A stretch of 49,275 bases of DNA from Actinokineospora spheciospongiae (lineage in GTDB: Bacteria > Actinomycetota > Actinomycetes > Mycobacteriales > Pseudonocardiaceae): contig NZ_AYXG01000185.1 in the NCBI RefSeq assembly GCF_000564855.1, forward strand, positions 1 to 49,275. The letters are read 5' to 3'. The translations under genes and the position numbers were made by a program. The notes beneath the pieces are model-generated. The model ran no database searches, was not told the origin of the DNA, and saw nothing but the letters and a program-made list of their open reading frames with translations. The stretch's first letter is position 1. Each line of letters begins with the position of its first letter. Positions 1 to 49,275 of this stretch are shown one piece after another.

Positions 1-12
1 TGGGAGGCTGTG

Positions 13-510
13 ATGACCGGTGACGAACTCGTGGATCGTTATGCGAGGTTGCGGCGGGCTGCCGCGGCGTTGCTCGAGGTGACTGAGACTGCTGAGGTGT
101 CTGTGGTGCACCGGGACAAGTTGGATGGTTTGGCGGCGGCTTTGGCGGAGCCCGGGCCCTCGGGTGTCAGTGCCAGAGAGGTTGTCGATCCCAGCCTGCA
201 CCTGTTGTCCTCGCGGACTTACCGGAGAGGCGCTCCCGATGGTGCACTGCGCCCGTTTGCCGAAAGGGCTCGGAGCATTAGGGAGAGTCTGGCCCTTGAT
301 GATGCGAGTGAGGAGCCGCGTGGGGAGTGGCCTGATGTGTGGGACCCGACTTTGACTGAGGTGCAGGCCATGGTGGTGGGGACGTTGTTGCGGGAGTTGG
401 TGGCGCGGTTGGTGGCCACGGGTGATTCCGGTGGTCGGGAGTTGGCGGTTGTGGTGGGGGAGGTGGCCGACGAGATCTTGGCGCCGACGTTCGTCGGGGC
501 GCAGCGATGA
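13..510 (+). CDS. Unknown protein, paralogue A of a flanking pair
   Basis: A 165-aa soluble protein of unknown function. It is clearly related to the protein two genes downstream: both open with a D-E/D-L-x2-RY-x2-LR-x-AAA pattern, both have a central acidic linker, and both end in an amphipathic block (here EVQAMVVGTLLRELVARL, there QVRALVIGQLLQELADRL). ATG at 13 is preferred over GTG at 10 because the GGGAGG at 2-7 then sits at better spacing. No signal peptide or membrane segment is seen. The stop overlaps the next start (ATGA), so translation is probably coupled. Upstream context is cut by the window edge, so the operon may begin earlier. GC is slightly lower than in the neighbours and the codon choice looks plainer (many ttg and gtg), which could mean a different history. 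Confidence 0.75.
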   Translation: MTGDELVDRYARLRRAAAALLEVTETAEVSVVHRDKLDGLAAALAEPGPSGVSAREVVDPSLHLLSSRTYRRGAPDGALRPFAERARSIRESLALDDASEEPRGEWPDVWDPTLTEVQAMVVGTLLRELVARLVATGDSGGRELAVVVGEVADEILAPTFVGAQR

Positions 511-1121
511 GTGGTGTGCGGCCAGTGGTGGTCTATTCCGGGCGCAGCGACCTCATGCAGCACGGTGCGCACGAGTCCGCGCTGATGGTGCGCGGCGTCG
601 GGCCGGAGCGCGCGGTGCGCATGGTCGTGAACGGCGCGCCCCCGGAAACGGTGCGTGCGGCCCGGCGGTTGTTGTCGCAGGTCGCCGGACGCGCGGTGGA
701 GGTGCGTGCGTACTCGACGGACAAGCGGGCGCAGCGCGAACTGGTCCGCGCGGCGGACCTGGTCATCGTGCCCGCTCGCGCGGAGAACGTCGGCTTGACC
801 GCGCTGGACGCGATCGTGGCGGATGTGCCGGTGCTGGTGCCGGACACCTGCGGCGTGGGGAACTTCCTGGCCGGGAGCGGACGGATCGACCCGCGGTTGG
901 CCGAGCACTCGGTGATCCGGCGTGCCGAGGGGGAGGCGGCGGTGCCGATCGAGCGGTGGGTGGCCGGACTCGCGGCGGTGCTCGACGATCCGCGGGCGGC
1001 CCGGCGGCGGGCGGTGGAACTGCGCGAGGCGGTGGTGACCGCGCTGCGGACGCTGCAGAGCGCGGGGCAGTCAGCAGGCGATCTGATCAAGTCCATCATG
1101 ACCGTGCGCGAGGAGAAGTGA
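507..1121 (+). CDS. Half-size GT-B (GT4-like) glycosyltransferase-type protein
   Basis: A 204-aa protein resembling only the C-terminal, nucleotide-sugar-binding Rossmann half of GT4-type glycosyltransferases. The clearest match is the stretch RAADLVIVPARAENVGLTAL, the position where GT4 enzymes carry a glycine/glutamate-rich E-x7-E-like donor-binding motif. It is followed by a PVLVPDTCGVGNFL segment, equivalent to the 'pVi....GG..e' loop. The N-terminal acceptor-binding Rossmann half is absent: the protein begins only about 75 residues before this motif. It may therefore be a sugar-nucleotide-binding protein rather than a transferase, or it may work with a partner. It overlaps both neighbours by 1-4 bases and lies between two paralogues of unknown function, so all three probably act together. 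Naming a substrate would be guesswork. Confidence 0.6.
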   Translation: MSGVRPVVVYSGRSDLMQHGAHESALMVRGVGPERAVRMVVNGAPPETVRAARRLLSQVAGRAVEVRAYSTDKRAQRELVRAADLVIVPARAENVGLTALDAIVADVPVLVPDTCGVGNFLAGSGRIDPRLAEHSVIRRAEGEAAVPIERWVAGLAAVLDDPRAARRRAVELREAVVTALRTLQSAGQSAGDLIKSIMTVREEK

Positions 1122-1621
1122 TGACCGACGACGACCTGGCGGCGCGGTACGAGACCCTGCGCGCGGCAGCAGCCGATCTGGTCCACCACCAAACGCCGCA
1201 CAACCCCCCGGTGCCGTACACGGCAGAACTGGATGAGGTGTACCGGTTGCTGTTGGCTGAGCAGGGTTCGGCCACGCGGGTGGAGTCGCCGGTGGGTTCG
1301 CTTGATCCGACTCGGTTCAGCCTGGCGTTCACCGACTTCCGGGACGACGGGTCGTCGGCCCCGTACGGGTTGGTGGAGTTGGCGGCTGAGCTCCGTGAGG
1401 ATCTTGCGGGTGATCGCGGTCGCGGGGAGCACCTGCCGGGTGAACCGGTCCGAGACGTGCACGTGTCGCAGGTGCGGGCGTTGGTGATCGGTCAGTTGCT
1501 CCAGGAGTTGGCGGACCGACTCGCTCCAGGGCCCGCCGTCGGCATGGCGCAGGCAGGGCGCGACCTCGCCGAGTTGGCGACCGAGTTCTCCGAGAAGCTG
1601 ATCAACATGACCTCCATGTGA
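1121..1621 (+). CDS. Unknown protein, paralogue B of the flanking pair
   Basis: A 166-aa soluble protein starting with an ATG that overlaps the preceding stop codon (TGATG). It shares overall length and the first 15 residues' pattern with the protein at the window start, plus the C-terminal helix block QVRALVIGQLLQELADRL and a final GRDLAELATEF helix. The middle differs: this copy has an aromatic stretch, FSLAFTDFRDDGSSAPYG, absent from the other. By eye I judge about one third identical residues. No catalytic motif, signal peptide or transmembrane helix is visible. Its placement suggests a duplicated subunit or adaptor around the glycosyltransferase-like protein. Function unknown. Confidence 0.75.
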   Translation: MTDDDLAARYETLRAAAADLVHHQTPHNPPVPYTAELDEVYRLLLAEQGSATRVESPVGSLDPTRFSLAFTDFRDDGSSAPYGLVELAAELREDLAGDRGRGEHLPGEPVRDVHVSQVRALVIGQLLQELADRLAPGPAVGMAQAGRDLAELATEFSEKLINMTSM

Positions 1622-1700
1622 CCTCCGGGAGTCCTGATAGGACCACGATGACCCGTGGGGGGTTCGTGGGTGTCGGCTGTTGTCGTCCGGGGGGAAGATC

Positions 1701-4082
1701 GTGACCAAGCGCATCGGGATCATCGGCGGCGCGGCGTTCATCGTTGAGCAGGGACCGGACCGGACCGCGCACGTCGCGGCAGACGCCCCGGTGGACGGGC
1801 GGGTCGTCACGCTGCCGGACGGGCGGGAGGTCAAGCGGCTGCCGTTGAGCGGGTTCGAGTCCTTGTTCACCACAGGCATCCGTCCGTCCGAATTGGACGA
1901 GCACGCGTTCGACCCGGTAGCTGGCTTCCTGGCCGAGGAAGTCGTCCGGCAGATCCGCACGGAGATCCCGGACGGGCGCGCGGTGGCCTGCTTCACGTCG
2001 GTGCTGACGGAACCCGCCGCGGGCGCCAAGCCGGGCACGGCCCCCCTCGACGTGGTCCCCGGTCTCGAGCGCGCGCTCCTCGCGGCCATGCCGGAGGGGG
2101 GCCACCGGCTGATGGTCGACTGCGAGGCCACGGGGCCGCGGACGAAGATCGCGGGCCTCGTCCAGAACGAGGACGGCCACATCGGGTACTGGTCGCCGCC
2201 CGCGATGGTCGGGCAGTGGTTGCACCGGCAGCGGGTGCGGGACTACCACCCCACCCGGGGCACGTGGTGGCGCGCCCGGTTCGAGGTGCGGCAGGGCGCA
2301 CTGGCCACGATCACCTACGTCGTCGAGCCCCTGGAGCTGGTGACCGACGCCGATGCCGAAGCCGCCGCCGCCGAGCTGCGCGTGCTTCCCCGCAGCGCGG
2401 TCGCCACCCCGGGCTGGCTGCTCGCGGCGGCCGTGCGCGGTGAGCAGATTCGCGCCGCGCGGCAGGTCGAGCCGGAGCCTGACGGCCCGCCGGAGCTGGT
2501 CCGGTTGTTCGACGGCGTGGACGACGAAGGCCTTCCGACCTGGTACCGGCCGGTGCTCGGGGAGTTGGAGCGCGAGGCCGTGCTGGCATACCTGGAGGGC
2601 GCGCCGCTCGTGCTGCCCGCCCGCGGCACGACCCGGGACGCGCTGGGCACCGAGGACGTGGTGCCGGTGGGCTTCCACACCGACGGCCGGTTCGTCTGGC
2701 CGAGTGCGGTGGCGTACTACCTGCGGGCGCACGGGGTGCCGCCGGTGCCGCCGCTGGTGGAGTGGATCAGGGCGGCGCGGTACCGGCTGCCGGGCGGTGT
2801 CGCGTCCGTCACGATGGACCGGGCGGCGGCGTCGGCCGTCGGCCGACCGTGGGACGAGTCCGAAGTGGAGGCCAAGGCGCATCGGGCTGTTGAACCGGTG
2901 CAGGCGGTGATCACCGACAAGCGGATCAGCCCCCGGTACTACAGCGTGTTCGCCGAGCAGGAAGGTGCCTGGTGCCTGGTCCGCGACGGTGACCGGTACC
3001 GCGTGCAGTGGTCGTCGGACCGGTCGAGCGCGGTCCGGTTCGACGACGTGCGGCAGGCCGCGGCGTACCTGGCGGGGCAGTTGTCCGTGAACGCCGCCGA
3101 GTTCGGGTCCGAGCCGGGCGAGCAGATCCCGGTGCGGCAGTCGCCGCCGGTCGTGCTGTCCGACGACCCGCCGGTGGAGTCGTTCGCCGGTGTCACGTCG
3201 GCGGTGGTCGAGGACATCGAGGTGGACCGGTACGGCGAACCGGACGGCAACCTGGTGTTCGTCGCGGACACCCCGTTCGAACAGCGCGGCCTGCCCGCCG
3301 GGTTCGCCTCCCGCCCCCTGCGCCGGTACCGCCTCACCGGCGGCGCGTGGCAGGTGCTCGCGGTGACCTCGGCATCGGGCGGCCGCGGTTACGTCCTGCC
3401 GCGGGCGATCATCGAGCACCTGCGCTCCGGGCAACTGGTGGAGGTCACCCGACCCGACCACCCCGGCCTGCCACCGATCACCGACGCGATGCGCGCCGAG
3501 GCGGCCCGGAACCCGGGTGGCTGGGTGTACTGCGCCGACCCGGACGCCGACCCCCGAGTGATCGAGGGCATGCCGCTGCCCGTCCTGCTGGGCGGCTACA
3601 AGGTCGGCGAGGACGGCCGGTTCACCGGCGAGACCCACCTCAACGAGCACCACCGCCCAAGCCCCCGCCGCCGCGGGTACCCGGAACCGCAGACCTTCTT
3701 CGAGCTGGTCCTGGGCTACGCCGCCGCCGGGTGGCTGCCGCACGCGCGCCTGCCGCACGCATTCCTGCGATCCTCGTTCATCGTGGAACCCGACAGCACG
3801 GGCAACCTGCGAATCGGCGTCGACGCCAACGGCACCCGTTTCCTCGCCGTCTACTCCTCCCCCGGCCACGTCCCGCAGGGCGTCCTGCGGGTGACGCAGG
3901 CCGAGGGCCAAGCCCTGGCCATGTCCGGGATCACCGTCATCGTCAACCCCGGCACCACCTTCAGCACCCGACTCCGCGGCGACGACCTCGCCCGCGCCGC
4001 CACTGATCCGCTGCGTCCTCAGCGACCCGCACCTCCGGCTGGACGACCCGGACCGGTCCACTGGAATCCGGAGCGCGCCTGA
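1701..4082 (+). CDS. Large multidomain protein with TNT-like and SseB-like domains
   Basis: A 793-aa protein without signal peptide or membrane helices. I chose GTG 1701 because GGGGGGAAG lies directly before it. Around residues 505-590 there is a segment typical of TNT (tuberculosis necrotizing toxin) NAD-glycohydrolase domains: a D-R-[YF]-G-x-P-D-G opening, then DTPFEQRGLP, an RPLRRYRL strand, and GGRGYVLPRAI close to its end. Around residues 690-770, FLAVYSSPGHVP followed by VIVNPGTTFS resembles the SseB N-terminal domain found in many actinobacterial secretion- and toxin-associated proteins. The N-terminal 250 residues contain a GTWWRARFEV strand and are not recognised. Without a secretion signal, the TNT-like part may be a pseudo-toxin, immunity-type or ESX-exported module; enzyme activity is not established. 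It lies 79 bases after the preceding trio on the same strand and may be co-transcribed. Confidence 0.65.
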   Translation: MTKRIGIIGGAAFIVEQGPDRTAHVAADAPVDGRVVTLPDGREVKRLPLSGFESLFTTGIRPSELDEHAFDPVAGFLAEEVVRQIRTEIPDGRAVACFTSVLTEPAAGAKPGTAPLDVVPGLERALLAAMPEGGHRLMVDCEATGPRTKIAGLVQNEDGHIGYWSPPAMVGQWLHRQRVRDYHPTRGTWWRARFEVRQGALATITYVVEPLELVTDADAEAAAAELRVLPRSAVATPGWLLAAAVRGEQIRAARQVEPEPDGPPELVRLFDGVDDEGLPTWYRPVLGELEREAVLAYLEGAPLVLPARGTTRDALGTEDVVPVGFHTDGRFVWPSAVAYYLRAHGVPPVPPLVEWIRAARYRLPGGVASVTMDRAAASAVGRPWDESEVEAKAHRAVEPVQAVITDKRISPRYYSVFAEQEGAWCLVRDGDRYRVQWSSDRSSAVRFDDVRQAAAYLAGQLSVNAAEFGSEPGEQIPVRQSPPVVLSDDPPVESFAGVTSAVVEDIEVDRYGEPDGNLVFVADTPFEQRGLPAGFASRPLRRYRLTGGAWQVLAVTSASGGRGYVLPRAIIEHLRSGQLVEVTRPDHPGLPPITDAMRAEAARNPGGWVYCADPDADPRVIEGMPLPVLLGGYKVGEDGRFTGETHLNEHHRPSPRRRGYPEPQTFFELVLGYAAAGWLPHARLPHAFLRSSFIVEPDSTGNLRIGVDANGTRFLAVYSSPGHVPQGVLRVTQAEGQALAMSGITVIVNPGTTFSTRLRGDDLARAATDPLRPQRPAPPAGRPGPVHWNPERA

Positions 4083-4400
4083 CACGACGGCTCGGAGTGG
4101 GAACGAGAGCCATTCAGTGCGGGGGTTCACACTCTCGGTCGTTCGACGGCTGACCTGAGCGGCCGAATGATCGCTCTCGTGCCGAACACCTGCAACCCCG
4201 AGCGGGAGGCGCGGGTGGGTCCTGCGCGTCGGCTTGGTCCCCGACGCGGCCGGTGCGCGCAGGTCGGCCAGGACGGGCCACGGTCGGATGGCGGGCTGGT
4301 CGGCACCGGCGGGCGCCGGGCGGGCCGGGTCGGGCCTGCTCGCGCGGTGGGGCCGCGTGCGCGCTCGGTGTGGTGGTCGCCGTCCGCCACGCCGGGCGGT
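4083..4400. other. Gene-poor interval, imperfect inverted repeat
   Basis: A 318-base space between convergent genes. Reading frames here have no plausible starts or protein-like composition. An imperfect inverted repeat, ACGAGAGC..CATTC against GAATGATCGCTCTCGT (about 4103-4182, long loop), may help terminate transcription from the left. The remaining ~220 bases hold nothing I can identify. Confidence 0.4.
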
Positions 4401-5018
4401 CTACGCGGTGGCCAGTTGGTGCTCGGGGCAGTCGGTCCGCAGGTCCGCCAGGGGCAGCGGCACCCGCAGCAGGTGGCAGTGGTGCGGCGCGACCGGGTCG
4501 GGGTGGGCGTCGGGGCCGAAGAAGCGGCAGGTGGTGCACGTCCTGGCGACGCTCACCACGCCTTGGCGCCGCAGGTCGGCGATCACCTGGAGCAGGCTGT
4601 GCAGCGTTGTCGCCCGGTCCGCGGCCGACACCTTCGCCAGCGCCCCCAGCAGCGGCTCGTCCCACGGTTCCAACCGCCGCGCCACCTCCTGCCCGCCCTC
4701 GGTCAGGGTGAGCAGCCGCCTGCGCCCGTCGGGGCCCGGTGAACGCGCCACGAAACCCTTGCGCTCCAACGCGCTGACCGCGTCGGACATCGTCGGGGTG
4801 GTGACGTCGAACTCGGCGGCCAGCGCGCTCACCTCCCGGCGGACCGTCGGCTGCCTGGACAGCGCGAGCACCGCCTGCTGCTGCAACGGGGAGAGCCCGA
4901 GGCCCCGGGCGCTGCGCTGGGAGAGGGCGCGCAGGCCGTGCCCGAGCCGCTCGACCGCGTCGGCCAGCCTGCGGTCCAGGTCGGCCGGGCCGCCGGTGCC
5001 GGTCACGTGCTCGGTCAT
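4401..5018 (-). CDS. MarR-family regulator with Cys/His-rich C-terminal tail
   Basis: A 205-aa winged-helix regulator. Residues about 20-150 form a standard MarR core: the LSPLQQQAVLAL helix, a recognition region near TTPTMSDAVSALERKGFVAR, and the wing SPGPDGRRRLLTLTEGG. Beyond the usual MarR length, the last ~45 residues carry CTTCRFF, an HHCHLL cluster and a final LRTDCPEH, which gives four cysteines and several histidines spaced like a metal or redox site. Start is ATG 5018. The gene lies downstream of, and on the same strand as, an AhpD-like gene, separated by a hairpin, so it probably has its own promoter in the 90-base gap. A redox- or metal-responsive repressor of the AhpD-like gene is a reasonable inference. 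The effector is unknown. Confidence 0.85.
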   Translation of the reverse strand: MTEHVTGTGGPADLDRRLADAVERLGHGLRALSQRSARGLGLSPLQQQAVLALSRQPTVRREVSALAAEFDVTTPTMSDAVSALERKGFVARSPGPDGRRRLLTLTEGGQEVARRLEPWDEPLLGALAKVSAADRATTLHSLLQVIADLRRQGVVSVARTCTTCRFFGPDAHPDPVAPHHCHLLRVPLPLADLRTDCPEHQLATA

Positions 5019-5070
5019 GCCACCGCCTTGAGCGTAGGACCCCCCAGCGCTCGATGATAGACGCCTGCGC

Positions 5071-5100
5071 GGGCGGGCGGCTGTCTCGGGCCGCCCGCCC
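5071..5100 (-). terminator. Hairpin after the AhpD-like gene
   Basis: GGGCGGGCGGC and its exact complement GCCGCCCGCCC form an 11-bp stem with an 8-nt loop, directly after the stop of the upstream minus-strand gene. There is no clear U-tract, which is common for actinomycete terminators. Confidence 0.6.
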
Positions 5101-5108
5101 ACCTCGGG

Positions 5109-5654
5109 TCAGCCCGCCTTGCGCAGGGCGACCTTCGGGAAGTCGAGCGGCACCGACAGGGCGACGTTGACGTAGTTCGTGAACAGGTTGAGCGCGACGT
5201 GCGCCACCAGTTCCACGATCTCCCCGTCGTCGAAACCGGCCGCGCGCAGCGCTTCCACGTCGGAGTCGGTCACCTGGGCCCGGTCCCGCACCAGCTTGGC
5301 CGCGAAGCCGAGCGCGGCGTCGGTGCGCGGGTCGTGCGAGTGCCCGGCCTGGGCGCGGTCCATGTCCTCAGCGGAGACGCCCGCCTTGCGCCCGAGGGCG
5401 GTGTGGGCGGCCAGGCAGTACTCGCAACTGTTGCGGTCGGCGACGAGGACGGCGATCTGCTCGCCGAGCGCGGCGCCCAGCCGCCCGCCGCCGAGCGCGC
5501 CGAAACCGGCCCACATCATCTGCAGCGCGGCGGGCGAGTTCGCGACGGCCTTGAACATCGCGGGCGTCGCGCCGAAGGCGGCGGTGATGTCGTCCAGCAG
5601 GGGCTTGGCCGGACCGGTGGCGGTCTGGGGGTCGATCAGTTCGACTCGGGACAT
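5109..5654 (-). CDS. Carboxymuconolactone decarboxylase / AhpD-like protein
   Basis: A 181-aa all-helical protein of the CMD/AhpD superfamily. The hallmark CEYCLAAH is present, with two redox cysteines and the following His, preceded by the usual helix GEQIAVLVADRNS. Family members are alkylhydroperoxidase-type thiol reductases, or decarboxylases when the CxxC pair is lost; here the pair is intact, so peroxide reduction is more likely. ATG 5654 follows AGGAG at good distance. The C-terminal half (FTNYVNVALSVPLDFP) is typical of the 'peroxidase-related' branch. A MarR regulator with its own cysteine tail lies downstream and a palindromic site lies just upstream, which suggests a small oxidative-stress module. 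Confidence 0.88.
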   Translation of the reverse strand: MSRVELIDPQTATGPAKPLLDDITAAFGATPAMFKAVANSPAALQMMWAGFGALGGGRLGAALGEQIAVLVADRNSCEYCLAAHTALGRKAGVSAEDMDRAQAGHSHDPRTDAALGFAAKLVRDRAQVTDSDVEALRAAGFDDGEIVELVAHVALNLFTNYVNVALSVPLDFPKVALRKAG

Positions 5655-5724
5655 CTCGTGGTGCTCCTTGGCATCGGGGTGGAGGGGACGGGTCGGCCGA
5701 CGTCGGGAAGTGTGCCACAAACTT

Positions 5725-5739
5725 GTTAGGACTCCTACC
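5725..5739. promoter_or_regulatory. Palindromic operator candidate upstream of the AhpD-like gene
   Basis: GTTAGGA-C-TCCTACC is a near-perfect palindrome (TAGGA/TCCTA arms exact) about 70 bases upstream of the minus-strand start, in a locally AT-richer patch. It is a plausible binding site for the neighbouring MarR protein. Confidence 0.45.
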
Positions 5740-5842
5740 TACACTGTGACGCAGCACTCACCACGGCACTCCACGGCGCGGGCTCGTGGAGTGGCCACCA
5801 ACCGGCTCGGCGATTGGCGGACCGCGACCCCGGAATGCGGCA

Positions 5843-5863
5843 GTTAACGGTTAACGGGCGCGC
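5843..5863 (+). promoter_or_regulatory. GTTAACGGTTAAC box, copy 1
   Basis: A tandem GTTAAC-G-GTTAAC followed by GGGCGCGC, lying 76 bases before a start codon with a strong AAGGAGG. Copy 2 lies at the same distance (75 bases) before the intact S1E protease. A further isolated GTTAAC is at 5880-5885. Confidence 0.55.
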
Positions 5864-5918
5864 TCGGGGCAGAAGTCGCGTTAACGTCAGGTTCCCTGCG
5901 GATGCGAAGGAGGACTCG

Positions 5919-6089
5919 GTGCGCGCCGCCCCGCCCGCGTCGGTCGCCCCGGGAGGCACGTGGTTCGACGCGGTGACCGAGCCGGGTCGGATGCCCCACG
6001 TTCCCGGCGCGGTCACGCACCCGTCCGCTGCCCACCCCACCGTGGGAACGTGGACGTCGCAGGCCGGCACCGGTGTCCTGGACCCCTGA
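5919..6089 (+). pseudogene. Collapsed remnant of an S1E protease with P domain
   Basis: A 56-codon open frame with GTG start and a strong AAGGAGGACT ribosome site, nearly identical in its 5' region to the intact protease at 8402. After only nine residues it shows APGGTWFDA, matching PAGTWFDE in the intact propeptide. It then jumps to a P-domain tail: VPGAVTHPS, GTWT and TGVLD correspond to FPGTATHS, GTWT and TGVLD at the intact C-terminus. The intact protein continues TGVLDSWSITV; here the Trp codon TGG is TGA, and the bases beyond it still match (CGATC..GGTC). The catalytic domain, signal peptide and FnIII domain have been removed, apparently by in-frame internal deletions. It may still be transcribed, but protease function is excluded. 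Confidence 0.7.
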
Positions 6090-6215
6090 CCGATCGTGGT
6101 CCGGCGGGCCGGGACAGGTGCCCGGCTTCCCGCGCGGGGTCGCGCACACCACCATTGCGCCCGTGATCATCGATGAGCCCGCCGACCCGGCGCGGATGGC
6201 ACCCGGGAGCCCGTT

Positions 6216-7145
6216 GTGACAGCCGAGGCGGACCTGCGCACCCTGCTCGACAGCGGCCCGTTCCCCGTCGCCCTGCGCGCGGCCATCACCACCCGCGGCC
6301 TGGGGCTGGGGCGGTTGCAGGAACGACTGCGGCTGCGGGGGGTGCGGATCAGCCGCGCCACCCTGAGCTACTGGCAGTCGGGCCGCAGTCGCCCGGAGCG
6401 GCGGGATTCGCTCATCGCGTTGCGGCACCTGGAGGCTGTGCTGGAGGTCCCCGACGGTTCGCTCACGGCGTTGCTCGGCCCACCCCGGCCGCGCGGGCGC
6501 TGGGGGTACAGCGCGAGCGGGCTGCCCGCGATCGGCGCCTTCTGGCCGGAACCGACGGCGGTGGCCCACGCCCTCGGCCGGGTCGACACCACCTGGGACG
6601 AGCGGCTCACCCGCCTCAGCCAGCACGACCGCGTGCACATAGGACCGGAGGGGGGTGAGTTGTCCACCGTGTCGCGGCAGGTGCTGCGCGCGGAGGCGGA
6701 CGGGCCGGACCGCTGGGTGGTGATCGTGCACATCGACCAGCCCGGCCACCCGGTGCCCCGGGTCCGGCCACTGCGCAACTGCACGCTCGGCGAGGTGGCC
6801 GAGGACCCCGACGGCGGCCTGGTGGTGGCCGAGCTGCTGTTCAACCGGAGGCTGACCCGCGACGACACCGTGATCATCGAGCACGAGGTGGCGCACGTTC
6901 CGCCGGGCCCGGTGGACGGCAACTACGAGCGCAAGTTCCGCCTCCCGGTGCGCGAGTACGTGCTGGAGGTGTGCTTCGACCCCGGCCGCCTGCCCGCCCG
7001 CTGCGAGCAGTACACCCGCGGTGATGACGACGTCGAGGAGAGCAGGCCGGTCGCACCGGAACCGGGCGGGTCCGTGCACGGGGTGGCGTTGAACTTCGGA
7101 CCGGGCTGCTACGGCTTCCGGTGGTCCCCGCCGGTCGACAGGTGA
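6216..7145 (+). CDS. XRE-like HTH regulator, duplicated copy 1
   Basis: A 309-aa cytoplasmic protein. Residues about 10-80 form a helix-turn-helix region with the motif RATLSYWQSGRSRPERRDSL, characteristic of Cro/CI-type recognition in actinomycete regulators. A proline/glycine linker, GPPRPRGR, joins it to a ~200-residue domain of unknown type ending in KFRLPVREYVLEVCFDP and GCYGFRW. Every one of these landmarks recurs in the protein at 10374. GTG 6216 is the only reasonable start, and no clear ribosome site precedes it. It stands directly downstream of the collapsed protease remnant, just as its paralogue follows the intact protease. Target and ligand are unknown; control of the adjacent exoprotease is the simplest inference. 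Confidence 0.75.
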   Translation: MTAEADLRTLLDSGPFPVALRAAITTRGLGLGRLQERLRLRGVRISRATLSYWQSGRSRPERRDSLIALRHLEAVLEVPDGSLTALLGPPRPRGRWGYSASGLPAIGAFWPEPTAVAHALGRVDTTWDERLTRLSQHDRVHIGPEGGELSTVSRQVLRAEADGPDRWVVIVHIDQPGHPVPRVRPLRNCTLGEVAEDPDGGLVVAELLFNRRLTRDDTVIIEHEVAHVPPGPVDGNYERKFRLPVREYVLEVCFDPGRLPARCEQYTRGDDDVEESRPVAPEPGGSVHGVALNFGPGCYGFRWSPPVDR

Positions 7146-7172
7146 CGCCATCGCGCGCAACGGCCCCCGGAG

Positions 7173-7227
7173 ACCCGCCGCCCGGTGGGTGACGGCCCGA
7201 GGTTCCGCCCACCACCGGGTTGCGGGT
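7173..7227. terminator. Imperfect hairpin between convergent genes
   Basis: ACCCGCC..CCGGTGGG pairs with CCCACCACCGGG..GCGGGT across a ~20-nt loop, with small bulges. It lies between the stop codons of two converging genes and could serve both. Confidence 0.45.
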
Positions 7228-7234
7228 CGTGACC

Positions 7235-8071
7235 TCAGCCCGGCATCGCCGCACCGCGGTAGACGCGGTCGAGCAGGGCGTGCAGCCCGGTGTCGTAGCG
7301 GGCCAGTTCGGCCCGGGTGTCGACGTCGTTGTGCACCCCGTCGCCGCCCCTCGGGCCTTCCCGGTTGAGGTCGAAGTAGCTCTGGACGCCCTCGGCCCAG
7401 TACTCGGAGCTGTTGCTGCCCGCGTAGGTGTTGTTCCACAGCCCCGCCGACCGCGCCCGGTCGTAGGCCGCCCGGAGGTCGCGGGTGAAGGCGGGGTCGA
7501 TGTGCCGCAGTGCCATGTCGGCGACGGTGTGGCCGAACTCGTGGACGTAGCAGTTCTCCGCGCCCTGGTCGTCCACCAGGTTGGCCTCGGTGCCCACGGA
7601 GATCGGCAGCGAGTCCGTCGCCCCCATCCCCGCCCAGTAGCGGGCGTCCAGCGAGGTCCCGTACGCCGCGCGGACCTCGGGGATGGAACTCATCTTCTCG
7701 CCGCGGGCGGTGAGCACGACCCGGACGTCGCGCCGGTCGAGTTCGTTGACCGGGTGGTAGGGGAAGGTCCGCACCAGGGCCGTCAACTGGCGTGCCGCTT
7801 TCAGCAGGGTGGAGTCGGCGATCGCCGCCGAGCCCAGCACGGCGATGGACCGGCCGGTGGTGGCGTCCACGGGACCCCGCACGTACTTCGCGTACCACCG
7901 GGTGTCCAAGTGGTACCGGTCGACAACGTCCCGGGGGACGGGCTGCTGGACCGCGGCCCGCGTCGTGCCCCCGGGCACGTCCTGGGAAGCGAAGACCTCC
8001 TGCGGGGCCGCCGACACGGCGGCGGTGACTGTTGCGAGTACCAGCAGAGCCGCTGTCGCGCTCATCCTCAT
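7235..8071 (-). CDS. Secreted zinc metalloprotease (HEFGH zincin)
   Basis: A 278-aa exported protein. A Sec signal peptide (RMSATAALLVLATVTAAVSA) is followed by a single catalytic domain. The zinc motif HEFGH places His177, Glu178 and His181 in the active site. About 45 residues later, SSEYWAEGVQSYF supplies a Glu-rich helix that may hold the third ligand, as in gluzincin-like families. Two cysteines are not obvious, so the fold is probably not disulfide-stabilised. ATG 8071 has AAGGAG at correct spacing; an in-frame ATG two codons later is less well placed. It is divergent from the S1E protease across a 330-base regulatory gap, within a run of extracellular hydrolases. The substrate is unknown; protein scavenging or processing of the neighbouring protease are both possible. 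Confidence 0.8.
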   Translation of the reverse strand: MRMSATAALLVLATVTAAVSAAPQEVFASQDVPGGTTRAAVQQPVPRDVVDRYHLDTRWYAKYVRGPVDATTGRSIAVLGSAAIADSTLLKAARQLTALVRTFPYHPVNELDRRDVRVVLTARGEKMSSIPEVRAAYGTSLDARYWAGMGATDSLPISVGTEANLVDDQGAENCYVHEFGHTVADMALRHIDPAFTRDLRAAYDRARSAGLWNNTYAGSNSSEYWAEGVQSYFDLNREGPRGGDGVHNDVDTRAELARYDTGLHALLDRVYRGAAMPG

Positions 8072-8401
8072 CTGCGCTCTCCTTCGTCCGGTCTGGGATT
8101 GTCGGCTCGGCAGCCGCTCGTGCGCAATGGGCGGGCAATTCTTTCGGCCGATCGGTGGTTGATAGGCCGGGCCCGCGCCCGGTTCGTCTTGTGGAATGAG
8201 CGGAACCGGGTATTGGGAAATGGTGCTTTTGTTACATTCCAACAGGTTGTCGGACAAGCCTTTCGGTGACGGCGAGGTGCCTGGTGCGCCCGGTCGAACA
8301 ATTTGACGGCATGGATGCCCTTTCGAGTTAACGGTTAAACGGCGCGCATTCTCGTGGTGGCGGCTTATCGTCGGCTGCCCCGCAATCACGGAGGAGGACT
8401 G
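8072..8401. promoter_or_regulatory. Divergent promoter region with GTTAACGGTTAAAC box, copy 2
   Basis: A 330-base gap between two divergent exoprotease genes, with AT-rich patches unusual for this DNA (around 8210-8245 and 8295-8340). At 8327-8347 it carries GTTAACGGTTAAACGGCGCGC, the counterpart of the copy at 5843. Homology with the left copy continues to the ribosome site (GAGGAGGACT). The box lies 75 bases before ATG 8402, so it probably controls the protease. Confidence 0.6.
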
Positions 8402-10204
8402 ATGCGCAGCATCGCAGTTGCCGCACTGGTGGCGCTGGTGACCGTCAGTGTCCATAGTGGAGTCGCATCGGCGGCGCCCGAGGCGGCCGACCCGGCGGCG
8501 TCCGCCCTGGCCGAAGGGCTCGGGATCAGCCAGGACGCCGCCAGGGAACGCCTCCGGCAGCAGGACCGGGCGCACGAGGTGCTGGCCGCGCTGCCCCCGG
8601 TGGTCGACCCGGCGGGCACCTGGTTCGACGAGGGGAGCGGGTCGCTCACCGTGGCGGTGACCGACCAGACCGCCGCCGCGGCGGCCCGGGCGCACGGTGC
8701 CAGAGCGGTTCTTGTGCCCCGCAGCGCAGGCGCGTTGGCGGAACTGCGCAACCGGGTCCGCGCCCTGGCCACCCCGGACGTCGCGTTCAACACGATCGGG
8801 ATCGACCAGCGGGCCAACGAGGTGCTGGTCACCGTGAACCGCACGCGGATGACCGCGGCCACCCGGCAGTTCGTCGCCGCCGTGTCCTCGATCTCCGGTG
8901 TGCGGGTGGAGCAGTCCGACACCGGACCGCGGCAGCAGGCGGGGGAGGTGCGGCCGGGCGATCCGTGGTGGCCGCAGGGCGAGGGCGCCTGCTCGGTCGG
9001 GTTCGCCGCCACCGACGCGAATGGGGGCAAGCACTTCCTGACCGCCGGGCACTGCACGAACAACGCGAACCAACCCGCGTACGGCCAGAGCGGCAACCAG
9101 AACCGCGTCGGCACCTCGAACGTCGGCGGGTCGCGCAGCGTCAACGGGCGCGAGGGCGACATGGGCGTCGTCGCGGTGACCGAGCCCGGGTGGACCCTGT
9201 CGGCCTCGGTCAACACCTGGGGTTCCGCGGCGGTGACTGTGACCGGCGCGGCGGAGACGATCGTCGGCGACAGCGTCTGCCACTCCGGCAACGGCTCGAA
9301 GTGGCGGTGCGGGACGGTCACCTACGTCAACGAAACGGTCGACTACGGCGGCGGCACCGTCGTCGACGGCCTGACCTTCACCACCGCGTGCTCGCTGGGC
9401 GGGGATTCCGGGGGCGCCTGGCTGCGCGGGGACAAGGCCGTCGGACTGCACTCGGGCGGGCCCGCCCAGTGCGTGCCGAACCCCGCCAAGGACGAGCAGT
9501 CGGTCTTCCAGCCGGTGAGCGAAGCCCTGCGCAAGTGGAACCTGACCCTGTTCACCGGTGGCGGTGGCGGCGGTGACACCCAGCCCCCGTCCACCCCGGC
9601 CGGCCTGCGCTCCACCGCCCAGACCGCCACCTCGCTGTCGCTGGCCTGGAACGCCGCCACCGACAACGTCGGCGTCACCGGCTACGACGTCTACCTCGGC
9701 GCGACCCTGGCCGCCTCCACCGCCACCACCTCCGCCACCGTCTCCGGTCTGACACCCGACACCGCCTACTCGGTGACGGTCCGGGCCAGGGACGCCGCGG
9801 GCAACGCCTCCCCGCCCGGTGCCGCCCTGGCCGTCCGCACCAAGCCCGGCAGCGGCGGCGGGCGCGCGTTCGGCAACGACACCGACCAGCCCATCGCCGA
9901 CCAGCGCACCGCCGCCAGCCGGATCTCCTCCACGGCGACCGGCGCGGCGGCCAACCCGGTCCGGGTGTCCGTCACCGCCCGCCACACCTGCCAGGAGGAC
10001 CTGCGACTGCGGGTCGTCAGCCCGGCGGGCTGGTGGTACCAGCTCAAGAATTCCGGTGGCTCCGCCTGCACCCCGTTCCCGGGCACCGCCACCCACTCGT
10101 TCAGCCCGTTCGCCGAGCAGGCCTCGGGCACGTGGACCCTGGAGGTCACCGACACCCGCACCGGCAACACCGGTGTCCTCGACTCCTGGTCGATCACGGT
10201 CTGA
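8402..10204 (+). CDS. Secreted S1E serine protease with FnIII and P domains
   Basis: A 600-aa extracellular protease of the alpha-lytic/streptogrisin type. In order: a Sec signal peptide (about 1-25, ending ASA), an inhibitory propeptide (about 30-185, with PAGTWFDE and paired ALP/DVAFN landmarks), and the chymotrypsin-fold domain. The triad is His217 in LTAGHC, Asp253 in EGDMGVV and Ser336 in GGDSGGAW. A glycine-rich linker then leads to a fibronectin type III domain (about 398-480) and a proprotein-convertase P domain (about 500-600, ending NTGVLDSWSITV). Cysteine pairs around the His and Ser suggest disulfides. ATG 8402 follows GGAGGAGG. The architecture suggests activity on insoluble or surface-bound protein. 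Its own collapsed duplicate lies 2.4 kb to the left. Confidence 0.93.
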   Translation: MRSIAVAALVALVTVSVHSGVASAAPEAADPAASALAEGLGISQDAARERLRQQDRAHEVLAALPPVVDPAGTWFDEGSGSLTVAVTDQTAAAAARAHGARAVLVPRSAGALAELRNRVRALATPDVAFNTIGIDQRANEVLVTVNRTRMTAATRQFVAAVSSISGVRVEQSDTGPRQQAGEVRPGDPWWPQGEGACSVGFAATDANGGKHFLTAGHCTNNANQPAYGQSGNQNRVGTSNVGGSRSVNGREGDMGVVAVTEPGWTLSASVNTWGSAAVTVTGAAETIVGDSVCHSGNGSKWRCGTVTYVNETVDYGGGTVVDGLTFTTACSLGGDSGGAWLRGDKAVGLHSGGPAQCVPNPAKDEQSVFQPVSEALRKWNLTLFTGGGGGGDTQPPSTPAGLRSTAQTATSLSLAWNAATDNVGVTGYDVYLGATLAASTATTSATVSGLTPDTAYSVTVRARDAAGNASPPGAALAVRTKPGSGGGRAFGNDTDQPIADQRTAASRISSTATGAAANPVRVSVTARHTCQEDLRLRVVSPAGWWYQLKNSGGSACTPFPGTATHSFSPFAEQASGTWTLEVTDTRTGNTGVLDSWSITV

Positions 10205-10237
10205 TCGACCAGGTGTGCCGGGAGCCCGACCCGGCAC

Positions 10238-10286
10238 GCGGCCCCTCCCCACCTCACCCCTCTCCACCTCGGTGGGGAGGGGCCGC
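10238..10286 (+). terminator. Strong hairpin after the S1E protease
   Basis: A perfect 16-bp stem (GCGGCCCCTCCCCACC with its complement) and a 17-nt loop, 34 bases after the stop codon. It separates the protease transcript from the regulator that follows. Confidence 0.75.
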
Positions 10287-10373
10287 ACGACACCGCACAA
10301 CTCCACCCGGCGAAGTCCCGCTGGAACGCGGGAGGGGATTGTCGCGGGTGGAGTGCGGTGGCACTGTGGGCCG

Positions 10374-11246
10374 GTGGAGACGGATTCGTTCGACCGGGTG
10401 TTGCGGGCGGCGATCGCGCGCAGCGGGTTGGGCCTCGAACGGATCAGGTGCCACCTCGCCCGACGCGGGTGCCGGGTCAGCATCGCCACGCTGAGCCAGT
10501 GGCAGTCCGGCAAGCGGCGACCGGAGCGCCAGGAGTCGTTGCGGGCGCTGGTCGTCCTGGAGGACGTCCTGTCGATCCCGGCGGGCACGCTGACCGGGGT
10601 CGTGGGACCGCCGAGGCCGCGCGGGCCGCAACGGCAGCGGCGGGTGTCGCCGGAGGCGGTGTGGCCGGGGGAGCCCCAGGTGCCGCCGCTGCTGGGGGAG
10701 GTCGACGACGAGGACGAGTTCCTGATGCGGCTGAGCCACCACGACGTCCTGCGGTTGGGTGCGGACGGGGCTGAGGTGTCCCTGGCCGTGCGCCTGGTGC
10801 TGCGGGCCGCGCGGTCCGGGGTGTCGCGGTTGCCGGTCGTGTCCGTGCTCGACGAGCCGCACCCGACGGGGCAGTGGGTGCGGCCGGTGCGGCACTGCTC
10901 GGTCGGGGAGGTGGCGTACCTGCCGGAGTTCGGGTCCATGGTGGCCTCGCTGAGGCTGGACCGGGAGCTGGCGCGGGGCGACGTGGTCATGGTCGAGTAC
11001 GAGATCGTCTACCCGCCGGGCGCGCCCAGGAGCGTTCGCACGGAACGCAAGCTGCGGTTCCCGGTCCGCGAGTACTTCGTCGAGGTCGAGTTCCACCCGC
11101 GTGCCGTGCCCGAACGCTGTCGCTGGCTGGTGGCGGACGGGGGGAGGGCGGCCCGGGGCGGTGGGTTGCGCCTGGACGGGACCACCGCCCAGTTCGCGGT
11201 GTCCGGTGCCGACCCCGGCATCTACGCGGTGCGCTGGGACTGGTGA
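10374..11246 (+). CDS. XRE-like HTH regulator, duplicated copy 2
   Basis: A 290-aa paralogue of the protein at 6216. The HTH part reads ATLSQWQSGKRRPERQESL against ATLSYWQSGRSRPERRDSL in the other copy. The linker GPPRPRG, the HCSVGEVA strand (NCTLGEVA there), RKLRFPVREYFVEV and the C-terminal GIYAVRWDW are all conserved. GTG 10374 is chosen because it leaves a short N-terminus comparable to the paralogue; GTG 10353 in frame is an alternative. No good ribosome site is visible, so a leaderless or weakly translated message is possible. It stands alone behind the protease terminator and converges on a trypsin-like protease gene. Unlike the neighbouring protease pair, both regulator copies are intact, so retention seems selected. 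Confidence 0.75.
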   Translation: METDSFDRVLRAAIARSGLGLERIRCHLARRGCRVSIATLSQWQSGKRRPERQESLRALVVLEDVLSIPAGTLTGVVGPPRPRGPQRQRRVSPEAVWPGEPQVPPLLGEVDDEDEFLMRLSHHDVLRLGADGAEVSLAVRLVLRAARSGVSRLPVVSVLDEPHPTGQWVRPVRHCSVGEVAYLPEFGSMVASLRLDRELARGDVVMVEYEIVYPPGAPRSVRTERKLRFPVREYFVEVEFHPRAVPERCRWLVADGGRAARGGGLRLDGTTAQFAVSGADPGIYAVRWDW

Positions 11247-11271
11247 GGGCACCCGTGCGCCACGGGTGCCC
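11247..11271. terminator. Bidirectional hairpin
   Basis: GGGCACCCGTG-CGC-CACGGGTGCCC, a perfect 11-bp stem with a 3-nt loop, between the converging regulator and trypsin-like protease genes. Confidence 0.75.
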
Positions 11272-11280
11272 CCACGCCGG

Positions 11281-11940
11281 TCAGCCCTGGATGGTGGTCT
11301 GAATCCACTGCCGGTAGGTGTACACGTTCACGTGCCCGGAGGTCCCGGCGGAGGTGTTGCCGTAGGAGTGCACGCCGATCAGGCGGCCGTTCTGGAACAC
11401 CGGGCCCCCGGAGTCGCCGGGGCCGGTGTAGCCGTTGCTCTGGGTGGCGTCGATGAAACTGCTGCTCCTGCCGGTGATGCGCATGGTGGCGACCTTGAGG
11501 TAGCGGGAGTCGCGGGCGGACTCGGTGCGCCCGAACCCGTACACCTGCTCGCTGCTGCCGACCGCGGGCGCGGTGGTGGTCAGGGCCGCGTAGGTCGTGC
11601 TCACCGGGCTGTTGATCTGGTACAGGATGAGGTCGGCCGACGGGTGCGACACCGAGCGCACGGCGGTGCGGGACTGACCGGCGTTGCGGTCGGTGCTGCC
11701 GATGAGGAACCGGTTGGCGCTGTTGGCGCAGTGCTTGGCGGTGATCACCCAGCGGGCGGCGACGATCGAGCCGGAGCAGTTCTGCGCCCCGTTGACCATG
11801 ATCGCGACGGCCCACGGGCCGGTCTGGGCGTAGCCGCCGCCGATGATCGCGGGTTGGGCCGGAGCCGCGGCCGCGGGAACCGCGGCTCCGGTCAACGCGG
11901 CCAGGCCGAGCAGGGCCACGGCGATTTTCTTGACGAGCAC
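11281..11940 (-). CDS. Secreted trypsin-like serine protease (S1A)
   Basis: A 219-aa exported protease. A Sec signal (VKKIAVALLGLAALTGAAVP, cleavage near AAAA) is followed by a very short pro-segment and IIGGGYA, the trypsin-type N-terminus of the mature enzyme. The triad is His70 in TAKHC, Asp103 in SADLILYQI and Ser177 in GPGDSGGP. Residues before the catalytic Ser contain no Asp at the usual S1-pocket position (TGPGDSGG), so classic Arg/Lys specificity is uncertain. GTG 11940 is preceded by AGGAG. Length is typical of short streptomycete trypsins. It converges on the HTH regulator and is divergent from a metalloprotease-lectin gene, inside the exoenzyme island. Confidence 0.9.
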   Translation of the reverse strand: MLVKKIAVALLGLAALTGAAVPAAAAPAQPAIIGGGYAQTGPWAVAIMVNGAQNCSGSIVAARWVITAKHCANSANRFLIGSTDRNAGQSRTAVRSVSHPSADLILYQINSPVSTTYAALTTTAPAVGSSEQVYGFGRTESARDSRYLKVATMRITGRSSSFIDATQSNGYTGPGDSGGPVFQNGRLIGVHSYGNTSAGTSGHVNVYTYRQWIQTTIQG

Positions 11941-12293
11941 GGATTCTCCTGGGAGTCAGGGGGAAAACGCAGGATGTGACTCGGGAAATCGACGCCCGGG
12001 ACGGGCGTGCCGCCGACTGTAGGCACGTGTTGATGAATCACTCAAGAGTGTGAATCGGCAGTGCGTCACCCGCTGTGGCGCTGACCAGCGCACACCGTGG
12101 TGAAACCGTGAAAAGTAAAAGGATCGCGCCACTGCCGGGCACACCGTTCTGCGCCGTGGGATCGACGATCGGTCGCCCTGTGCTGTTGGTGATGAAATGC
12201 CGGTCCACTTGGTCGTCCGGATGTGCGATGTTTGCCCGCGGGGTCGGTGGTCATATATGAATGACGCCCCTGCCAGCGGAAAGTGAGTCCTCC
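11941..12293. promoter_or_regulatory. Divergent promoter region between two exoproteases
   Basis: A 353-base gap between a trypsin-like protease and a metalloprotease. AT-richer stretches lie near 12020-12060 and 12230-12262 (TCATATATGAATGA). No GTTAAC box of the kind found before the S1E protease is present, so control is probably different. Confidence 0.4.
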
Positions 12294-13757
12294 ATGGACA
12301 AGCAGCGTTTTCGGCGTCGCGCGGTGCTCGCGCTGGGTGCGGCCCTGGTGCTGAGCGGCGCGGTGGTGGTGTCCACCGGGTCGGTGTCGGCGACCGAGTC
12401 GGCCCAGGCGCCCGCGGCGCCCGCGCCCGTGGCGGTGACCAAGCGGATCGCGGTGGTGCTGGTCGACTTCACCGACGACCGGATCGACTCCTCTGCCGCG
12501 TTCCGCGCGAAGGTGCGCGACATGTACTTCGGCGCGGACACGTCGCTGGCGCGCTACTACCGCGAGGCGAGCAACGGCGCCCTGGACTTCGCGCCGCTCG
12601 CCGGGCAACCGGAGGTGATCGGTCCGCTGGCCATCGGCGTGGCCGCGGGCTGCGACTCCGGTGCGATGAACAGCAAGACCAGGCAGGCCCTGTCCGCCAA
12701 GGGGATCAGCGGCTTCGACTCGCTGGCCATCTGGTTCCCCAACCGGCTCGCCAAGTGCGGCTGGGGCGGGCTCGGGCAGCAGCCGGGCCCCACCACCTGG
12801 ATGCCCGACAACGCGACCGGCACGCCGCCCAGCGGGGTGGTCCACGAACTCGGCCACAACCTCGGCTTCCGCCACCTGAGCGCCAAGACCTGCACCGCGG
12901 GCACGCTGTCGGACTGCGTCGACGCGGACTACCGCGGTTCCTCGCCGATGGGCGGCGGTGGGTACCGGAGCGGCCTGTCCGCGCCCGAGTTGCTCCACAT
13001 GGGCTGGTTGCCCGCGGCGCAGCTCATCACCGCGCCCGCCTCCGGCACCTACACCCTCGTGCCCCTGCACGCCCCCGACTCCACCCCCGGGACCCGCGTC
13101 CTGGAGATCCCGCGTTCCGGCACCGAGCGGATCACCGTGGCCTACCGCCGCAACGGCAACACCCTCGACACCGGTGTCGGCGAGGGCGTGCAACTGCACC
13201 TGACCACCCAGGGCGCCTACCACACCTCCACCCTCGTCGACCCGTCCGCGGCCACGACCGGCAAGGACGACACCGACCTCGACGTCGGCGCCCGCGTCAC
13301 CGACGCCGCCAACGGCATCACCGTCGAGACCGTCTCGGCGGGCGCCACCAGCGCCACCGTCCGGATCACCACCAAGGGCGCCCCGCCCGCCGGGCGCACC
13401 CTCCTCGGCGCGGGCGGGCGCTGCCTCGACGTCAAGGACCAGGCCACCACCAACGGCACCCGGGCCATCCTGTGGGACTGCCACGGTGGAGCCAACCAGC
13501 GGTGGACCACCGGCACCGACGGCACCCTGCGCTCGCTGGGCAAGTGCCTCGACGTCGAAGCCGGTGGCACCGCGGACGGCACCCGCGTCATCCTCTGGGA
13601 CTGCCACGGTCGCGCGAACCAGCGGTGGACCGCCGACGCCGACGGCACCCTGCGTTCGCTGGGCAAGTGCCTCGACGCCAGGACCGCCGCGAACGGCGCG
13701 CTCCTGGTCGTCACGACCTGCGCGGGCAGTGCCACCCAGAAGTGGACCACCCGCTGA
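12294..13757 (+). CDS. Secreted metzincin-like metalloprotease with ricin-type lectin domain
   Basis: A 487-aa extracellular enzyme. The signal peptide begins QRFRRRAVLALGAAL, an arginine-rich n-region that could use Tat but reads equally as Sec, and ends near VSA. The catalytic domain carries HELGHNLGFRH: His184, Glu185, His188 and His194, the full metzincin zinc motif. A candidate Met-turn, SSPMGGGG, lies about 30 residues later; this resembles gametolysin (M11/M6-type) peptidases. Several cysteines surround the site. From about residue 360, three beta-trefoil units follow, each with a CLDV/CLDA and an NQRW or TQKW (QxW) motif, that is a ricin-B/CBM13 lectin for carbohydrate binding. This pairing suggests proteolysis of glycoproteins or attachment to cell walls. 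ATG 12294 has only a weak ribosome site (GGAAAGTGAG). Confidence 0.88.
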   Translation: MDKQRFRRRAVLALGAALVLSGAVVVSTGSVSATESAQAPAAPAPVAVTKRIAVVLVDFTDDRIDSSAAFRAKVRDMYFGADTSLARYYREASNGALDFAPLAGQPEVIGPLAIGVAAGCDSGAMNSKTRQALSAKGISGFDSLAIWFPNRLAKCGWGGLGQQPGPTTWMPDNATGTPPSGVVHELGHNLGFRHLSAKTCTAGTLSDCVDADYRGSSPMGGGGYRSGLSAPELLHMGWLPAAQLITAPASGTYTLVPLHAPDSTPGTRVLEIPRSGTERITVAYRRNGNTLDTGVGEGVQLHLTTQGAYHTSTLVDPSAATTGKDDTDLDVGARVTDAANGITVETVSAGATSATVRITTKGAPPAGRTLLGAGGRCLDVKDQATTNGTRAILWDCHGGANQRWTTGTDGTLRSLGKCLDVEAGGTADGTRVILWDCHGRANQRWTADADGTLRSLGKCLDARTAANGALLVVTTCAGSATQKWTTR

Positions 13758-13771
13758 GCGGACACCGGCGA

Positions 13772-13813
13772 CCCGACCGACCACCACGGCACGAAACGCC
13801 CTCGTCGGTCGGG
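13772..13813 (+). terminator. Hairpin after the metalloprotease-lectin gene
   Basis: CCCGACCGAC pairs exactly with GTCGGTCGGG across 22 nt, 15 bases after the stop codon. Confidence 0.6.
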
Positions 13814-13832
13814 CGTTGGCGCACACCTGGTC

Positions 13833-13849
13833 GTTCACCAGCGTTCACC
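13833..13849 (+). promoter_or_regulatory. PHO-box-like direct repeat upstream of phospholipase C
   Basis: GTTCACC-AGC-GTTCACC-GGC, with a weaker third unit GGTGCCT at 13853, lies ~150 bases before the phospholipase start. GTTCACC is the core of actinomycete PhoP boxes. However, the repeat period here is 10, while the usual unit is 11, so phosphate control is only suggested. Confidence 0.4.
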
Positions 13850-13983
13850 GGCGGTGCCTGGACGCAACCGTTGGAAAGTCTTTAGCATCGCCTTGGCAAG
13901 CTCGCGGATGTGTTGTGCGGCAAGGTTTTTGTCGAACTCGCGTTCCCGTGCACCGATCAGGCTGTGCGATTCGTGGAGGTCTC

Positions 13984-16047
13984 GTGGACCGGCGGGCTTT
14001 TCTGGGTGCGGCAATGGCGGCGGGAGCGTTGTCGGCGCTGCCGCCGAGCCTGGTCCGGGCGCTCGCCCGGGACGCGCCGACCGGTGGGCTGGACGTGGTC
14101 GAGCACGTCGTGGTCTTCATGCAGGAGAACCGGTCGTTCGACCACTACTTCGGCAGGCTCAGGGGTGTGCGCGGGTACTCCGACCGCAACGCGATCCAGC
14201 TCGGGGTCAACGGCCGGTCGGTGTACCACCAGCCGGACGGCTCGGGCGGTCACGTGCTGCCGTACGGAACGGACAACCACCACCTGCAAGGCACGCCGCA
14301 CTCCTGGAGCGACGGGCACAGCGCCTGGAACCGGGGCAGGTACGACAACTGGGTGCCCGCGAAGGGCGTGCACACCATGTGCCACTACGACCGCGCCGAC
14401 CTGCCCTTCTACTACCAGCTCGCCGACGCGTTCACCATCTGCGACGCCTACCACTGCTCGGCGATCAGCTCGACCAGCCCGAACCGCAGCTTCCACGTCA
14501 CCGGCATGATCGGCGACGAGCCGGACGGGACCCGCGCGATCGGCAACGCCGCCTACGCCGAGGACACCCACGCGGGGTACTCCTGGACCACCTACGCGGA
14601 GCGGCTGGAGCGGGCCGGTGTCCCGTGGCAGGTGTTCCACGAGTGGGACAACTACCAGAACAACAACCTGGAGTTCTTCCGGACGTTCAAGGCCGTGGCG
14701 CGCAAGGCGCTGGCCAGGACGACCCACCGGAGCATGGACTCCTTCTACACGGCGGTCCGGCAGGCGGGCAGCGGGGCCCAGCGGAACGAACTGCTGGCCA
14801 CCCTCGACCGGGGCGTGGCCACCCTCGGCGCGGCCGAGCGCAGCCTGTTCGACCGCGCCCTGCGGCGGGTGCGCGCGGGCGGCCTCACCGCGAGCTTCCG
14901 CGACGCGGTCGCCGACGACCGCCTCCCCGCGGTGTCGTGGCTGATCGCCCCGGAGGACCAGTGCGAACACCCCTCCTCGGACGGGCCGAGCACCGGGTCG
15001 GAACTGGTGTGGCAGGTGCTCGACGCGCTGGCGTCGAACCGGCGGGTGTGGGACAAGACGGTGTTCCTGCTCAACTACGACGAGAACGACGGCTACTTCG
15101 ACCACGTGCCACCCCCCGTCCCGCCCGCGTCGGCGACCGGCGAACACGTCGACGGCGTGCCGATCGGGCTCGGACCACGCGTTCCCATGCTGGTGGTGTC
15201 CCCGTGGAGCCGCGGCGGCAACGTGTGCTCGGAACTGTTCGACCACACCTCGGTCCTGCGGTTCCTGGAGGTCGTCACCGGCGTCCGGGAGACCAACATC
15301 AGCCCGTGGCGGCGCGACCTGTGCGGGGACCTGACCTCCGCCCTGGACACGACGACGACGGCCCCGTACCCGGGCTTCACCCGCCCCGTGCCCACCGGTG
15401 GCACCGGTCCGGCGGTGCCCTCCCCGCCGGACCCGCAGGTGGCCCCGGTCCAGGAACCGGGGACGAAGCCCGCGCGGAAACTGCCCTACCAGCCCAACGC
15501 CAACCTCAGCCAGTCGAAGTCCACCGGTCGGGTCACCTTCAGCATGACCAACAGGGGCACCCGCACCACGCACTTCACCGTCTACGCCAACGCCCACCGG
15601 ACAGACGGGCCCTGGCACCACGACGTGACCCCGGGCGCGACGACCACCGACCCGTTCAACGCCGGGGCCTACGGCGGCGGCAAGTACGACCTGTCCTGCC
15701 ACGGCCCCAACGGCTTCGCCCGGCGCGCCAAGGGCGACCTCAACACCGCGGGTGCCGCCACCGAGGTCACCGCCGACCTCAGCACCGCGAACGGCGGCAC
15801 GGTCACCCTGACCTTCGCCAACGGCGGCAGCACCCCGGTCACCTTCACCGTGCACGCCAACGCCTACCGCACCGACGGCCCCTGGACCTACACCGTCGCC
15901 CCGGGTGGGACGACCGCGGACACGTGGCGCGCGGGCCAGTACGGTCGGCGCTGGTACGACATGACCGTGCGGATCAACACCGACCCCGGCTTCGAGCGCA
16001 CCTTCCGCGGCCACATCGAAAACGGCCAACACGGCGTGACCGGCTGA
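13984..16047 (+). CDS. Tat-exported phospholipase C (phosphoesterase family)
   Basis: A 687-aa bacterial PLC of the non-haemolytic, phosphatidylcholine-cleaving type. The N-terminus DRRAFLGAAMAAGALS is a twin-arginine signal. The catalytic domain contains the family hallmarks QENRSFDHYFG, SSTSPNRSFHVTG, NYDENDGYFDHVPPP and MLVVSPWSRGG. The last ~180 residues hold two repeats of the C-terminal beta domain typical of this family (FTVYANAHRTDGPW and FTVHANAYRTDGPW). It would cleave phospholipid head groups outside the membrane, freeing phosphate after phosphatase action. GTG 13984 is preceded by GGAGG. Full length; no defects seen. A PHO-like repeat lies upstream. Confidence 0.93.
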   Translation: MDRRAFLGAAMAAGALSALPPSLVRALARDAPTGGLDVVEHVVVFMQENRSFDHYFGRLRGVRGYSDRNAIQLGVNGRSVYHQPDGSGGHVLPYGTDNHHLQGTPHSWSDGHSAWNRGRYDNWVPAKGVHTMCHYDRADLPFYYQLADAFTICDAYHCSAISSTSPNRSFHVTGMIGDEPDGTRAIGNAAYAEDTHAGYSWTTYAERLERAGVPWQVFHEWDNYQNNNLEFFRTFKAVARKALARTTHRSMDSFYTAVRQAGSGAQRNELLATLDRGVATLGAAERSLFDRALRRVRAGGLTASFRDAVADDRLPAVSWLIAPEDQCEHPSSDGPSTGSELVWQVLDALASNRRVWDKTVFLLNYDENDGYFDHVPPPVPPASATGEHVDGVPIGLGPRVPMLVVSPWSRGGNVCSELFDHTSVLRFLEVVTGVRETNISPWRRDLCGDLTSALDTTTTAPYPGFTRPVPTGGTGPAVPSPPDPQVAPVQEPGTKPARKLPYQPNANLSQSKSTGRVTFSMTNRGTRTTHFTVYANAHRTDGPWHHDVTPGATTTDPFNAGAYGGGKYDLSCHGPNGFARRAKGDLNTAGAATEVTADLSTANGGTVTLTFANGGSTPVTFTVHANAYRTDGPWTYTVAPGGTTADTWRAGQYGRRWYDMTVRINTDPGFERTFRGHIENGQHGVTG

Positions 16048-16119
16048 ACCGGTCAGCCCGGGGGCCAGGGCAACCCGGGCCGGCCCGCCTGCGTCCACTC
16101 CAGACGTGAGCGACCGCCC

Positions 16120-16330
16120 TGGTCCACGACCCCGCGCTGCCGACGAGCTTCCCCCCGATCCCCGGCTCCACCTTCTCCGCCCGCTGCGTCCCCGGTGCCG
16201 GGAACGCGGTCGGCGGCGACTGGCACGACGTCTTCCCCTGCCGGGGGATCGTGTCGGTGTGGCGATCGGCGACCTGGTGGGTCACGGGTTCGACGCCGCG
16301 GTGGTCGACAGTTCCTCCCACCGGCGGACG
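16120..16330 (+). pseudogene. SpoIIE/PP2C phosphatase fragment with frameshift
   Basis: About 70 codons of a Rsb/SpoIIE-type PP2C phosphatase. One frame gives IPGSTFSARCVPGAGNAVGG then DWHDVF. After a one-base loss in a C run near 16236 the next frame gives PGDRVGVAIGDLVGHGFDAA. These are consecutive parts of the PP2C core, including the GD and DxxGHG metal-binding motifs. The rest of the domain is missing and the DNA continues into the tail of the small minus-strand gene. It has no intact start or stop. Confidence 0.65.
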
Positions 16331-16334
16331 ACCT

Positions 16335-16589
16335 TCACTCGTCGTCGCCACGCCACACGATCTGGCCACCCGCCGCACCCGCGCGCAGCGAGGCGGCGAT
16401 CTCCCTGGCGGCCTCGGCCAGCGCCGGGAAAGCCGCCACCACGTCACCCGGCCGCGCACCCACCCGCCCGGCCGCCCACGCGCTCGCGCAGCCCGGACCG
16501 CAGAAGTCCCCCGACGGGCTCCCGCCGAGCGGGCCGCCGCACTGCTCGCACCCGATGACCGAGTCGATCGCGGAGATGATGTCAGCCAC
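16335..16589 (-). CDS. Small zinc-ribbon-like protein
   Basis: An 84-aa protein with CEQCGGPL and, 12 residues later, CGPGC: two CxxC-type pairs that would bind one zinc ion. Helical, alanine-rich sequence follows and ends in an acidic tail. Similar short CxxC proteins with a GGPL-x-GSPSxDFC signature occur in actinomycete prophages and integrative elements; this is from memory, not a search. GTG 16589 has GGGGGA upstream. It overlaps the stop of a tiny upstream frame on the same strand, which suggests a two-gene unit. Function unknown, perhaps nucleic-acid binding. Confidence 0.6.
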   Translation of the reverse strand: MADIISAIDSVIGCEQCGGPLGGSPSGDFCGPGCASAWAAGRVGARPGDVVAAFPALAEAAREIAASLRAGAAGGQIVWRGDDE

Positions 16590-16710
16590 GGCGGGTCCCC
16601 CGGGGTCGCCACCGCGCCGCGGCGGTCGCGAACAGGCGCGGTGGGCGCCACAGCCCGATCCCGGTCATGCCGACTCCGTTCCGCAGGCTGCTGGTTGTCC
16701 ACTCCATCAT
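16582..16710 (-). CDS. Possible 42-aa basic microprotein
   Basis: A short frame starting at one of two adjacent ATG codons. It has a centre of GIGLWRPPRLFATAAARW and a very basic tail. Its stop overlaps the GTG of the zinc-ribbon-like gene. The Trp/Arg-rich composition and coupling resemble small genes of actinomycete mobile elements. It could equally be chance. Confidence 0.35.
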   Translation of the reverse strand: MMEWTTSSLRNGVGMTGIGLWRPPRLFATAAARWRPRGTRRG

Positions 16711-17096
16711 GAGCGCCCGGAGCGGTGTCCGCCGGTCGCCACCGGTGTGGCGGTGATCGCCACAGGCCGGTGTCAGGAGGGCTGCCAGCCCCACGGCGGT
16801 GGTTTCGCGCGGGTAAGCGGCACGTGGGCGCCACTGCCGGAGCGGCCGCGCTGCGGGCGGTGATGGCACCCCGTGGCGTGATTGAGCTGGTCGACATCGA
16901 GCTGGTCGACGAGGGGTTCGACCGGGTCGACCGCGACTCCGTCGCCGAATCGTGGACACCGGACTGGCGGTTGGCGGCCGTCCGGCCGCACCTGCGGGCG
17001 GCGATCGGCTCGGCGTTCGCCGCCCCCGGCGCGACGAGCTGGTCGCGCTGCCGCGCCTGTCGGCGTAGCGGTGCGGGCGGCCGCTGCACCGCGGAG
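16711..17096. other. Interval with a possible gene fragment
   Basis: No complete gene. On the plus strand from ATG 16863 a protein-like stretch runs through VDEGFDRVDRDSVAESW and RAAIGSAFAAPG, then would need a frame change to reach RDELVALPRLSA and a stop at about 17069. This may be a frameshifted remnant of an unrecognised gene. Confidence 0.3.
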
Positions 17097-18341
17097 CTAT
17101 GGCCGCCGCACCGGCCGACACCCCGGGGCGGCGGCGTGGCGGTGGGTGCCCCCGGGGAAGAAGTCGGGGAGTTCGATCTTGTCCGCGGGGGGCGCGGCGA
17201 AGCGGTCGAGCATCGCGAGCCGTCGGGCGGGGGCGCTCGCGGCGGCTTTGACCGCGGTGTGCAGGACGCGAATCCCGGCTCGGGTGCGGGGGAAGGCGAG
17301 CCGCGGGGTCCCCGGGCCGAGGTCCTGGGCGCCCTCGACGTAGGGGCGCATGCGGTGTTCGTACCGCGCGAACGCCCGGGTGTGGTCGGGGGCGGTGGCG
17401 AGTTCGGCGGCCAGGACGTAGGCGCCGACCAGGGCGAGGCTGGTGCCCATCCCGCTCAGGGGGCTGGCGCAGTGGGCGGCGTCGCCGACGAGTCCGACCC
17501 GGCCCCGGCTCCAGGTGGGCAGGCGGACCTGGCCGATGGCGTCGAAGTGGTACGGGGCGTCGTCGAGGGCGTCGAGGATGCGCGGGGCGGCCCAGCCGAC
17601 GTCGGCGAAGGTCCGGCGCAGCAGTTCGGTCTGCGCGCGCTGGTCCAGGTTCTCCAGGCCGCGCAGGTTGGTCATGAACGCCAGGAGGGCGCGGGTGGTG
17701 CCGAGGTTGTCCGGGCGGGTGATCACCTGGCGCTGCCCGGGGGCGTGGAACCACCGCCAGAAGTCGTTGTCCTCGTCGGTGCGGGGGATGGTCAGGAACG
17801 CCATGTAGAGGCCGAGGTGGCGGATGTCGGCCCGCGGCATGACCAGCGACCGGGTGCGTGAGGTCAGGCCCTCGGCGACCACCACGACGTCGAAGCTGCG
17901 CCGGGGCCCCTCCCGGAAGGTCACCTCGACCCGGTCGCCGCGGTCGTCGAGGTCGGTGATCGAGTCGCCGAACAGGTACTCGGTCCCGGGCGGGGTGGCC
18001 TCGTGGATCACCCGCGACAGCTCGCCGCGCAGGATCTCCAGTTCCGCGGTGGCCCCGCCGGTCTCGGAGGTGGCGCGCGGGAACACGGCGATGCTGCGAC
18101 CGCCTGCGTCGAGGAACTCGGTGCCCTGCTCGCCGGTGGCCGAGGCGAACAGGGTGTCCTCGATCCCCATCCGGCGCACGACCTCGCGCGCCGCGCCGCG
18201 CACGTCGATGTTGTGCCCGGCCTCGCGCAGGCCGTCGAAGCGCTCCACCACGGTGGTGCGCCAGCCCGCGGCCCGGAGCCAGTAGGCCAGTGCGGGGCCT
18301 GCGATGCTCGCTCCGGAGATCAGGATGCTGGGTGCGGACAT
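17097..18341 (-). CDS. FAD-dependent monooxygenase (PHBH-like)
   Basis: A 414-aa class A flavoprotein hydroxylase. The N-terminal Rossmann motif is degenerate but clear: ILISGASIAGPALAYWLRAAG (GxGxxG written G-A-S-I-A-G), followed by VVER for ribose binding. The second FAD motif is GLVGDAAHCASPLSGMGTSL near residues 290-310. The family hydroxylates aromatic or polyketide substrates with NAD(P)H and oxygen, and such genes often confer antibiotic inactivation or tailoring. ATG 18341 follows GGAGG. The gene is divergent from a MarR regulator across a 124-base gap with a palindrome, a classic substrate-induced arrangement. The substrate cannot be told from the sequence. Confidence 0.9.
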   Translation of the reverse strand: MSAPSILISGASIAGPALAYWLRAAGWRTTVVERFDGLREAGHNIDVRGAAREVVRRMGIEDTLFASATGEQGTEFLDAGGRSIAVFPRATSETGGATAELEILRGELSRVIHEATPPGTEYLFGDSITDLDDRGDRVEVTFREGPRRSFDVVVVAEGLTSRTRSLVMPRADIRHLGLYMAFLTIPRTDEDNDFWRWFHAPGQRQVITRPDNLGTTRALLAFMTNLRGLENLDQRAQTELLRRTFADVGWAAPRILDALDDAPYHFDAIGQVRLPTWSRGRVGLVGDAAHCASPLSGMGTSLALVGAYVLAAELATAPDHTRAFARYEHRMRPYVEGAQDLGPGTPRLAFPRTRAGIRVLHTAVKAAASAPARRLAMLDRFAAPPADKIELPDFFPGGTHRHAAAPGCRPVRRP

Positions 18342-18430
18342 GCGGGTGCGTCCTCCGATGGGGAAGGGTGGCTGGGCTGGTGCCGGGACCGGCACTCGGT
18401 GGCGGTGGCGACACGACAACTGTACCATTT

Positions 18431-18450
18431 TATCTAGCTACTAGACGATA
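18431..18450. promoter_or_regulatory. Palindromic MarR operator candidate
   Basis: TATCTAG-CTA-CTAGA(CG)ATA is a near-palindrome in the most AT-rich part of the divergent gap between the monooxygenase and its MarR neighbour. Its position would let one dimer block both promoters. Confidence 0.55.
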
Positions 18451-18465
18451 CGAGGTATCCGGCCG

Positions 18466-18924
18466 ATGAGCGACGTGGAGCTGCCCGAGCTGTCCGAGGT
18501 CACCCTGGCGATCCGCAACCTGATCAACACCGCACGGGAGTTCTCCGCCCGCACCGCGCGCGAACTGGGTGTCAACGCCACCGACCTCGACGCGCTGGCC
18601 CTGTTGGAGCAGCACGGCCCGATGGGCCCCGCGCAGCTCGCGACCCGGCTGGGCCTGCGCACCGCCTCGGTCACCGTCGTCGTCGACCGCCTCGAACGGG
18701 CCGGGCACGTCCAGCGGGTGCCCGACCAGGCCGACCGCCGCCGCGTCACGGTCACCACCACGCCGTCGGCGCACCGGGCCAGCCTCGCCCTGCTGCGCCC
18801 CTCGATCCTCGCCGTCGACGAGGCCAGCCGAGCCCTGGACCCCGACGCGCAGCGGGTGGTCGTCGACTACCTAGACCGCGTCATCCAGACCATGCGGCCC
18901 GACACCCCCGACCAGCACCGGTGA
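18466..18924 (+). CDS. MarR-family regulator
   Basis: A 152-aa winged-helix regulator of ordinary MarR length. The HTH is MGPAQLATRLGLRTASVTVV, followed by DRLERAGHVQRVPDQADRRR (recognition helix end and wing with the DxRR motif). Leu-rich N- and C-terminal helices form the dimer interface. The start ATG lies 15 bases after the palindromic operator candidate, so autoregulation is likely. It is divergent from the FAD monooxygenase and is followed within 33 bases by an alpha/beta hydrolase with its own AAGGAG. It probably represses both sides until an aromatic ligand binds. Confidence 0.9.
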   Translation: MSDVELPELSEVTLAIRNLINTAREFSARTARELGVNATDLDALALLEQHGPMGPAQLATRLGLRTASVTVVVDRLERAGHVQRVPDQADRRRVTVTTTPSAHRASLALLRPSILAVDEASRALDPDAQRVVVDYLDRVIQTMRPDTPDQHR

Positions 18925-18956
18925 GCGGCGGCCCGCCGTCTTTCGAAGGAGTGACC

Positions 18957-19742
18957 ATGACACCGGACAACCACCTGGCCCACGACCTCGACGGCACGGG
19001 ACCGCTGCTCGTGGCCGTCCACGGCATCACCGAGAACCGGGGCTCCTGGGACCCGGTCGACCTGCGGCGGCACTTCCGCGTGCTGCGCGTCGACCTGCGC
19101 GGTCACGGTGACTCACCGCGAATCCCGCCTTACGGGATCGACGAGTCGGTGGCGGACATCCACGGGTTGCTGGAATCGCTGGGGGAGGGGCAGACGCCGT
19201 TCGTCGTCGGCCACTCCCTCGGCGGGGTGATCGCGACCGCCTACGCGGCCCGCCACCCGACCCGCGGCGTGGTCAACGTCGACCAGTCGCTGCGGGTCGA
19301 CCCGCTGCCCGCGGAGGTGGCCGCCACCGTGCGGGGGGAGGGCTTCGCGGACTTCGCCCGTACGCTGTTCACCTCGCTGTACGGCGAGCTGGACCCCGCG
19401 CTGGTGGCCGACATCGAGCGCCGCCACACCCTCGACCGGGACGTGTTCACCGGGTTCTGGACCCCGCTGCTCGACTGGGACGCCGACGCGCTGGCGGCGT
19501 GGTCCCGACGCGTCACGACCCTGCCGCCCGATGTGCCGTACCTGTCGCTGCACGGGACAGACCCCGGTGCGGACTACGCCGACTGGCTCACCGACCGCAT
19601 CCCCACGGCCGTGGTCGAGCAGGCACCCACCCGCACGCACTACCCGCACCTGGCGCGGCCCGACTGGTTCGTCTCCCGCGTCCACCGGTTCTTCGGCCTG
19701 CCCGACCACCTCCCGGCGGCGGAAGCCGACGCACCACGATGA
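18957..19742 (+). CDS. Alpha/beta hydrolase
   Basis: A 261-aa cytoplasmic hydrolase. The oxyanion strand VAVHGITENRGSW, the nucleophile elbow VVGHSLGG and a late His in THYPHL are the expected catalytic pieces; the acid is probably an Asp after the LSLHGTDPGADYADW strand. I prefer ATG 18957 with CGAAGGAG before it to the upstream GTG, which lacks a ribosome site. Co-directional with the MarR gene, so probably part of its operon. It might hydrolyse an ester, lactone or epoxide connected with the divergent monooxygenase's substrate. No signal peptide. Confidence 0.85.
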   Translation: MTPDNHLAHDLDGTGPLLVAVHGITENRGSWDPVDLRRHFRVLRVDLRGHGDSPRIPPYGIDESVADIHGLLESLGEGQTPFVVGHSLGGVIATAYAARHPTRGVVNVDQSLRVDPLPAEVAATVRGEGFADFARTLFTSLYGELDPALVADIERRHTLDRDVFTGFWTPLLDWDADALAAWSRRVTTLPPDVPYLSLHGTDPGADYADWLTDRIPTAVVEQAPTRTHYPHLARPDWFVSRVHRFFGLPDHLPAAEADAPR

Positions 19743-19805
19743 ACAGGCACCCTCGATCGTCGTCCTGGGCGGCCTGACCACCGCACGTGCACGGCATCGC
19801 CGCGC

Positions 19806-19901
19806 CCGTGTTCGACCTCGACCGGAACCGTCGCAGCGCGTGCCCGTCGCCGGGCTCGACCCGCTGGGCGGTCCGGCGGCTCCGGTCGAGGTCGAACACG
19901 G
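19806..19901. terminator. Long inverted repeat between convergent genes
   Basis: Two 28-base arms (19806-19833 and 19874-19901) are reverse complements with two mismatches, the outer 21 bases exact, around a 40-nt GC-rich loop. They lie between convergent genes and could end both transcripts. The arms are longer and the loop larger than in an ordinary terminator. Confidence 0.6.
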
Positions 19902-19913
19902 ACGGCCTCCCGC

Positions 19914-21359
19914 TCATTCGCCCGGTTCCGCCGGGCAGGCGAGGTCTCGCGCGGGGCGGTGCCCGGTGGTCAGGAACTCCGTCGCCGCGTCGTTGGCGCA
20001 CCTGTTGCCGTCCCACGGGTAGACCCCGTGCCCGCCCTGGTCGGCGGTGACCAGCGTGGCCCGCTGCCCGAACGCCCGCCGCAGTTCGCGGGCGCCGACC
20101 AGCGGCGTGCCCGGGTCGCGTTCGTTCTGCAGCAGCAGCACGTTCGACGGGCCCCGGTCGCCGATGCGCACCGGCGGCTCGGTGCGCTCGTCCGGCCAGA
20201 AGGCGCACGGCCCGATGTTGGCCGTGGCCCCGCCCAGCATCGGGTACCTCACCCGGTCGACCGCGACGGCGCGCTGGTAGTCCCGGATCGAATCCGGCCA
20301 GCGGGAATCACCGCAGATCACGTACAGGCGGGCGGACATGAGGTTGTCGCGGTCGACCACCGGCGGCAGGGGCACCGGCCGGTCGGCCGCCAGCGCCTGC
20401 CAGGTCTTGGCCAGCGCGGGCAGGGCCGCGTCGCTGTAGAGGTATTCGAAGGTCAGCCCGCGGAACGCCAGTCCGTCGACGCCCTGGACCGGCTTCGCGT
20501 CCAGTCGCTCCGCCAGGTCGAAGAACTCGGCGGTCACCTGCTCCGGGGTGCTGCCCAGGCCGTGCTCGGGGTGCGCGGCGGCGTACGCGGCGAAGTCCGG
20601 GAACCGGTCCTGCAGGCCGCGGGCGAACCTCCGCATGGCCGTGGCGTCGTAGCCGCCCGCGCCCAGGTTGCTGTCGAGCACGATCCGGTCGCCGCGGTCC
20701 GGGAACATCGTCGCGTACGCGGCGCCGAGGTGGCTGCCGTAGGAGGCGCCGAGGAACGAGACCTTTCGCTCGCCCAGCGCCACCCGAATCCGCTCCATGT
20801 CGCGGGCGGTGTTCGCGGTGGTGGTGTGCGGCAGCATGTACGCGGTGGGGGAGGTGGCGCACTGCTCGGCGGTGGCGCGGGCGTACCCGGCCTCGCGGGT
20901 GACGTCGGCCGCGGTGTGCGCGTACCGCGCGAAAGCGCCTCTGGCCTGCTGCTCCGGGGTCAGCTCGCAGGTCACCGGCGTGCTGCGGCCCACGCCGCGC
21001 GGGTCGAACCCGATGATGTCGTAGGAGTCCAGCACCTCCTGGGGCAGCCCGGCCCCGGCCAGCGTGGCGGGGTAGCCGAGCCCTTCACCACCGGGGCCGC
21101 CCGGGTTGGTGAGCAGCACGCCGCGGCGCCGCGCCGGGTTCTCGCTCGCCAGCCGGGAGATCGCGATCTCGATCTTCCTGCCGCCGGGGTCGCGGTGGTC
21201 CAGCGGGACTTCGAGGGTCGAGCACTGGAGCCGGGGCGCGGCGACCCCCTCCGGGCACGCGCCCCACTCCAGGGTCCGCGCTGCCGCCGCTGACGCGGTC
21301 GGAACAGCGGTCGCCAGCACCGCGGTCGCGGCGAGGGCGACCGGCAGGGTTCTGTGCAT
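19914..21359 (-). CDS. Secreted S33 peptidase (tripeptidyl aminopeptidase type)
   Basis: A 481-aa exported alpha/beta-hydrolase peptidase of the streptomycete Tap/SlpD-E kind. The signal peptide MHRTLPVALAATAVLATAVP ends near ASA. Family marks: EVPLDHRDPGG near the mature N-terminus, LLTNPGGPGGEG as oxyanion loop, DPRGVGRS, and the nucleophile elbow FLGASYGS. The Asp lies in LLLQNERDPGTP and the His in DQGGHGVY. The conserved C-terminal cysteines (NRC..LAC) are present. It releases short peptides from protein N-termini, which complements the endoproteases upstream. ATG 21359 has GGAGGACAGGA before it. It is divergent from the histidine kinase gene, with 213 bases between. Confidence 0.9.
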   Translation of the reverse strand: MHRTLPVALAATAVLATAVPTASAAAARTLEWGACPEGVAAPRLQCSTLEVPLDHRDPGGRKIEIAISRLASENPARRRGVLLTNPGGPGGEGLGYPATLAGAGLPQEVLDSYDIIGFDPRGVGRSTPVTCELTPEQQARGAFARYAHTAADVTREAGYARATAEQCATSPTAYMLPHTTTANTARDMERIRVALGERKVSFLGASYGSHLGAAYATMFPDRGDRIVLDSNLGAGGYDATAMRRFARGLQDRFPDFAAYAAAHPEHGLGSTPEQVTAEFFDLAERLDAKPVQGVDGLAFRGLTFEYLYSDAALPALAKTWQALAADRPVPLPPVVDRDNLMSARLYVICGDSRWPDSIRDYQRAVAVDRVRYPMLGGATANIGPCAFWPDERTEPPVRIGDRGPSNVLLLQNERDPGTPLVGARELRRAFGQRATLVTADQGGHGVYPWDGNRCANDAATEFLTTGHRPARDLACPAEPGE

Positions 21360-21572
21360 TCCTGTCCTCCTGTCGACACTGTGCGAGGGCTGATGGACGG
21401 GGCGGTGCGCACCGGTCCGGGAACGATCCTGTCCACTCGGCACCGGCGGCACATCGGTCCGGCGGCTCGGCCCACACTGGACCCGGGTCGAATGCCCGCA
21501 TGCGACCACGGTCGGGGGTGCGCAGGCCCCAGGACCGGTGCACCGGTTGGGCGGTCTTGCGACAATGGCGGG

Positions 21573-22760
21573 GTGAGCACGGACATCGCACCCCGGCCGG
21601 GCAGGTGGTGGCGGGAGGCGTGGCGGCTGGCGGTGGCCGCGCTGCTGGGCACCGCCTTCTGGTTCTCCGTCGCCGCGCTGGTGCCGCCGGGGTGCGCGGC
21701 GGACACGTGTTCCTGGTTGGTCACCGGCGATCCGCTGCTCGCGCTCGCCTGCCTGGTGCTGCTGCCGTGGCGGCGGCGGTTCCCGATCGCCGTGGCCACG
21801 GCGGTCACGGTCGCCTCGGCCGCCTCGACGCTGGCCACCGGCGCCGCGCTGCTGGTCCTGTGCTCGCTCGCCACCCGCCGCCGCCCGGTCGAGATCGGCC
21901 CGGTGGTGCTCGCCTTCGTGGTCGCCTCGCAATTCGCCTCCGACCTCTACCCGATCGACGCCCCACCGGTTCCGACGTGGCTCGAACTCGTCTTCCCGGC
22001 GCTGACCGCGGGCACCGCGGTGGCCATCGGCGCGGCCATCGGCGCCCGGCGCGTGGAGGTGCGGTCCCTGCGCGACCGGGCCGAGGGCGCGGAACGGGAG
22101 CAGGCGGCGCGCGCCGCGCAGGCCCGGGCCCAGGAGCGCAACCGGATCGCCCGCGAGATGCACGACGTGCTCGCGCACCGGATCTCCCTGGTGGCCATGC
22201 AGGCCGGGGTGCTGGACCACCGCGACAACCTCACCGCCGAGGAGCACCGCATGCTGGTCCGCGGGATCGCGGACGGCTCCCGGCAGGCGTTGGAGGAACT
22301 GCGGGACGTGCTCGGCGTGCTCCGGGGCGACCCGGATCGCCCGGAAGCGCCGCAGCCCTCGTTCGACCGCGTTCCCGAACTGGTCGCCGCCGCCCGCGGC
22401 TCCGGGCTGGAGGTCACCCTCACCGACAGCGTGACGAGCCAACCGCCCGAGGTCGTCGGGCGGACCTGCTACCGCGTCGTCCAAGAAGGACTGACCAACG
22501 CCGCCAAGCACGCCCCCGGGGCGCGGGTGCGCGTCACCCTGGGGGGAACGGCCGGGGGCGAACTGCGCGTCGACGTCCGCAACTCGGCCGCCACCGCGGC
22601 GGGCGCCCGGCCACCGTCCTCCGGCTTCGGCCAGCTCGGCCTCAGCGAACGCGTCGCCCTCGCGGGCGGCGCGCTGGAGCACCGGCCGACGCCCGGCGGC
22701 GGGTACCTGCTCACCGCGCGACTACCCTGGCCCGGGCAGGACCACCCCGGGGGAGGCTGA
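21573..22760 (+). CDS. NarL-type sensor histidine kinase
   Basis: A 395-aa membrane kinase. Four or five hydrophobic segments fill residues about 15-165. A short coiled linker (EREQAARAAQARAQERNRIA) leads to the HisKA_3 phosphoacceptor REMHDVLAHRISLVAMQAG. The ATPase N box is VVQEGLTNAAKHAPGA, and a GxG-type G box lies in GFGQLGLSERV. No extracellular sensor domain is present beyond short loops, so it probably senses membrane state or a small molecule within the bilayer. GTG 21573 is the likely start. Its stop directly precedes the response regulator GTG. Orthologues of this small-kinase type often control efflux or antibiotic response, but no transporter is intact here. Confidence 0.9.
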   Translation: MSTDIAPRPGRWWREAWRLAVAALLGTAFWFSVAALVPPGCAADTCSWLVTGDPLLALACLVLLPWRRRFPIAVATAVTVASAASTLATGAALLVLCSLATRRRPVEIGPVVLAFVVASQFASDLYPIDAPPVPTWLELVFPALTAGTAVAIGAAIGARRVEVRSLRDRAEGAEREQAARAAQARAQERNRIAREMHDVLAHRISLVAMQAGVLDHRDNLTAEEHRMLVRGIADGSRQALEELRDVLGVLRGDPDRPEAPQPSFDRVPELVAAARGSGLEVTLTDSVTSQPPEVVGRTCYRVVQEGLTNAAKHAPGARVRVTLGGTAGGELRVDVRNSAATAAGARPPSSGFGQLGLSERVALAGGALEHRPTPGGGYLLTARLPWPGQDHPGGG

Positions 22761-23438
22761 GTGGGCAGCGCGCGTGAGCCGACGCGGGTGGTCATCGTCG
22801 ACGACGACCGACTGGTGCGGATGGCGCTGCGCCTGGTCGTCGACGGCGAGCCGGACCTGACCGTGGTCGCGGAGGCGGCCGACGGGGAGTCCGCGCTCGC
22901 CGCGGTGGCCGAACAGCGACCGGACGTGGTGCTGATGGACGTGCGCATGCCCGGCCGCGACGGGCTCAGCACCACCCGGGAACTGCTCACCCGCCCGGGG
23001 CCGCCGAAGGTCCTCGTGCTGACCACCTTCGACTCCGACGACCTGGTCCTCGGTGCCCTGCGCGCCGGGGCGCTCGGGTTCGTGCTCAAGGACACCCCGC
23101 CCGCGCGGATCGTCGACGCGGTGCGCGCGGTCGCCGAGGGGAACCCCGTGCTGTCCCCGGCGGCCATGGCGCGGGTCATCGCCGCCGCGACCGGGTCGGG
23201 GTCCGCCGCCGCCCGCCGCTCGTCCCGCGAGGCCGCGCGGGCGAAGCTGTCCACCCTGACCGAACGGGAACTCGACACCGCGCGGGCCGTCGCCGACGGG
23301 CTGGGCAACCCGGAGATCGCCGAACGGCTGCACATCAGCGTCGCGACGGTGAAGGCGCACACCGGCAACCTGTTCGCCAAGCTGGCGGTCGAGAACCGGG
23401 TGCAGATCGCCCTCGTGGTGCGCGACGCGGAGGACTGA
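22761..23438 (+). CDS. NarL/LuxR-type response regulator
   Basis: A 225-aa regulator. The receiver domain has the acidic triad DDD at 14-16, phospho-acceptor Asp60 in VVLMDVRMPG, and Lys in FVLKDTPP. The C-terminal GerE-type HTH begins LTERELDTARAVADGLGNPE and continues ISVATVKAHTGNLFAKL. It starts at the base following the kinase stop, with GGGGAGG inside the kinase's last codons. It receives phosphate from the adjacent kinase. No operator sequence could be identified for it in the window. Confidence 0.93.
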   Translation: MGSAREPTRVVIVDDDRLVRMALRLVVDGEPDLTVVAEAADGESALAAVAEQRPDVVLMDVRMPGRDGLSTTRELLTRPGPPKVLVLTTFDSDDLVLGALRAGALGFVLKDTPPARIVDAVRAVAEGNPVLSPAAMARVIAAATGSGSAAARRSSREAARAKLSTLTERELDTARAVADGLGNPEIAERLHISVATVKAHTGNLFAKLAVENRVQIALVVRDAED

Positions 23439-23439
23439 G

Positions 23440-23600
23440 CCGGGTGAGGTCCGGCGCGAGCGCGGCGGCGAGCATCGTCGCCGAGATCCAGGTGACGGCC
23501 ACCGCCATCGGGGTGCGCCTGCCCCGGGCGTCGGCCGCCCACCCGGCGAGGACGGACCCGAACGGCATGCCCAGGGCGGTGACGCTGCCGAGTCGAGGGT
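23440..23600 (-). pseudogene. MFS transporter fragment
   Basis: About 50 codons with GSVTALGMPFGSVLAGWAAD, then ARGRRTP and a hydrophobic segment WISATMLAAALAP. This is the TM2-loop-TM3 part of a major facilitator transporter, including the G-x3-D-x2-GRR signature. Nothing on either side completes it: one end runs into the response regulator, the other into the IclR gene. It may be the relic of an efflux pump once controlled by the kinase-regulator pair. Confidence 0.55.
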
Positions 23601-23632
23601 CCGCCGTCGGGGGCTGACGGTGACCGGGGCGG

Positions 23633-24424
23633 TCAGGCGTCGCGCAGCGCGAGTTCGCGGGAGACGGCTGCCGCGGCGTCGACCACCGCGGCCTCGACGG
23701 TCCTCAGCTCGCCCGGCGGGACCCGGGCGGCCAGCGCGGCGACGCTGATCGCCGCGCGCACCGAGCCCGCGGCGTCGCGGATGGGCGCCGCGACGCCGAG
23801 GATGTGGTCGTCGAGTTCACCCTGGGAGATCGCGACGCCGCGCTTGCGGATGTGGGCGAGCCGGGTGCGCAGGGCGGCGGGGTCGGTGAGGGTCTTCGCG
23901 GTGAACCGCTCCAGCGGGGCCTGGTCCAGGACCGCGGTGACCTCGCCGGGGTCGGCCCAGGCGAGCAGCACCTCGGCGGCGGCGCCCGCGTTGATCGGCA
24001 GCACGTGCCCGCGCTCGTAGGACAGCCGCACCGCGTGCCGGGCCTCGACCAGGTCGAGGCACACGACCGAGCGACCAGAACGCCTGGTCAGCAGCACGGT
24101 TTCGCCGACGCTCGCCGCCAGTGCCCGCATGGCCGGGAGGGCGACCTCGGACAACCCGATCCCGGTCCGGGCCAGCCGCGCCAGCTCGAAGATGCGCGGT
24201 CCCAGCCGGAACCCCCCGGCGGCCTCCTCCAGGAACCCGGTGCCGGTGAGGCTTTGCAGGTAGCGGTAGCCGGTGGAGCGCGCCACCCCCAGCCGCGCGG
24301 CGATCTCCGCGCCCGCCCAGACCGGCTTGTCCGCGCTGAACAGCAGCAGGATGTCCAGCGCCCGGTCGGCGGTGGAATTGCGCTCTCGGTAGCTGCCGCT
24401 CGCCGCGTCAGTGGGTCCGGCCAT
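23633..24424 (-). CDS. IclR-family regulator of the aromatic operon
   Basis: A 263-aa regulator. The N-terminal winged helix includes STADRALDILLLFSADKP and the recognition part LGVARSTGYRYLQSLTGTGF. The effector domain carries SYERGHVLPINAGAAAEVLL and the late GELDDHILGVAAPIRDAAGS, both typical of IclR ligand domains. ATG 24424 is preferred; GTG 24430 is in frame. It is divergent from the monooxygenase gene, with three CAGGAC-type half-sites between them. It should sense the pathway's substrate or an intermediate, and may activate or repress. It probably also controls itself. Confidence 0.92.
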   Translation of the reverse strand: MAGPTDAASGSYRERNSTADRALDILLLFSADKPVWAGAEIAARLGVARSTGYRYLQSLTGTGFLEEAAGGFRLGPRIFELARLARTGIGLSEVALPAMRALAASVGETVLLTRRSGRSVVCLDLVEARHAVRLSYERGHVLPINAGAAAEVLLAWADPGEVTAVLDQAPLERFTAKTLTDPAALRTRLAHIRKRGVAISQGELDDHILGVAAPIRDAAGSVRAAISVAALAARVPPGELRTVEAAVVDAAAAVSRELALRDA

Positions 24425-24450
24425 GGGCACACCGTAGCCAGTTCCGGTCT

Positions 24451-24488
24451 GTCCTGTAAATCAGGACGAGACTTACGAAAAACAGGAC
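24451..24488. promoter_or_regulatory. IclR operator candidate
   Basis: GTCCTG-TAAAT-CAGGAC is a perfect palindrome (24451-24467). A third half-site, CAGGAC at 24483-24488, lies exactly 21 bases after its right arm, on the same helix face. It lies in the divergent gap just before the operon. Confidence 0.65.
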
Positions 24489-24540
24489 ACCGCTCGTACT
24501 GTGTCGACAGCGGACCGGACGAGCGGGAAGAGGTGGGGCC

Positions 24541-26163
24541 ATGGCGCCGAACGCGACGGGCGACCGCGTCGACGTGGTGATCTGCGGTGCGGGCCCGGTG
24601 GGCCTGACCGCCGCCGCGCTGCTCGCGGCCCGCGGCGTCGGCGTGGTCGTGCTCGAACAGCGCGGCGGCACCAGCGACGAGCCGAAGGCCATCAGCATCG
24701 ACGACGAGGCCCTGCGGGTGTACCAGCAGGCGGGGGTCGTCGACCGGGTCCTGCCGGTGATCGTGCCCGGCACCGGCACCCGCTACCACGGCCGCGACGG
24801 GCAGGTGCTGTTCCACGCCCGCGGGCCCCGGCCGTTCCGGCTCGCCCACCCGTTCAAGAACCCGTTCGCGCAACCGGACCTCGAACGCGCGCTGGCCGCC
24901 GCCGTGGCGGCGGCGCCGACGGCGGACCTGCGGTTCGACACCCGGGTCACCGGGTTCGACCAGCACCCCGACCGGGTGACGGTCCACGCGCGGACCGGAA
25001 CCGCGCCGGTGGCGATCGACGCGGCGTACGTCCTCGGGTGCGACGGCGGGCGCTCGGCCACCCGGCTGTTGCAGGGCGTCGGCATGACCGGGCGCAGCCA
25101 CGACGAGGTGTGGCTGGTCGTGGACACCCTCGACGACCCGCACACCGAGCGGTTCGCCATGCACCACGGCGACCCGGACCGCCCGCACGTGATCGTGCCC
25201 GGGCTCGGCGGGCGCTGCCGCTACGAGTTCCGGCTCTTCGACGGCGAGGGGACCCCGGACCGGGAGCCGCCGTTCGACCTCATCCGGCGACTGCTGTCCG
25301 GGTACCGGGTGATCACCGAGGACCAGGTCGAGCGGGCCGTCAACTACCGCTTCAACGCCGTGGTGGCCGACGAGTGGATGATCGGGCGCTCGTTCCTGCT
25401 CGGCGACGCCGCCCACATGATGCCGCCGTTCGCGGGCCAGGGCCTGAACTCCGGAATCCGGGACGCGGCCAACCTCACCTGGAAGATCGCCGACGTCCTG
25501 GCCGGGCGCCTCGACGCGGGGGTGCTGAGCAGCTACCACAGCGAACGCGGCCCGCACGCGCTGGCGACGGTGCGGCTGTCGGAACGGCTCGGCCGGGTCG
25601 TCATGACCACCTCGCGCCGGGTGGCGGCCCGGCGCGACGCCGTGGTCGCCCGCGCCGTGGCGACCGACGAGGGCCGCGCCCACCTGGAGGAGATGCGGTA
25701 CCGGCCCGCGCTGCACTACACCGACGGGCTGGTGGTCCCTGGCGACCGGCCCGAGACCGTCGGCGTGCCGGTGGGGCAGCCGCTGGTGTTCGACACCGGC
25801 ACCCACCGGGTACGCCGCCTCGACGACGCGCTCGGCACCGGGTGGGCCGTGCTCGGGGTCGGGACCGCCGAGGCGGACTGGGCCGCGGTCGAACCGGTCG
25901 TGCGCGGACTGGGCGCGGTGGCGGTGCGGGTGGTCCTCGGCGACGACATGCCCCGCACCGGTCACCGGGTGCTGATCGACGTCGACGGTGCCCTGGTGCG
26001 CGAACTCGCCGACCACGCGGGGCGCTTCGCGCTGCTGCGACCGGACCGCGTGGTGGCCGCCGCCTGGCCCGCGGGCAGCAGCGCCGAGACCTGCGCGCGC
26101 GTCCTGTCCTGGACGCCCGCCTCGAACCCCACCTCACCGGAAAGGGTGTTGAACCATGGATGA
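24541..26163 (+). CDS. FAD-dependent aromatic hydroxylase (MhpA-like)
   Basis: A 540-aa class A flavoprotein monooxygenase, first gene of the operon. Residues 11-31 carry the FAD Rossmann motif VVICGAGPVGLTAAALLAARG. The DG motif is GCDGGRSATR, and the second FAD motif around Asp289 reads LLGDAAHMMPPFAGQGLNSG followed by IRDAANLTWK. The last ~150 residues form the thioredoxin-like C-terminal domain of 3-(3-hydroxyphenyl)propionate/resorcinol hydroxylases. It should add an ortho hydroxyl to a phenolic substrate with NAD(P)H, supplying a catechol for the next enzyme. The ring substituent cannot be read from sequence. It overlaps the dioxygenase gene by 8 bases. Length is normal for the family. 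Confidence 0.9.
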   Translation: MAPNATGDRVDVVICGAGPVGLTAAALLAARGVGVVVLEQRGGTSDEPKAISIDDEALRVYQQAGVVDRVLPVIVPGTGTRYHGRDGQVLFHARGPRPFRLAHPFKNPFAQPDLERALAAAVAAAPTADLRFDTRVTGFDQHPDRVTVHARTGTAPVAIDAAYVLGCDGGRSATRLLQGVGMTGRSHDEVWLVVDTLDDPHTERFAMHHGDPDRPHVIVPGLGGRCRYEFRLFDGEGTPDREPPFDLIRRLLSGYRVITEDQVERAVNYRFNAVVADEWMIGRSFLLGDAAHMMPPFAGQGLNSGIRDAANLTWKIADVLAGRLDAGVLSSYHSERGPHALATVRLSERLGRVVMTTSRRVAARRDAVVARAVATDEGRAHLEEMRYRPALHYTDGLVVPGDRPETVGVPVGQPLVFDTGTHRVRRLDDALGTGWAVLGVGTAEADWAAVEPVVRGLGAVAVRVVLGDDMPRTGHRVLIDVDGALVRELADHAGRFALLRPDRVVAAAWPAGSSAETCARVLSWTPASNPTSPERVLNHG

Positions 26164-27085
26164 ACCACAGCGGGTGGTGCTGGCCGAACGCGGCGCGGCC
26201 GGGAGCCTGACCCGGACCGCGGTGTCGCACGTCGGTTTCGCCGTCCCCGACGTGGCCGCGACCGCCGAGTTCCACCGGCGGGTGCTGGGCATGGTCGTGC
26301 ACGACGAACTCCCGGCGGGCGGGCTGCGGCTGGGATGGGGCAGCGGTCACCACGTCATCGAGCTGGTCGAGGGGGACAAAGCCCTGCGGCACTACGGCTT
26401 CGAGGTGCGCGACCCCGACGGCGTCGACGGGATCGCCCGACGGCTGTCCGCCGCCGGGCACCCGACCACCGACCTCGACCCCGCCTACCTCGACGCCGGG
26501 ATCGGTCCCGCGCGCGGCATCGCGACGGTCGACCCGCACGGCACCGGGGTGCACTTCCACACCGCTGTCGAGCGCCAGGGCGAGGCCACCGCGGACACCG
26601 GGCGGCGGCCGGTCAAGTACCAGCACATCACCCTGGCCACCGACGACGTCGAGGCCGTGGTGGCGTTCTTCGTCGACGTGGTCGGGTTCCGCATCTCCGA
26701 CCAGCTCGACGACGGCCGCTTCGCCTGGCTGCGCAGCGACCGCGACCACCACACCCTGGCGGTGGTGAACACCGGGGCGGGCGGCGACATCGACCACTAC
26801 TCCTACGACCTGGCCGAGTGGGAGGACTTCAAGACCTGGTGCGACCGGCTCACCGACGAGGGCGTGGACGTGACGTGGGGACCCGGGCGGCACGGTCCGG
26901 GCAACAACCTGTTCGTCTTCTTCGACGACCCCGCGGGCAACCACATCGAGCTGTCGGCGGAGATGGAGAAGTTCCACGACGACCGCGCCACCTACGCGCC
27001 GCGGCGGTGGGAGCCGATCCCGCACACCGTGAACCTGTGGGGCGGTCAGCTCGCCTCGTGGCGCAAGACCAGTGGGAGCAGGTGA
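26156..27085 (+). CDS. Extradiol ring-cleavage dioxygenase (VOC type)
   Basis: A 309-aa protein made of two vicinal-oxygen-chelate modules. The C-terminal module holds the predicted Fe(II)/Mn(II) ligands: His157 in KYQHITLATDD, a second His at 198/199 in RDHHTLAV, and Glu265 in GNHIELSAE. This is the type I extradiol arrangement of dihydroxybiphenyl and homoprotocatechuate dioxygenases. The N-terminal module (VSHVGFAVPDVAATAEFHRR) lacks a full ligand set, as is usual. It would cut the catechol made by the preceding hydroxylase next to one hydroxyl, giving a hydroxymuconic semialdehyde or acylpyruvate-type product. Translationally coupled to the hydroxylase. Confidence 0.9.
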   Translation: MDEPQRVVLAERGAAGSLTRTAVSHVGFAVPDVAATAEFHRRVLGMVVHDELPAGGLRLGWGSGHHVIELVEGDKALRHYGFEVRDPDGVDGIARRLSAAGHPTTDLDPAYLDAGIGPARGIATVDPHGTGVHFHTAVERQGEATADTGRRPVKYQHITLATDDVEAVVAFFVDVVGFRISDQLDDGRFAWLRSDRDHHTLAVVNTGAGGDIDHYSYDLAEWEDFKTWCDRLTDEGVDVTWGPGRHGPGNNLFVFFDDPAGNHIELSAEMEKFHDDRATYAPRRWEPIPHTVNLWGGQLASWRKTSGSR

Positions 27086-27088
27086 CCG

Positions 27089-27946
27089 GTGGCGTACGCG
27101 AGCTACGAGCACCGCGGTGTCCGCCGCGTCGGTGAACTGCGGGGGTCGTCGCTGGTCCCCCTCGAAGGCGGCACCGAACTGGGCCTGGACACCGGTCCGG
27201 AGTGGTTGCGCGACGCGGTCCGCGACGAGCGCGCACAGGTGCCGGTCGACGAGGTGCGGCTGCTGCCGGTCGTGCCGAGGCCGTCGAAGGTCTTCTGCGT
27301 CGGCCTCAACTACCTCGGCCACGTGACCGAGACGAAGCGCGAACTGCCGACCTACCCCGTGCTGTTCCCGAAGTTCGACTCCAGCCTCATCGGCGCCCAC
27401 GACGACATCGTGCTGCCGCCGGAATCGACCCAGGTGGACTACGAGGGCGAGCTGGCCGTGGTGATCGGGCGGGCGGGCAGGCGCATCACCGAGGCCGACG
27501 CCCCGCACCACGTGCTGGGCTACACCGTCGCCAACGACGTCACCATGCGCGACTTCCAGTACCGGACGCACCAGTGGGTGCAGGGCAAGGCGTGGGACGC
27601 CTGCACCCCGATCGGCCCCTACCTGATCCCACCCGATGGGGTGAACCTCGCGGGGGCGGGCATCCGCACCGTCCTCAACGGCGAGAAGGTGCAGGAGTCC
27701 GACCTGTCGATGCTGATCTTCCCGGTGCCGCGGTTGATCGCCACGATCTCGACCTTCACCGCGCTGCGACCCGGTGACCTCATCCTCACCGGCACACCCG
27801 GCGGCGTCGGGTACCGCCGCGATCCGCAGGTCTTCCTCACCGCGGGCGACCGGATCAGCGTCGAGGTCGACGGCATCGGGACCCTGAACAACCTGGTTAC
27901 CATGGAACAGACCGATCAGTCCACTCAGGAAGGTGGCGGCCAGTGA
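27089..27946 (+). CDS. Fumarylacetoacetate hydrolase-family enzyme
   Basis: A 285-aa FAH-fold enzyme. Seen motifs: KVFCVGLNYLGHVTE (substrate loop), the metal ligands in VDYEGELAVVIG, and YTVANDVTMRDFQ, KAWDACTPIGPY and DLILTGTPGGVG, all diagnostic. Members hydrolyse or decarboxylate acylpyruvates, or isomerise hydroxymuconates. In this operon it should process the ring-cleavage product. GTG 27089 lies four bases after the previous stop, and the stop overlaps the next start as GTGA. Nothing is missing from the active site. Whether it acts as hydrolase, hydratase or isomerase cannot be decided from sequence. Confidence 0.9.
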   Translation: MAYASYEHRGVRRVGELRGSSLVPLEGGTELGLDTGPEWLRDAVRDERAQVPVDEVRLLPVVPRPSKVFCVGLNYLGHVTETKRELPTYPVLFPKFDSSLIGAHDDIVLPPESTQVDYEGELAVVIGRAGRRITEADAPHHVLGYTVANDVTMRDFQYRTHQWVQGKAWDACTPIGPYLIPPDGVNLAGAGIRTVLNGEKVQESDLSMLIFPVPRLIATISTFTALRPGDLILTGTPGGVGYRRDPQVFLTAGDRISVEVDGIGTLNNLVTMEQTDQSTQEGGGQ

Positions 27947-28905
27947 CCGCGCGCCCGGCGGAACCACGCATCCGGCGGTCGCTGACCCTGCACCTGAAGG
28001 GTGACTGGGGGACGGCGAACCTGCACCGCGTCTGCGGTTGGATCTCCCAGGAACTCACCGACCGCAGTGGACCGCACACCCGGATCGCGATCTGGAACGG
28101 GCGCGGCTTCAGCGACTCGGTCCGCGCGGTCGGCCGGGGGGAGGTCGACATCGCGATGACCACCCCCGCGGCGTTCGCCACCGCGGCCCTGGACGCGCGC
28201 GGGGTCTACCGCGACGAATCCTTCCCCGAGTTGCGCGCGCTCGGCGTGGTGCCGCAACGCGACCGACTCGTCGTCGGCGTGCACAAGTCGATCGGCGCCA
28301 CGACGTTCGCCGAGTTGCGGGAGCGCAAGCCGCGACTGACCGTCGCCACGTCGGTCGACGACGGCGTCAACCACGTCGGGCTGGCCGCGCACGCCCTGCT
28401 CGACCGCGCCGGGGTCGACGTGCGGGGGTGGGGCGGGGGGTTCCTGTCCGACGAGCGGCCGTTCGAGTCGTTCGAGCACGTGCTGGCCGGACGCGCGAAC
28501 GCCGTCGTGCACGAGGCGGTCATGCTGCCGCACTGGCAGCGGTTCGGACCGGACTTCGACTTCCTGGAGGTCGAACCCGAGGTGCTGGCGTCGCTGGAAG
28601 CCGACTTCGGCTGGCCCGCCGCCACCGTCGACGACGACTTCTTCCCCGGCCGCCGCGCGTTCCGCACCCTCGACTTCTCCGACTTCCTCGTGCTCACCCG
28701 CAGCGACCTCCCCGACGACGTGGCCCACGCCGTCGCCTGGGTCCTGGGCGAAACCCGCCACCTCATCGAACAGCAGTACCGGCACCTGCCGCCCGAGCGC
28801 AGCCCCATCACCTACCCGCTGCACCCGCCCACCATGGGCCGATCCCCGGTCCCGCTGCACCCCGGCGCCGCCCGCTACTACGACGCGCTGCCGGAAAACC
28901 GATGA
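27943..28905 (+). CDS. TAXI-like solute-binding-fold protein without signal peptide
   Basis: A 320-aa protein with the periplasmic-binding fold of TAXI/NMT1 families. Matching parts are NGRGFSDSVRAVGRGEVDIA (the 'S.....v..G..D.g' block), then FPELRALGVVPQRDRLVVGV and a hinge at LRERKPRLTVATSVDDG. Usual family members are exported and feed TRAP transporters. Here the N-terminus is hydrophilic (TARPAEPRIRRS) and no permease gene is nearby. The fold also occurs in cytoplasmic enzymes such as 4,5-dihydroxyphthalate decarboxylase. A soluble binding, decarboxylating or sensing role within the aromatic pathway is therefore more likely than transport. GTG start overlaps the previous stop. Confidence 0.75.
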   Translation: MTARPAEPRIRRSLTLHLKGDWGTANLHRVCGWISQELTDRSGPHTRIAIWNGRGFSDSVRAVGRGEVDIAMTTPAAFATAALDARGVYRDESFPELRALGVVPQRDRLVVGVHKSIGATTFAELRERKPRLTVATSVDDGVNHVGLAAHALLDRAGVDVRGWGGGFLSDERPFESFEHVLAGRANAVVHEAVMLPHWQRFGPDFDFLEVEPEVLASLEADFGWPAATVDDDFFPGRRAFRTLDFSDFLVLTRSDLPDDVAHAVAWVLGETRHLIEQQYRHLPPERSPITYPLHPPTMGRSPVPLHPGAARYYDALPENR

Positions 28906-28936
28906 CCCCAACGATCCGCGAGACAAGGAGGTCGCC

Positions 28937-29926
28937 GTGAAGGTCGTCGAAGACGTCGTGGTCATGGAATCCGACCGGCCGCTGCGCAGCATCGACCGCG
29001 ACGAGGAACTGCTGCTCGCCCCGCCGCACCCGGGCGAGGTGCCGATGAAGCTCGCGAGCGAGCACCCGCCGCTGACCGTGGTCCACCACCCGCAGCAGTA
29101 CCGGGCGCAGCCGTTCGCCCCGCCGCGCGGCCTGTACGAGAACGACCAGATCCGCGTCGAGTGGCAGACCATGGACAACCGGCAACCGTTCTACCACCGC
29201 AACTGCGACGTCGACGAGATCTCCTACCAGATCGCGGGCGAGCGGACGCTGATGACCGAACTCGGCGTGGTCGAGCACCAGCCCGGCGACTTCTCCCGCA
29301 TCCCGCGCGGCGTGGCGCACGACAACTACGGCCGCCAGGAGAGCCACCTGCTGTTCTACGTCCCCGCCCCGGTGGCGGAGAAGGCCACGGCCGCGAGCAG
29401 CTCACAACCGGTCTCGCCACCGTTCCCCGGCTGGGAACCGGGGGAGGTCAACGAGGCCGTCACGCAGTGCATGGGCGCCCACGGGCACGACATCGCCGTG
29501 TTCCCCGTGGACGAACGGCGACTGCTCGACCGGGTCCACGACGAGGAAGACCGCCTTCGGGTGCTGCGCGTCGGCGACGGGACCGGAACGACCGTGCTGT
29601 ACGAGGCGCCGCGGTTCCGCTTGGCGGTGGTCACGGCAACCGGTGGTGAGCGCCGCTACCGCCGCACCCTCGACGGCGACGAGGTCCAGTACCAGGTGCG
29701 CGGGCGGCGCACGCTGCTCACCCAGCGCGGGATCGTCGACCTCGAACCCGGCGACCTCGTCCGCATCCCCCTGGGCGTCGCCCACGCCGACGTGGACGAC
29801 GAGGCGGGGCAGTACATCTCCCTGCTGTCGCACCGGGAACTGCCGCAGATCGCCGAGACCGCGCGCACCGCCGACCCCTGCACCCCCGAACGGCTCGCCG
29901 CCGCCCTGGCGAGGGGGGCTCGATGA
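28937..29926 (+). CDS. Bicupin protein, dioxygenase-like
   Basis: A 329-aa protein with two cupin barrels. The first half has FYHRNCDVDEISYQIAGERT and PGDFSRIPRGVAHDN; the second has YRRTLDGDEVQYQVRGRRT and PGDLVRIPLGVAHADVDD. In the first barrel HRNCDVDE and the GVAHDN histidine keep a plausible metal site. In the second, the first His is replaced (RRTLDGDE), so only one barrel probably binds metal. The layout resembles homogentisate or gentisate dioxygenase-like proteins, but it is shorter than homogentisate dioxygenase. GTG 28937 follows AAGGAGG. A second ring-cleaving enzyme or an isomerase are both possible; a non-catalytic role cannot be excluded. Confidence 0.75.
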   Translation: MKVVEDVVVMESDRPLRSIDRDEELLLAPPHPGEVPMKLASEHPPLTVVHHPQQYRAQPFAPPRGLYENDQIRVEWQTMDNRQPFYHRNCDVDEISYQIAGERTLMTELGVVEHQPGDFSRIPRGVAHDNYGRQESHLLFYVPAPVAEKATAASSSQPVSPPFPGWEPGEVNEAVTQCMGAHGHDIAVFPVDERRLLDRVHDEEDRLRVLRVGDGTGTTVLYEAPRFRLAVVTATGGERRYRRTLDGDEVQYQVRGRRTLLTQRGIVDLEPGDLVRIPLGVAHADVDDEAGQYISLLSHRELPQIAETARTADPCTPERLAAALARGAR

Positions 29927-31020
29927 CCACCATGCTCGCCGCCCGCGCCCACCGCGACGCCGACACCATCGCGCTGGAACGGATTCCGGTGCCCGAACCC
30001 GGGCCGCTCGACGTCGTCGTCCGGGTCGCCGCCGCCGGACTGGCGCCCGGGATGATGCGGCTGCTGCGATCCGGTGCGTTCAAGCACCTGCCGACGACCC
30101 TCGGCCACGAAGCCGCCGGGACGGTCGCGGCCGTCGGCACCGGGGTCACCGGGACCGCGGTCGGTGACCGGGTCCGGGTGCACCCCAACCTCAACTGCCG
30201 CGACTGCCCGTACTGCCGCACCGACCGCGACATGATGTGCGCCCAGCAGGCCATGATCGGCCACGCGGCGTTCGGCGACGCCCCGATGCCGCTGTACGAC
30301 GAGTACCACGACGGGGGACTGGCCGAGTACCTGCGGGTCCCGCACTGGCTGGTCGACCCGCTGCCCGACCGCGTCAACTTCGACGTCGGCGCGAAGGTGC
30401 ACGACCTGGCCAACGCGGTGCGGGCGCTGAAGTGCGCCGACCTGCCGCTGGGGTCGACCCTCGTCGTCACCGCGGCCACCGGCACCATGGGCACCGCCAC
30501 CACCAAGCTCGCCGAGCACTTCGGCGTGTCCCGCCTCGTCCTGGTCGGGCGCGACGCCGAACGCCTGCACGCCGTCCGGTCGCTGGCCGGTCGGGTGGCC
30601 ACCGAGGTGATCGCGCTGGACGACCTCCCCGACTGGGCGGGCACCGGCGGGCTGACCCGGCGGCTGCGGGAGGTCACCCCCGCGGGCGCGCACGCGGTGC
30701 TCGACTTCATCCCCGACGGCCCGGCGACCGGTCAGGCCGTGGCCGCGCTCGCCACCGGCGGCACCCTGGTGCACATGGGCGCCAACCGCACCGCGCTGGC
30801 CCTGCCACCGGCCGCGCTGATGGTGAACTGCTGGCGGTTCGTGGGCACCCGCGCCTGCACCCGCACCGACGCCCGCGAGGTCCTGCGCCTGCTCGGCACC
30901 GGCGCCCTGGACGTCGACGAACTCATCACCCAGCGGTTCGCGCTGGCCGACGCGCCCACGGCGGTGGAGGCGATGCGGCGGCGCGAGCACCCCATGTGGA
31001 TGACCGTCGTCCACCCCTGA
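29923..31020 (+). CDS. Zinc-type alcohol dehydrogenase homologue lacking the catalytic Cys
   Basis: A 365-aa medium-chain dehydrogenase/reductase. The structural zinc lobe is intact (CRDCPYCRTDRDMMC, four Cys) and LGHEAAGTV keeps the GHE motif. The catalytic cysteine, normally in a G-[VIL]-C-x2-D segment near residue 38, is replaced: the sequence reads AAAGLAPGMMRLLRSG. The third ligand region is also unusual. The NAD(P) fold has VVTAATGTMGTATTKLAE, close to GxGxxG. It may work without catalytic zinc, as quinone reductase-type MDRs do, or use a changed metal site. ATGA overlap with the bicupin gene. It probably reduces or oxidises a side-chain aldehyde or alcohol in the pathway. Confidence 0.85.
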   Translation: MTTMLAARAHRDADTIALERIPVPEPGPLDVVVRVAAAGLAPGMMRLLRSGAFKHLPTTLGHEAAGTVAAVGTGVTGTAVGDRVRVHPNLNCRDCPYCRTDRDMMCAQQAMIGHAAFGDAPMPLYDEYHDGGLAEYLRVPHWLVDPLPDRVNFDVGAKVHDLANAVRALKCADLPLGSTLVVTAATGTMGTATTKLAEHFGVSRLVLVGRDAERLHAVRSLAGRVATEVIALDDLPDWAGTGGLTRRLREVTPAGAHAVLDFIPDGPATGQAVAALATGGTLVHMGANRTALALPPAALMVNCWRFVGTRACTRTDAREVLRLLGTGALDVDELITQRFALADAPTAVEAMRRREHPMWMTVVHP

Positions 31021-31046
31021 GCGCCCCGATGAGCCCCGGAGGAACC

Positions 31047-31697
31047 ATGCACATCACCCACTACGGGCACGCCTGCGTCCTGGTCGACGTCCCCGGTGCG
31101 ACCGGGTCCGCGCGCGTGCTGATCGACCCGGGCACCTACTCCCGCGACTTCGAGGACCTGCGTGACCTCGACCTGGTCCTGATCACGCACGCCCACCCCG
31201 ACCACCTCGACGCGGACCGGCTGCGGGTGCTGCTGGCCGACAACCCGGGCGCCCGGGTCGTCCACGGCCCGGGCGCCGCCACCGCCCTGGCCGAGCACGC
31301 CGGGCGCACCCACCTGGCGCACCCGGGTGAGACCCTGACCCTGGCGGGCGTCGAGATCGCGGTGACCGGCGGGGAACACGCCCGCATCCACCCTGACCTC
31401 CCGGGCTCGGACAACAACGGCTACCTGCTCGCCGGTTCGCTGTTCCACCCCGGTGACGCCCTCGACCCGCCACCGGCGCCGGTGGACACCCTGCTGGTCC
31501 CGGCGGGCGGACCGTGGATGAAGCTCGGCGAGGGCGTCGACTACCTGCGCTCGGTCGCACCGCGCGTGGCCATCCCGATCCACCAGGCCGGTCTGGCCCC
31601 GGCGCACCAGCGGATGCACCACCACCTGCTGGGCAGCCTGGCCCCCGCGGGCACCGACGTCGTCGTGCTGGAACACGCCGTCCCGCACGCACCCTGA
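31047..31697 (+). CDS. Metallo-beta-lactamase-fold hydrolase (UlaG-like)
   Basis: A 216-aa MBL-fold protein. ITHYGHACVLVD opens the fold, and the metal motif THAHPDHLD supplies the main ligands; GGEHARIHPDLPGS, GSLFHPGDAL and IPIHQAG supply the others. This is the UlaG/YtnP-like branch, whose members open lactones or act on phosphodiesters. In this operon a lactone from ring cleavage is a sensible substrate. ATG 31047 is preceded by CCGGAGG. Cytoplasmic, full length. Confidence 0.85.
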   Translation: MHITHYGHACVLVDVPGATGSARVLIDPGTYSRDFEDLRDLDLVLITHAHPDHLDADRLRVLLADNPGARVVHGPGAATALAEHAGRTHLAHPGETLTLAGVEIAVTGGEHARIHPDLPGSDNNGYLLAGSLFHPGDALDPPPAPVDTLLVPAGGPWMKLGEGVDYLRSVAPRVAIPIHQAGLAPAHQRMHHHLLGSLAPAGTDVVVLEHAVPHAP

Positions 31698-31713
31698 CAC
31701 GCGGAGGAGCGAC

Positions 31714-32400
31714 GTGGACGACATCAGGAACGCGGTGGTCCAGGCGAGTCGGGTCCTGGCCGCCGCCGGGCTCGGCGACATGGTGTGGGGCCACGCGTCG
31801 GTGCGCGACCCCGGGGGGCGGGGCGCGTGGATGAAGGCGTCCGGCTGGGGGTTCGAGGAGGTCGACGCCGAAAAGGTGGTCCTCGTGTCACCGGGGGGCG
31901 CCGTCCTGGACGGCACCGGGACCAGGCACCTCGAATCCCCCATCCACACCGAGGTCCTGGCACGGCGCCCCGACGTGGGGAGCGTCGTCCACACGCACGC
32001 GCCCGCACTGGCGGCGTTCGCGTCCCTGGACTGCGAACTGCGCCCCATCTCCCACGACGCCGTTCCCTTCACCTGCCCGCAGTTGCCCCGGTTCACCGAG
32101 ACCGGCGCCCTCATCGCCACCCCCGAGCTGGGCGGGTCGCTCGCCTCCCGGCTCGGCGGTGCCAACGCGATCCTGATCCCGAACCACGGCGCGGTCACCG
32201 TCGGCCCGGACGCCGCCACCGCCGTCATGCACGCCGTGCTGCTCGAACGCGCGTGCCGCACCCAGCTCCTCGCCGCCGCCGCGGGCGGCCCGGCGACCTG
32301 GTCCGACGACGCCGAAACCCGCTTCAAGCGCGACCAGGTGTGGAACACCACCCAGCTCCACGCCGGGTGGGACTACCTGCTCAGGAAGGTCGACACCTGA
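31714..32400 (+). CDS. Class II aldolase/adducin-family enzyme
   Basis: A 228-aa zinc aldolase of the fuculose-phosphate/HpcH-independent type. GDMVWGHASVRD is the phosphate/glycine loop, SPIHTEVLARRPDVGSVVHT contributes the Glu/His metal ligands together with HTHAPALAAF, and PNHGAVTVG gives the third His. Such enzymes cleave hydroxyketo acids reversibly, or decarboxylate. As the last gene of the operon it may split the final hydroxy-keto intermediate to a pyruvate-type product. GTG 31714 has GGAGGAG before it. Followed by a hairpin. Confidence 0.88.
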   Translation: MDDIRNAVVQASRVLAAAGLGDMVWGHASVRDPGGRGAWMKASGWGFEEVDAEKVVLVSPGGAVLDGTGTRHLESPIHTEVLARRPDVGSVVHTHAPALAAFASLDCELRPISHDAVPFTCPQLPRFTETGALIATPELGGSLASRLGGANAILIPNHGAVTVGPDAATAVMHAVLLERACRTQLLAAAAGGPATWSDDAETRFKRDQVWNTTQLHAGWDYLLRKVDT

Positions 32401-32409
32401 CCGGTCGCC

Positions 32410-32426
32410 CACCCCGGCCCGGGGTG
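32410..32426. terminator. Short hairpin after the operon
   Basis: CACCCCGG-C-CCGGGGTG, 9 bases after the aldolase stop and before a converging gene. The effective loop is formed from the inner bases. Confidence 0.4.
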
Positions 32427-32458
32427 CCGTGGCGAACGCCGCTCCGCCGGTGGGGGTG

Positions 32459-32839
32459 TCAGCCGGTCGGTTCCCCGGCGTCCTCGGTCGGCGGCGCGGG
32501 TGCCTGCTCGGCCGTCGCCGGGTCGGGCTCGACCGCCCCCGGGGCCGACTCGGCGGCCACCACCGGTGCCACCGCCGACCCGGTGTGGGCGTCGGCGGGG
32601 ATGCCCAGCCGTTCGGACAGGTAGGCGGTGGTGAAGACGAGCGCGTCGCCGTCGAGCAGGTGCACCACCGGGCGGTGCCCGGCGGTGGCCGCGACGGTGG
32701 CCACCAGGGTGTCGGCGCGGTCGCGGGCGGCGACGAGGCCGCCCTCGACCCGATCACCGGCCTGCCTGCCGTCGCAGGTCACCGTGACTGTCCATCCGTT
32801 CTCCGCGGTCGTGTAGTCGGCGTAGATGGGTTGCTGCAC
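32459..32839 (-). CDS. Unknown small acidic protein
   Basis: A 126-aa protein. A beta-rich N-terminus (GWTVTVTCDGRQAGDRV) is followed by a helix, ARDRADTLVATVAA, then HRPVVHLLDGDALVF and a helical segment, and a Pro/Ala/Glu-rich disordered tail. The first half resembles short actinobacterial proteins of unknown function with one ligand-binding-type domain. GTG 32839 follows GAGGAGG. No signal peptide. Not part of the operon it converges on. No function is proposed. Confidence 0.65.
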   Translation of the reverse strand: MQQPIYADYTTAENGWTVTVTCDGRQAGDRVEGGLVAARDRADTLVATVAATAGHRPVVHLLDGDALVFTTAYLSERLGIPADAHTGSAVAPVVAAESAPGAVEPDPATAEQAPAPPTEDAGEPTG

Positions 32840-33304
32840 GTGACCTCCTCGATCTTCCTGGTCCGCTGCCCACCGGGGAGACAGGCCCGGCGGGCTCCGC
32901 TTACGGCGTTCCGACGCGGGTCACGCGGTGAAGACCCGATCGGAGCAACCCCGTGCCGGTGTCCGGGGACCGCCGCCTCATTCGGACGGTGGAACGACAC
33001 CGGAGTCGAAGGCGTCCCCGGCGGCCGTAGCCGCCCTGTTCGAGGAACGCGATCCCGACGGGGGATTCCGGTACGCCTCCGTTCTCCGAGGGTGGGCGGT
33101 CGGACCCTGGTCACTGTACCTAACGACTGTTAGGGTGAGCTGCCGTGGTGGCGGACGGACCTCCGCCTCTCCCGGTGTGCGCACAACCGTGGCTGCGGAC
33201 GCCGCAGCAACGCTCGGGATGTGCGTGATGAAGGTATGACGGCCTCCATCACCCTGGGCGGGGGCCCTGTTCGTCCTGTGCTGTGCAGAAATCGAGGAGT
33301 TCCC
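32840..33304. promoter_or_regulatory. Upstream region of the first polyester hydrolase, with a palindrome
   Basis: A 465-base gap between divergent genes. The perfect palindrome CCTAAC-GACT-GTTAGG at 33119-33134 lies in an AT-richer patch 170 bases before the hydrolase start and resembles a TetR-type operator. A 34-codon frame (GTG 33136 to 33239) follows directly; it could be a leader but has no protein-like features. The left half holds nothing recognised. Confidence 0.45.
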
Positions 33305-34186
33305 ATGCAACGACGCATCTTCGCCAAGGCGGGCATCGCCGCCGCCGCGGTCGCGGTCGCGACCGCGGCCCTGGCAGGCCCCCAGGCCTTCGCGGGCGAG
33401 GGCCCCGGCGCCGCCGTGGTCGCCTTCGCCGGGCACGCCAAGGGGCCCGCTCCCACCGAGCAGTCCGTGGGCGCGCAGCGGGGTCCGTTCGCGACGGACA
33501 AACTGGTCGTCCCGGCCCAGGCGGGCCGCGGGTTCAACAAGGGCACGATCTACTACCCGGACGACACCTCGCAGGGCACCTTCGGCGCGGTCGCGGTCAT
33601 CCCCGGCTTCCTCGAGGGCGAGTCGGCCATCTCCTGGCTCGGCCCGACGCTGGCCTCGCACGGGTTCGTCGTGCTGACCCTCGCGCCCAACGCCACCACC
33701 GACTACCCCGAGCCGCGCAGCGACCAGTTGCTCGCCGCCGTGGACTGGCTCGCCAACCAGTCCCCGGTCAAGGACCGCGTCGACCCCGCCCGCCTCGCCG
33801 TCGCGGGCCACTCGATGGGTGGCGGCGGAACCCTCATCGCCGCCTCCAAGAACCCGGCCCTGAAAGCGGCCGTGCCGCTGGCGCCCTGGAACCTGTACTC
33901 GGACTTTTCCGACGTCACCGTGCCCACGCTGATCGTCGGTGCGGGCCGGGACTTCATCGCCCCCGCCGTCATGCACGCCACCCCCATGTACAACTCGCTC
34001 AAGGCCAAGCAGGACCAGGGCTACCTCAAGCTCAAGAACGCCGACCACTTCACCACCAACCGCTACGACGCCACCGTCACCGCGTACACCGTCTCCTGGC
34101 TCAAGCGCTACGTCGACGAGGACACCCGCTACTCGCAGTTCCTCTGCCCCGTCAAGTCCGGTTTCCAACTGACCTGCCCCGTCTGA
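33305..34186 (+). CDS. Secreted polyester hydrolase (cutinase/PETase family), copy 1
   Basis: A 293-aa exported alpha/beta hydrolase of the actinomycete cutinase type, the family that includes Thermobifida cutinases and Ideonella PETase. Signal peptide to about residue 30 (RRIFAKAG then a hydrophobic core, cleavage near AFA). Seen: KGTIYYPDD, the oxyanion segment VIPGFLEGESAISWLG (Phe where Thermobifida has Tyr), SHGFVVLTL, nucleophile Ser170 in AGHSMGGGGT, APWNL with the substrate-clamp Trp, Asp216 in GAGRDFIAP, and His248 in NADHF. Cys281 and Cys291 would form the C-terminal disulfide. ATG 33305 follows GAGGAG. Expected substrates are cutin, aliphatic polyesters or triglycerides; activity on PET is only possible, not shown. 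Confidence 0.88.
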   Translation: MQRRIFAKAGIAAAAVAVATAALAGPQAFAGEGPGAAVVAFAGHAKGPAPTEQSVGAQRGPFATDKLVVPAQAGRGFNKGTIYYPDDTSQGTFGAVAVIPGFLEGESAISWLGPTLASHGFVVLTLAPNATTDYPEPRSDQLLAAVDWLANQSPVKDRVDPARLAVAGHSMGGGGTLIAASKNPALKAAVPLAPWNLYSDFSDVTVPTLIVGAGRDFIAPAVMHATPMYNSLKAKQDQGYLKLKNADHFTTNRYDATVTAYTVSWLKRYVDEDTRYSQFLCPVKSGFQLTCPV

Positions 34187-34195
34187 GCGAACACC

Positions 34196-34232
34196 CGCGC
34201 CGCACGGACCCCACCGGGGTCCGTGCGGCGCG
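34196..34232. terminator. Perfect bidirectional terminator
   Basis: A 17-bp perfect stem (CGCGCCGCACGGACCCC with its complement) and a 3-nt loop, midway between the two converging hydrolase genes. Confidence 0.85.
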
Positions 34233-34266
34233 TTCCATCGGCCGACACGATCTCCGCGGGCCTGGA

Positions 34267-35166
34267 TCAGCCGAAGGGGCAGTTGCTGCGGTACTGGGTC
34301 ACCTTGTCGCCCTTGGGGCCGGGGCAGAGGAAGCGGGTGTAGCGGGTGTCGCCGTCGACGAACCTCTTCATCCAGGACACGGCCAGGGTGCTGACGAGGG
34401 GCGTCGACCTGGTGAAGGTGAGGTGGTCGGCCTCGGTGAGTTCGGCGAAGGCCTTGCGGGTCGAATCCGGCAGGCCCTCGTACATGGGGATGGAGAAGTT
34501 GTCGACGGGGGCGGTCTTGTCCTTGCCGCCGCCCACGAGCGCGGTCGGGACCCCGACGCCGGACCAGTTGCTCACCACCGACCAGGGGGCCATGGCGAAC
34601 GCCGCCTTGAGCGAGGGGTTGGAGCGGGCGGCGAAGAGCGCGCCACCACCGCCGAGCGAGTGACCCGCCACGGCGAGCCGGTTGGTGTCGATGCGGCGCC
34701 GGACCTCGGCGGGTGCCTGGCGGGTGAGGTGGTCCAGCGCGGCTTGGAGTTGCCTGCCCCGTTCCGGGGCGTTGTCGTCGTTGGCGATGTTGGACATGGC
34801 GATGGTCACGAACCCGTGCGTGGCCAGACCCCTTGCGAGCCACCCGATCGACGCCTGGACCGAGCCGCCGCCGGGGCTGACCGCCACGACGCCGAACGTG
34901 CCCTGGCTGGTGTCCCTGGGGTAGAAGATCCGCCCGCCACCGAATCCCGGGCCGTCCTCGGCGGAGACATCGCTGTAGGAGACCGAGAACGGCCCGTTTC
35001 CGCCCACGCTGTCCGCGGTGGGCGCCGGTCCCCGCTCGTACGGGTTCGCCGCCGCTGCCGTCGTCGGAAGCCCCTCGGTCGCGGAAGCGGTCGAGACGAC
35101 GCCCGCCACCGAGGTGACGGACAAGATCGCGGCGATCAGGAGAATGCGGATTCTGCTCGTGGTCAT
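34267..35166 (-). CDS. Secreted polyester hydrolase (cutinase/PETase family), copy 2
   Basis: A 299-aa exported paralogue of the hydrolase it converges on. After a signal peptide (about 1-31, ending near ASA), the mature part opens ANPYERGPAPT, the characteristic start of Thermobifida-type cutinases. Catalytic residues fall on the same numbers as in copy 1: Ser170 in AGHSLGGGG, Asp216 in GGKDKTAP and His248 in EADHLTF. The oxyanion loop reads SPGGGSVQASIGW, with Gly where the aromatic clamp residue (Tyr/Phe) normally sits, which should widen or weaken the binding groove. DTRYTRFLCPGP and a final NCPF supply the C-terminal disulfide. ATG 35166 follows GGAGG. The two copies have diverged considerably in the binding loops, suggesting different polymers. 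Confidence 0.88.
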   Translation of the reverse strand: MTTSRIRILLIAAILSVTSVAGVVSTASATEGLPTTAAAANPYERGPAPTADSVGGNGPFSVSYSDVSAEDGPGFGGGRIFYPRDTSQGTFGVVAVSPGGGSVQASIGWLARGLATHGFVTIAMSNIANDDNAPERGRQLQAALDHLTRQAPAEVRRRIDTNRLAVAGHSLGGGGALFAARSNPSLKAAFAMAPWSVVSNWSGVGVPTALVGGGKDKTAPVDNFSIPMYEGLPDSTRKAFAELTEADHLTFTRSTPLVSTLAVSWMKRFVDGDTRYTRFLCPGPKGDKVTQYRSNCPFG

Positions 35167-35439
35167 GGGATTTCCTCCACCTCGTGGGAGTCCAACCGGG
35201 ACGGTGAGAGTCTTGGTCGCCGGGCAGTGGAAAAACAAGTGGGTCGGCCCACAATCGAAGACAACTTCCCGAGAACGACCGGTGAAGGCCAATTGTGGAT
35301 CAAGAATCCCGCGGGCCTGTTTGTTTTCGCGGACGTAGTTCAAATTAGTGCGTAATTATACGTACCAATCGCACGTCAGGCCATGATCCCCGACCGAGCC
35401 ACGAGCCTGGTGTCCGATCAGGATGGACGCACGGTAGGC

Positions 35440-36098
35440 GAACAATGATCCACATCCATGTCAATCCGGGACATGGCTGCAACGAAAGAGTGAATTCCGG
35501 CCCGTTGCGCCCAGCGCGTACGCGACCGGCGAGCATTGCGGGACGAATGGCGAACGCCGTGGCGCCCGCGCTCGCGCATCCCGACCACCCCGTACCCGCC
35601 CGGCCCGGCTGGTGCCTGCCCGCCCCACCGTCGTCCACGACGTCGATCCGCAACCGGTCGCCGGACCAGCGCACCGAGACCTCGGCGCGGGCAGCGGGGC
35701 CCGCGTGCTCGACCACGTTCGTCAGTCCCTCCTGGACGATCCGGTACGCGACCAGCGAGAGCCCCGGCTCGACCGGGCTCGGCGGTGGTCGCACGGCGAG
35801 CCGGACCTCGAGCCCGCCCGCCCGCACCCGCTCGACGAGCGCGGGCACGTCCGCCAGGCCGGGTTGCGGCGGCGCCAGGTCAGCGGGGACCCCCGGCCCG
35901 TCCCGCAGCACCCCGAGCACCCGCCGGATGTCGCCCAGCGCCTGCCGGGCGCAGTCCCCGATCGTGGCCAGCGCGGCCCGCCCGGCTTCGGGCGACGCCA
36001 CGGCCGCGTACCGCCCCCCGTCCGCCTGCGCGATCACCACCGCGAGCGAGTGGGCGATGGTGTCGTGCATCTCCCTGGCCCGAACGGGGCAGCCGGGA
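35440..36098 (-). pseudogene. Decayed NarL-type histidine kinase
   Basis: The frame contains the phosphoacceptor segment REMHDTIAHSLAVVIAQADG, IRRVLGVLRDG and the N box RIVQEGLTNVVEHAGPAARA, followed by DRLRIDVVDDGG. No membrane or start region precedes the phosphoacceptor: the frame simply emerges from the end of the neighbouring peptidase gene. Past the N box the G-box motif GYGVVGMRERG is found only in another frame, and the tail GRNGPEFTLSLQP returns to the first, so at least two frameshifts exist. No response regulator remains. The kinase cannot be functional. Confidence 0.8.
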
Positions 36099-37632
36099 CT
36101 ACGCGGGGCAGGTGGTGTCGGTCGCCGGTCGCACACCGTCGAGCAGGTACCGGTGCACCGCGTCGTCCACGCACGCGCTGCGGTTCTGGTACGCCTGGTG
36201 TCGGAACGCGCCCGGTTGGGTGACCATGCGGGACCCGGCCAACGCCCGGTGCATCACCAACTGGCCGGAGTGCGGCGTGATCGGGGTCGCCCGCGTTGCC
36301 CACCACGAGCACCGGGACGTCGCTGTGGATCGTCGTGGTCGGCTCGGCGGGGCGGGTCGGCCAGAACGCGCAGGGCGTGATGTTGTGGGCGAGCGGCCCG
36401 AACAGCGGGTCGTCCGCCCGGTGCGCCCGGATGTCCCGCAAGTACGTTCCCGGCTCGCGCGACACCTCGCGGTCCCCGCACAGGATCGGCAGGCCGACGC
36501 GGTCGGCCGCGGGCCCGGAGCCCGTGAACAGCCCGGTGAGGAGTTCGGCGAACGCGGGCGAGGGCGTGACCGCGGCACCGTCGGCCGCGTCGCGCAGCGT
36601 CCGCACCACGTCGGCGGCGGGGGCGTGGAACTCGTCGCCGTCCTCGGCGACCTGGATCAGCATGATGTACGGAACGGTGTGGGCATCCACCCGGAACCCG
36701 CCGACCCGCAGCGGGTACCGCCCGGAGACCCGGGCGATGCGGTCGACGGTGGTCAGGACGTCGTCGGCGGTGGCACCGAGCCCGTACGTCGCGTCGTGGT
36801 CGGCGGCCCAGGCGGCGAAGTGCTCGAGCGCCGCGGTGGCGGTGGGTCCGTTGTGGACGAACGGGTTCGGCCCGAGCACGGTCGGGTCGGGCGAGCTGTC
36901 CAGGACGAACCGGTCGACCCGGTCCGGGAACATCTGGAGGTAGACCGCGCCGAGGTAGGCGCCGTAGGACCCGCTCTCGTAGGAGATCCTCGGCTCACCG
37001 AGGACGGCCCTGACCAGGTCCATGTCCCGGGCGGTGTTGCGAGTGGTGGCGTGGGGGAACAGGTTCCGCTGGTCGCCCCGGTCGCAACCGGCCGCCTGCA
37101 CCCTGGCGAGCTCGACGCTCCGCTCGAACGAGCGCCGGTCCGGGCCCGCGCCGCGGATGAACGTGTCGGATCGCCAGTCGCAGCGCAAGGGCGTGCTGCG
37201 CCACGTGAACCGCGGGTCGATGCCTATCACGTCGTAGCGCGCGCGGATGCCGGTGTTGTCGGCGAAGGCCACCGGCTGCCCGATGCCCGAGCCGCCCGGT
37301 CCGCCGCCATTGGTGAACAGCGCGCCGCGCCGGCGAACCGGGTCGGCGGCCGGGATGCGGGACACCGCCAGCCTGATCGTCCGCCCACCCGGCCGGCCGT
37401 AGTCCAACGGGACCGCGACGTCGCCGCAACGCCCACCCGCGGCGTCCACCAGCGCACCGACCCGGTCGTCCGACCCGTTCTGACAACCGTGCCAGTCGAT
37501 GACCTGGCGGTCGAACCGAACCAGCCCTTCAGCGGCCGATGCCGTGCCCGCCTGCACGGCGCAGGCCAGGATGCCGACGGCCGCGCCGAACGCGACCAGC
37601 GAACCCGTCCTGTGCTTGGAAGTGGTCAACAT
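36099..37632 (-). pseudogene. S33 peptidase (Tap-like) with a single-base frameshift
   Basis: A secreted alpha/beta-hydrolase peptidase, about 510 residues if repaired. Signal peptide (KHRTGSLVAFGAAVGILACA), VPLDYGRPGGRTI, LFTNGGGPGGSGIGQP, and the nucleophile elbow ESGSYGAYLG are all in one frame. After VLVVGNAGDP the frame is lost: the DNA reads GACCCCGATCACG where GACCCCATCACG is expected, one extra G near 36281. In the next frame the conserved tail resumes with ITPHSGQLVMHRALAGSRMV and SACVDDAVHRYLLDG to the stop at 36099. Asp and His of the triad lie at and after the break. This is either a recent inactivation or a sequencing error. ATG 37632 is the likely start; an in-frame ATG lies six codons upstream. 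Confidence 0.8.
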
Positions 37633-38019
37633 GCTCGGAGCTTCCCGCATCGCCGTGCGGTGGCGCCTCCGCCGCCGGACCGATCCTGCCTCTGCCCCAG
37701 GGCAGACCGGCCCGCCGCGGTCGTCCGCCACGCGCCAGCGACTCTGCGCGATGCGCTAGGAGGCGAGGAAGACGCCGACCTGCATGCGGGTGACCAGGCT
37801 GTCCGGCGCGCCGTTGGCGACGACCCGACCCATGGGCGCGGTGGGCAGACCTGCGGACAACGCCGCCGCCGAGAGCCCCACCGCCTCCTGCAAACGCGAG
37901 ACGTTCCGCTGTTCGTGGCGGGAGCCGGACTCGTTCGGATAGGCACCGGCGGCGGCAATTCGACCCACAAGCGCTCGAAGTCCCTCTCCGAGCCTGCCTC
38001 CAAGTCGCCCCAGGCGTCG
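37633..38019. other. Gene-poor interval with one unconvincing small frame
   Basis: A 70-codon minus-strand frame (37756-37968) reads GLSAAALSAGLPTAPMGRVV and SLVTRMQVGVFLAS. It has no clear ribosome site and no recognised family. It may be the end of a lost gene. Nothing else is seen. Confidence 0.3.
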
Positions 38020-38427
38020 TCAGAGTTGCTGGTCCCCGCGTGGGCTGGGTGCGGGATGCCGCAGGGCTTCCTCGATGCTGCTCACCGCGGGCAGCGAGGT
38101 GCCGAGCACGCCGGTCAGGTCCAAAGCGCGGCGCACGGCCTGGCCCTCGTCCAGGCAGAGCAGCAGTTCGACGCCGCGCAGGCTGCAGCTGGCACTGAGC
38201 AGCATCAGCGCTGAGATGCCGACCGAGGACAAGAACGCCACGGCCCGCAGGTCCACAACGAGCAATGCCGCCCCGGCGCGCACCGCCGCCACCGCTGCGC
38301 GCTCCCACTGCGTCCGGACCCCGTCGGCAGTGCTCATGTCCACATCGCAGGTGGTGGTCACCACCACCGCTCTGCCATCGGCCACCACCTCGAAGGTGTT
38401 CTCGCCCGACTCCCGCGCCTCATCCAT
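38020..38427 (-). CDS. STAS-domain anti-sigma-factor antagonist
   Basis: A 135-aa protein with one STAS fold. CDVDMSTADGVRTQWERAA and the strand ALLVVDLRAVAFLSSVGISA are typical of SpoIIAA/RsbV-type antagonists; the phospho-acceptor Ser lies in FLSSVGIS. Unphosphorylated protein would bind an anti-sigma kinase and free a stress sigma factor. Its partner kinase and phosphatase are not nearby; the only PP2C phosphatase in the window is a fragment 22 kb away. ATG 38427. It lies in a region of decay but appears intact. Confidence 0.85.
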   Translation of the reverse strand: MDEARESGENTFEVVADGRAVVVTTTCDVDMSTADGVRTQWERAAVAAVRAGAALLVVDLRAVAFLSSVGISALMLLSASCSLRGVELLLCLDEGQAVRRALDLTGVLGTSLPAVSSIEEALRHPAPSPRGDQQL

Positions 38428-39035
38428 GGCACCAAGTCAAACACCCGGAAAGCCTACGCGCTGGGCGACCAGAGGGCGCGTCGTGCGCGTTCGACGGTGG
38501 CCGGGGTCGACCTGCTTGTCGAAGCGGTCCAGTGCGGCTTGTTGGCTGGTGCGGTGCGGGCTGCGCGGTCTTCGGTGTTCTGCCGTGAGGTGTGCGCGGC
38601 GATCTGGGATTGCAGAGTGCATTGCGCTGGTGTCATTGAATCCACGGTCCCAGCACACTGCCTTCGTGGCAACGGTTCGCGAAGCCGCGTGTCAGCAGAC
38701 CCGGGCGTGCGGTCGAACTCGGCGACCGCTGAAGGCGTCTTGCACCCAGCGAAGGTCAAGTGCAGGGCCATCGCCTCGGCGGGGTAATGCGGGTGGGGCC
38801 AGTCCCCGGCTGTGAGGTCGGCGGCGAGGTCGCCGCAGGCATGTCGCCTTGGTGTTCGAGGCGGTGTGCAGGGCGGCGGCGGTGCGCGGGGTGACTTGCA
38901 ATCCGGAGCAACGGTCTCGCGATCGGTGCCACCGGTCGCGGATGCCGAGTCGTTGTGACTCGTGTCGCATCCGCGATTGTTGGCTCGAGATGGCAGAAGA
39001 CTGGCTTCCCAACCCGAGATGTCGAAAGTAGGACC
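38428..39035. other. Gene-poor interval with decayed sequence
   Basis: About 600 bases with no complete gene. On the minus strand, protein-like pieces occur in alternating frames: GDWPHPHYPAEAMALHLTF in one, LDRFDKQVDP in another and VERARRALWSPSA in a third. The last two together look like the tail of a short actinobacterial protein split by a frameshift. I cannot assign a family. Confidence 0.35.
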
Positions 39036-39206
39036 ATGGAGACCGTTCACCTGCTGGCCGTGCGGTCGGATTCCTCGACGGTTCCGATCTTGTTGGAGGT
39101 CTTCGACGGCAACGAGACGGAGTTGAGGATGAGGCTGCCGAGCGGAAGTTGGCAGTCCTTTTCCGAGCCCAACCTGCCCGTGCCCGATGCGGGTGACATG
39201 ACGTAG
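39036..39206 (+). CDS. Possible 56-aa small protein
   Basis: A short frame opening METVHLLAVRSDSSTVPILL and containing FDGNETELRMRLPSGSW. Composition is protein-like (alternating hydrophobic and charged residues) and less GC-biased than the surroundings. AGTAGGA precedes ATG 39036. No family recognised. The next 226 bases to 39432 hold no gene I can support. Confidence 0.4.
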   Translation: METVHLLAVRSDSSTVPILLEVFDGNETELRMRLPSGSWQSFSEPNLPVPDAGDMT

Positions 39207-39432
39207 AGGAGCAGGATTGCGGGCGCGGGTGGACCGGGCGGTGTCGGCGTTCGACACCGGCTCGACGCGCCCGGGGACCCGGGGTGGGGTGTGGGCGGGG
39301 TGGTGCGGCCCGGTGTGGCGGGCGGTGCTCCGATCCGTTGACGGCGACCATGGTCGCCGCGTTGGCCGACGATCGGCGGGTCAGCGGTTTTGCGATCGCG
39401 TGTTGAACCGCGGTCGATCCGAGGACGGGCGC

Positions 39433-40980
39433 TCACTGGTAGGAGATCATGAGAGGGGTGGGTTCGTACGCCATCGTCTGCTCGGGGGAGAGCAACGGCT
39501 GGTCCTCGTCGTAGAAGTTCTTCCAGCCCATGGCCACTCCCTCGGGGCGGGCTCGCACGACCAAGCGCCAGGTGGCGCTCTTCTGCCCGGTGCTGCCCTG
39601 GCCGTCCATGTGGATCACCATGGCCAGTTCGTCGTGCCCGGTGTCCAGGTCGGCCTCGTCGCGGATCATCGACAGGCGGAACTGGTGCAGCACGAACAGC
39701 TTCTGGGGCAGGCCGTGCGCGGCTGTGAGGTCGGCGAGCCACGCGGTGGTCCGGTTGACCTCCTCGGCGTCCACGCCGCCGATCTGCTCCAGCGGGAGCT
39801 GGTCCGGGCCGAGCTTCCACTCCGGGTCCACCGCGAGGCCGACGTGCGGCAGGCGCAGCAGCGGTTCGTAGCGCCGGGCCTGCGCCACCAGGTCCGCGCG
39901 CCCGGGTTGCAGGTCGAGCAGGACGTAGAGCCCCGCTTCGCCCGCCCGCTCGACCCAGGGGCGCAGCTTCTCGACCCCAGATTCCCCCGAGTAGTCGCCG
40001 TCGGCTCCGGGGGAGCCCTGGGCCACGGTGGCGATGATCTCGAACGCGGGCACCACGGGCACGTCGCTGAGCGGTGCGTAGTCCGCGGCCAGCTCCTTGA
40101 CCCGGTCGATGGCGCGTTCGACGCCCTGTTCGCCGAGCGCGCCCAGCGCGGGGGAGCCGGGGTGGCCGTAGAGGCAGACGAGTCGGCGGCCGGGGAGCAG
40201 CACCTGACCGCCACCGGGGAGTTGGTCGGCGCGGGTGGCGGTGTCGAGCCGGGCGCGCAACCTCGACGCGGGCCCGAAACCACCACCGAGGGCCAGCACG
40301 GTCGTCGGCGGGTGGGCTCGCAGGGCCGCGATGGTGTCCGGGTCGGCGCGCGGATCGGTGCCCCGCACGGTGACGACGCGGGCTCCCGCCGCGCGGGCGG
40401 TGGTGGCCGCGGCGGTGTCGGTGCGGGTGGTGTCGGTGTGGGTGGTGTCGACGAGCACGGTGAGGTCGACCGGTTGCGGGCGCTTCGTCACCGGGAGGTC
40501 GTCGGGCAGGTCGGTGGGCTGTTCCGCCCCGCCTGCGCCCGGGGCCACGGTCAGGACCGGGGCGGGCCCGACGCGTTCGAGTGCCGCGCGCAGCCCGTCG
40601 GTCCCGACGGCGAGCACGGTGTCCGGTGCGAGCCTGGCCAGTTCACGCCCGAGGGGGGCGTCGGGTGGATTCGCGGCGGCGCGCGGGAAGACCAGCATCG
40701 GCACGCCGAGCCGTTCAGCGACCGCGCTCGCGGTCATCGCCCCCGCGGCGTCGCCCTCGGTGGACACGACGACGACCGGGGAACGGCGGAAGAGCGCGGC
40801 GCTGACCGCGATCGCCGCACCCGGACCCGCGGCGACGTCGAGCACGGTGGTCGGCGCCGCGGGCACGACCACCGTGGCCGCGGTCCCCGCCCCGACGTCA
40901 CCGGGGTGCGTGGTGCAGCCCGCGAGGAGCACGATCGGTGCCGCGACGGCAACGCACAACCTGAACCCGGCTGATCGCAC
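39433..40980 (-). CDS. Lipoprotein with cell-wall-binding-like and TIM-barrel-like parts
   Basis: A 515-aa surface lipoprotein. The signal peptide ends in the lipobox VLLAGC, so Cys about residue 19 would be lipidated. The first ~200 residues contain repeats like the cwb2 cell-wall-binding family (AAIAVSAALFRRSPVVVVST, then ELARLAPDTVLAVGTDGLRA). The last ~280 look like an (alpha/beta)8 domain: RLVCLYGHPGSPALGALGEQ, VVPAFEIIATVAQGSPGADG, GLYVLLDLQPGRADL and VGLAVDPEW, with acidic residues at strand ends as in glycoside hydrolases. GTG 40980 follows AGAGGAAG. It lies 98 bases downstream of the BCCT transporter and is probably co-transcribed. Possible role in cell-envelope maintenance under osmotic stress; not established. 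Confidence 0.7.
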   Translation of the reverse strand: MRSAGFRLCVAVAAPIVLLAGCTTHPGDVGAGTAATVVVPAAPTTVLDVAAGPGAAIAVSAALFRRSPVVVVSTEGDAAGAMTASAVAERLGVPMLVFPRAAANPPDAPLGRELARLAPDTVLAVGTDGLRAALERVGPAPVLTVAPGAGGAEQPTDLPDDLPVTKRPQPVDLTVLVDTTHTDTTRTDTAAATTARAAGARVVTVRGTDPRADPDTIAALRAHPPTTVLALGGGFGPASRLRARLDTATRADQLPGGGQVLLPGRRLVCLYGHPGSPALGALGEQGVERAIDRVKELAADYAPLSDVPVVPAFEIIATVAQGSPGADGDYSGESGVEKLRPWVERAGEAGLYVLLDLQPGRADLVAQARRYEPLLRLPHVGLAVDPEWKLGPDQLPLEQIGGVDAEEVNRTTAWLADLTAAHGLPQKLFVLHQFRLSMIRDEADLDTGHDELAMVIHMDGQGSTGQKSATWRLVVRARPEGVAMGWKNFYDEDQPLLSPEQTMAYEPTPLMISYQ

Positions 40981-41078
40981 AGCACTTCCTCTTCCGCAGG
41001 TGGCCCGGACGCGCGGTGCCGGTTCCTCGGCACCGGGGGAGTGTAGGCCGGTCCGCGGCCCCGGCCCGCACTCCGCGC

Positions 41079-42755
41079 TCACGGCCGGGGTGCGACCGCC
41101 TGGTCGCCGGTCGACTCGGGGCTCCCCTCCGCGGCGGGCGTCCGGGCCGGTTCGGTGTGCTGGAGCCTGCGCTCGGCGCGGAGCGCGGACGCGTGCTCGC
41201 GGGTGAACTGCCGGTGGATCGCCACGCACATCGCGATCATCACGGCGCTGAACGGCAGCGCGATGGCGATCGACACACCCTGCAGGGCGCCCAACCCACC
41301 CGCGAACAGCAGGGCGATGGCCACGACCCCCTCGGCGGCACCCCAGAAGACCCGGCTCCAGGTGGGCGGCTCGACGTTGCCGCCCGAGGCGAGCATGTCC
41401 ACCACGAGGGAGCCGGAGTCCGACGAGGTGACGAAGAACAGCACCACCAGGACGATGGCGAAGCCGACCACGACGGCACCACCGGGCAGGGAGCCCAGCA
41501 GGCCGAACAGGGCGCCGTTCGTGTCCACGGTGGACGCCCCGGTCGCGTCCGCGCCCACCAGGTCGCCGCCGCCGAAGAGCTGCCTGAACAGGCCCGCGCC
41601 GCCGAACACCGAGAACCAGAAGAAGCTCAGCAGCGTGGGGACGAGCAGCACACCCGCGACGAACTCCCGCACAGTGCGGCCCCGGGAGATCCGGGCGATG
41701 AAAACGCCGACGAACGGCGCCCAGGACATCCACCAACCCCAGTAGAACGCCGTCCAGTAGCCCTGCCACTCCTGGCCCTCGGCCCCTTGGTAGGCCGTGG
41801 TGTTGAAGCTCATGCGCACGAAGTTCTGCACGTACAGCCCCGAGGACTGGATGAACTCGCGCAGGATGAACAGGGTCGGCCCGGTGACCAGGACGAAGAC
41901 CAGCAGCGCCGCGGCGAGCCCCATGTTGGCGTTCGACAGCCACTTGATGCCCCGCTTCACCCCGGTCACCACCGAGGTGATGGCGATCAGCGTGATCGCC
42001 CCGATGAGCACGACCTTGGTCAGGTTCCCCGGGTCGCGCACGACGCCGATGAAGTCCAGCCCGGCCGCGATCTGCGCCACGCCCAGCCCGAGCGAGGTCG
42101 CCACGCCGAACAGCGTCCCGACGACCGCGACCACGTCGACCGCGTCGCCGATCCAGCCGTTGACCCGGCGGCCGAGCAGCGGTTCGAGCGCCCAGCGGAT
42201 CGACACCGGCCGCTTCCCGCGGTGCACCGCGTAGGCGATGGCCAGGCCGACGACCACGTAGATCGCCCACGGGTGCAGCCCCCAGTGCAGGAAGGTCTGC
42301 ACCAGGGCGCCCTGCGCGCCCACCTCGTCGGCCGCGGCGATGCCCGAGGCCCGGTTGGGGATGCCCGCGAAGTGGTTCAGCGGCTCGGCGACACCCCAGA
42401 ACACCAGGCCGATGCCCATGCCCGCGGCGAACAGCATGGCGAACCAGGACCACCGGCTGAACTCCGGCTCGTCACCGTCGTCACCGAGCCGGATGCCGCC
42501 GAAGCGCCCGACCCCCAGCCACACGGCGAACACCACGAACGCGCTGACCAGGAGCGTGTAGTACCAGCCGAAGGTGCCGACGATCCACGAGGAGACACCG
42601 CCCACCGCGGACTCGACCGCCGCGGGCGAGGCGACGGTCACCACGACGAAAGCGAGGACGATGCCCGCGGCGGGCCAGAACACCCTGCCGTGGACGCCCT
42701 TCCCGGGCACCTCGACTTCCGGTTGCGGTGACCGGCCTGCTGTGCTGTCCGGCAC
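41079..42755 (-). CDS. BCCT-family osmolyte transporter
   Basis: A 558-aa membrane protein with twelve predicted helices. Diagnostic pieces: GMGIGLVFWGVAEPLNHF, the betaine-binding aromatic segment YWTAFYWGWWMSWAPFVGVF followed by IARISRGRTVREF, and FFVTSSDSGSLVVDM (sodium-site region). It imports glycine betaine, choline, carnitine or ectoine, usually with sodium. The charged C-terminal tail after the last helix (REHASALRAERRL) is of the kind that senses osmotic strength in BetP. GTG 42755 has GGGAGGAG before it. Substrate choice cannot be decided. Two CTTTGCGATC motifs lie upstream. Confidence 0.93.
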   Translation of the reverse strand: MPDSTAGRSPQPEVEVPGKGVHGRVFWPAAGIVLAFVVVTVASPAAVESAVGGVSSWIVGTFGWYYTLLVSAFVVFAVWLGVGRFGGIRLGDDGDEPEFSRWSWFAMLFAAGMGIGLVFWGVAEPLNHFAGIPNRASGIAAADEVGAQGALVQTFLHWGLHPWAIYVVVGLAIAYAVHRGKRPVSIRWALEPLLGRRVNGWIGDAVDVVAVVGTLFGVATSLGLGVAQIAAGLDFIGVVRDPGNLTKVVLIGAITLIAITSVVTGVKRGIKWLSNANMGLAAALLVFVLVTGPTLFILREFIQSSGLYVQNFVRMSFNTTAYQGAEGQEWQGYWTAFYWGWWMSWAPFVGVFIARISRGRTVREFVAGVLLVPTLLSFFWFSVFGGAGLFRQLFGGGDLVGADATGASTVDTNGALFGLLGSLPGGAVVVGFAIVLVVLFFVTSSDSGSLVVDMLASGGNVEPPTWSRVFWGAAEGVVAIALLFAGGLGALQGVSIAIALPFSAVMIAMCVAIHRQFTREHASALRAERRLQHTEPARTPAAEGSPESTGDQAVAPRP

Positions 42756-42980
42756 TGTGGCTCCTCCCGTGGGGCCTTGATCGGGCGTCCGGGTGACGCA
42801 CCGGAGTCGCGGACCGCCTGCCCGGGCGGATCGGCCCGGGCCATCCCCAGCGGCGGTGGAGCAGCCTGCTCCACGCCTCCGCGGAGCGCTCGGGTCGCAC
42901 GTGCCACCGGGCGCGGAGCGCGCCGCGGTCCGTGACCACGCGGATTCTCCACTTCCGACATGAGGATCGCCCGACTGTCT

Positions 42981-42990
42981 CTTTGCGATC
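42981..42990 (+). promoter_or_regulatory. CTTTGCGATC motif, site 1
   Basis: CTTTGCGATCCC within the 362-base gap between the BCCT transporter and a divergent small gene. The rest of this gap (42756-43117) shows no gene. Confidence 0.45.
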
Positions 42991-43063
42991 CCATGACGAC
43001 CTCCGAGTCCCGCGGCGCCGCCGCCGCGTGTGGGCGCACCGGCAGACCCGCGGATCGACATCC

Positions 43064-43073
43064 GATCGCAAAG
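43064..43073 (-). promoter_or_regulatory. CTTTGCGATC motif, site 2
   Basis: The same ten bases on the opposite strand (GATCGCAAAG as read), 83 bases from site 1 and 45 bases before the divergent small gene's start. Confidence 0.45.
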
Positions 43074-43117
43074 AACCCGTCCGGCCATCGTCAGGCGCGG
43101 CGGGCGATCATCCCCGG

Positions 43118-43543
43118 GTGACCGTCACCGTGGGTTCGACACCGGCCGGTGGGGTGCCGAAAGTGGTCCTCGTCCGCCGAATCCTGCTCGGGTTCCGGGC
43201 GGACCACCCCGTCCTGGTGGTCGCTCCCGGCGCTCTCGACGACGTCGTGGAGAGCGATCGGGGTGCGGCCGGGCACTGGCTCGTGCTCTCCCCGGACGAG
43301 CCGGTGCTCGGTCTGCTGGCCGCCCACCACGGCCGGATGCTGGTCCTGCGCGCCGAACCGCTGCGCCACCGCTTGGCGGCGTTGGCCCGGGGCGGTCCGG
43401 TGGACGTCGTGGCGGCGGCCGACAACGCGTTCGCCCGGATGCGGCAGCGGGTGGCGGGCCACGTCCTGCGCCTGCACACCGCGCACGACCCGCACTTGGC
43501 GGCGGTGGCCCGGCGGTGGCAGCAGGCGGCGCCACCGGCGTGA
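43118..43543 (+). CDS. Unknown 141-aa protein
   Basis: A soluble alpha/beta protein. Alternating strands and helices are visible: VPKVVLVRRILLGFRADHPV, LVLSPDEPVLGLLAAHHGRM, then AALARGGPVDVVAAADNAF and a basic amphipathic helix at the C-terminus (RMRQRVAGHVLRLHTAHDPH). The first strand-helix units and overall length recall universal-stress-type folds, but no ATP-binding G-x2-G-x9-G is present. GTG 43118 lacks a strong ribosome site. It lies between two copies of the CTTTGCGATC motif. Function unknown. Confidence 0.6.
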   Translation: MTVTVGSTPAGGVPKVVLVRRILLGFRADHPVLVVAPGALDDVVESDRGAAGHWLVLSPDEPVLGLLAAHHGRMLVLRAEPLRHRLAALARGGPVDVVAAADNAFARMRQRVAGHVLRLHTAHDPHLAAVARRWQQAAPPA

Positions 43544-43579
43544 CGGCGGGTCCACGCACCCGGGACCGACCCGCGACGA

Positions 43580-43589
43580 CTTTGCGATC
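43580..43589 (+). promoter_or_regulatory. CTTTGCGATC motif, site 3
   Basis: CTTTGCGATCCC, identical over 12 bases to site 1, 81 bases before the repeat-bearing gene at 43670. Confidence 0.45.
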
Positions 43590-43669
43590 CCTTGTCCGTC
43601 GTGCGACTTCGGCGGTGGCGACCCGCCGGGTGGGCGATCCTGTGGTCGCCGCGATCGACAGGAGGACTC

Positions 43670-44215
43670 GTGCCCCGCCACACCGACAGCCGCCACACCG
43701 ACAGCCGCCACACCGACAGCCGCCACACCGACAGCCGCCACACCGACAGCCGCCACACCGGCAGCACAGCACCGTTCGGCGCACCGGACCCGTGGAGCCT
43801 GTTCGCCGTCATCCCGCTCGTGGCGGGAGCGGTGCTCGCCGAGGCGATGTCCGCGCCGCGCGGTGCCGCGGTCCTGGGCTGTGCGGCCGTCGTGCTGGTC
43901 GCGGTCGACTGCCGGGCGAACCGGCCCGCCCGATCGCGCGCGGCTCACCAGCTCCGCAGTCGCCCGCCCACGCCGCTCGCGGCCACGATCGTCCCGAGGG
44001 CGACGTCGAGGCAGGTGGCGAGGGTCGACTCCGTGCCGAACCCGAAGTCGAGCAGCAGCGGCGCGAGCAGCAGCCACAGCCCCACCAGCGCCCGCCCGGC
44101 GTCGCAGGTGGACCTGGCCACCCACCCCGCGCCACCGGCGGCCCCCAGCGCGAGCAGGGCGGCGCCCGCGACGGCGTCGCCCACCGCGGCGTCCAGCCCG
44201 CGGCGGACCCCGTAG
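43670..44215 (+). CDS. Membrane protein with N-terminal HTDSR repeats, 3' end doubtful
   Basis: GTG 43670 follows AGGAGG at good spacing. The N-terminus is five exact HTDSR pentapeptides and a variant HTGST. Two hydrophobic segments follow: WSLFAVIPLVAGAVLAEAM and AAVLGCAAVVLVAV. After about residue 90 the frame runs antisense through a minus-strand gene and reads as shadow (poly-Ser, Arg/Pro-rich), up to the stop at 44215. Probably the real protein ended near 43945 and its stop has been lost, or the gene has been joined tail to tail with its neighbour. The His-rich repeats could bind metal. The 5' part is credible; the C-terminal half is not. Confidence 0.45.
   Translation: MPRHTDSRHTDSRHTDSRHTDSRHTDSRHTGSTAPFGAPDPWSLFAVIPLVAGAVLAEAMSAPRGAAVLGCAAVVLVAVDCRANRPARSRAAHQLRSRPPTPLAATIVPRATSRQVARVDSVPNPKSSSSGASSSHSPTSARPASQVDLATHPAPPAAPSASRAAPATASPTAASSPRRTP
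43679..43768 (+). repeat. 15-bp tandem repeat encoding HTDSR
   Basis: Five perfect copies of CACACCGACAGCCGC (43679-43753) and one diverged copy. In-frame period, so copy number can change without frameshift. Confidence 0.95.
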
Positions 44216-44340
44216 TCGGCCACGGTGGCGAAGACGAGGAGCCAGCAGCCGACGACGACCGTGGCGCCGTCCACCGCGGGCGCCGCCCGGCGGCGGCGCC
44301 CGGGTGGGCGCCTCGACACCGGGGCCTTGGGGGTAGCCAT
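43945..44340 (-). CDS. SPW-repeat-like small membrane protein
   Basis: A 131-aa integral membrane protein with about four helices: VVVGCWLLVFATVADYG, a GDAVAGAALLALGAAGGAGW segment, ALVGLWLLLAPLLLDFG and CLDVALGTIVAASGVG. The W-L-L-x-A-P-x-L-L pattern matches the SPW-repeat family of small bacterial membrane proteins. The basic N-terminus (SRRPPGRRRR) would stay inside. ATG 44340 chosen; GTG 44346 is in frame. Convergent with, and overlapping, the repeat-bearing frame. Its 5' end lies within 50 bases of site 4 of the CTTTGCG motif. Confidence 0.65.
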   Translation of the reverse strand: MATPKAPVSRRPPGRRRRAAPAVDGATVVVGCWLLVFATVADYGVRRGLDAAVGDAVAGAALLALGAAGGAGWVARSTCDAGRALVGLWLLLAPLLLDFGFGTESTLATCLDVALGTIVAASGVGGRLRSW

Positions 44341-44385
44341 GGCCACCAGCGTGCCGCCTGTCTGTTGAGACGGGGACGACGGGCT

Positions 44386-44395
44386 CTTTGCGGTT
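44386..44395 (+). promoter_or_regulatory. CTTTGCG motif, site 4 (diverged)
   Basis: CTCTTTGCGGTTGGGTGACGACC; it shares CTCTTTGCG and TGACGACC with site 1 around a changed centre. It lies 60 bases before the response regulator start, so that gene may be autoregulated. Confidence 0.35.
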
Positions 44396-44445
44396 GGGTG
44401 ACGACCTCACCCCGGGACGGACGGTCGGGTTCCCCGTGGGGCAGC

Positions 44446-45162
44446 ATGGGCCGCGTGGGCACGCGAATGTTGATCGTCGAGGACGACGACCGGGTCAGGA
44501 CCTCGCTGCGGCTGGCCCTGGAGGACGAGGGCTACGCGGTGGACGAGGCCGCCAGCGGCGAGGCCGCGGTGGAGGCGCTGGCGCGGCACGGCGAACCGGA
44601 CCTGATGATGGTCGACCTGATGCTCGGCGGGATGGACGGCTTCACCTGCATCCGCACCGTGCGGTTGCACAGCAACGTGCCGATCATCGTGGTCAGCGCC
44701 AAGGTCGACACCCACGACGTGGTGGCCGCGCTGGAGGCGGGGGCGGACGACTACGTCACCAAGCCGTTCGAGATCAAGGAGATCACCGCCCGGCTGCGGG
44801 CCCTGCGCCGCCGGGCCACCGTGGCCGCGCCCGCCGACACCGCACCGCAGGAGCAGGTGCTGCAATCCGGTGAGCGGCCCCTGGTGCTCTCGGCGGGGGC
44901 GGGCACCGTGCGGCGCGGCGACGAGGAGATCCACCTGACCCTCACCGAGTTCCGGCTGCTGTGCGAGCTGGCCGAGAACCCCGGGCGGGTGCTGAGCCGG
45001 ACCGCGCTGCTGGACCGGGTCTGGGACCGGGGCTACTTCGGCGACGAGCGCATCGTCGACGTCCACGTGCGGCGGTTGCGCACCAAGATCGAGCGGGACC
45101 CGTCCGCGCCCGCCGTCGTCATCACCGTCCGGGGTCTGGGCTACCGGCTCGATGTCGCCTGA
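44446..45162 (+). CDS. OmpR-type response regulator
   Basis: A 238-aa regulator. Receiver domain: EDDD at 12-15, phospho-acceptor Asp57 in LMMVDLMLGG, and Lys in YVTKPFEIKEI. After a linker, the winged-helix domain shows LTLTEFRLLCELAENPGRVL and DVHVRRLRTKIERDPSAP ending GLGYRL. ATG 44446 is chosen; GTG 44455 and ATG 44467 are in frame. Its stop overlaps the kinase start by 11 bases. Motif CTTTGCG lies upstream and recurs before three neighbouring genes, a possible local regulon that includes the BCCT transporter. Confidence 0.92.
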   Translation: MGRVGTRMLIVEDDDRVRTSLRLALEDEGYAVDEAASGEAAVEALARHGEPDLMMVDLMLGGMDGFTCIRTVRLHSNVPIIVVSAKVDTHDVVAALEAGADDYVTKPFEIKEITARLRALRRRATVAAPADTAPQEQVLQSGERPLVLSAGAGTVRRGDEEIHLTLTEFRLLCELAENPGRVLSRTALLDRVWDRGYFGDERIVDVHVRRLRTKIERDPSAPAVVITVRGLGYRLDVA

Positions 45163-46564
45163 CGCGCGGGTCGGGCGCGGCAGCCGGGCACCCGGCCTGC
45201 GCGGTCGGGTGATGCTGTCCTTCGCGGCGGGCGCGGCCATCGTGTCGCTGGTGCTGACCGTGTCGGTGTTCACCATCTCCCGCGGGTACCTGCTGGGGCA
45301 GCGGGAGCGGTCGGCCCAGCGGCTGGCCGACGCCGACGCCGACTTCGTCGCCAGCAGGCTCGCCGTCCCCGGGATGACCCCCGCCGCGGCGTTGTCCGCC
45401 GTGGACCCGCCCGCGGACACGATCCTGCTGCTGGACTGGCGTGGCGGGTGGACCAGCAGCGACCCCGCGGTGCCCGCGCGGGCGCCGTCCGAGCACCTCG
45501 CCGAGTCGCCGCGCGAGGGTGCCCCGACCCGGCCCACGACGATCCGGAACCAGCCCTACCTGGTCACCGCGATGCCGCTCGACGGCGGCACCCTCTACGA
45601 GTTCGCCCCGATCGTGGAGTTGCGGGACACGCTCCGGGTGCTGCGCACCGTCCTGGTCATCAGCGGGCTGGCGGCCACCCTGGGCGGCGCGCTGCTGGGC
45701 CTGTGGGCGAGCGGGCGGGTGCTGCGGCCGCTGCGCTCGCTGGCGGGCACCGCGGCGAGCATCGCGGGCGGCAACCTCGACAGCAGGCTCCCCGAGCAGG
45801 GCGACCGCGACCTGCGCCCGATCCTGTCCTCGTTCAACACCATGGTCGACTCGCTGCAACGCCGCATCGAACGGGAGCGGCGGTTCGTCGGCGACGTCAC
45901 CCACGAACTGCGCACCCCGCTCACCACCCTGGTCACCAGCGTCGGGTTGCTCGGCAAGCACGCCGAGGAGATGCCCGAGCGCCCCCGCACCGCGCTGCGG
46001 CTGGTGGAGGGTGAACTGGCCCACCTGCGCGGCATGGTCGAGGACCTGCTCACCCTCGCCCGCACCGAGGCGGGGCTGCACCACGACGACGAGGCACCGG
46101 TGTCCACCCGCGACCTGCTCGCCCACGTCCTCGGCGAACGCGCGGCACCCGTTCTCGACGCCGACGGCGACGGCCGGGTGCGCGGGCACAAACTGGCGCT
46201 GATCCGCGCGTTCACCAACCTCGTCGACAACGCCGAGCAGCACGGTGGCGGGGTTACCGGGGTCGAGCTGAGCACGTCGGCGGACTCGGTGGTCGTGGCG
46301 GTGGACGACGCGGGGCCCGGGGTGCCCGAGGGCGAGCGGGAGCGGATCTTCGAGCGGTTCGCCACCGGCCGGGCGGCCCGCGGTTCCACGTCGGGCAACG
46401 GGCTGGGCCTGGCACTGGTCGCCGAGGCGGTCCGCGCCAACGGCGGCACCGTCGAGTGCGTGACCGCCCCCGGCGGCGGGGCCCGGTTCGTCGTGCGCCT
46501 CCCCCGCGACCACGGGGAGGGCGACGGGGCGGTCGCGGCAAGCGCGGCGGAGCCTCAGACCTGA
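45152..46564 (+). CDS. HisKA-type sensor histidine kinase
   Basis: A 470-aa membrane kinase. Two transmembrane helices (about 25-47 and 165-190) enclose a ~115-residue extracellular sensor of unknown type. A HAMP segment (ASGRVLRPLRSLAGTAASIA) follows. The H box is FVGDVTHELRTPLTTLV with His251, then the N box FTNLVDNAEQHGGGV, the G1 box VDDAGPGVPEGE and the G2 box GNGLGLALVAEAV. It partners the overlapping OmpR-type regulator. Full length; all boxes intact. The signal could be osmotic or envelope stress given the nearby transporter and lipoprotein, which is inference. Confidence 0.93.
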   Translation: MSPDARVGRGSRAPGLRGRVMLSFAAGAAIVSLVLTVSVFTISRGYLLGQRERSAQRLADADADFVASRLAVPGMTPAAALSAVDPPADTILLLDWRGGWTSSDPAVPARAPSEHLAESPREGAPTRPTTIRNQPYLVTAMPLDGGTLYEFAPIVELRDTLRVLRTVLVISGLAATLGGALLGLWASGRVLRPLRSLAGTAASIAGGNLDSRLPEQGDRDLRPILSSFNTMVDSLQRRIERERRFVGDVTHELRTPLTTLVTSVGLLGKHAEEMPERPRTALRLVEGELAHLRGMVEDLLTLARTEAGLHHDDEAPVSTRDLLAHVLGERAAPVLDADGDGRVRGHKLALIRAFTNLVDNAEQHGGGVTGVELSTSADSVVVAVDDAGPGVPEGERERIFERFATGRAARGSTSGNGLGLALVAEAVRANGGTVECVTAPGGGARFVVRLPRDHGEGDGAVAASAAEPQT

Positions 46565-46892
46565 GGGTGCGGGGCGAACCGGACCTCGCCTCCGGAGTCC
46601 TGCCCGGCGGTGAGGACCTCGTCGGCCGCGTAGCCCGCCGCGCCGCGTTCGAGGTAGACCTCGGTGCCGTCGTCCGCGGACACGACGTCGGCGGTAGGAG
46701 CGTCGGACGGCGGCGTGACCGGGCGGTACAAGACCCACTGGACACCGCAACCCGTTGGTGAACAACGTCATGCGGTCGTACCGCCGCGCCACCGGGACCG
46801 ACACCCGGTCTCAACGCGATCGTCGGGCAGCGGTCATGCCACGCCGCCCGCGGGCGGCGCAGAATGGCACTTCGCGACCGGCGAGGAGAACG
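46565..46892. other. Interval with a possible minus-strand gene tail
   Basis: A minus-strand frame without a good start runs about 46745 to 46555 and reads VQWVLYRPVTPPSDAPTADV, then TEVYLERGAAGYAADEVLTA and a stop that overlaps the kinase gene's end. It is protein-like, but an in-frame stop lies upstream (near 46780), so it is probably the C-terminal relic of a lost gene. The last 100 bases hold the HxlR promoter and its GCGAGGAG ribosome site. Confidence 0.35.
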
Positions 46893-47576
46893 GTGACCCG
46901 TTACCGACAGCACTGCCCCGTGGCCGCCGCGGCGGAGGTGCTCAACGATTCCTGGACCCTGCTCATCCTGCGGGACCTGGCCGAGGGCCGGGCAAGCCGA
47001 TCGGACCTCGCGGCGGGCCTGCCGGGAATCACCCCGGCCCTGCTGACCAAGCGTCTCGGCGAGCTGACCAAAGCGGGGCTGGTGGTGAAGGCCGCGGCGC
47101 GCGGCGGCAGCCGCTTCGCGCTCACCGAGGCCGGTCGGGACCTGGTGCCGGTGATCGACCGGCTGGGCCGCTGGGCCAACCGACACCTGCCCCCGCCCCG
47201 GGTGTCCGACCTCGACCCCGGGCTGCTCGCGCGCGACCTGTGCCGCGGGGTGGACACCGCCGCGCTGCCCGCGCTGCCCCTGGTCGTGCACATCCGCTTC
47301 ACCGAGAGCGCCGCGCCGCCGCGGTGGTGGCTGATGCTCTCGCGTGACGGGGCCGCCGCGACCCAGGTCGACCCCGGGCTGCCCGCCGCGGTGCGCATCG
47401 ACTGCGCCATCGGCGCCCTGGCCGGTGTGTGGCTCGGGCACAGGACCTGGGGCGAGGCCGTGCGCGACCAGGCGATCCGGCTCACCGGCACCCGGGAGGC
47501 GGTGCGCGCGGTGATCGGCTGCCTGGGCGTCAGCAGGTACGCCTCCCGGGACGCGCCCCCGGTTCGCACCGGCTGA
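46893..47576 (+). CDS. HxlR-family winged-helix regulator
   Basis: A 227-aa regulator. The HxlR core is RQHCPVAAAAEVLNDSWTLL (redox-type Cys near the N-terminus), ILRDLAEG, PGITPALLTKRLGELTKAGL and the wing GSRFALTEAG. A C-terminal domain of about 110 residues (LVVHIRFTESAAPPRWWLML then RIDCAIGALAGVWLG) resembles the SCP2-type sterol-carrier extension found in many actinobacterial HxlR proteins. This could bind a hydrophobic ligand. GTG 46893 follows GGCGAGGAG. No operator recognised; targets unknown. Confidence 0.88.
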   Translation: MTRYRQHCPVAAAAEVLNDSWTLLILRDLAEGRASRSDLAAGLPGITPALLTKRLGELTKAGLVVKAAARGGSRFALTEAGRDLVPVIDRLGRWANRHLPPPRVSDLDPGLLARDLCRGVDTAALPALPLVVHIRFTESAAPPRWWLMLSRDGAAATQVDPGLPAAVRIDCAIGALAGVWLGHRTWGEAVRDQAIRLTGTREAVRAVIGCLGVSRYASRDAPPVRTG

Positions 47577-47604
47577 GCGGACCCGGGCGCGTCATCCGAT
47601 CGAC

Positions 47605-48216
47605 ATGCCGCCGACCGGGGGGCCTCAACGTCGCACGACCACCCTGGTGGACATGCTCAGGGCCAAGACCGGTGCACACACCCCCGCAGTGTTCGCCACG
47701 GAGGCCGTCGTGCTGTCTCCCAGCGCGGGCAGCACACCGCCCGCGGTCGCCGTGTGGCCGCTGTTCGTCTTCATCGTTCCCGACCACCAGCTCCGCGCCG
47801 CGCGGGGCGGACCTGAGCTGCTCTCGCTGCTGCGCAGCACCGACCCCGTCCGGCTGCTGGACAAGCCCGCCCGCTGGTCGGTGCTGTCGGAATCGGGCCC
47901 ACTGCTGCGCCTGGAGCTGGAGGCCACCGCCCCGGCACCACTGGAGCTGGGCGTCGGGGTGGCCGCGGCGGCGTTGGGCGCCAAGACCAGCCTGCTCGCC
48001 ACCGGGGCGACCATCGGCGTCACCACGTCGAGCCGAGCCGCCCGCCTCGGTTCCGTCGTGGGCGTGGGCGACGCGCTGCGGCTGCTCGTGCTCGCCCAGT
48101 GCGAACCGGCGCCCGAGCTGCACGCGACCGCGCAGGCGAGCCCGATCCAGGTGGGACACCGGGGCCCGGTCGCCGCAGGATCGCGAAGCGGCCGCCGGTA
48201 CCACCCCCGGTGGTGA
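47605..48216 (+). CDS. Unknown 203-aa protein
   Basis: A soluble protein of unknown family. It begins with a basic segment and the helix TLVDMLRAKTGAHTP, then a strand-rich middle (AVAVWPLFVFIVPDHQL and WSVLSESGPLLRLELEATAP). A small-residue-rich section, GVGVAAAALGAKTSLLATGA, follows, and GVGDALRLLVLAQCEP. There is no signal peptide or clear membrane helix. ATG 47605 lacks a ribosome site and ATG 47653 is possible. Its stop TGA directly abuts the stop of the converging MbtH-like gene. Confidence 0.6.
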   Translation: MPPTGGPQRRTTTLVDMLRAKTGAHTPAVFATEAVVLSPSAGSTPPAVAVWPLFVFIVPDHQLRAARGGPELLSLLRSTDPVRLLDKPARWSVLSESGPLLRLELEATAPAPLELGVGVAAAALGAKTSLLATGATIGVTTSSRAARLGSVVGVGDALRLLVLAQCEPAPELHATAQASPIQVGHRGPVAAGSRSGRRYHPRW

Positions 48217-48510
48217 TCACCCGGCACGAGCGGCACCGCGCTCGACGGCCTCGTCCTCGTCGTGCTCACCGCGGCAGTCAGCACGGGGTCGTTGGACCAT
48301 CCCGCTTTTCGCCATCCGCTCGCGCAGGCTGCGGGGTCGCATGTCGGTCCAGACCTCCTCGATGTGCTCGAGGCACTGAGCCTTGCTGCCCTCGGTGCCG
48401 TCCGCCTGCCACCCGGCCGGGATGTCCCGGCCGACCGGCCAGATCGAGTACTGCTCCTCGTGGTTGACCACGACGCGGTACACCTGCGTGTCGTCCTGCT
48501 CCTCGGCCAT
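48217..48510 (-). CDS. MbtH-like protein
   Basis: A 97-aa protein whose first ~65 residues match the MbtH family: [25 protein letters not shown], and [20 protein letters not shown] contain the conserved S-x-WP, PAGW and W-T-D-x-RP-x-S-L signature. MbtH proteins bind and activate adenylation domains of nonribosomal peptide synthetases. The C-terminal ~30 residues (an acidic and basic tail after RMAKSG) extend beyond the usual ~70-residue length. No synthetase is in the window, so it is an orphan here and may serve one elsewhere. ATG 48510; a hairpin lies 28 bases before the start. Confidence 0.9.
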
Positions 48511-48537
48511 GTGCGCTCCCAGTCCGGTGGTCGGTCC

Positions 48538-48571
48538 GCGCGGAACCCGGGCCGTTGCCCGGGTTCCGCGC
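48538..48571. terminator. Perfect hairpin upstream of the MbtH-like gene
   Basis: A 15-bp stem (GCGCGGAACCCGGGC with its complement) and CGTT loop. On the minus strand it precedes MbtH translation, so it could end an upstream transcript or affect the MbtH leader. Confidence 0.6.
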
Positions 48572-48929
48572 CCGGATAGCGTCGCGCCGGAGGCGATACC
48601 TGACCTATATCGGTCCTATGGACGCGCGGAACGGGCCTGGAGGAGTTCCAGACCCGTTTCGGTGAAGCGGTTGTGCGACCGGCCCGGCGGCAGGGGGTGG
48701 GGCCGCCGGACCGGTCGCGGGACCTCGGCTACCGGGCCGAGGGGGATGGGAATCGCCTGCGCTCGGCCCTGCGGCGTGCGCTGGCCGCCGACGTCGCGGC
48801 GACGCCACGGCGGGAACGGCCGGGCAGCCACCAGGCGCGTTCGCCGAGGAGGGCGAGGGCGGCGGGGAGCAGGACGCCGCGGACCACGGTGGCGTCGATC
48901 TGGTAGGGGCCGATGCCGGACCTGGGCGG
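48572..48929. other. Gene-poor interval
   Basis: No confident gene. Near 48602 the AT-rich GACCTATATCGGTC is an imperfect palindrome that may be a promoter or operator. A minus-strand frame with the tail NRFTETGLELLQARSARP ends at about 48616 and could be the end of a lost gene. Confidence 0.3.
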
Positions 48930-49244
48930 TTGACGGCGAAGAACCCGAACGCGAGCTACATGCCCGGCGGGCACATCTCCAACGGCAGCAAGCCCGGTTT
49001 CAAGTCGCAGTATATTTCCACGACGAACGACATGGGCGTTCTGAAGAAGTGGAACCAAGGCAGGGCGGTGGAGATCGACCTCGACAAGTTCGGCGGTTGG
49101 GTTGTTGACGCCTCGACGCAGGCGGCCCGTGACCGCGCGGGCATCCGGGGCGCCACCGCGAACCGACTGGCGGAGAACTCGAAAGAGGTCCTGCTCGAGG
49201 GGTTCATCCCGCCGGGAGCGATCAGGTGGCTGGGAAAGGTCTGA
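48930..49244 (+). CDS. ART-like polymorphic-toxin C-terminal domain, possibly truncated
   Basis: A 104-residue frame resembling the ADP-ribosyltransferase-type toxin modules at the ends of polymorphic toxins. GFKSQYISTTNDMGVLKKW gives the 'Y-[IL]-S-T-T' strand, RAVEIDLDKFGGWVVDAST follows, and SKEVLLEGFIPPGAIRWLG is the E-x-L-[LV]-x-G-x-IPP ending common in such domains. The only start is a TTG without ribosome site. Upstream the frame remains open for a while but is not protein-like and has no start codon. It may be an orphan toxin module displaced from its carrier. GC is lower here than in neighbours, consistent with transfer. NAD use is inferred, not shown. Confidence 0.5.
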   Translation: MTAKNPNASYMPGGHISNGSKPGFKSQYISTTNDMGVLKKWNQGRAVEIDLDKFGGWVVDASTQAARDRAGIRGATANRLAENSKEVLLEGFIPPGAIRWLGKV

Positions 49245-49249
49245 GTGGG

Positions 49250-49275
49250 ATGACCGGTATGGCGGATCGGCTGAT
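49250..49275 (+). CDS. Start of a gene cut by the window end
   Basis: ATG 49250, six bases after the toxin-like stop, opens MTGMADRL. GGGAAAGG lies upstream. By position it could be the immunity gene of the preceding module. Too little is present to judge. Confidence 0.35.

Follow-up and report, generated by a model that had tools for sequence, protein, structure and literature searches.

A putative regulator-box-protease module in Actinokineospora spheciospongiae and related Pseudonocardiaceae

Actinomycetes secrete many proteases, and to our knowledge it is mostly an open question how single protease genes are switched. Among described enzymes, the streptogrisin / alpha-lytic protease group, which we take to be MEROPS S1E, comes closest to the protease considered here: the likeness covers the catalytic domain, the preceding propeptide and the conserved His-Asp-Ser. 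Unlike this group, the protease adds an FnIII and a C-terminal P-domain, and it is tied to a regulator and a box. PMC2605481 names a P-domain behind a subtilisin domain. Literature listings and the beginnings of abstracts contained nothing on the box or on the regulator family; within the reach of this literature search, the module of regulator, box and protease is undescribed.

The window, that is, the whole stretch of 49,275 nucleotides that was analysed, is one entire contig (G000:C184) of the 7.5-Mb genome of A. spheciospongiae. It probably contains a protease-control module of the Pseudonocardiaceae. Box and protease are present twice, the protease copy on the side of the left regulator (regL) being a probable pseudogene; regL would control the right protease in trans, while the right regulator (regR) would belong with a trypsin gene. 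The features concerned are:

5843..5855, no strand assigned: left box GTTAACGGTTAAC, a perfect palindrome and, from co-occurrence, the presumed regL operator
5919..6089, + strand: 56-codon mini-gene, a putative S1E/P-domain protease remnant with a propeptide piece, a possible catalytic-domain piece and the P-domain end, a Trp codon having become a stop
6216..7145, + strand: regL, the left regulator (309 aa), with an XRE-type helix-turn-helix and a beta domain, of the box-linked clade
8327..8339, no strand assigned: right box GTTAACGGTTAAA, differing from GTTAACNGTTAAC in one of its 12 fixed letters
8402..10204, + strand: intact secreted protease with propeptide, chymotrypsin-fold domain with GDSGG, FnIII and P-domain (from Pfam and PDB relatives)
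10334..10368, + strand: stretch preceding regR, with a counterpart before the regR genes of G003, G005 and G008 but none evident in G007 or G012
10374..11246, + strand: right regulator regR, 290 aa, of another clade, in which four of five close relatives adjoin a trypsin gene
11281..11940, - strand: secreted trypsin-type protease (Pfam), by synteny the usual convergent neighbour of regR
12099..12119, - strand: element conserved before the trypsin gene in all 5 aligned sequences, less strongly in G007, and unlike the GTTAAC box

Boxes and protease copies in the window

The box consensus is a GTTAAC-N-GTTAAC palindrome, from which the right copy departs by one letter. The preliminary description had seen box, protease form and regulator twice, and all of them are found where it placed them, including the distance from box to current start codon, which is 75-76 nt in both copies. 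The box is rare. In the genome of 7,526,218 bp, its exact 12-mer occurs twice, both times in the window, and the reversed control does not occur; shuffles of the window lead one to expect 0.13 boxes at up to 2 mismatches, the observed ones being those at 5843 and 8327. As for wider regL targets in this genome, the signal is not clear, with 20 places at up to 2 mismatches versus 15 for the reversed control, nor is any link evident for the two places with 1 mismatch that lie elsewhere in the genome. A sigma-70 promoter scan of 5700-11300, which is uninformative for A. spheciospongiae, gave no match.

The right protease has the chymotrypsin fold of the streptogrisin/alpha-lytic group. Its catalytic domain matches PDB entry 2pfe, an alkaline serine protease (8.6e-26), and also streptogrisin B and alpha-lytic protease, and Pfam recognizes both FnIII and P-domain. 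Residues H217, D253 and S336, which from known motifs we take to be the catalytic triad, are invariant in all five aligned sequences. The gene product is thus assigned to the S1E streptogrisin type, with putative proteolytic activity.

The mini-gene had been described as a left protease collapsed to 56 codons, and a remnant with propeptide and P-domain matches is indeed what the DNA alignments point to. Positions 5909-5984 match the propeptide DNA of the right protease in 56 of 76 nucleotides (score 32.0; 77% over 62 nt by blastn). Positions 6068-6101 match the P-domain end in 28 of 34 (score 20.8), in a block that extends past the Trp-to-stop change, in agreement with the earlier observation of matching DNA beyond the new stop. 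Compared with 60 unrelated segments of the window, for which the best scores reach 20.0, only the propeptide block is clearly beyond the control on its own score and the P-domain block barely so. The leader (5842-5916, 49 of 75, score 17.8) and the catalytic-domain piece (5951-5991, 31 of 41, score 19.0, overlapping the propeptide block) are within the control range, and their weight comes from order and position. The matching blocks run in order, from leader and propeptide to the P-domain end and the DNA after the stop; the alignment of the encoded protein to the P-domain is equalled by 1 of 1000 shuffles, and the leader aligns with that of Actinokineospora fastidiosa as well. One correction concerns the start: as we read the alignments, the best counterpart of the mini-gene GTG is a Val codon inside the propeptide, and the start codon of the protease has no equivalent in the mini-gene, so that the signal peptide would have been deleted. 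Signal peptide and catalytic triad are both absent from the mini-gene and, judging by the alignments, were lost by deletion.

Most plausibly, the mini-gene is a pseudogene of the protease, left by deletions in the course of ordinary decay. This is the simple reading because an open frame of this length is at chance level, 62% of random 56-codon stretches of the window being open, and because the equivalent place in A. fastidiosa holds a box, a near full-length protease (with a frame break in its P-domain) and a regL ortholog. In a search of 265 loci, the best match outside the window's own DNA lay in the A. fastidiosa protease, in its propeptide (E 0.007), and no further mini copy was found, although with so short a query sensitivity is low and diverged copies would escape. 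It had also been proposed that the mini-gene acquired a new role as a peptide. A ribosome-binding site next to the GTG, a single open frame and GC contents by codon position that are still coding-like (0.75/0.70/0.89) would suit a working short peptide built from protease pieces. However, a frame that is expected by chance, the missing signal peptide and catalytic residues, the near full-length A. fastidiosa protease and the lack of a second mini copy in that low-sensitivity search lend this proposal no support, and we regard it as highly improbable.

Several other genes of the window may be mentioned. Between the two units, 7235-8071 (-) encodes a secreted putative peptidase with a weak Pfam match to ATLF (19 bits, cut-off 27.4) and none in NCBIfam. 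An M11-like peptidase with a ricin-type lectin domain is encoded at 12324-13757 (+); a relative with 68% identity is found near the protease-regL locus of A. fastidiosa. Two convergent genes, 33305-34186 (+) and 34267-35166 (-), encode hydrolases of the PETase family (PF12740, E 4.9e-97 and 3.9e-85), whose nearest NCBIfam model is bis(hydroxyethyl) terephthalate hydrolase, under its cut-off.

Two regulators of different clades

Both regulator genes are open (309 and 290 codons), in keeping with the earlier statement that they are intact, and their products share 43% identity. In a tree of 72 regulators, regL is part of a clade of 26 entries (support 100/98) and regR of one of 7 (100/100). The whole-unit segmental duplication put forward in the preliminary description is rejected, since the regulators are not each other's closest relatives and fall in separate, well-supported clades. 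regL and regR are old paralogs instead of sister copies. The shared part of the two units consists of box and protease only, because the likeness of the right protease to that of A. fastidiosa (81% DNA identity) spans from the box through the stop codon. A protease copy would have come to lie before regR, and the copy beside regL would have decayed; the order of these events is a matter of inference as well.

The closest named relatives of regL are in Actinokineospora sp. NBRC 105648 and A. fastidiosa JCM 3276. The A. fastidiosa ortholog (genome G007) has 72-73% identity, with dN 0.17 and dS 0.50, values which include the time before the protease was lost. The surroundings of regR are of another kind. 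Its close relatives in five other genomes (59-77% identity) have no S1E protease within the 11-12 kb read, and in four of them, G003, G005, G007 and G008, a trypsin gene is convergent with the regulator; the portion of G012 that was read lacks this neighbour. Since the stretch at 10334..10368 is shared, regR likely has its own promoter region. The element at 12099..12119 is a candidate regR site; upstream of regR itself, no such element was seen.

Association of box, regulator and protease across genomes

The box tracks the regL clade. In 16 genomes of the genus, the 11-base core TTAACNGTTAA is found at 10 places, and is present in all 6 genomes that have the clade and in none of the 10 that do not (Fisher 1.2e-4); among 200 Pseudonocardiaceae genomes it is present in 16 of 17 with the clade versus 18 of 183 without (2e-13, a p value not to be taken literally, since the genomes are related). 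The reversed control occurs at 5 places in the genus, all in genomes without the clade. Membership in the family sample was defined as at least 59% identity and 353 bits, with at most 11 candidates per genome scored in the first look, so that weaker members fall outside the count; if G022, G122 and G191 (56-58% identity) are added, the figures become 16 of 20 versus 18 of 180. A regL-clade gene lies within 2 kb of 21 of the 47 box places, which together touch 15 of 18 such genes. The remaining 26 places roughly match the background, the reversed control being counted at about 36 places in these 200 genomes. On the basis of this co-occurrence, GTTAACNGTTAAC is presumed to be the regL operator.

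An S1E-type protease is located within 2 kb in 17 of the 26 entries of the clade, which are related, were fetched by regulator or by box, and include the window with its right protease. The suggestion that this protease is accompanied by a regulator family of its own is supported for the regL clade, with the box as third partner, and fails for the regR clade (none of five). Synteny also reveals regulators without such a protease, the finding that the preliminary description had named as a refutation, in 9 of the 26 entries and in the regR clade. In the stretches read, 11 of the 26 have no box at up to 1 mismatch, and two of these 11, L199 and L200, have the 11-base core. The clade members of G201, G122 and G191 have neither box nor protease locally. 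Conversely, the proteases of G003, G005, G008 and G014 (58-61% identity), genomes without the regL clade, have no upstream box, the best places having 4-6 mismatches. Same-type proteases without a box also occur in genomes that do have the clade (L130, L131, L133 and L059, with 6, 6, 4 and 3 mismatches).

Gene orders differ among the loci: box-protease-regulator, box-regulator-box-protease, divergent and convergent. Two named Amycolatopsis have a box, regL, a second box with 2 mismatches, and the protease. At locus L211 (6633-7240), which has the gene order of these Amycolatopsis loci, the box is exact, regL has an internal deletion and a stop, and the protease is gone, so that the module seems to have decayed here independently. 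In G012, a box stands before the protease on a 10-kb contig without the regulator; the assembly is a draft and does not give the true distance, and the arrangement is a possible precedent for control in trans. In L203-L206, the convergent proteases are preceded by two boxes at a distance of 21 bp, of which one has a mismatch; this spacing, about two helical turns, suggests paired binding.

Boxes are also present before glutaminase genes (named by similarity and Pfam counts). In G001 and G015, these adjoin a LysR gene, without regL as a neighbour, and in G013 boxes flank the regulator between LysR and glutaminase. The same genome has a 3.2-kb stretch without called genes from LysR to regL (L055, 7906-11147). 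LysR as the binder of the box is rejected: there is no match in A. spheciospongiae at E 1e-70, and 8 of 10 box-less genomes of the genus have matches.

A probable module for protease control and its regulator family

In the proposed module, a regulator of the regL clade would act through the palindromic operator GTTAACNGTTAAC on a streptogrisin-type protease that is secreted and carries FnIII and P-domain. Deletions would have shrunk the protease copy beside regL to its remnant, and the intact copy would now sit before the unrelated regR. The regL gene is intact, and in all likelihood its product still recognizes the box close to the right protease promoter and governs this protease in trans, while regR would pair with the trypsin gene. 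It is possible to speculate that the beta domain of the regulator senses a product of proteolysis. From sequence similarity, box rarity, co-occurrence and neighbourhoods we infer binding, trans control and the order of events.

Two other readings can be imagined. Each regulator could control its neighbour only, with regR driving the right protease and regL and the remnant forming a dying locus. regR shares the strand of the protease and follows it at a distance of 169 nt, in accordance with this reading, and L211, with its broken regL, lost protease and intact box, would be a parallel decayed locus. Nevertheless, such a division of labour is unlikely in view of the close regR relatives, which lack a nearby S1E protease in five of five cases, have a trypsin gene nearby in four and keep the upstream stretch in three, and in view of the regL-clade box retained by the right protease and the intact state of regL. 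The box could also serve a different factor, such as a sigma factor or a global nitrogen regulator, the link with regL being due to shared ancestry. In favour of this, the box-carrying genomes are related, and the glutaminase boxes beside LysR in G001 and G015 occur without regL as a neighbour. We consider this improbable too, because the box accompanies the regL clade in other genera as well and in loci of differing gene order, because G201, G122 and G191 miss box and protease together, and because the LysR gene does not track the box. Control of the right protease by regL in trans is therefore the reading that we retain as probable.

The module thus outlined yields a regulator family outside Pfam and NCBIfam, together with a candidate operator that is rare enough for whole-genome scans and a short list of candidate targets: protease, glutaminase and the regulator itself. 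It also offers a natural experiment, in which regL would have lost its neighbouring target and kept a second one under a nearly identical box.

The regulator family is represented by 1 to 15 matches per genome in the 16 genomes of the genus. In the immediate neighbourhood of 42 regulators chosen for diversity (82 genes), P-domain genes are counted 12 times versus 2 among 105 farther genes (p 0.001), a count that takes in the regL-clade proteases; trypsin (8, p 0.02) and subtilase genes (5, p 0.13) each face at most 2, since only 25 families are listed for the farther genes. This enrichment of protease types is only suggestive. In other clades of the regulator (L074, L076 and L138), variant sites such as GTCAACNGTGAAA, with 3 mismatches to the box, occur 191-240 nt upstream, and L074 has a P-domain gene opposite. 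A more general idea, which we put forward as tentative and rather doubtful, is that of an undescribed family in which an XRE helix-turn-helix is combined with a domain resembling the M1 N-domain and whose members would sense peptides set free by secreted proteases. Each clade would then have its own operator and its own set of secreted hydrolases; in the regL clade, GTTAACNGTTAAC would be the operator for streptogrisin-type protease and glutaminase.

How does such a regulator compare with known ones? At E 0.01, none of the 42 members has a Pfam or NCBIfam match, including to any Pfam helix-turn-helix or to the M1 N-domain, and the three PDB matches of the regulator profile are at chance level (best E 0.47). 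Profile comparison of the regulator's beta domain with 33 M1 N-domains by hhalign gives a probability of 0.4%, so that no sequence relation is found; a control protease alignment likewise yields none. Likeness is instead seen in the predicted structures. The N-terminal domain, modelled at pLDDT 93.4, resembles helix-turn-helix domains, the best Foldseek match having E 0.07 at a probability of 1.00, and has, by fold only, the five helices of a lambda-repressor-like DNA-binding domain. Residues 98-306 of the model superpose on residues 1-209 of LTA4H, with a saddle-type beta fold across the whole domain, in Foldseek alignments that are loose (TM about 0.3).

With the one-component XRE regulators DdrO, SinR and ClgR, the family therefore shares the fold of the N-terminal domain; unlike these, it is without Pfam or NCBIfam match and has a long all-beta C-terminal domain. 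In its modelled shape, this beta domain is reminiscent of the N-terminal saddle domain of M1 aminopeptidases, such as LTA4H and ERAP1, and of Ost1/ribophorin I. Unlike in the M1 aminopeptidases, it is fused to a DNA-binding domain and has no catalytic part.
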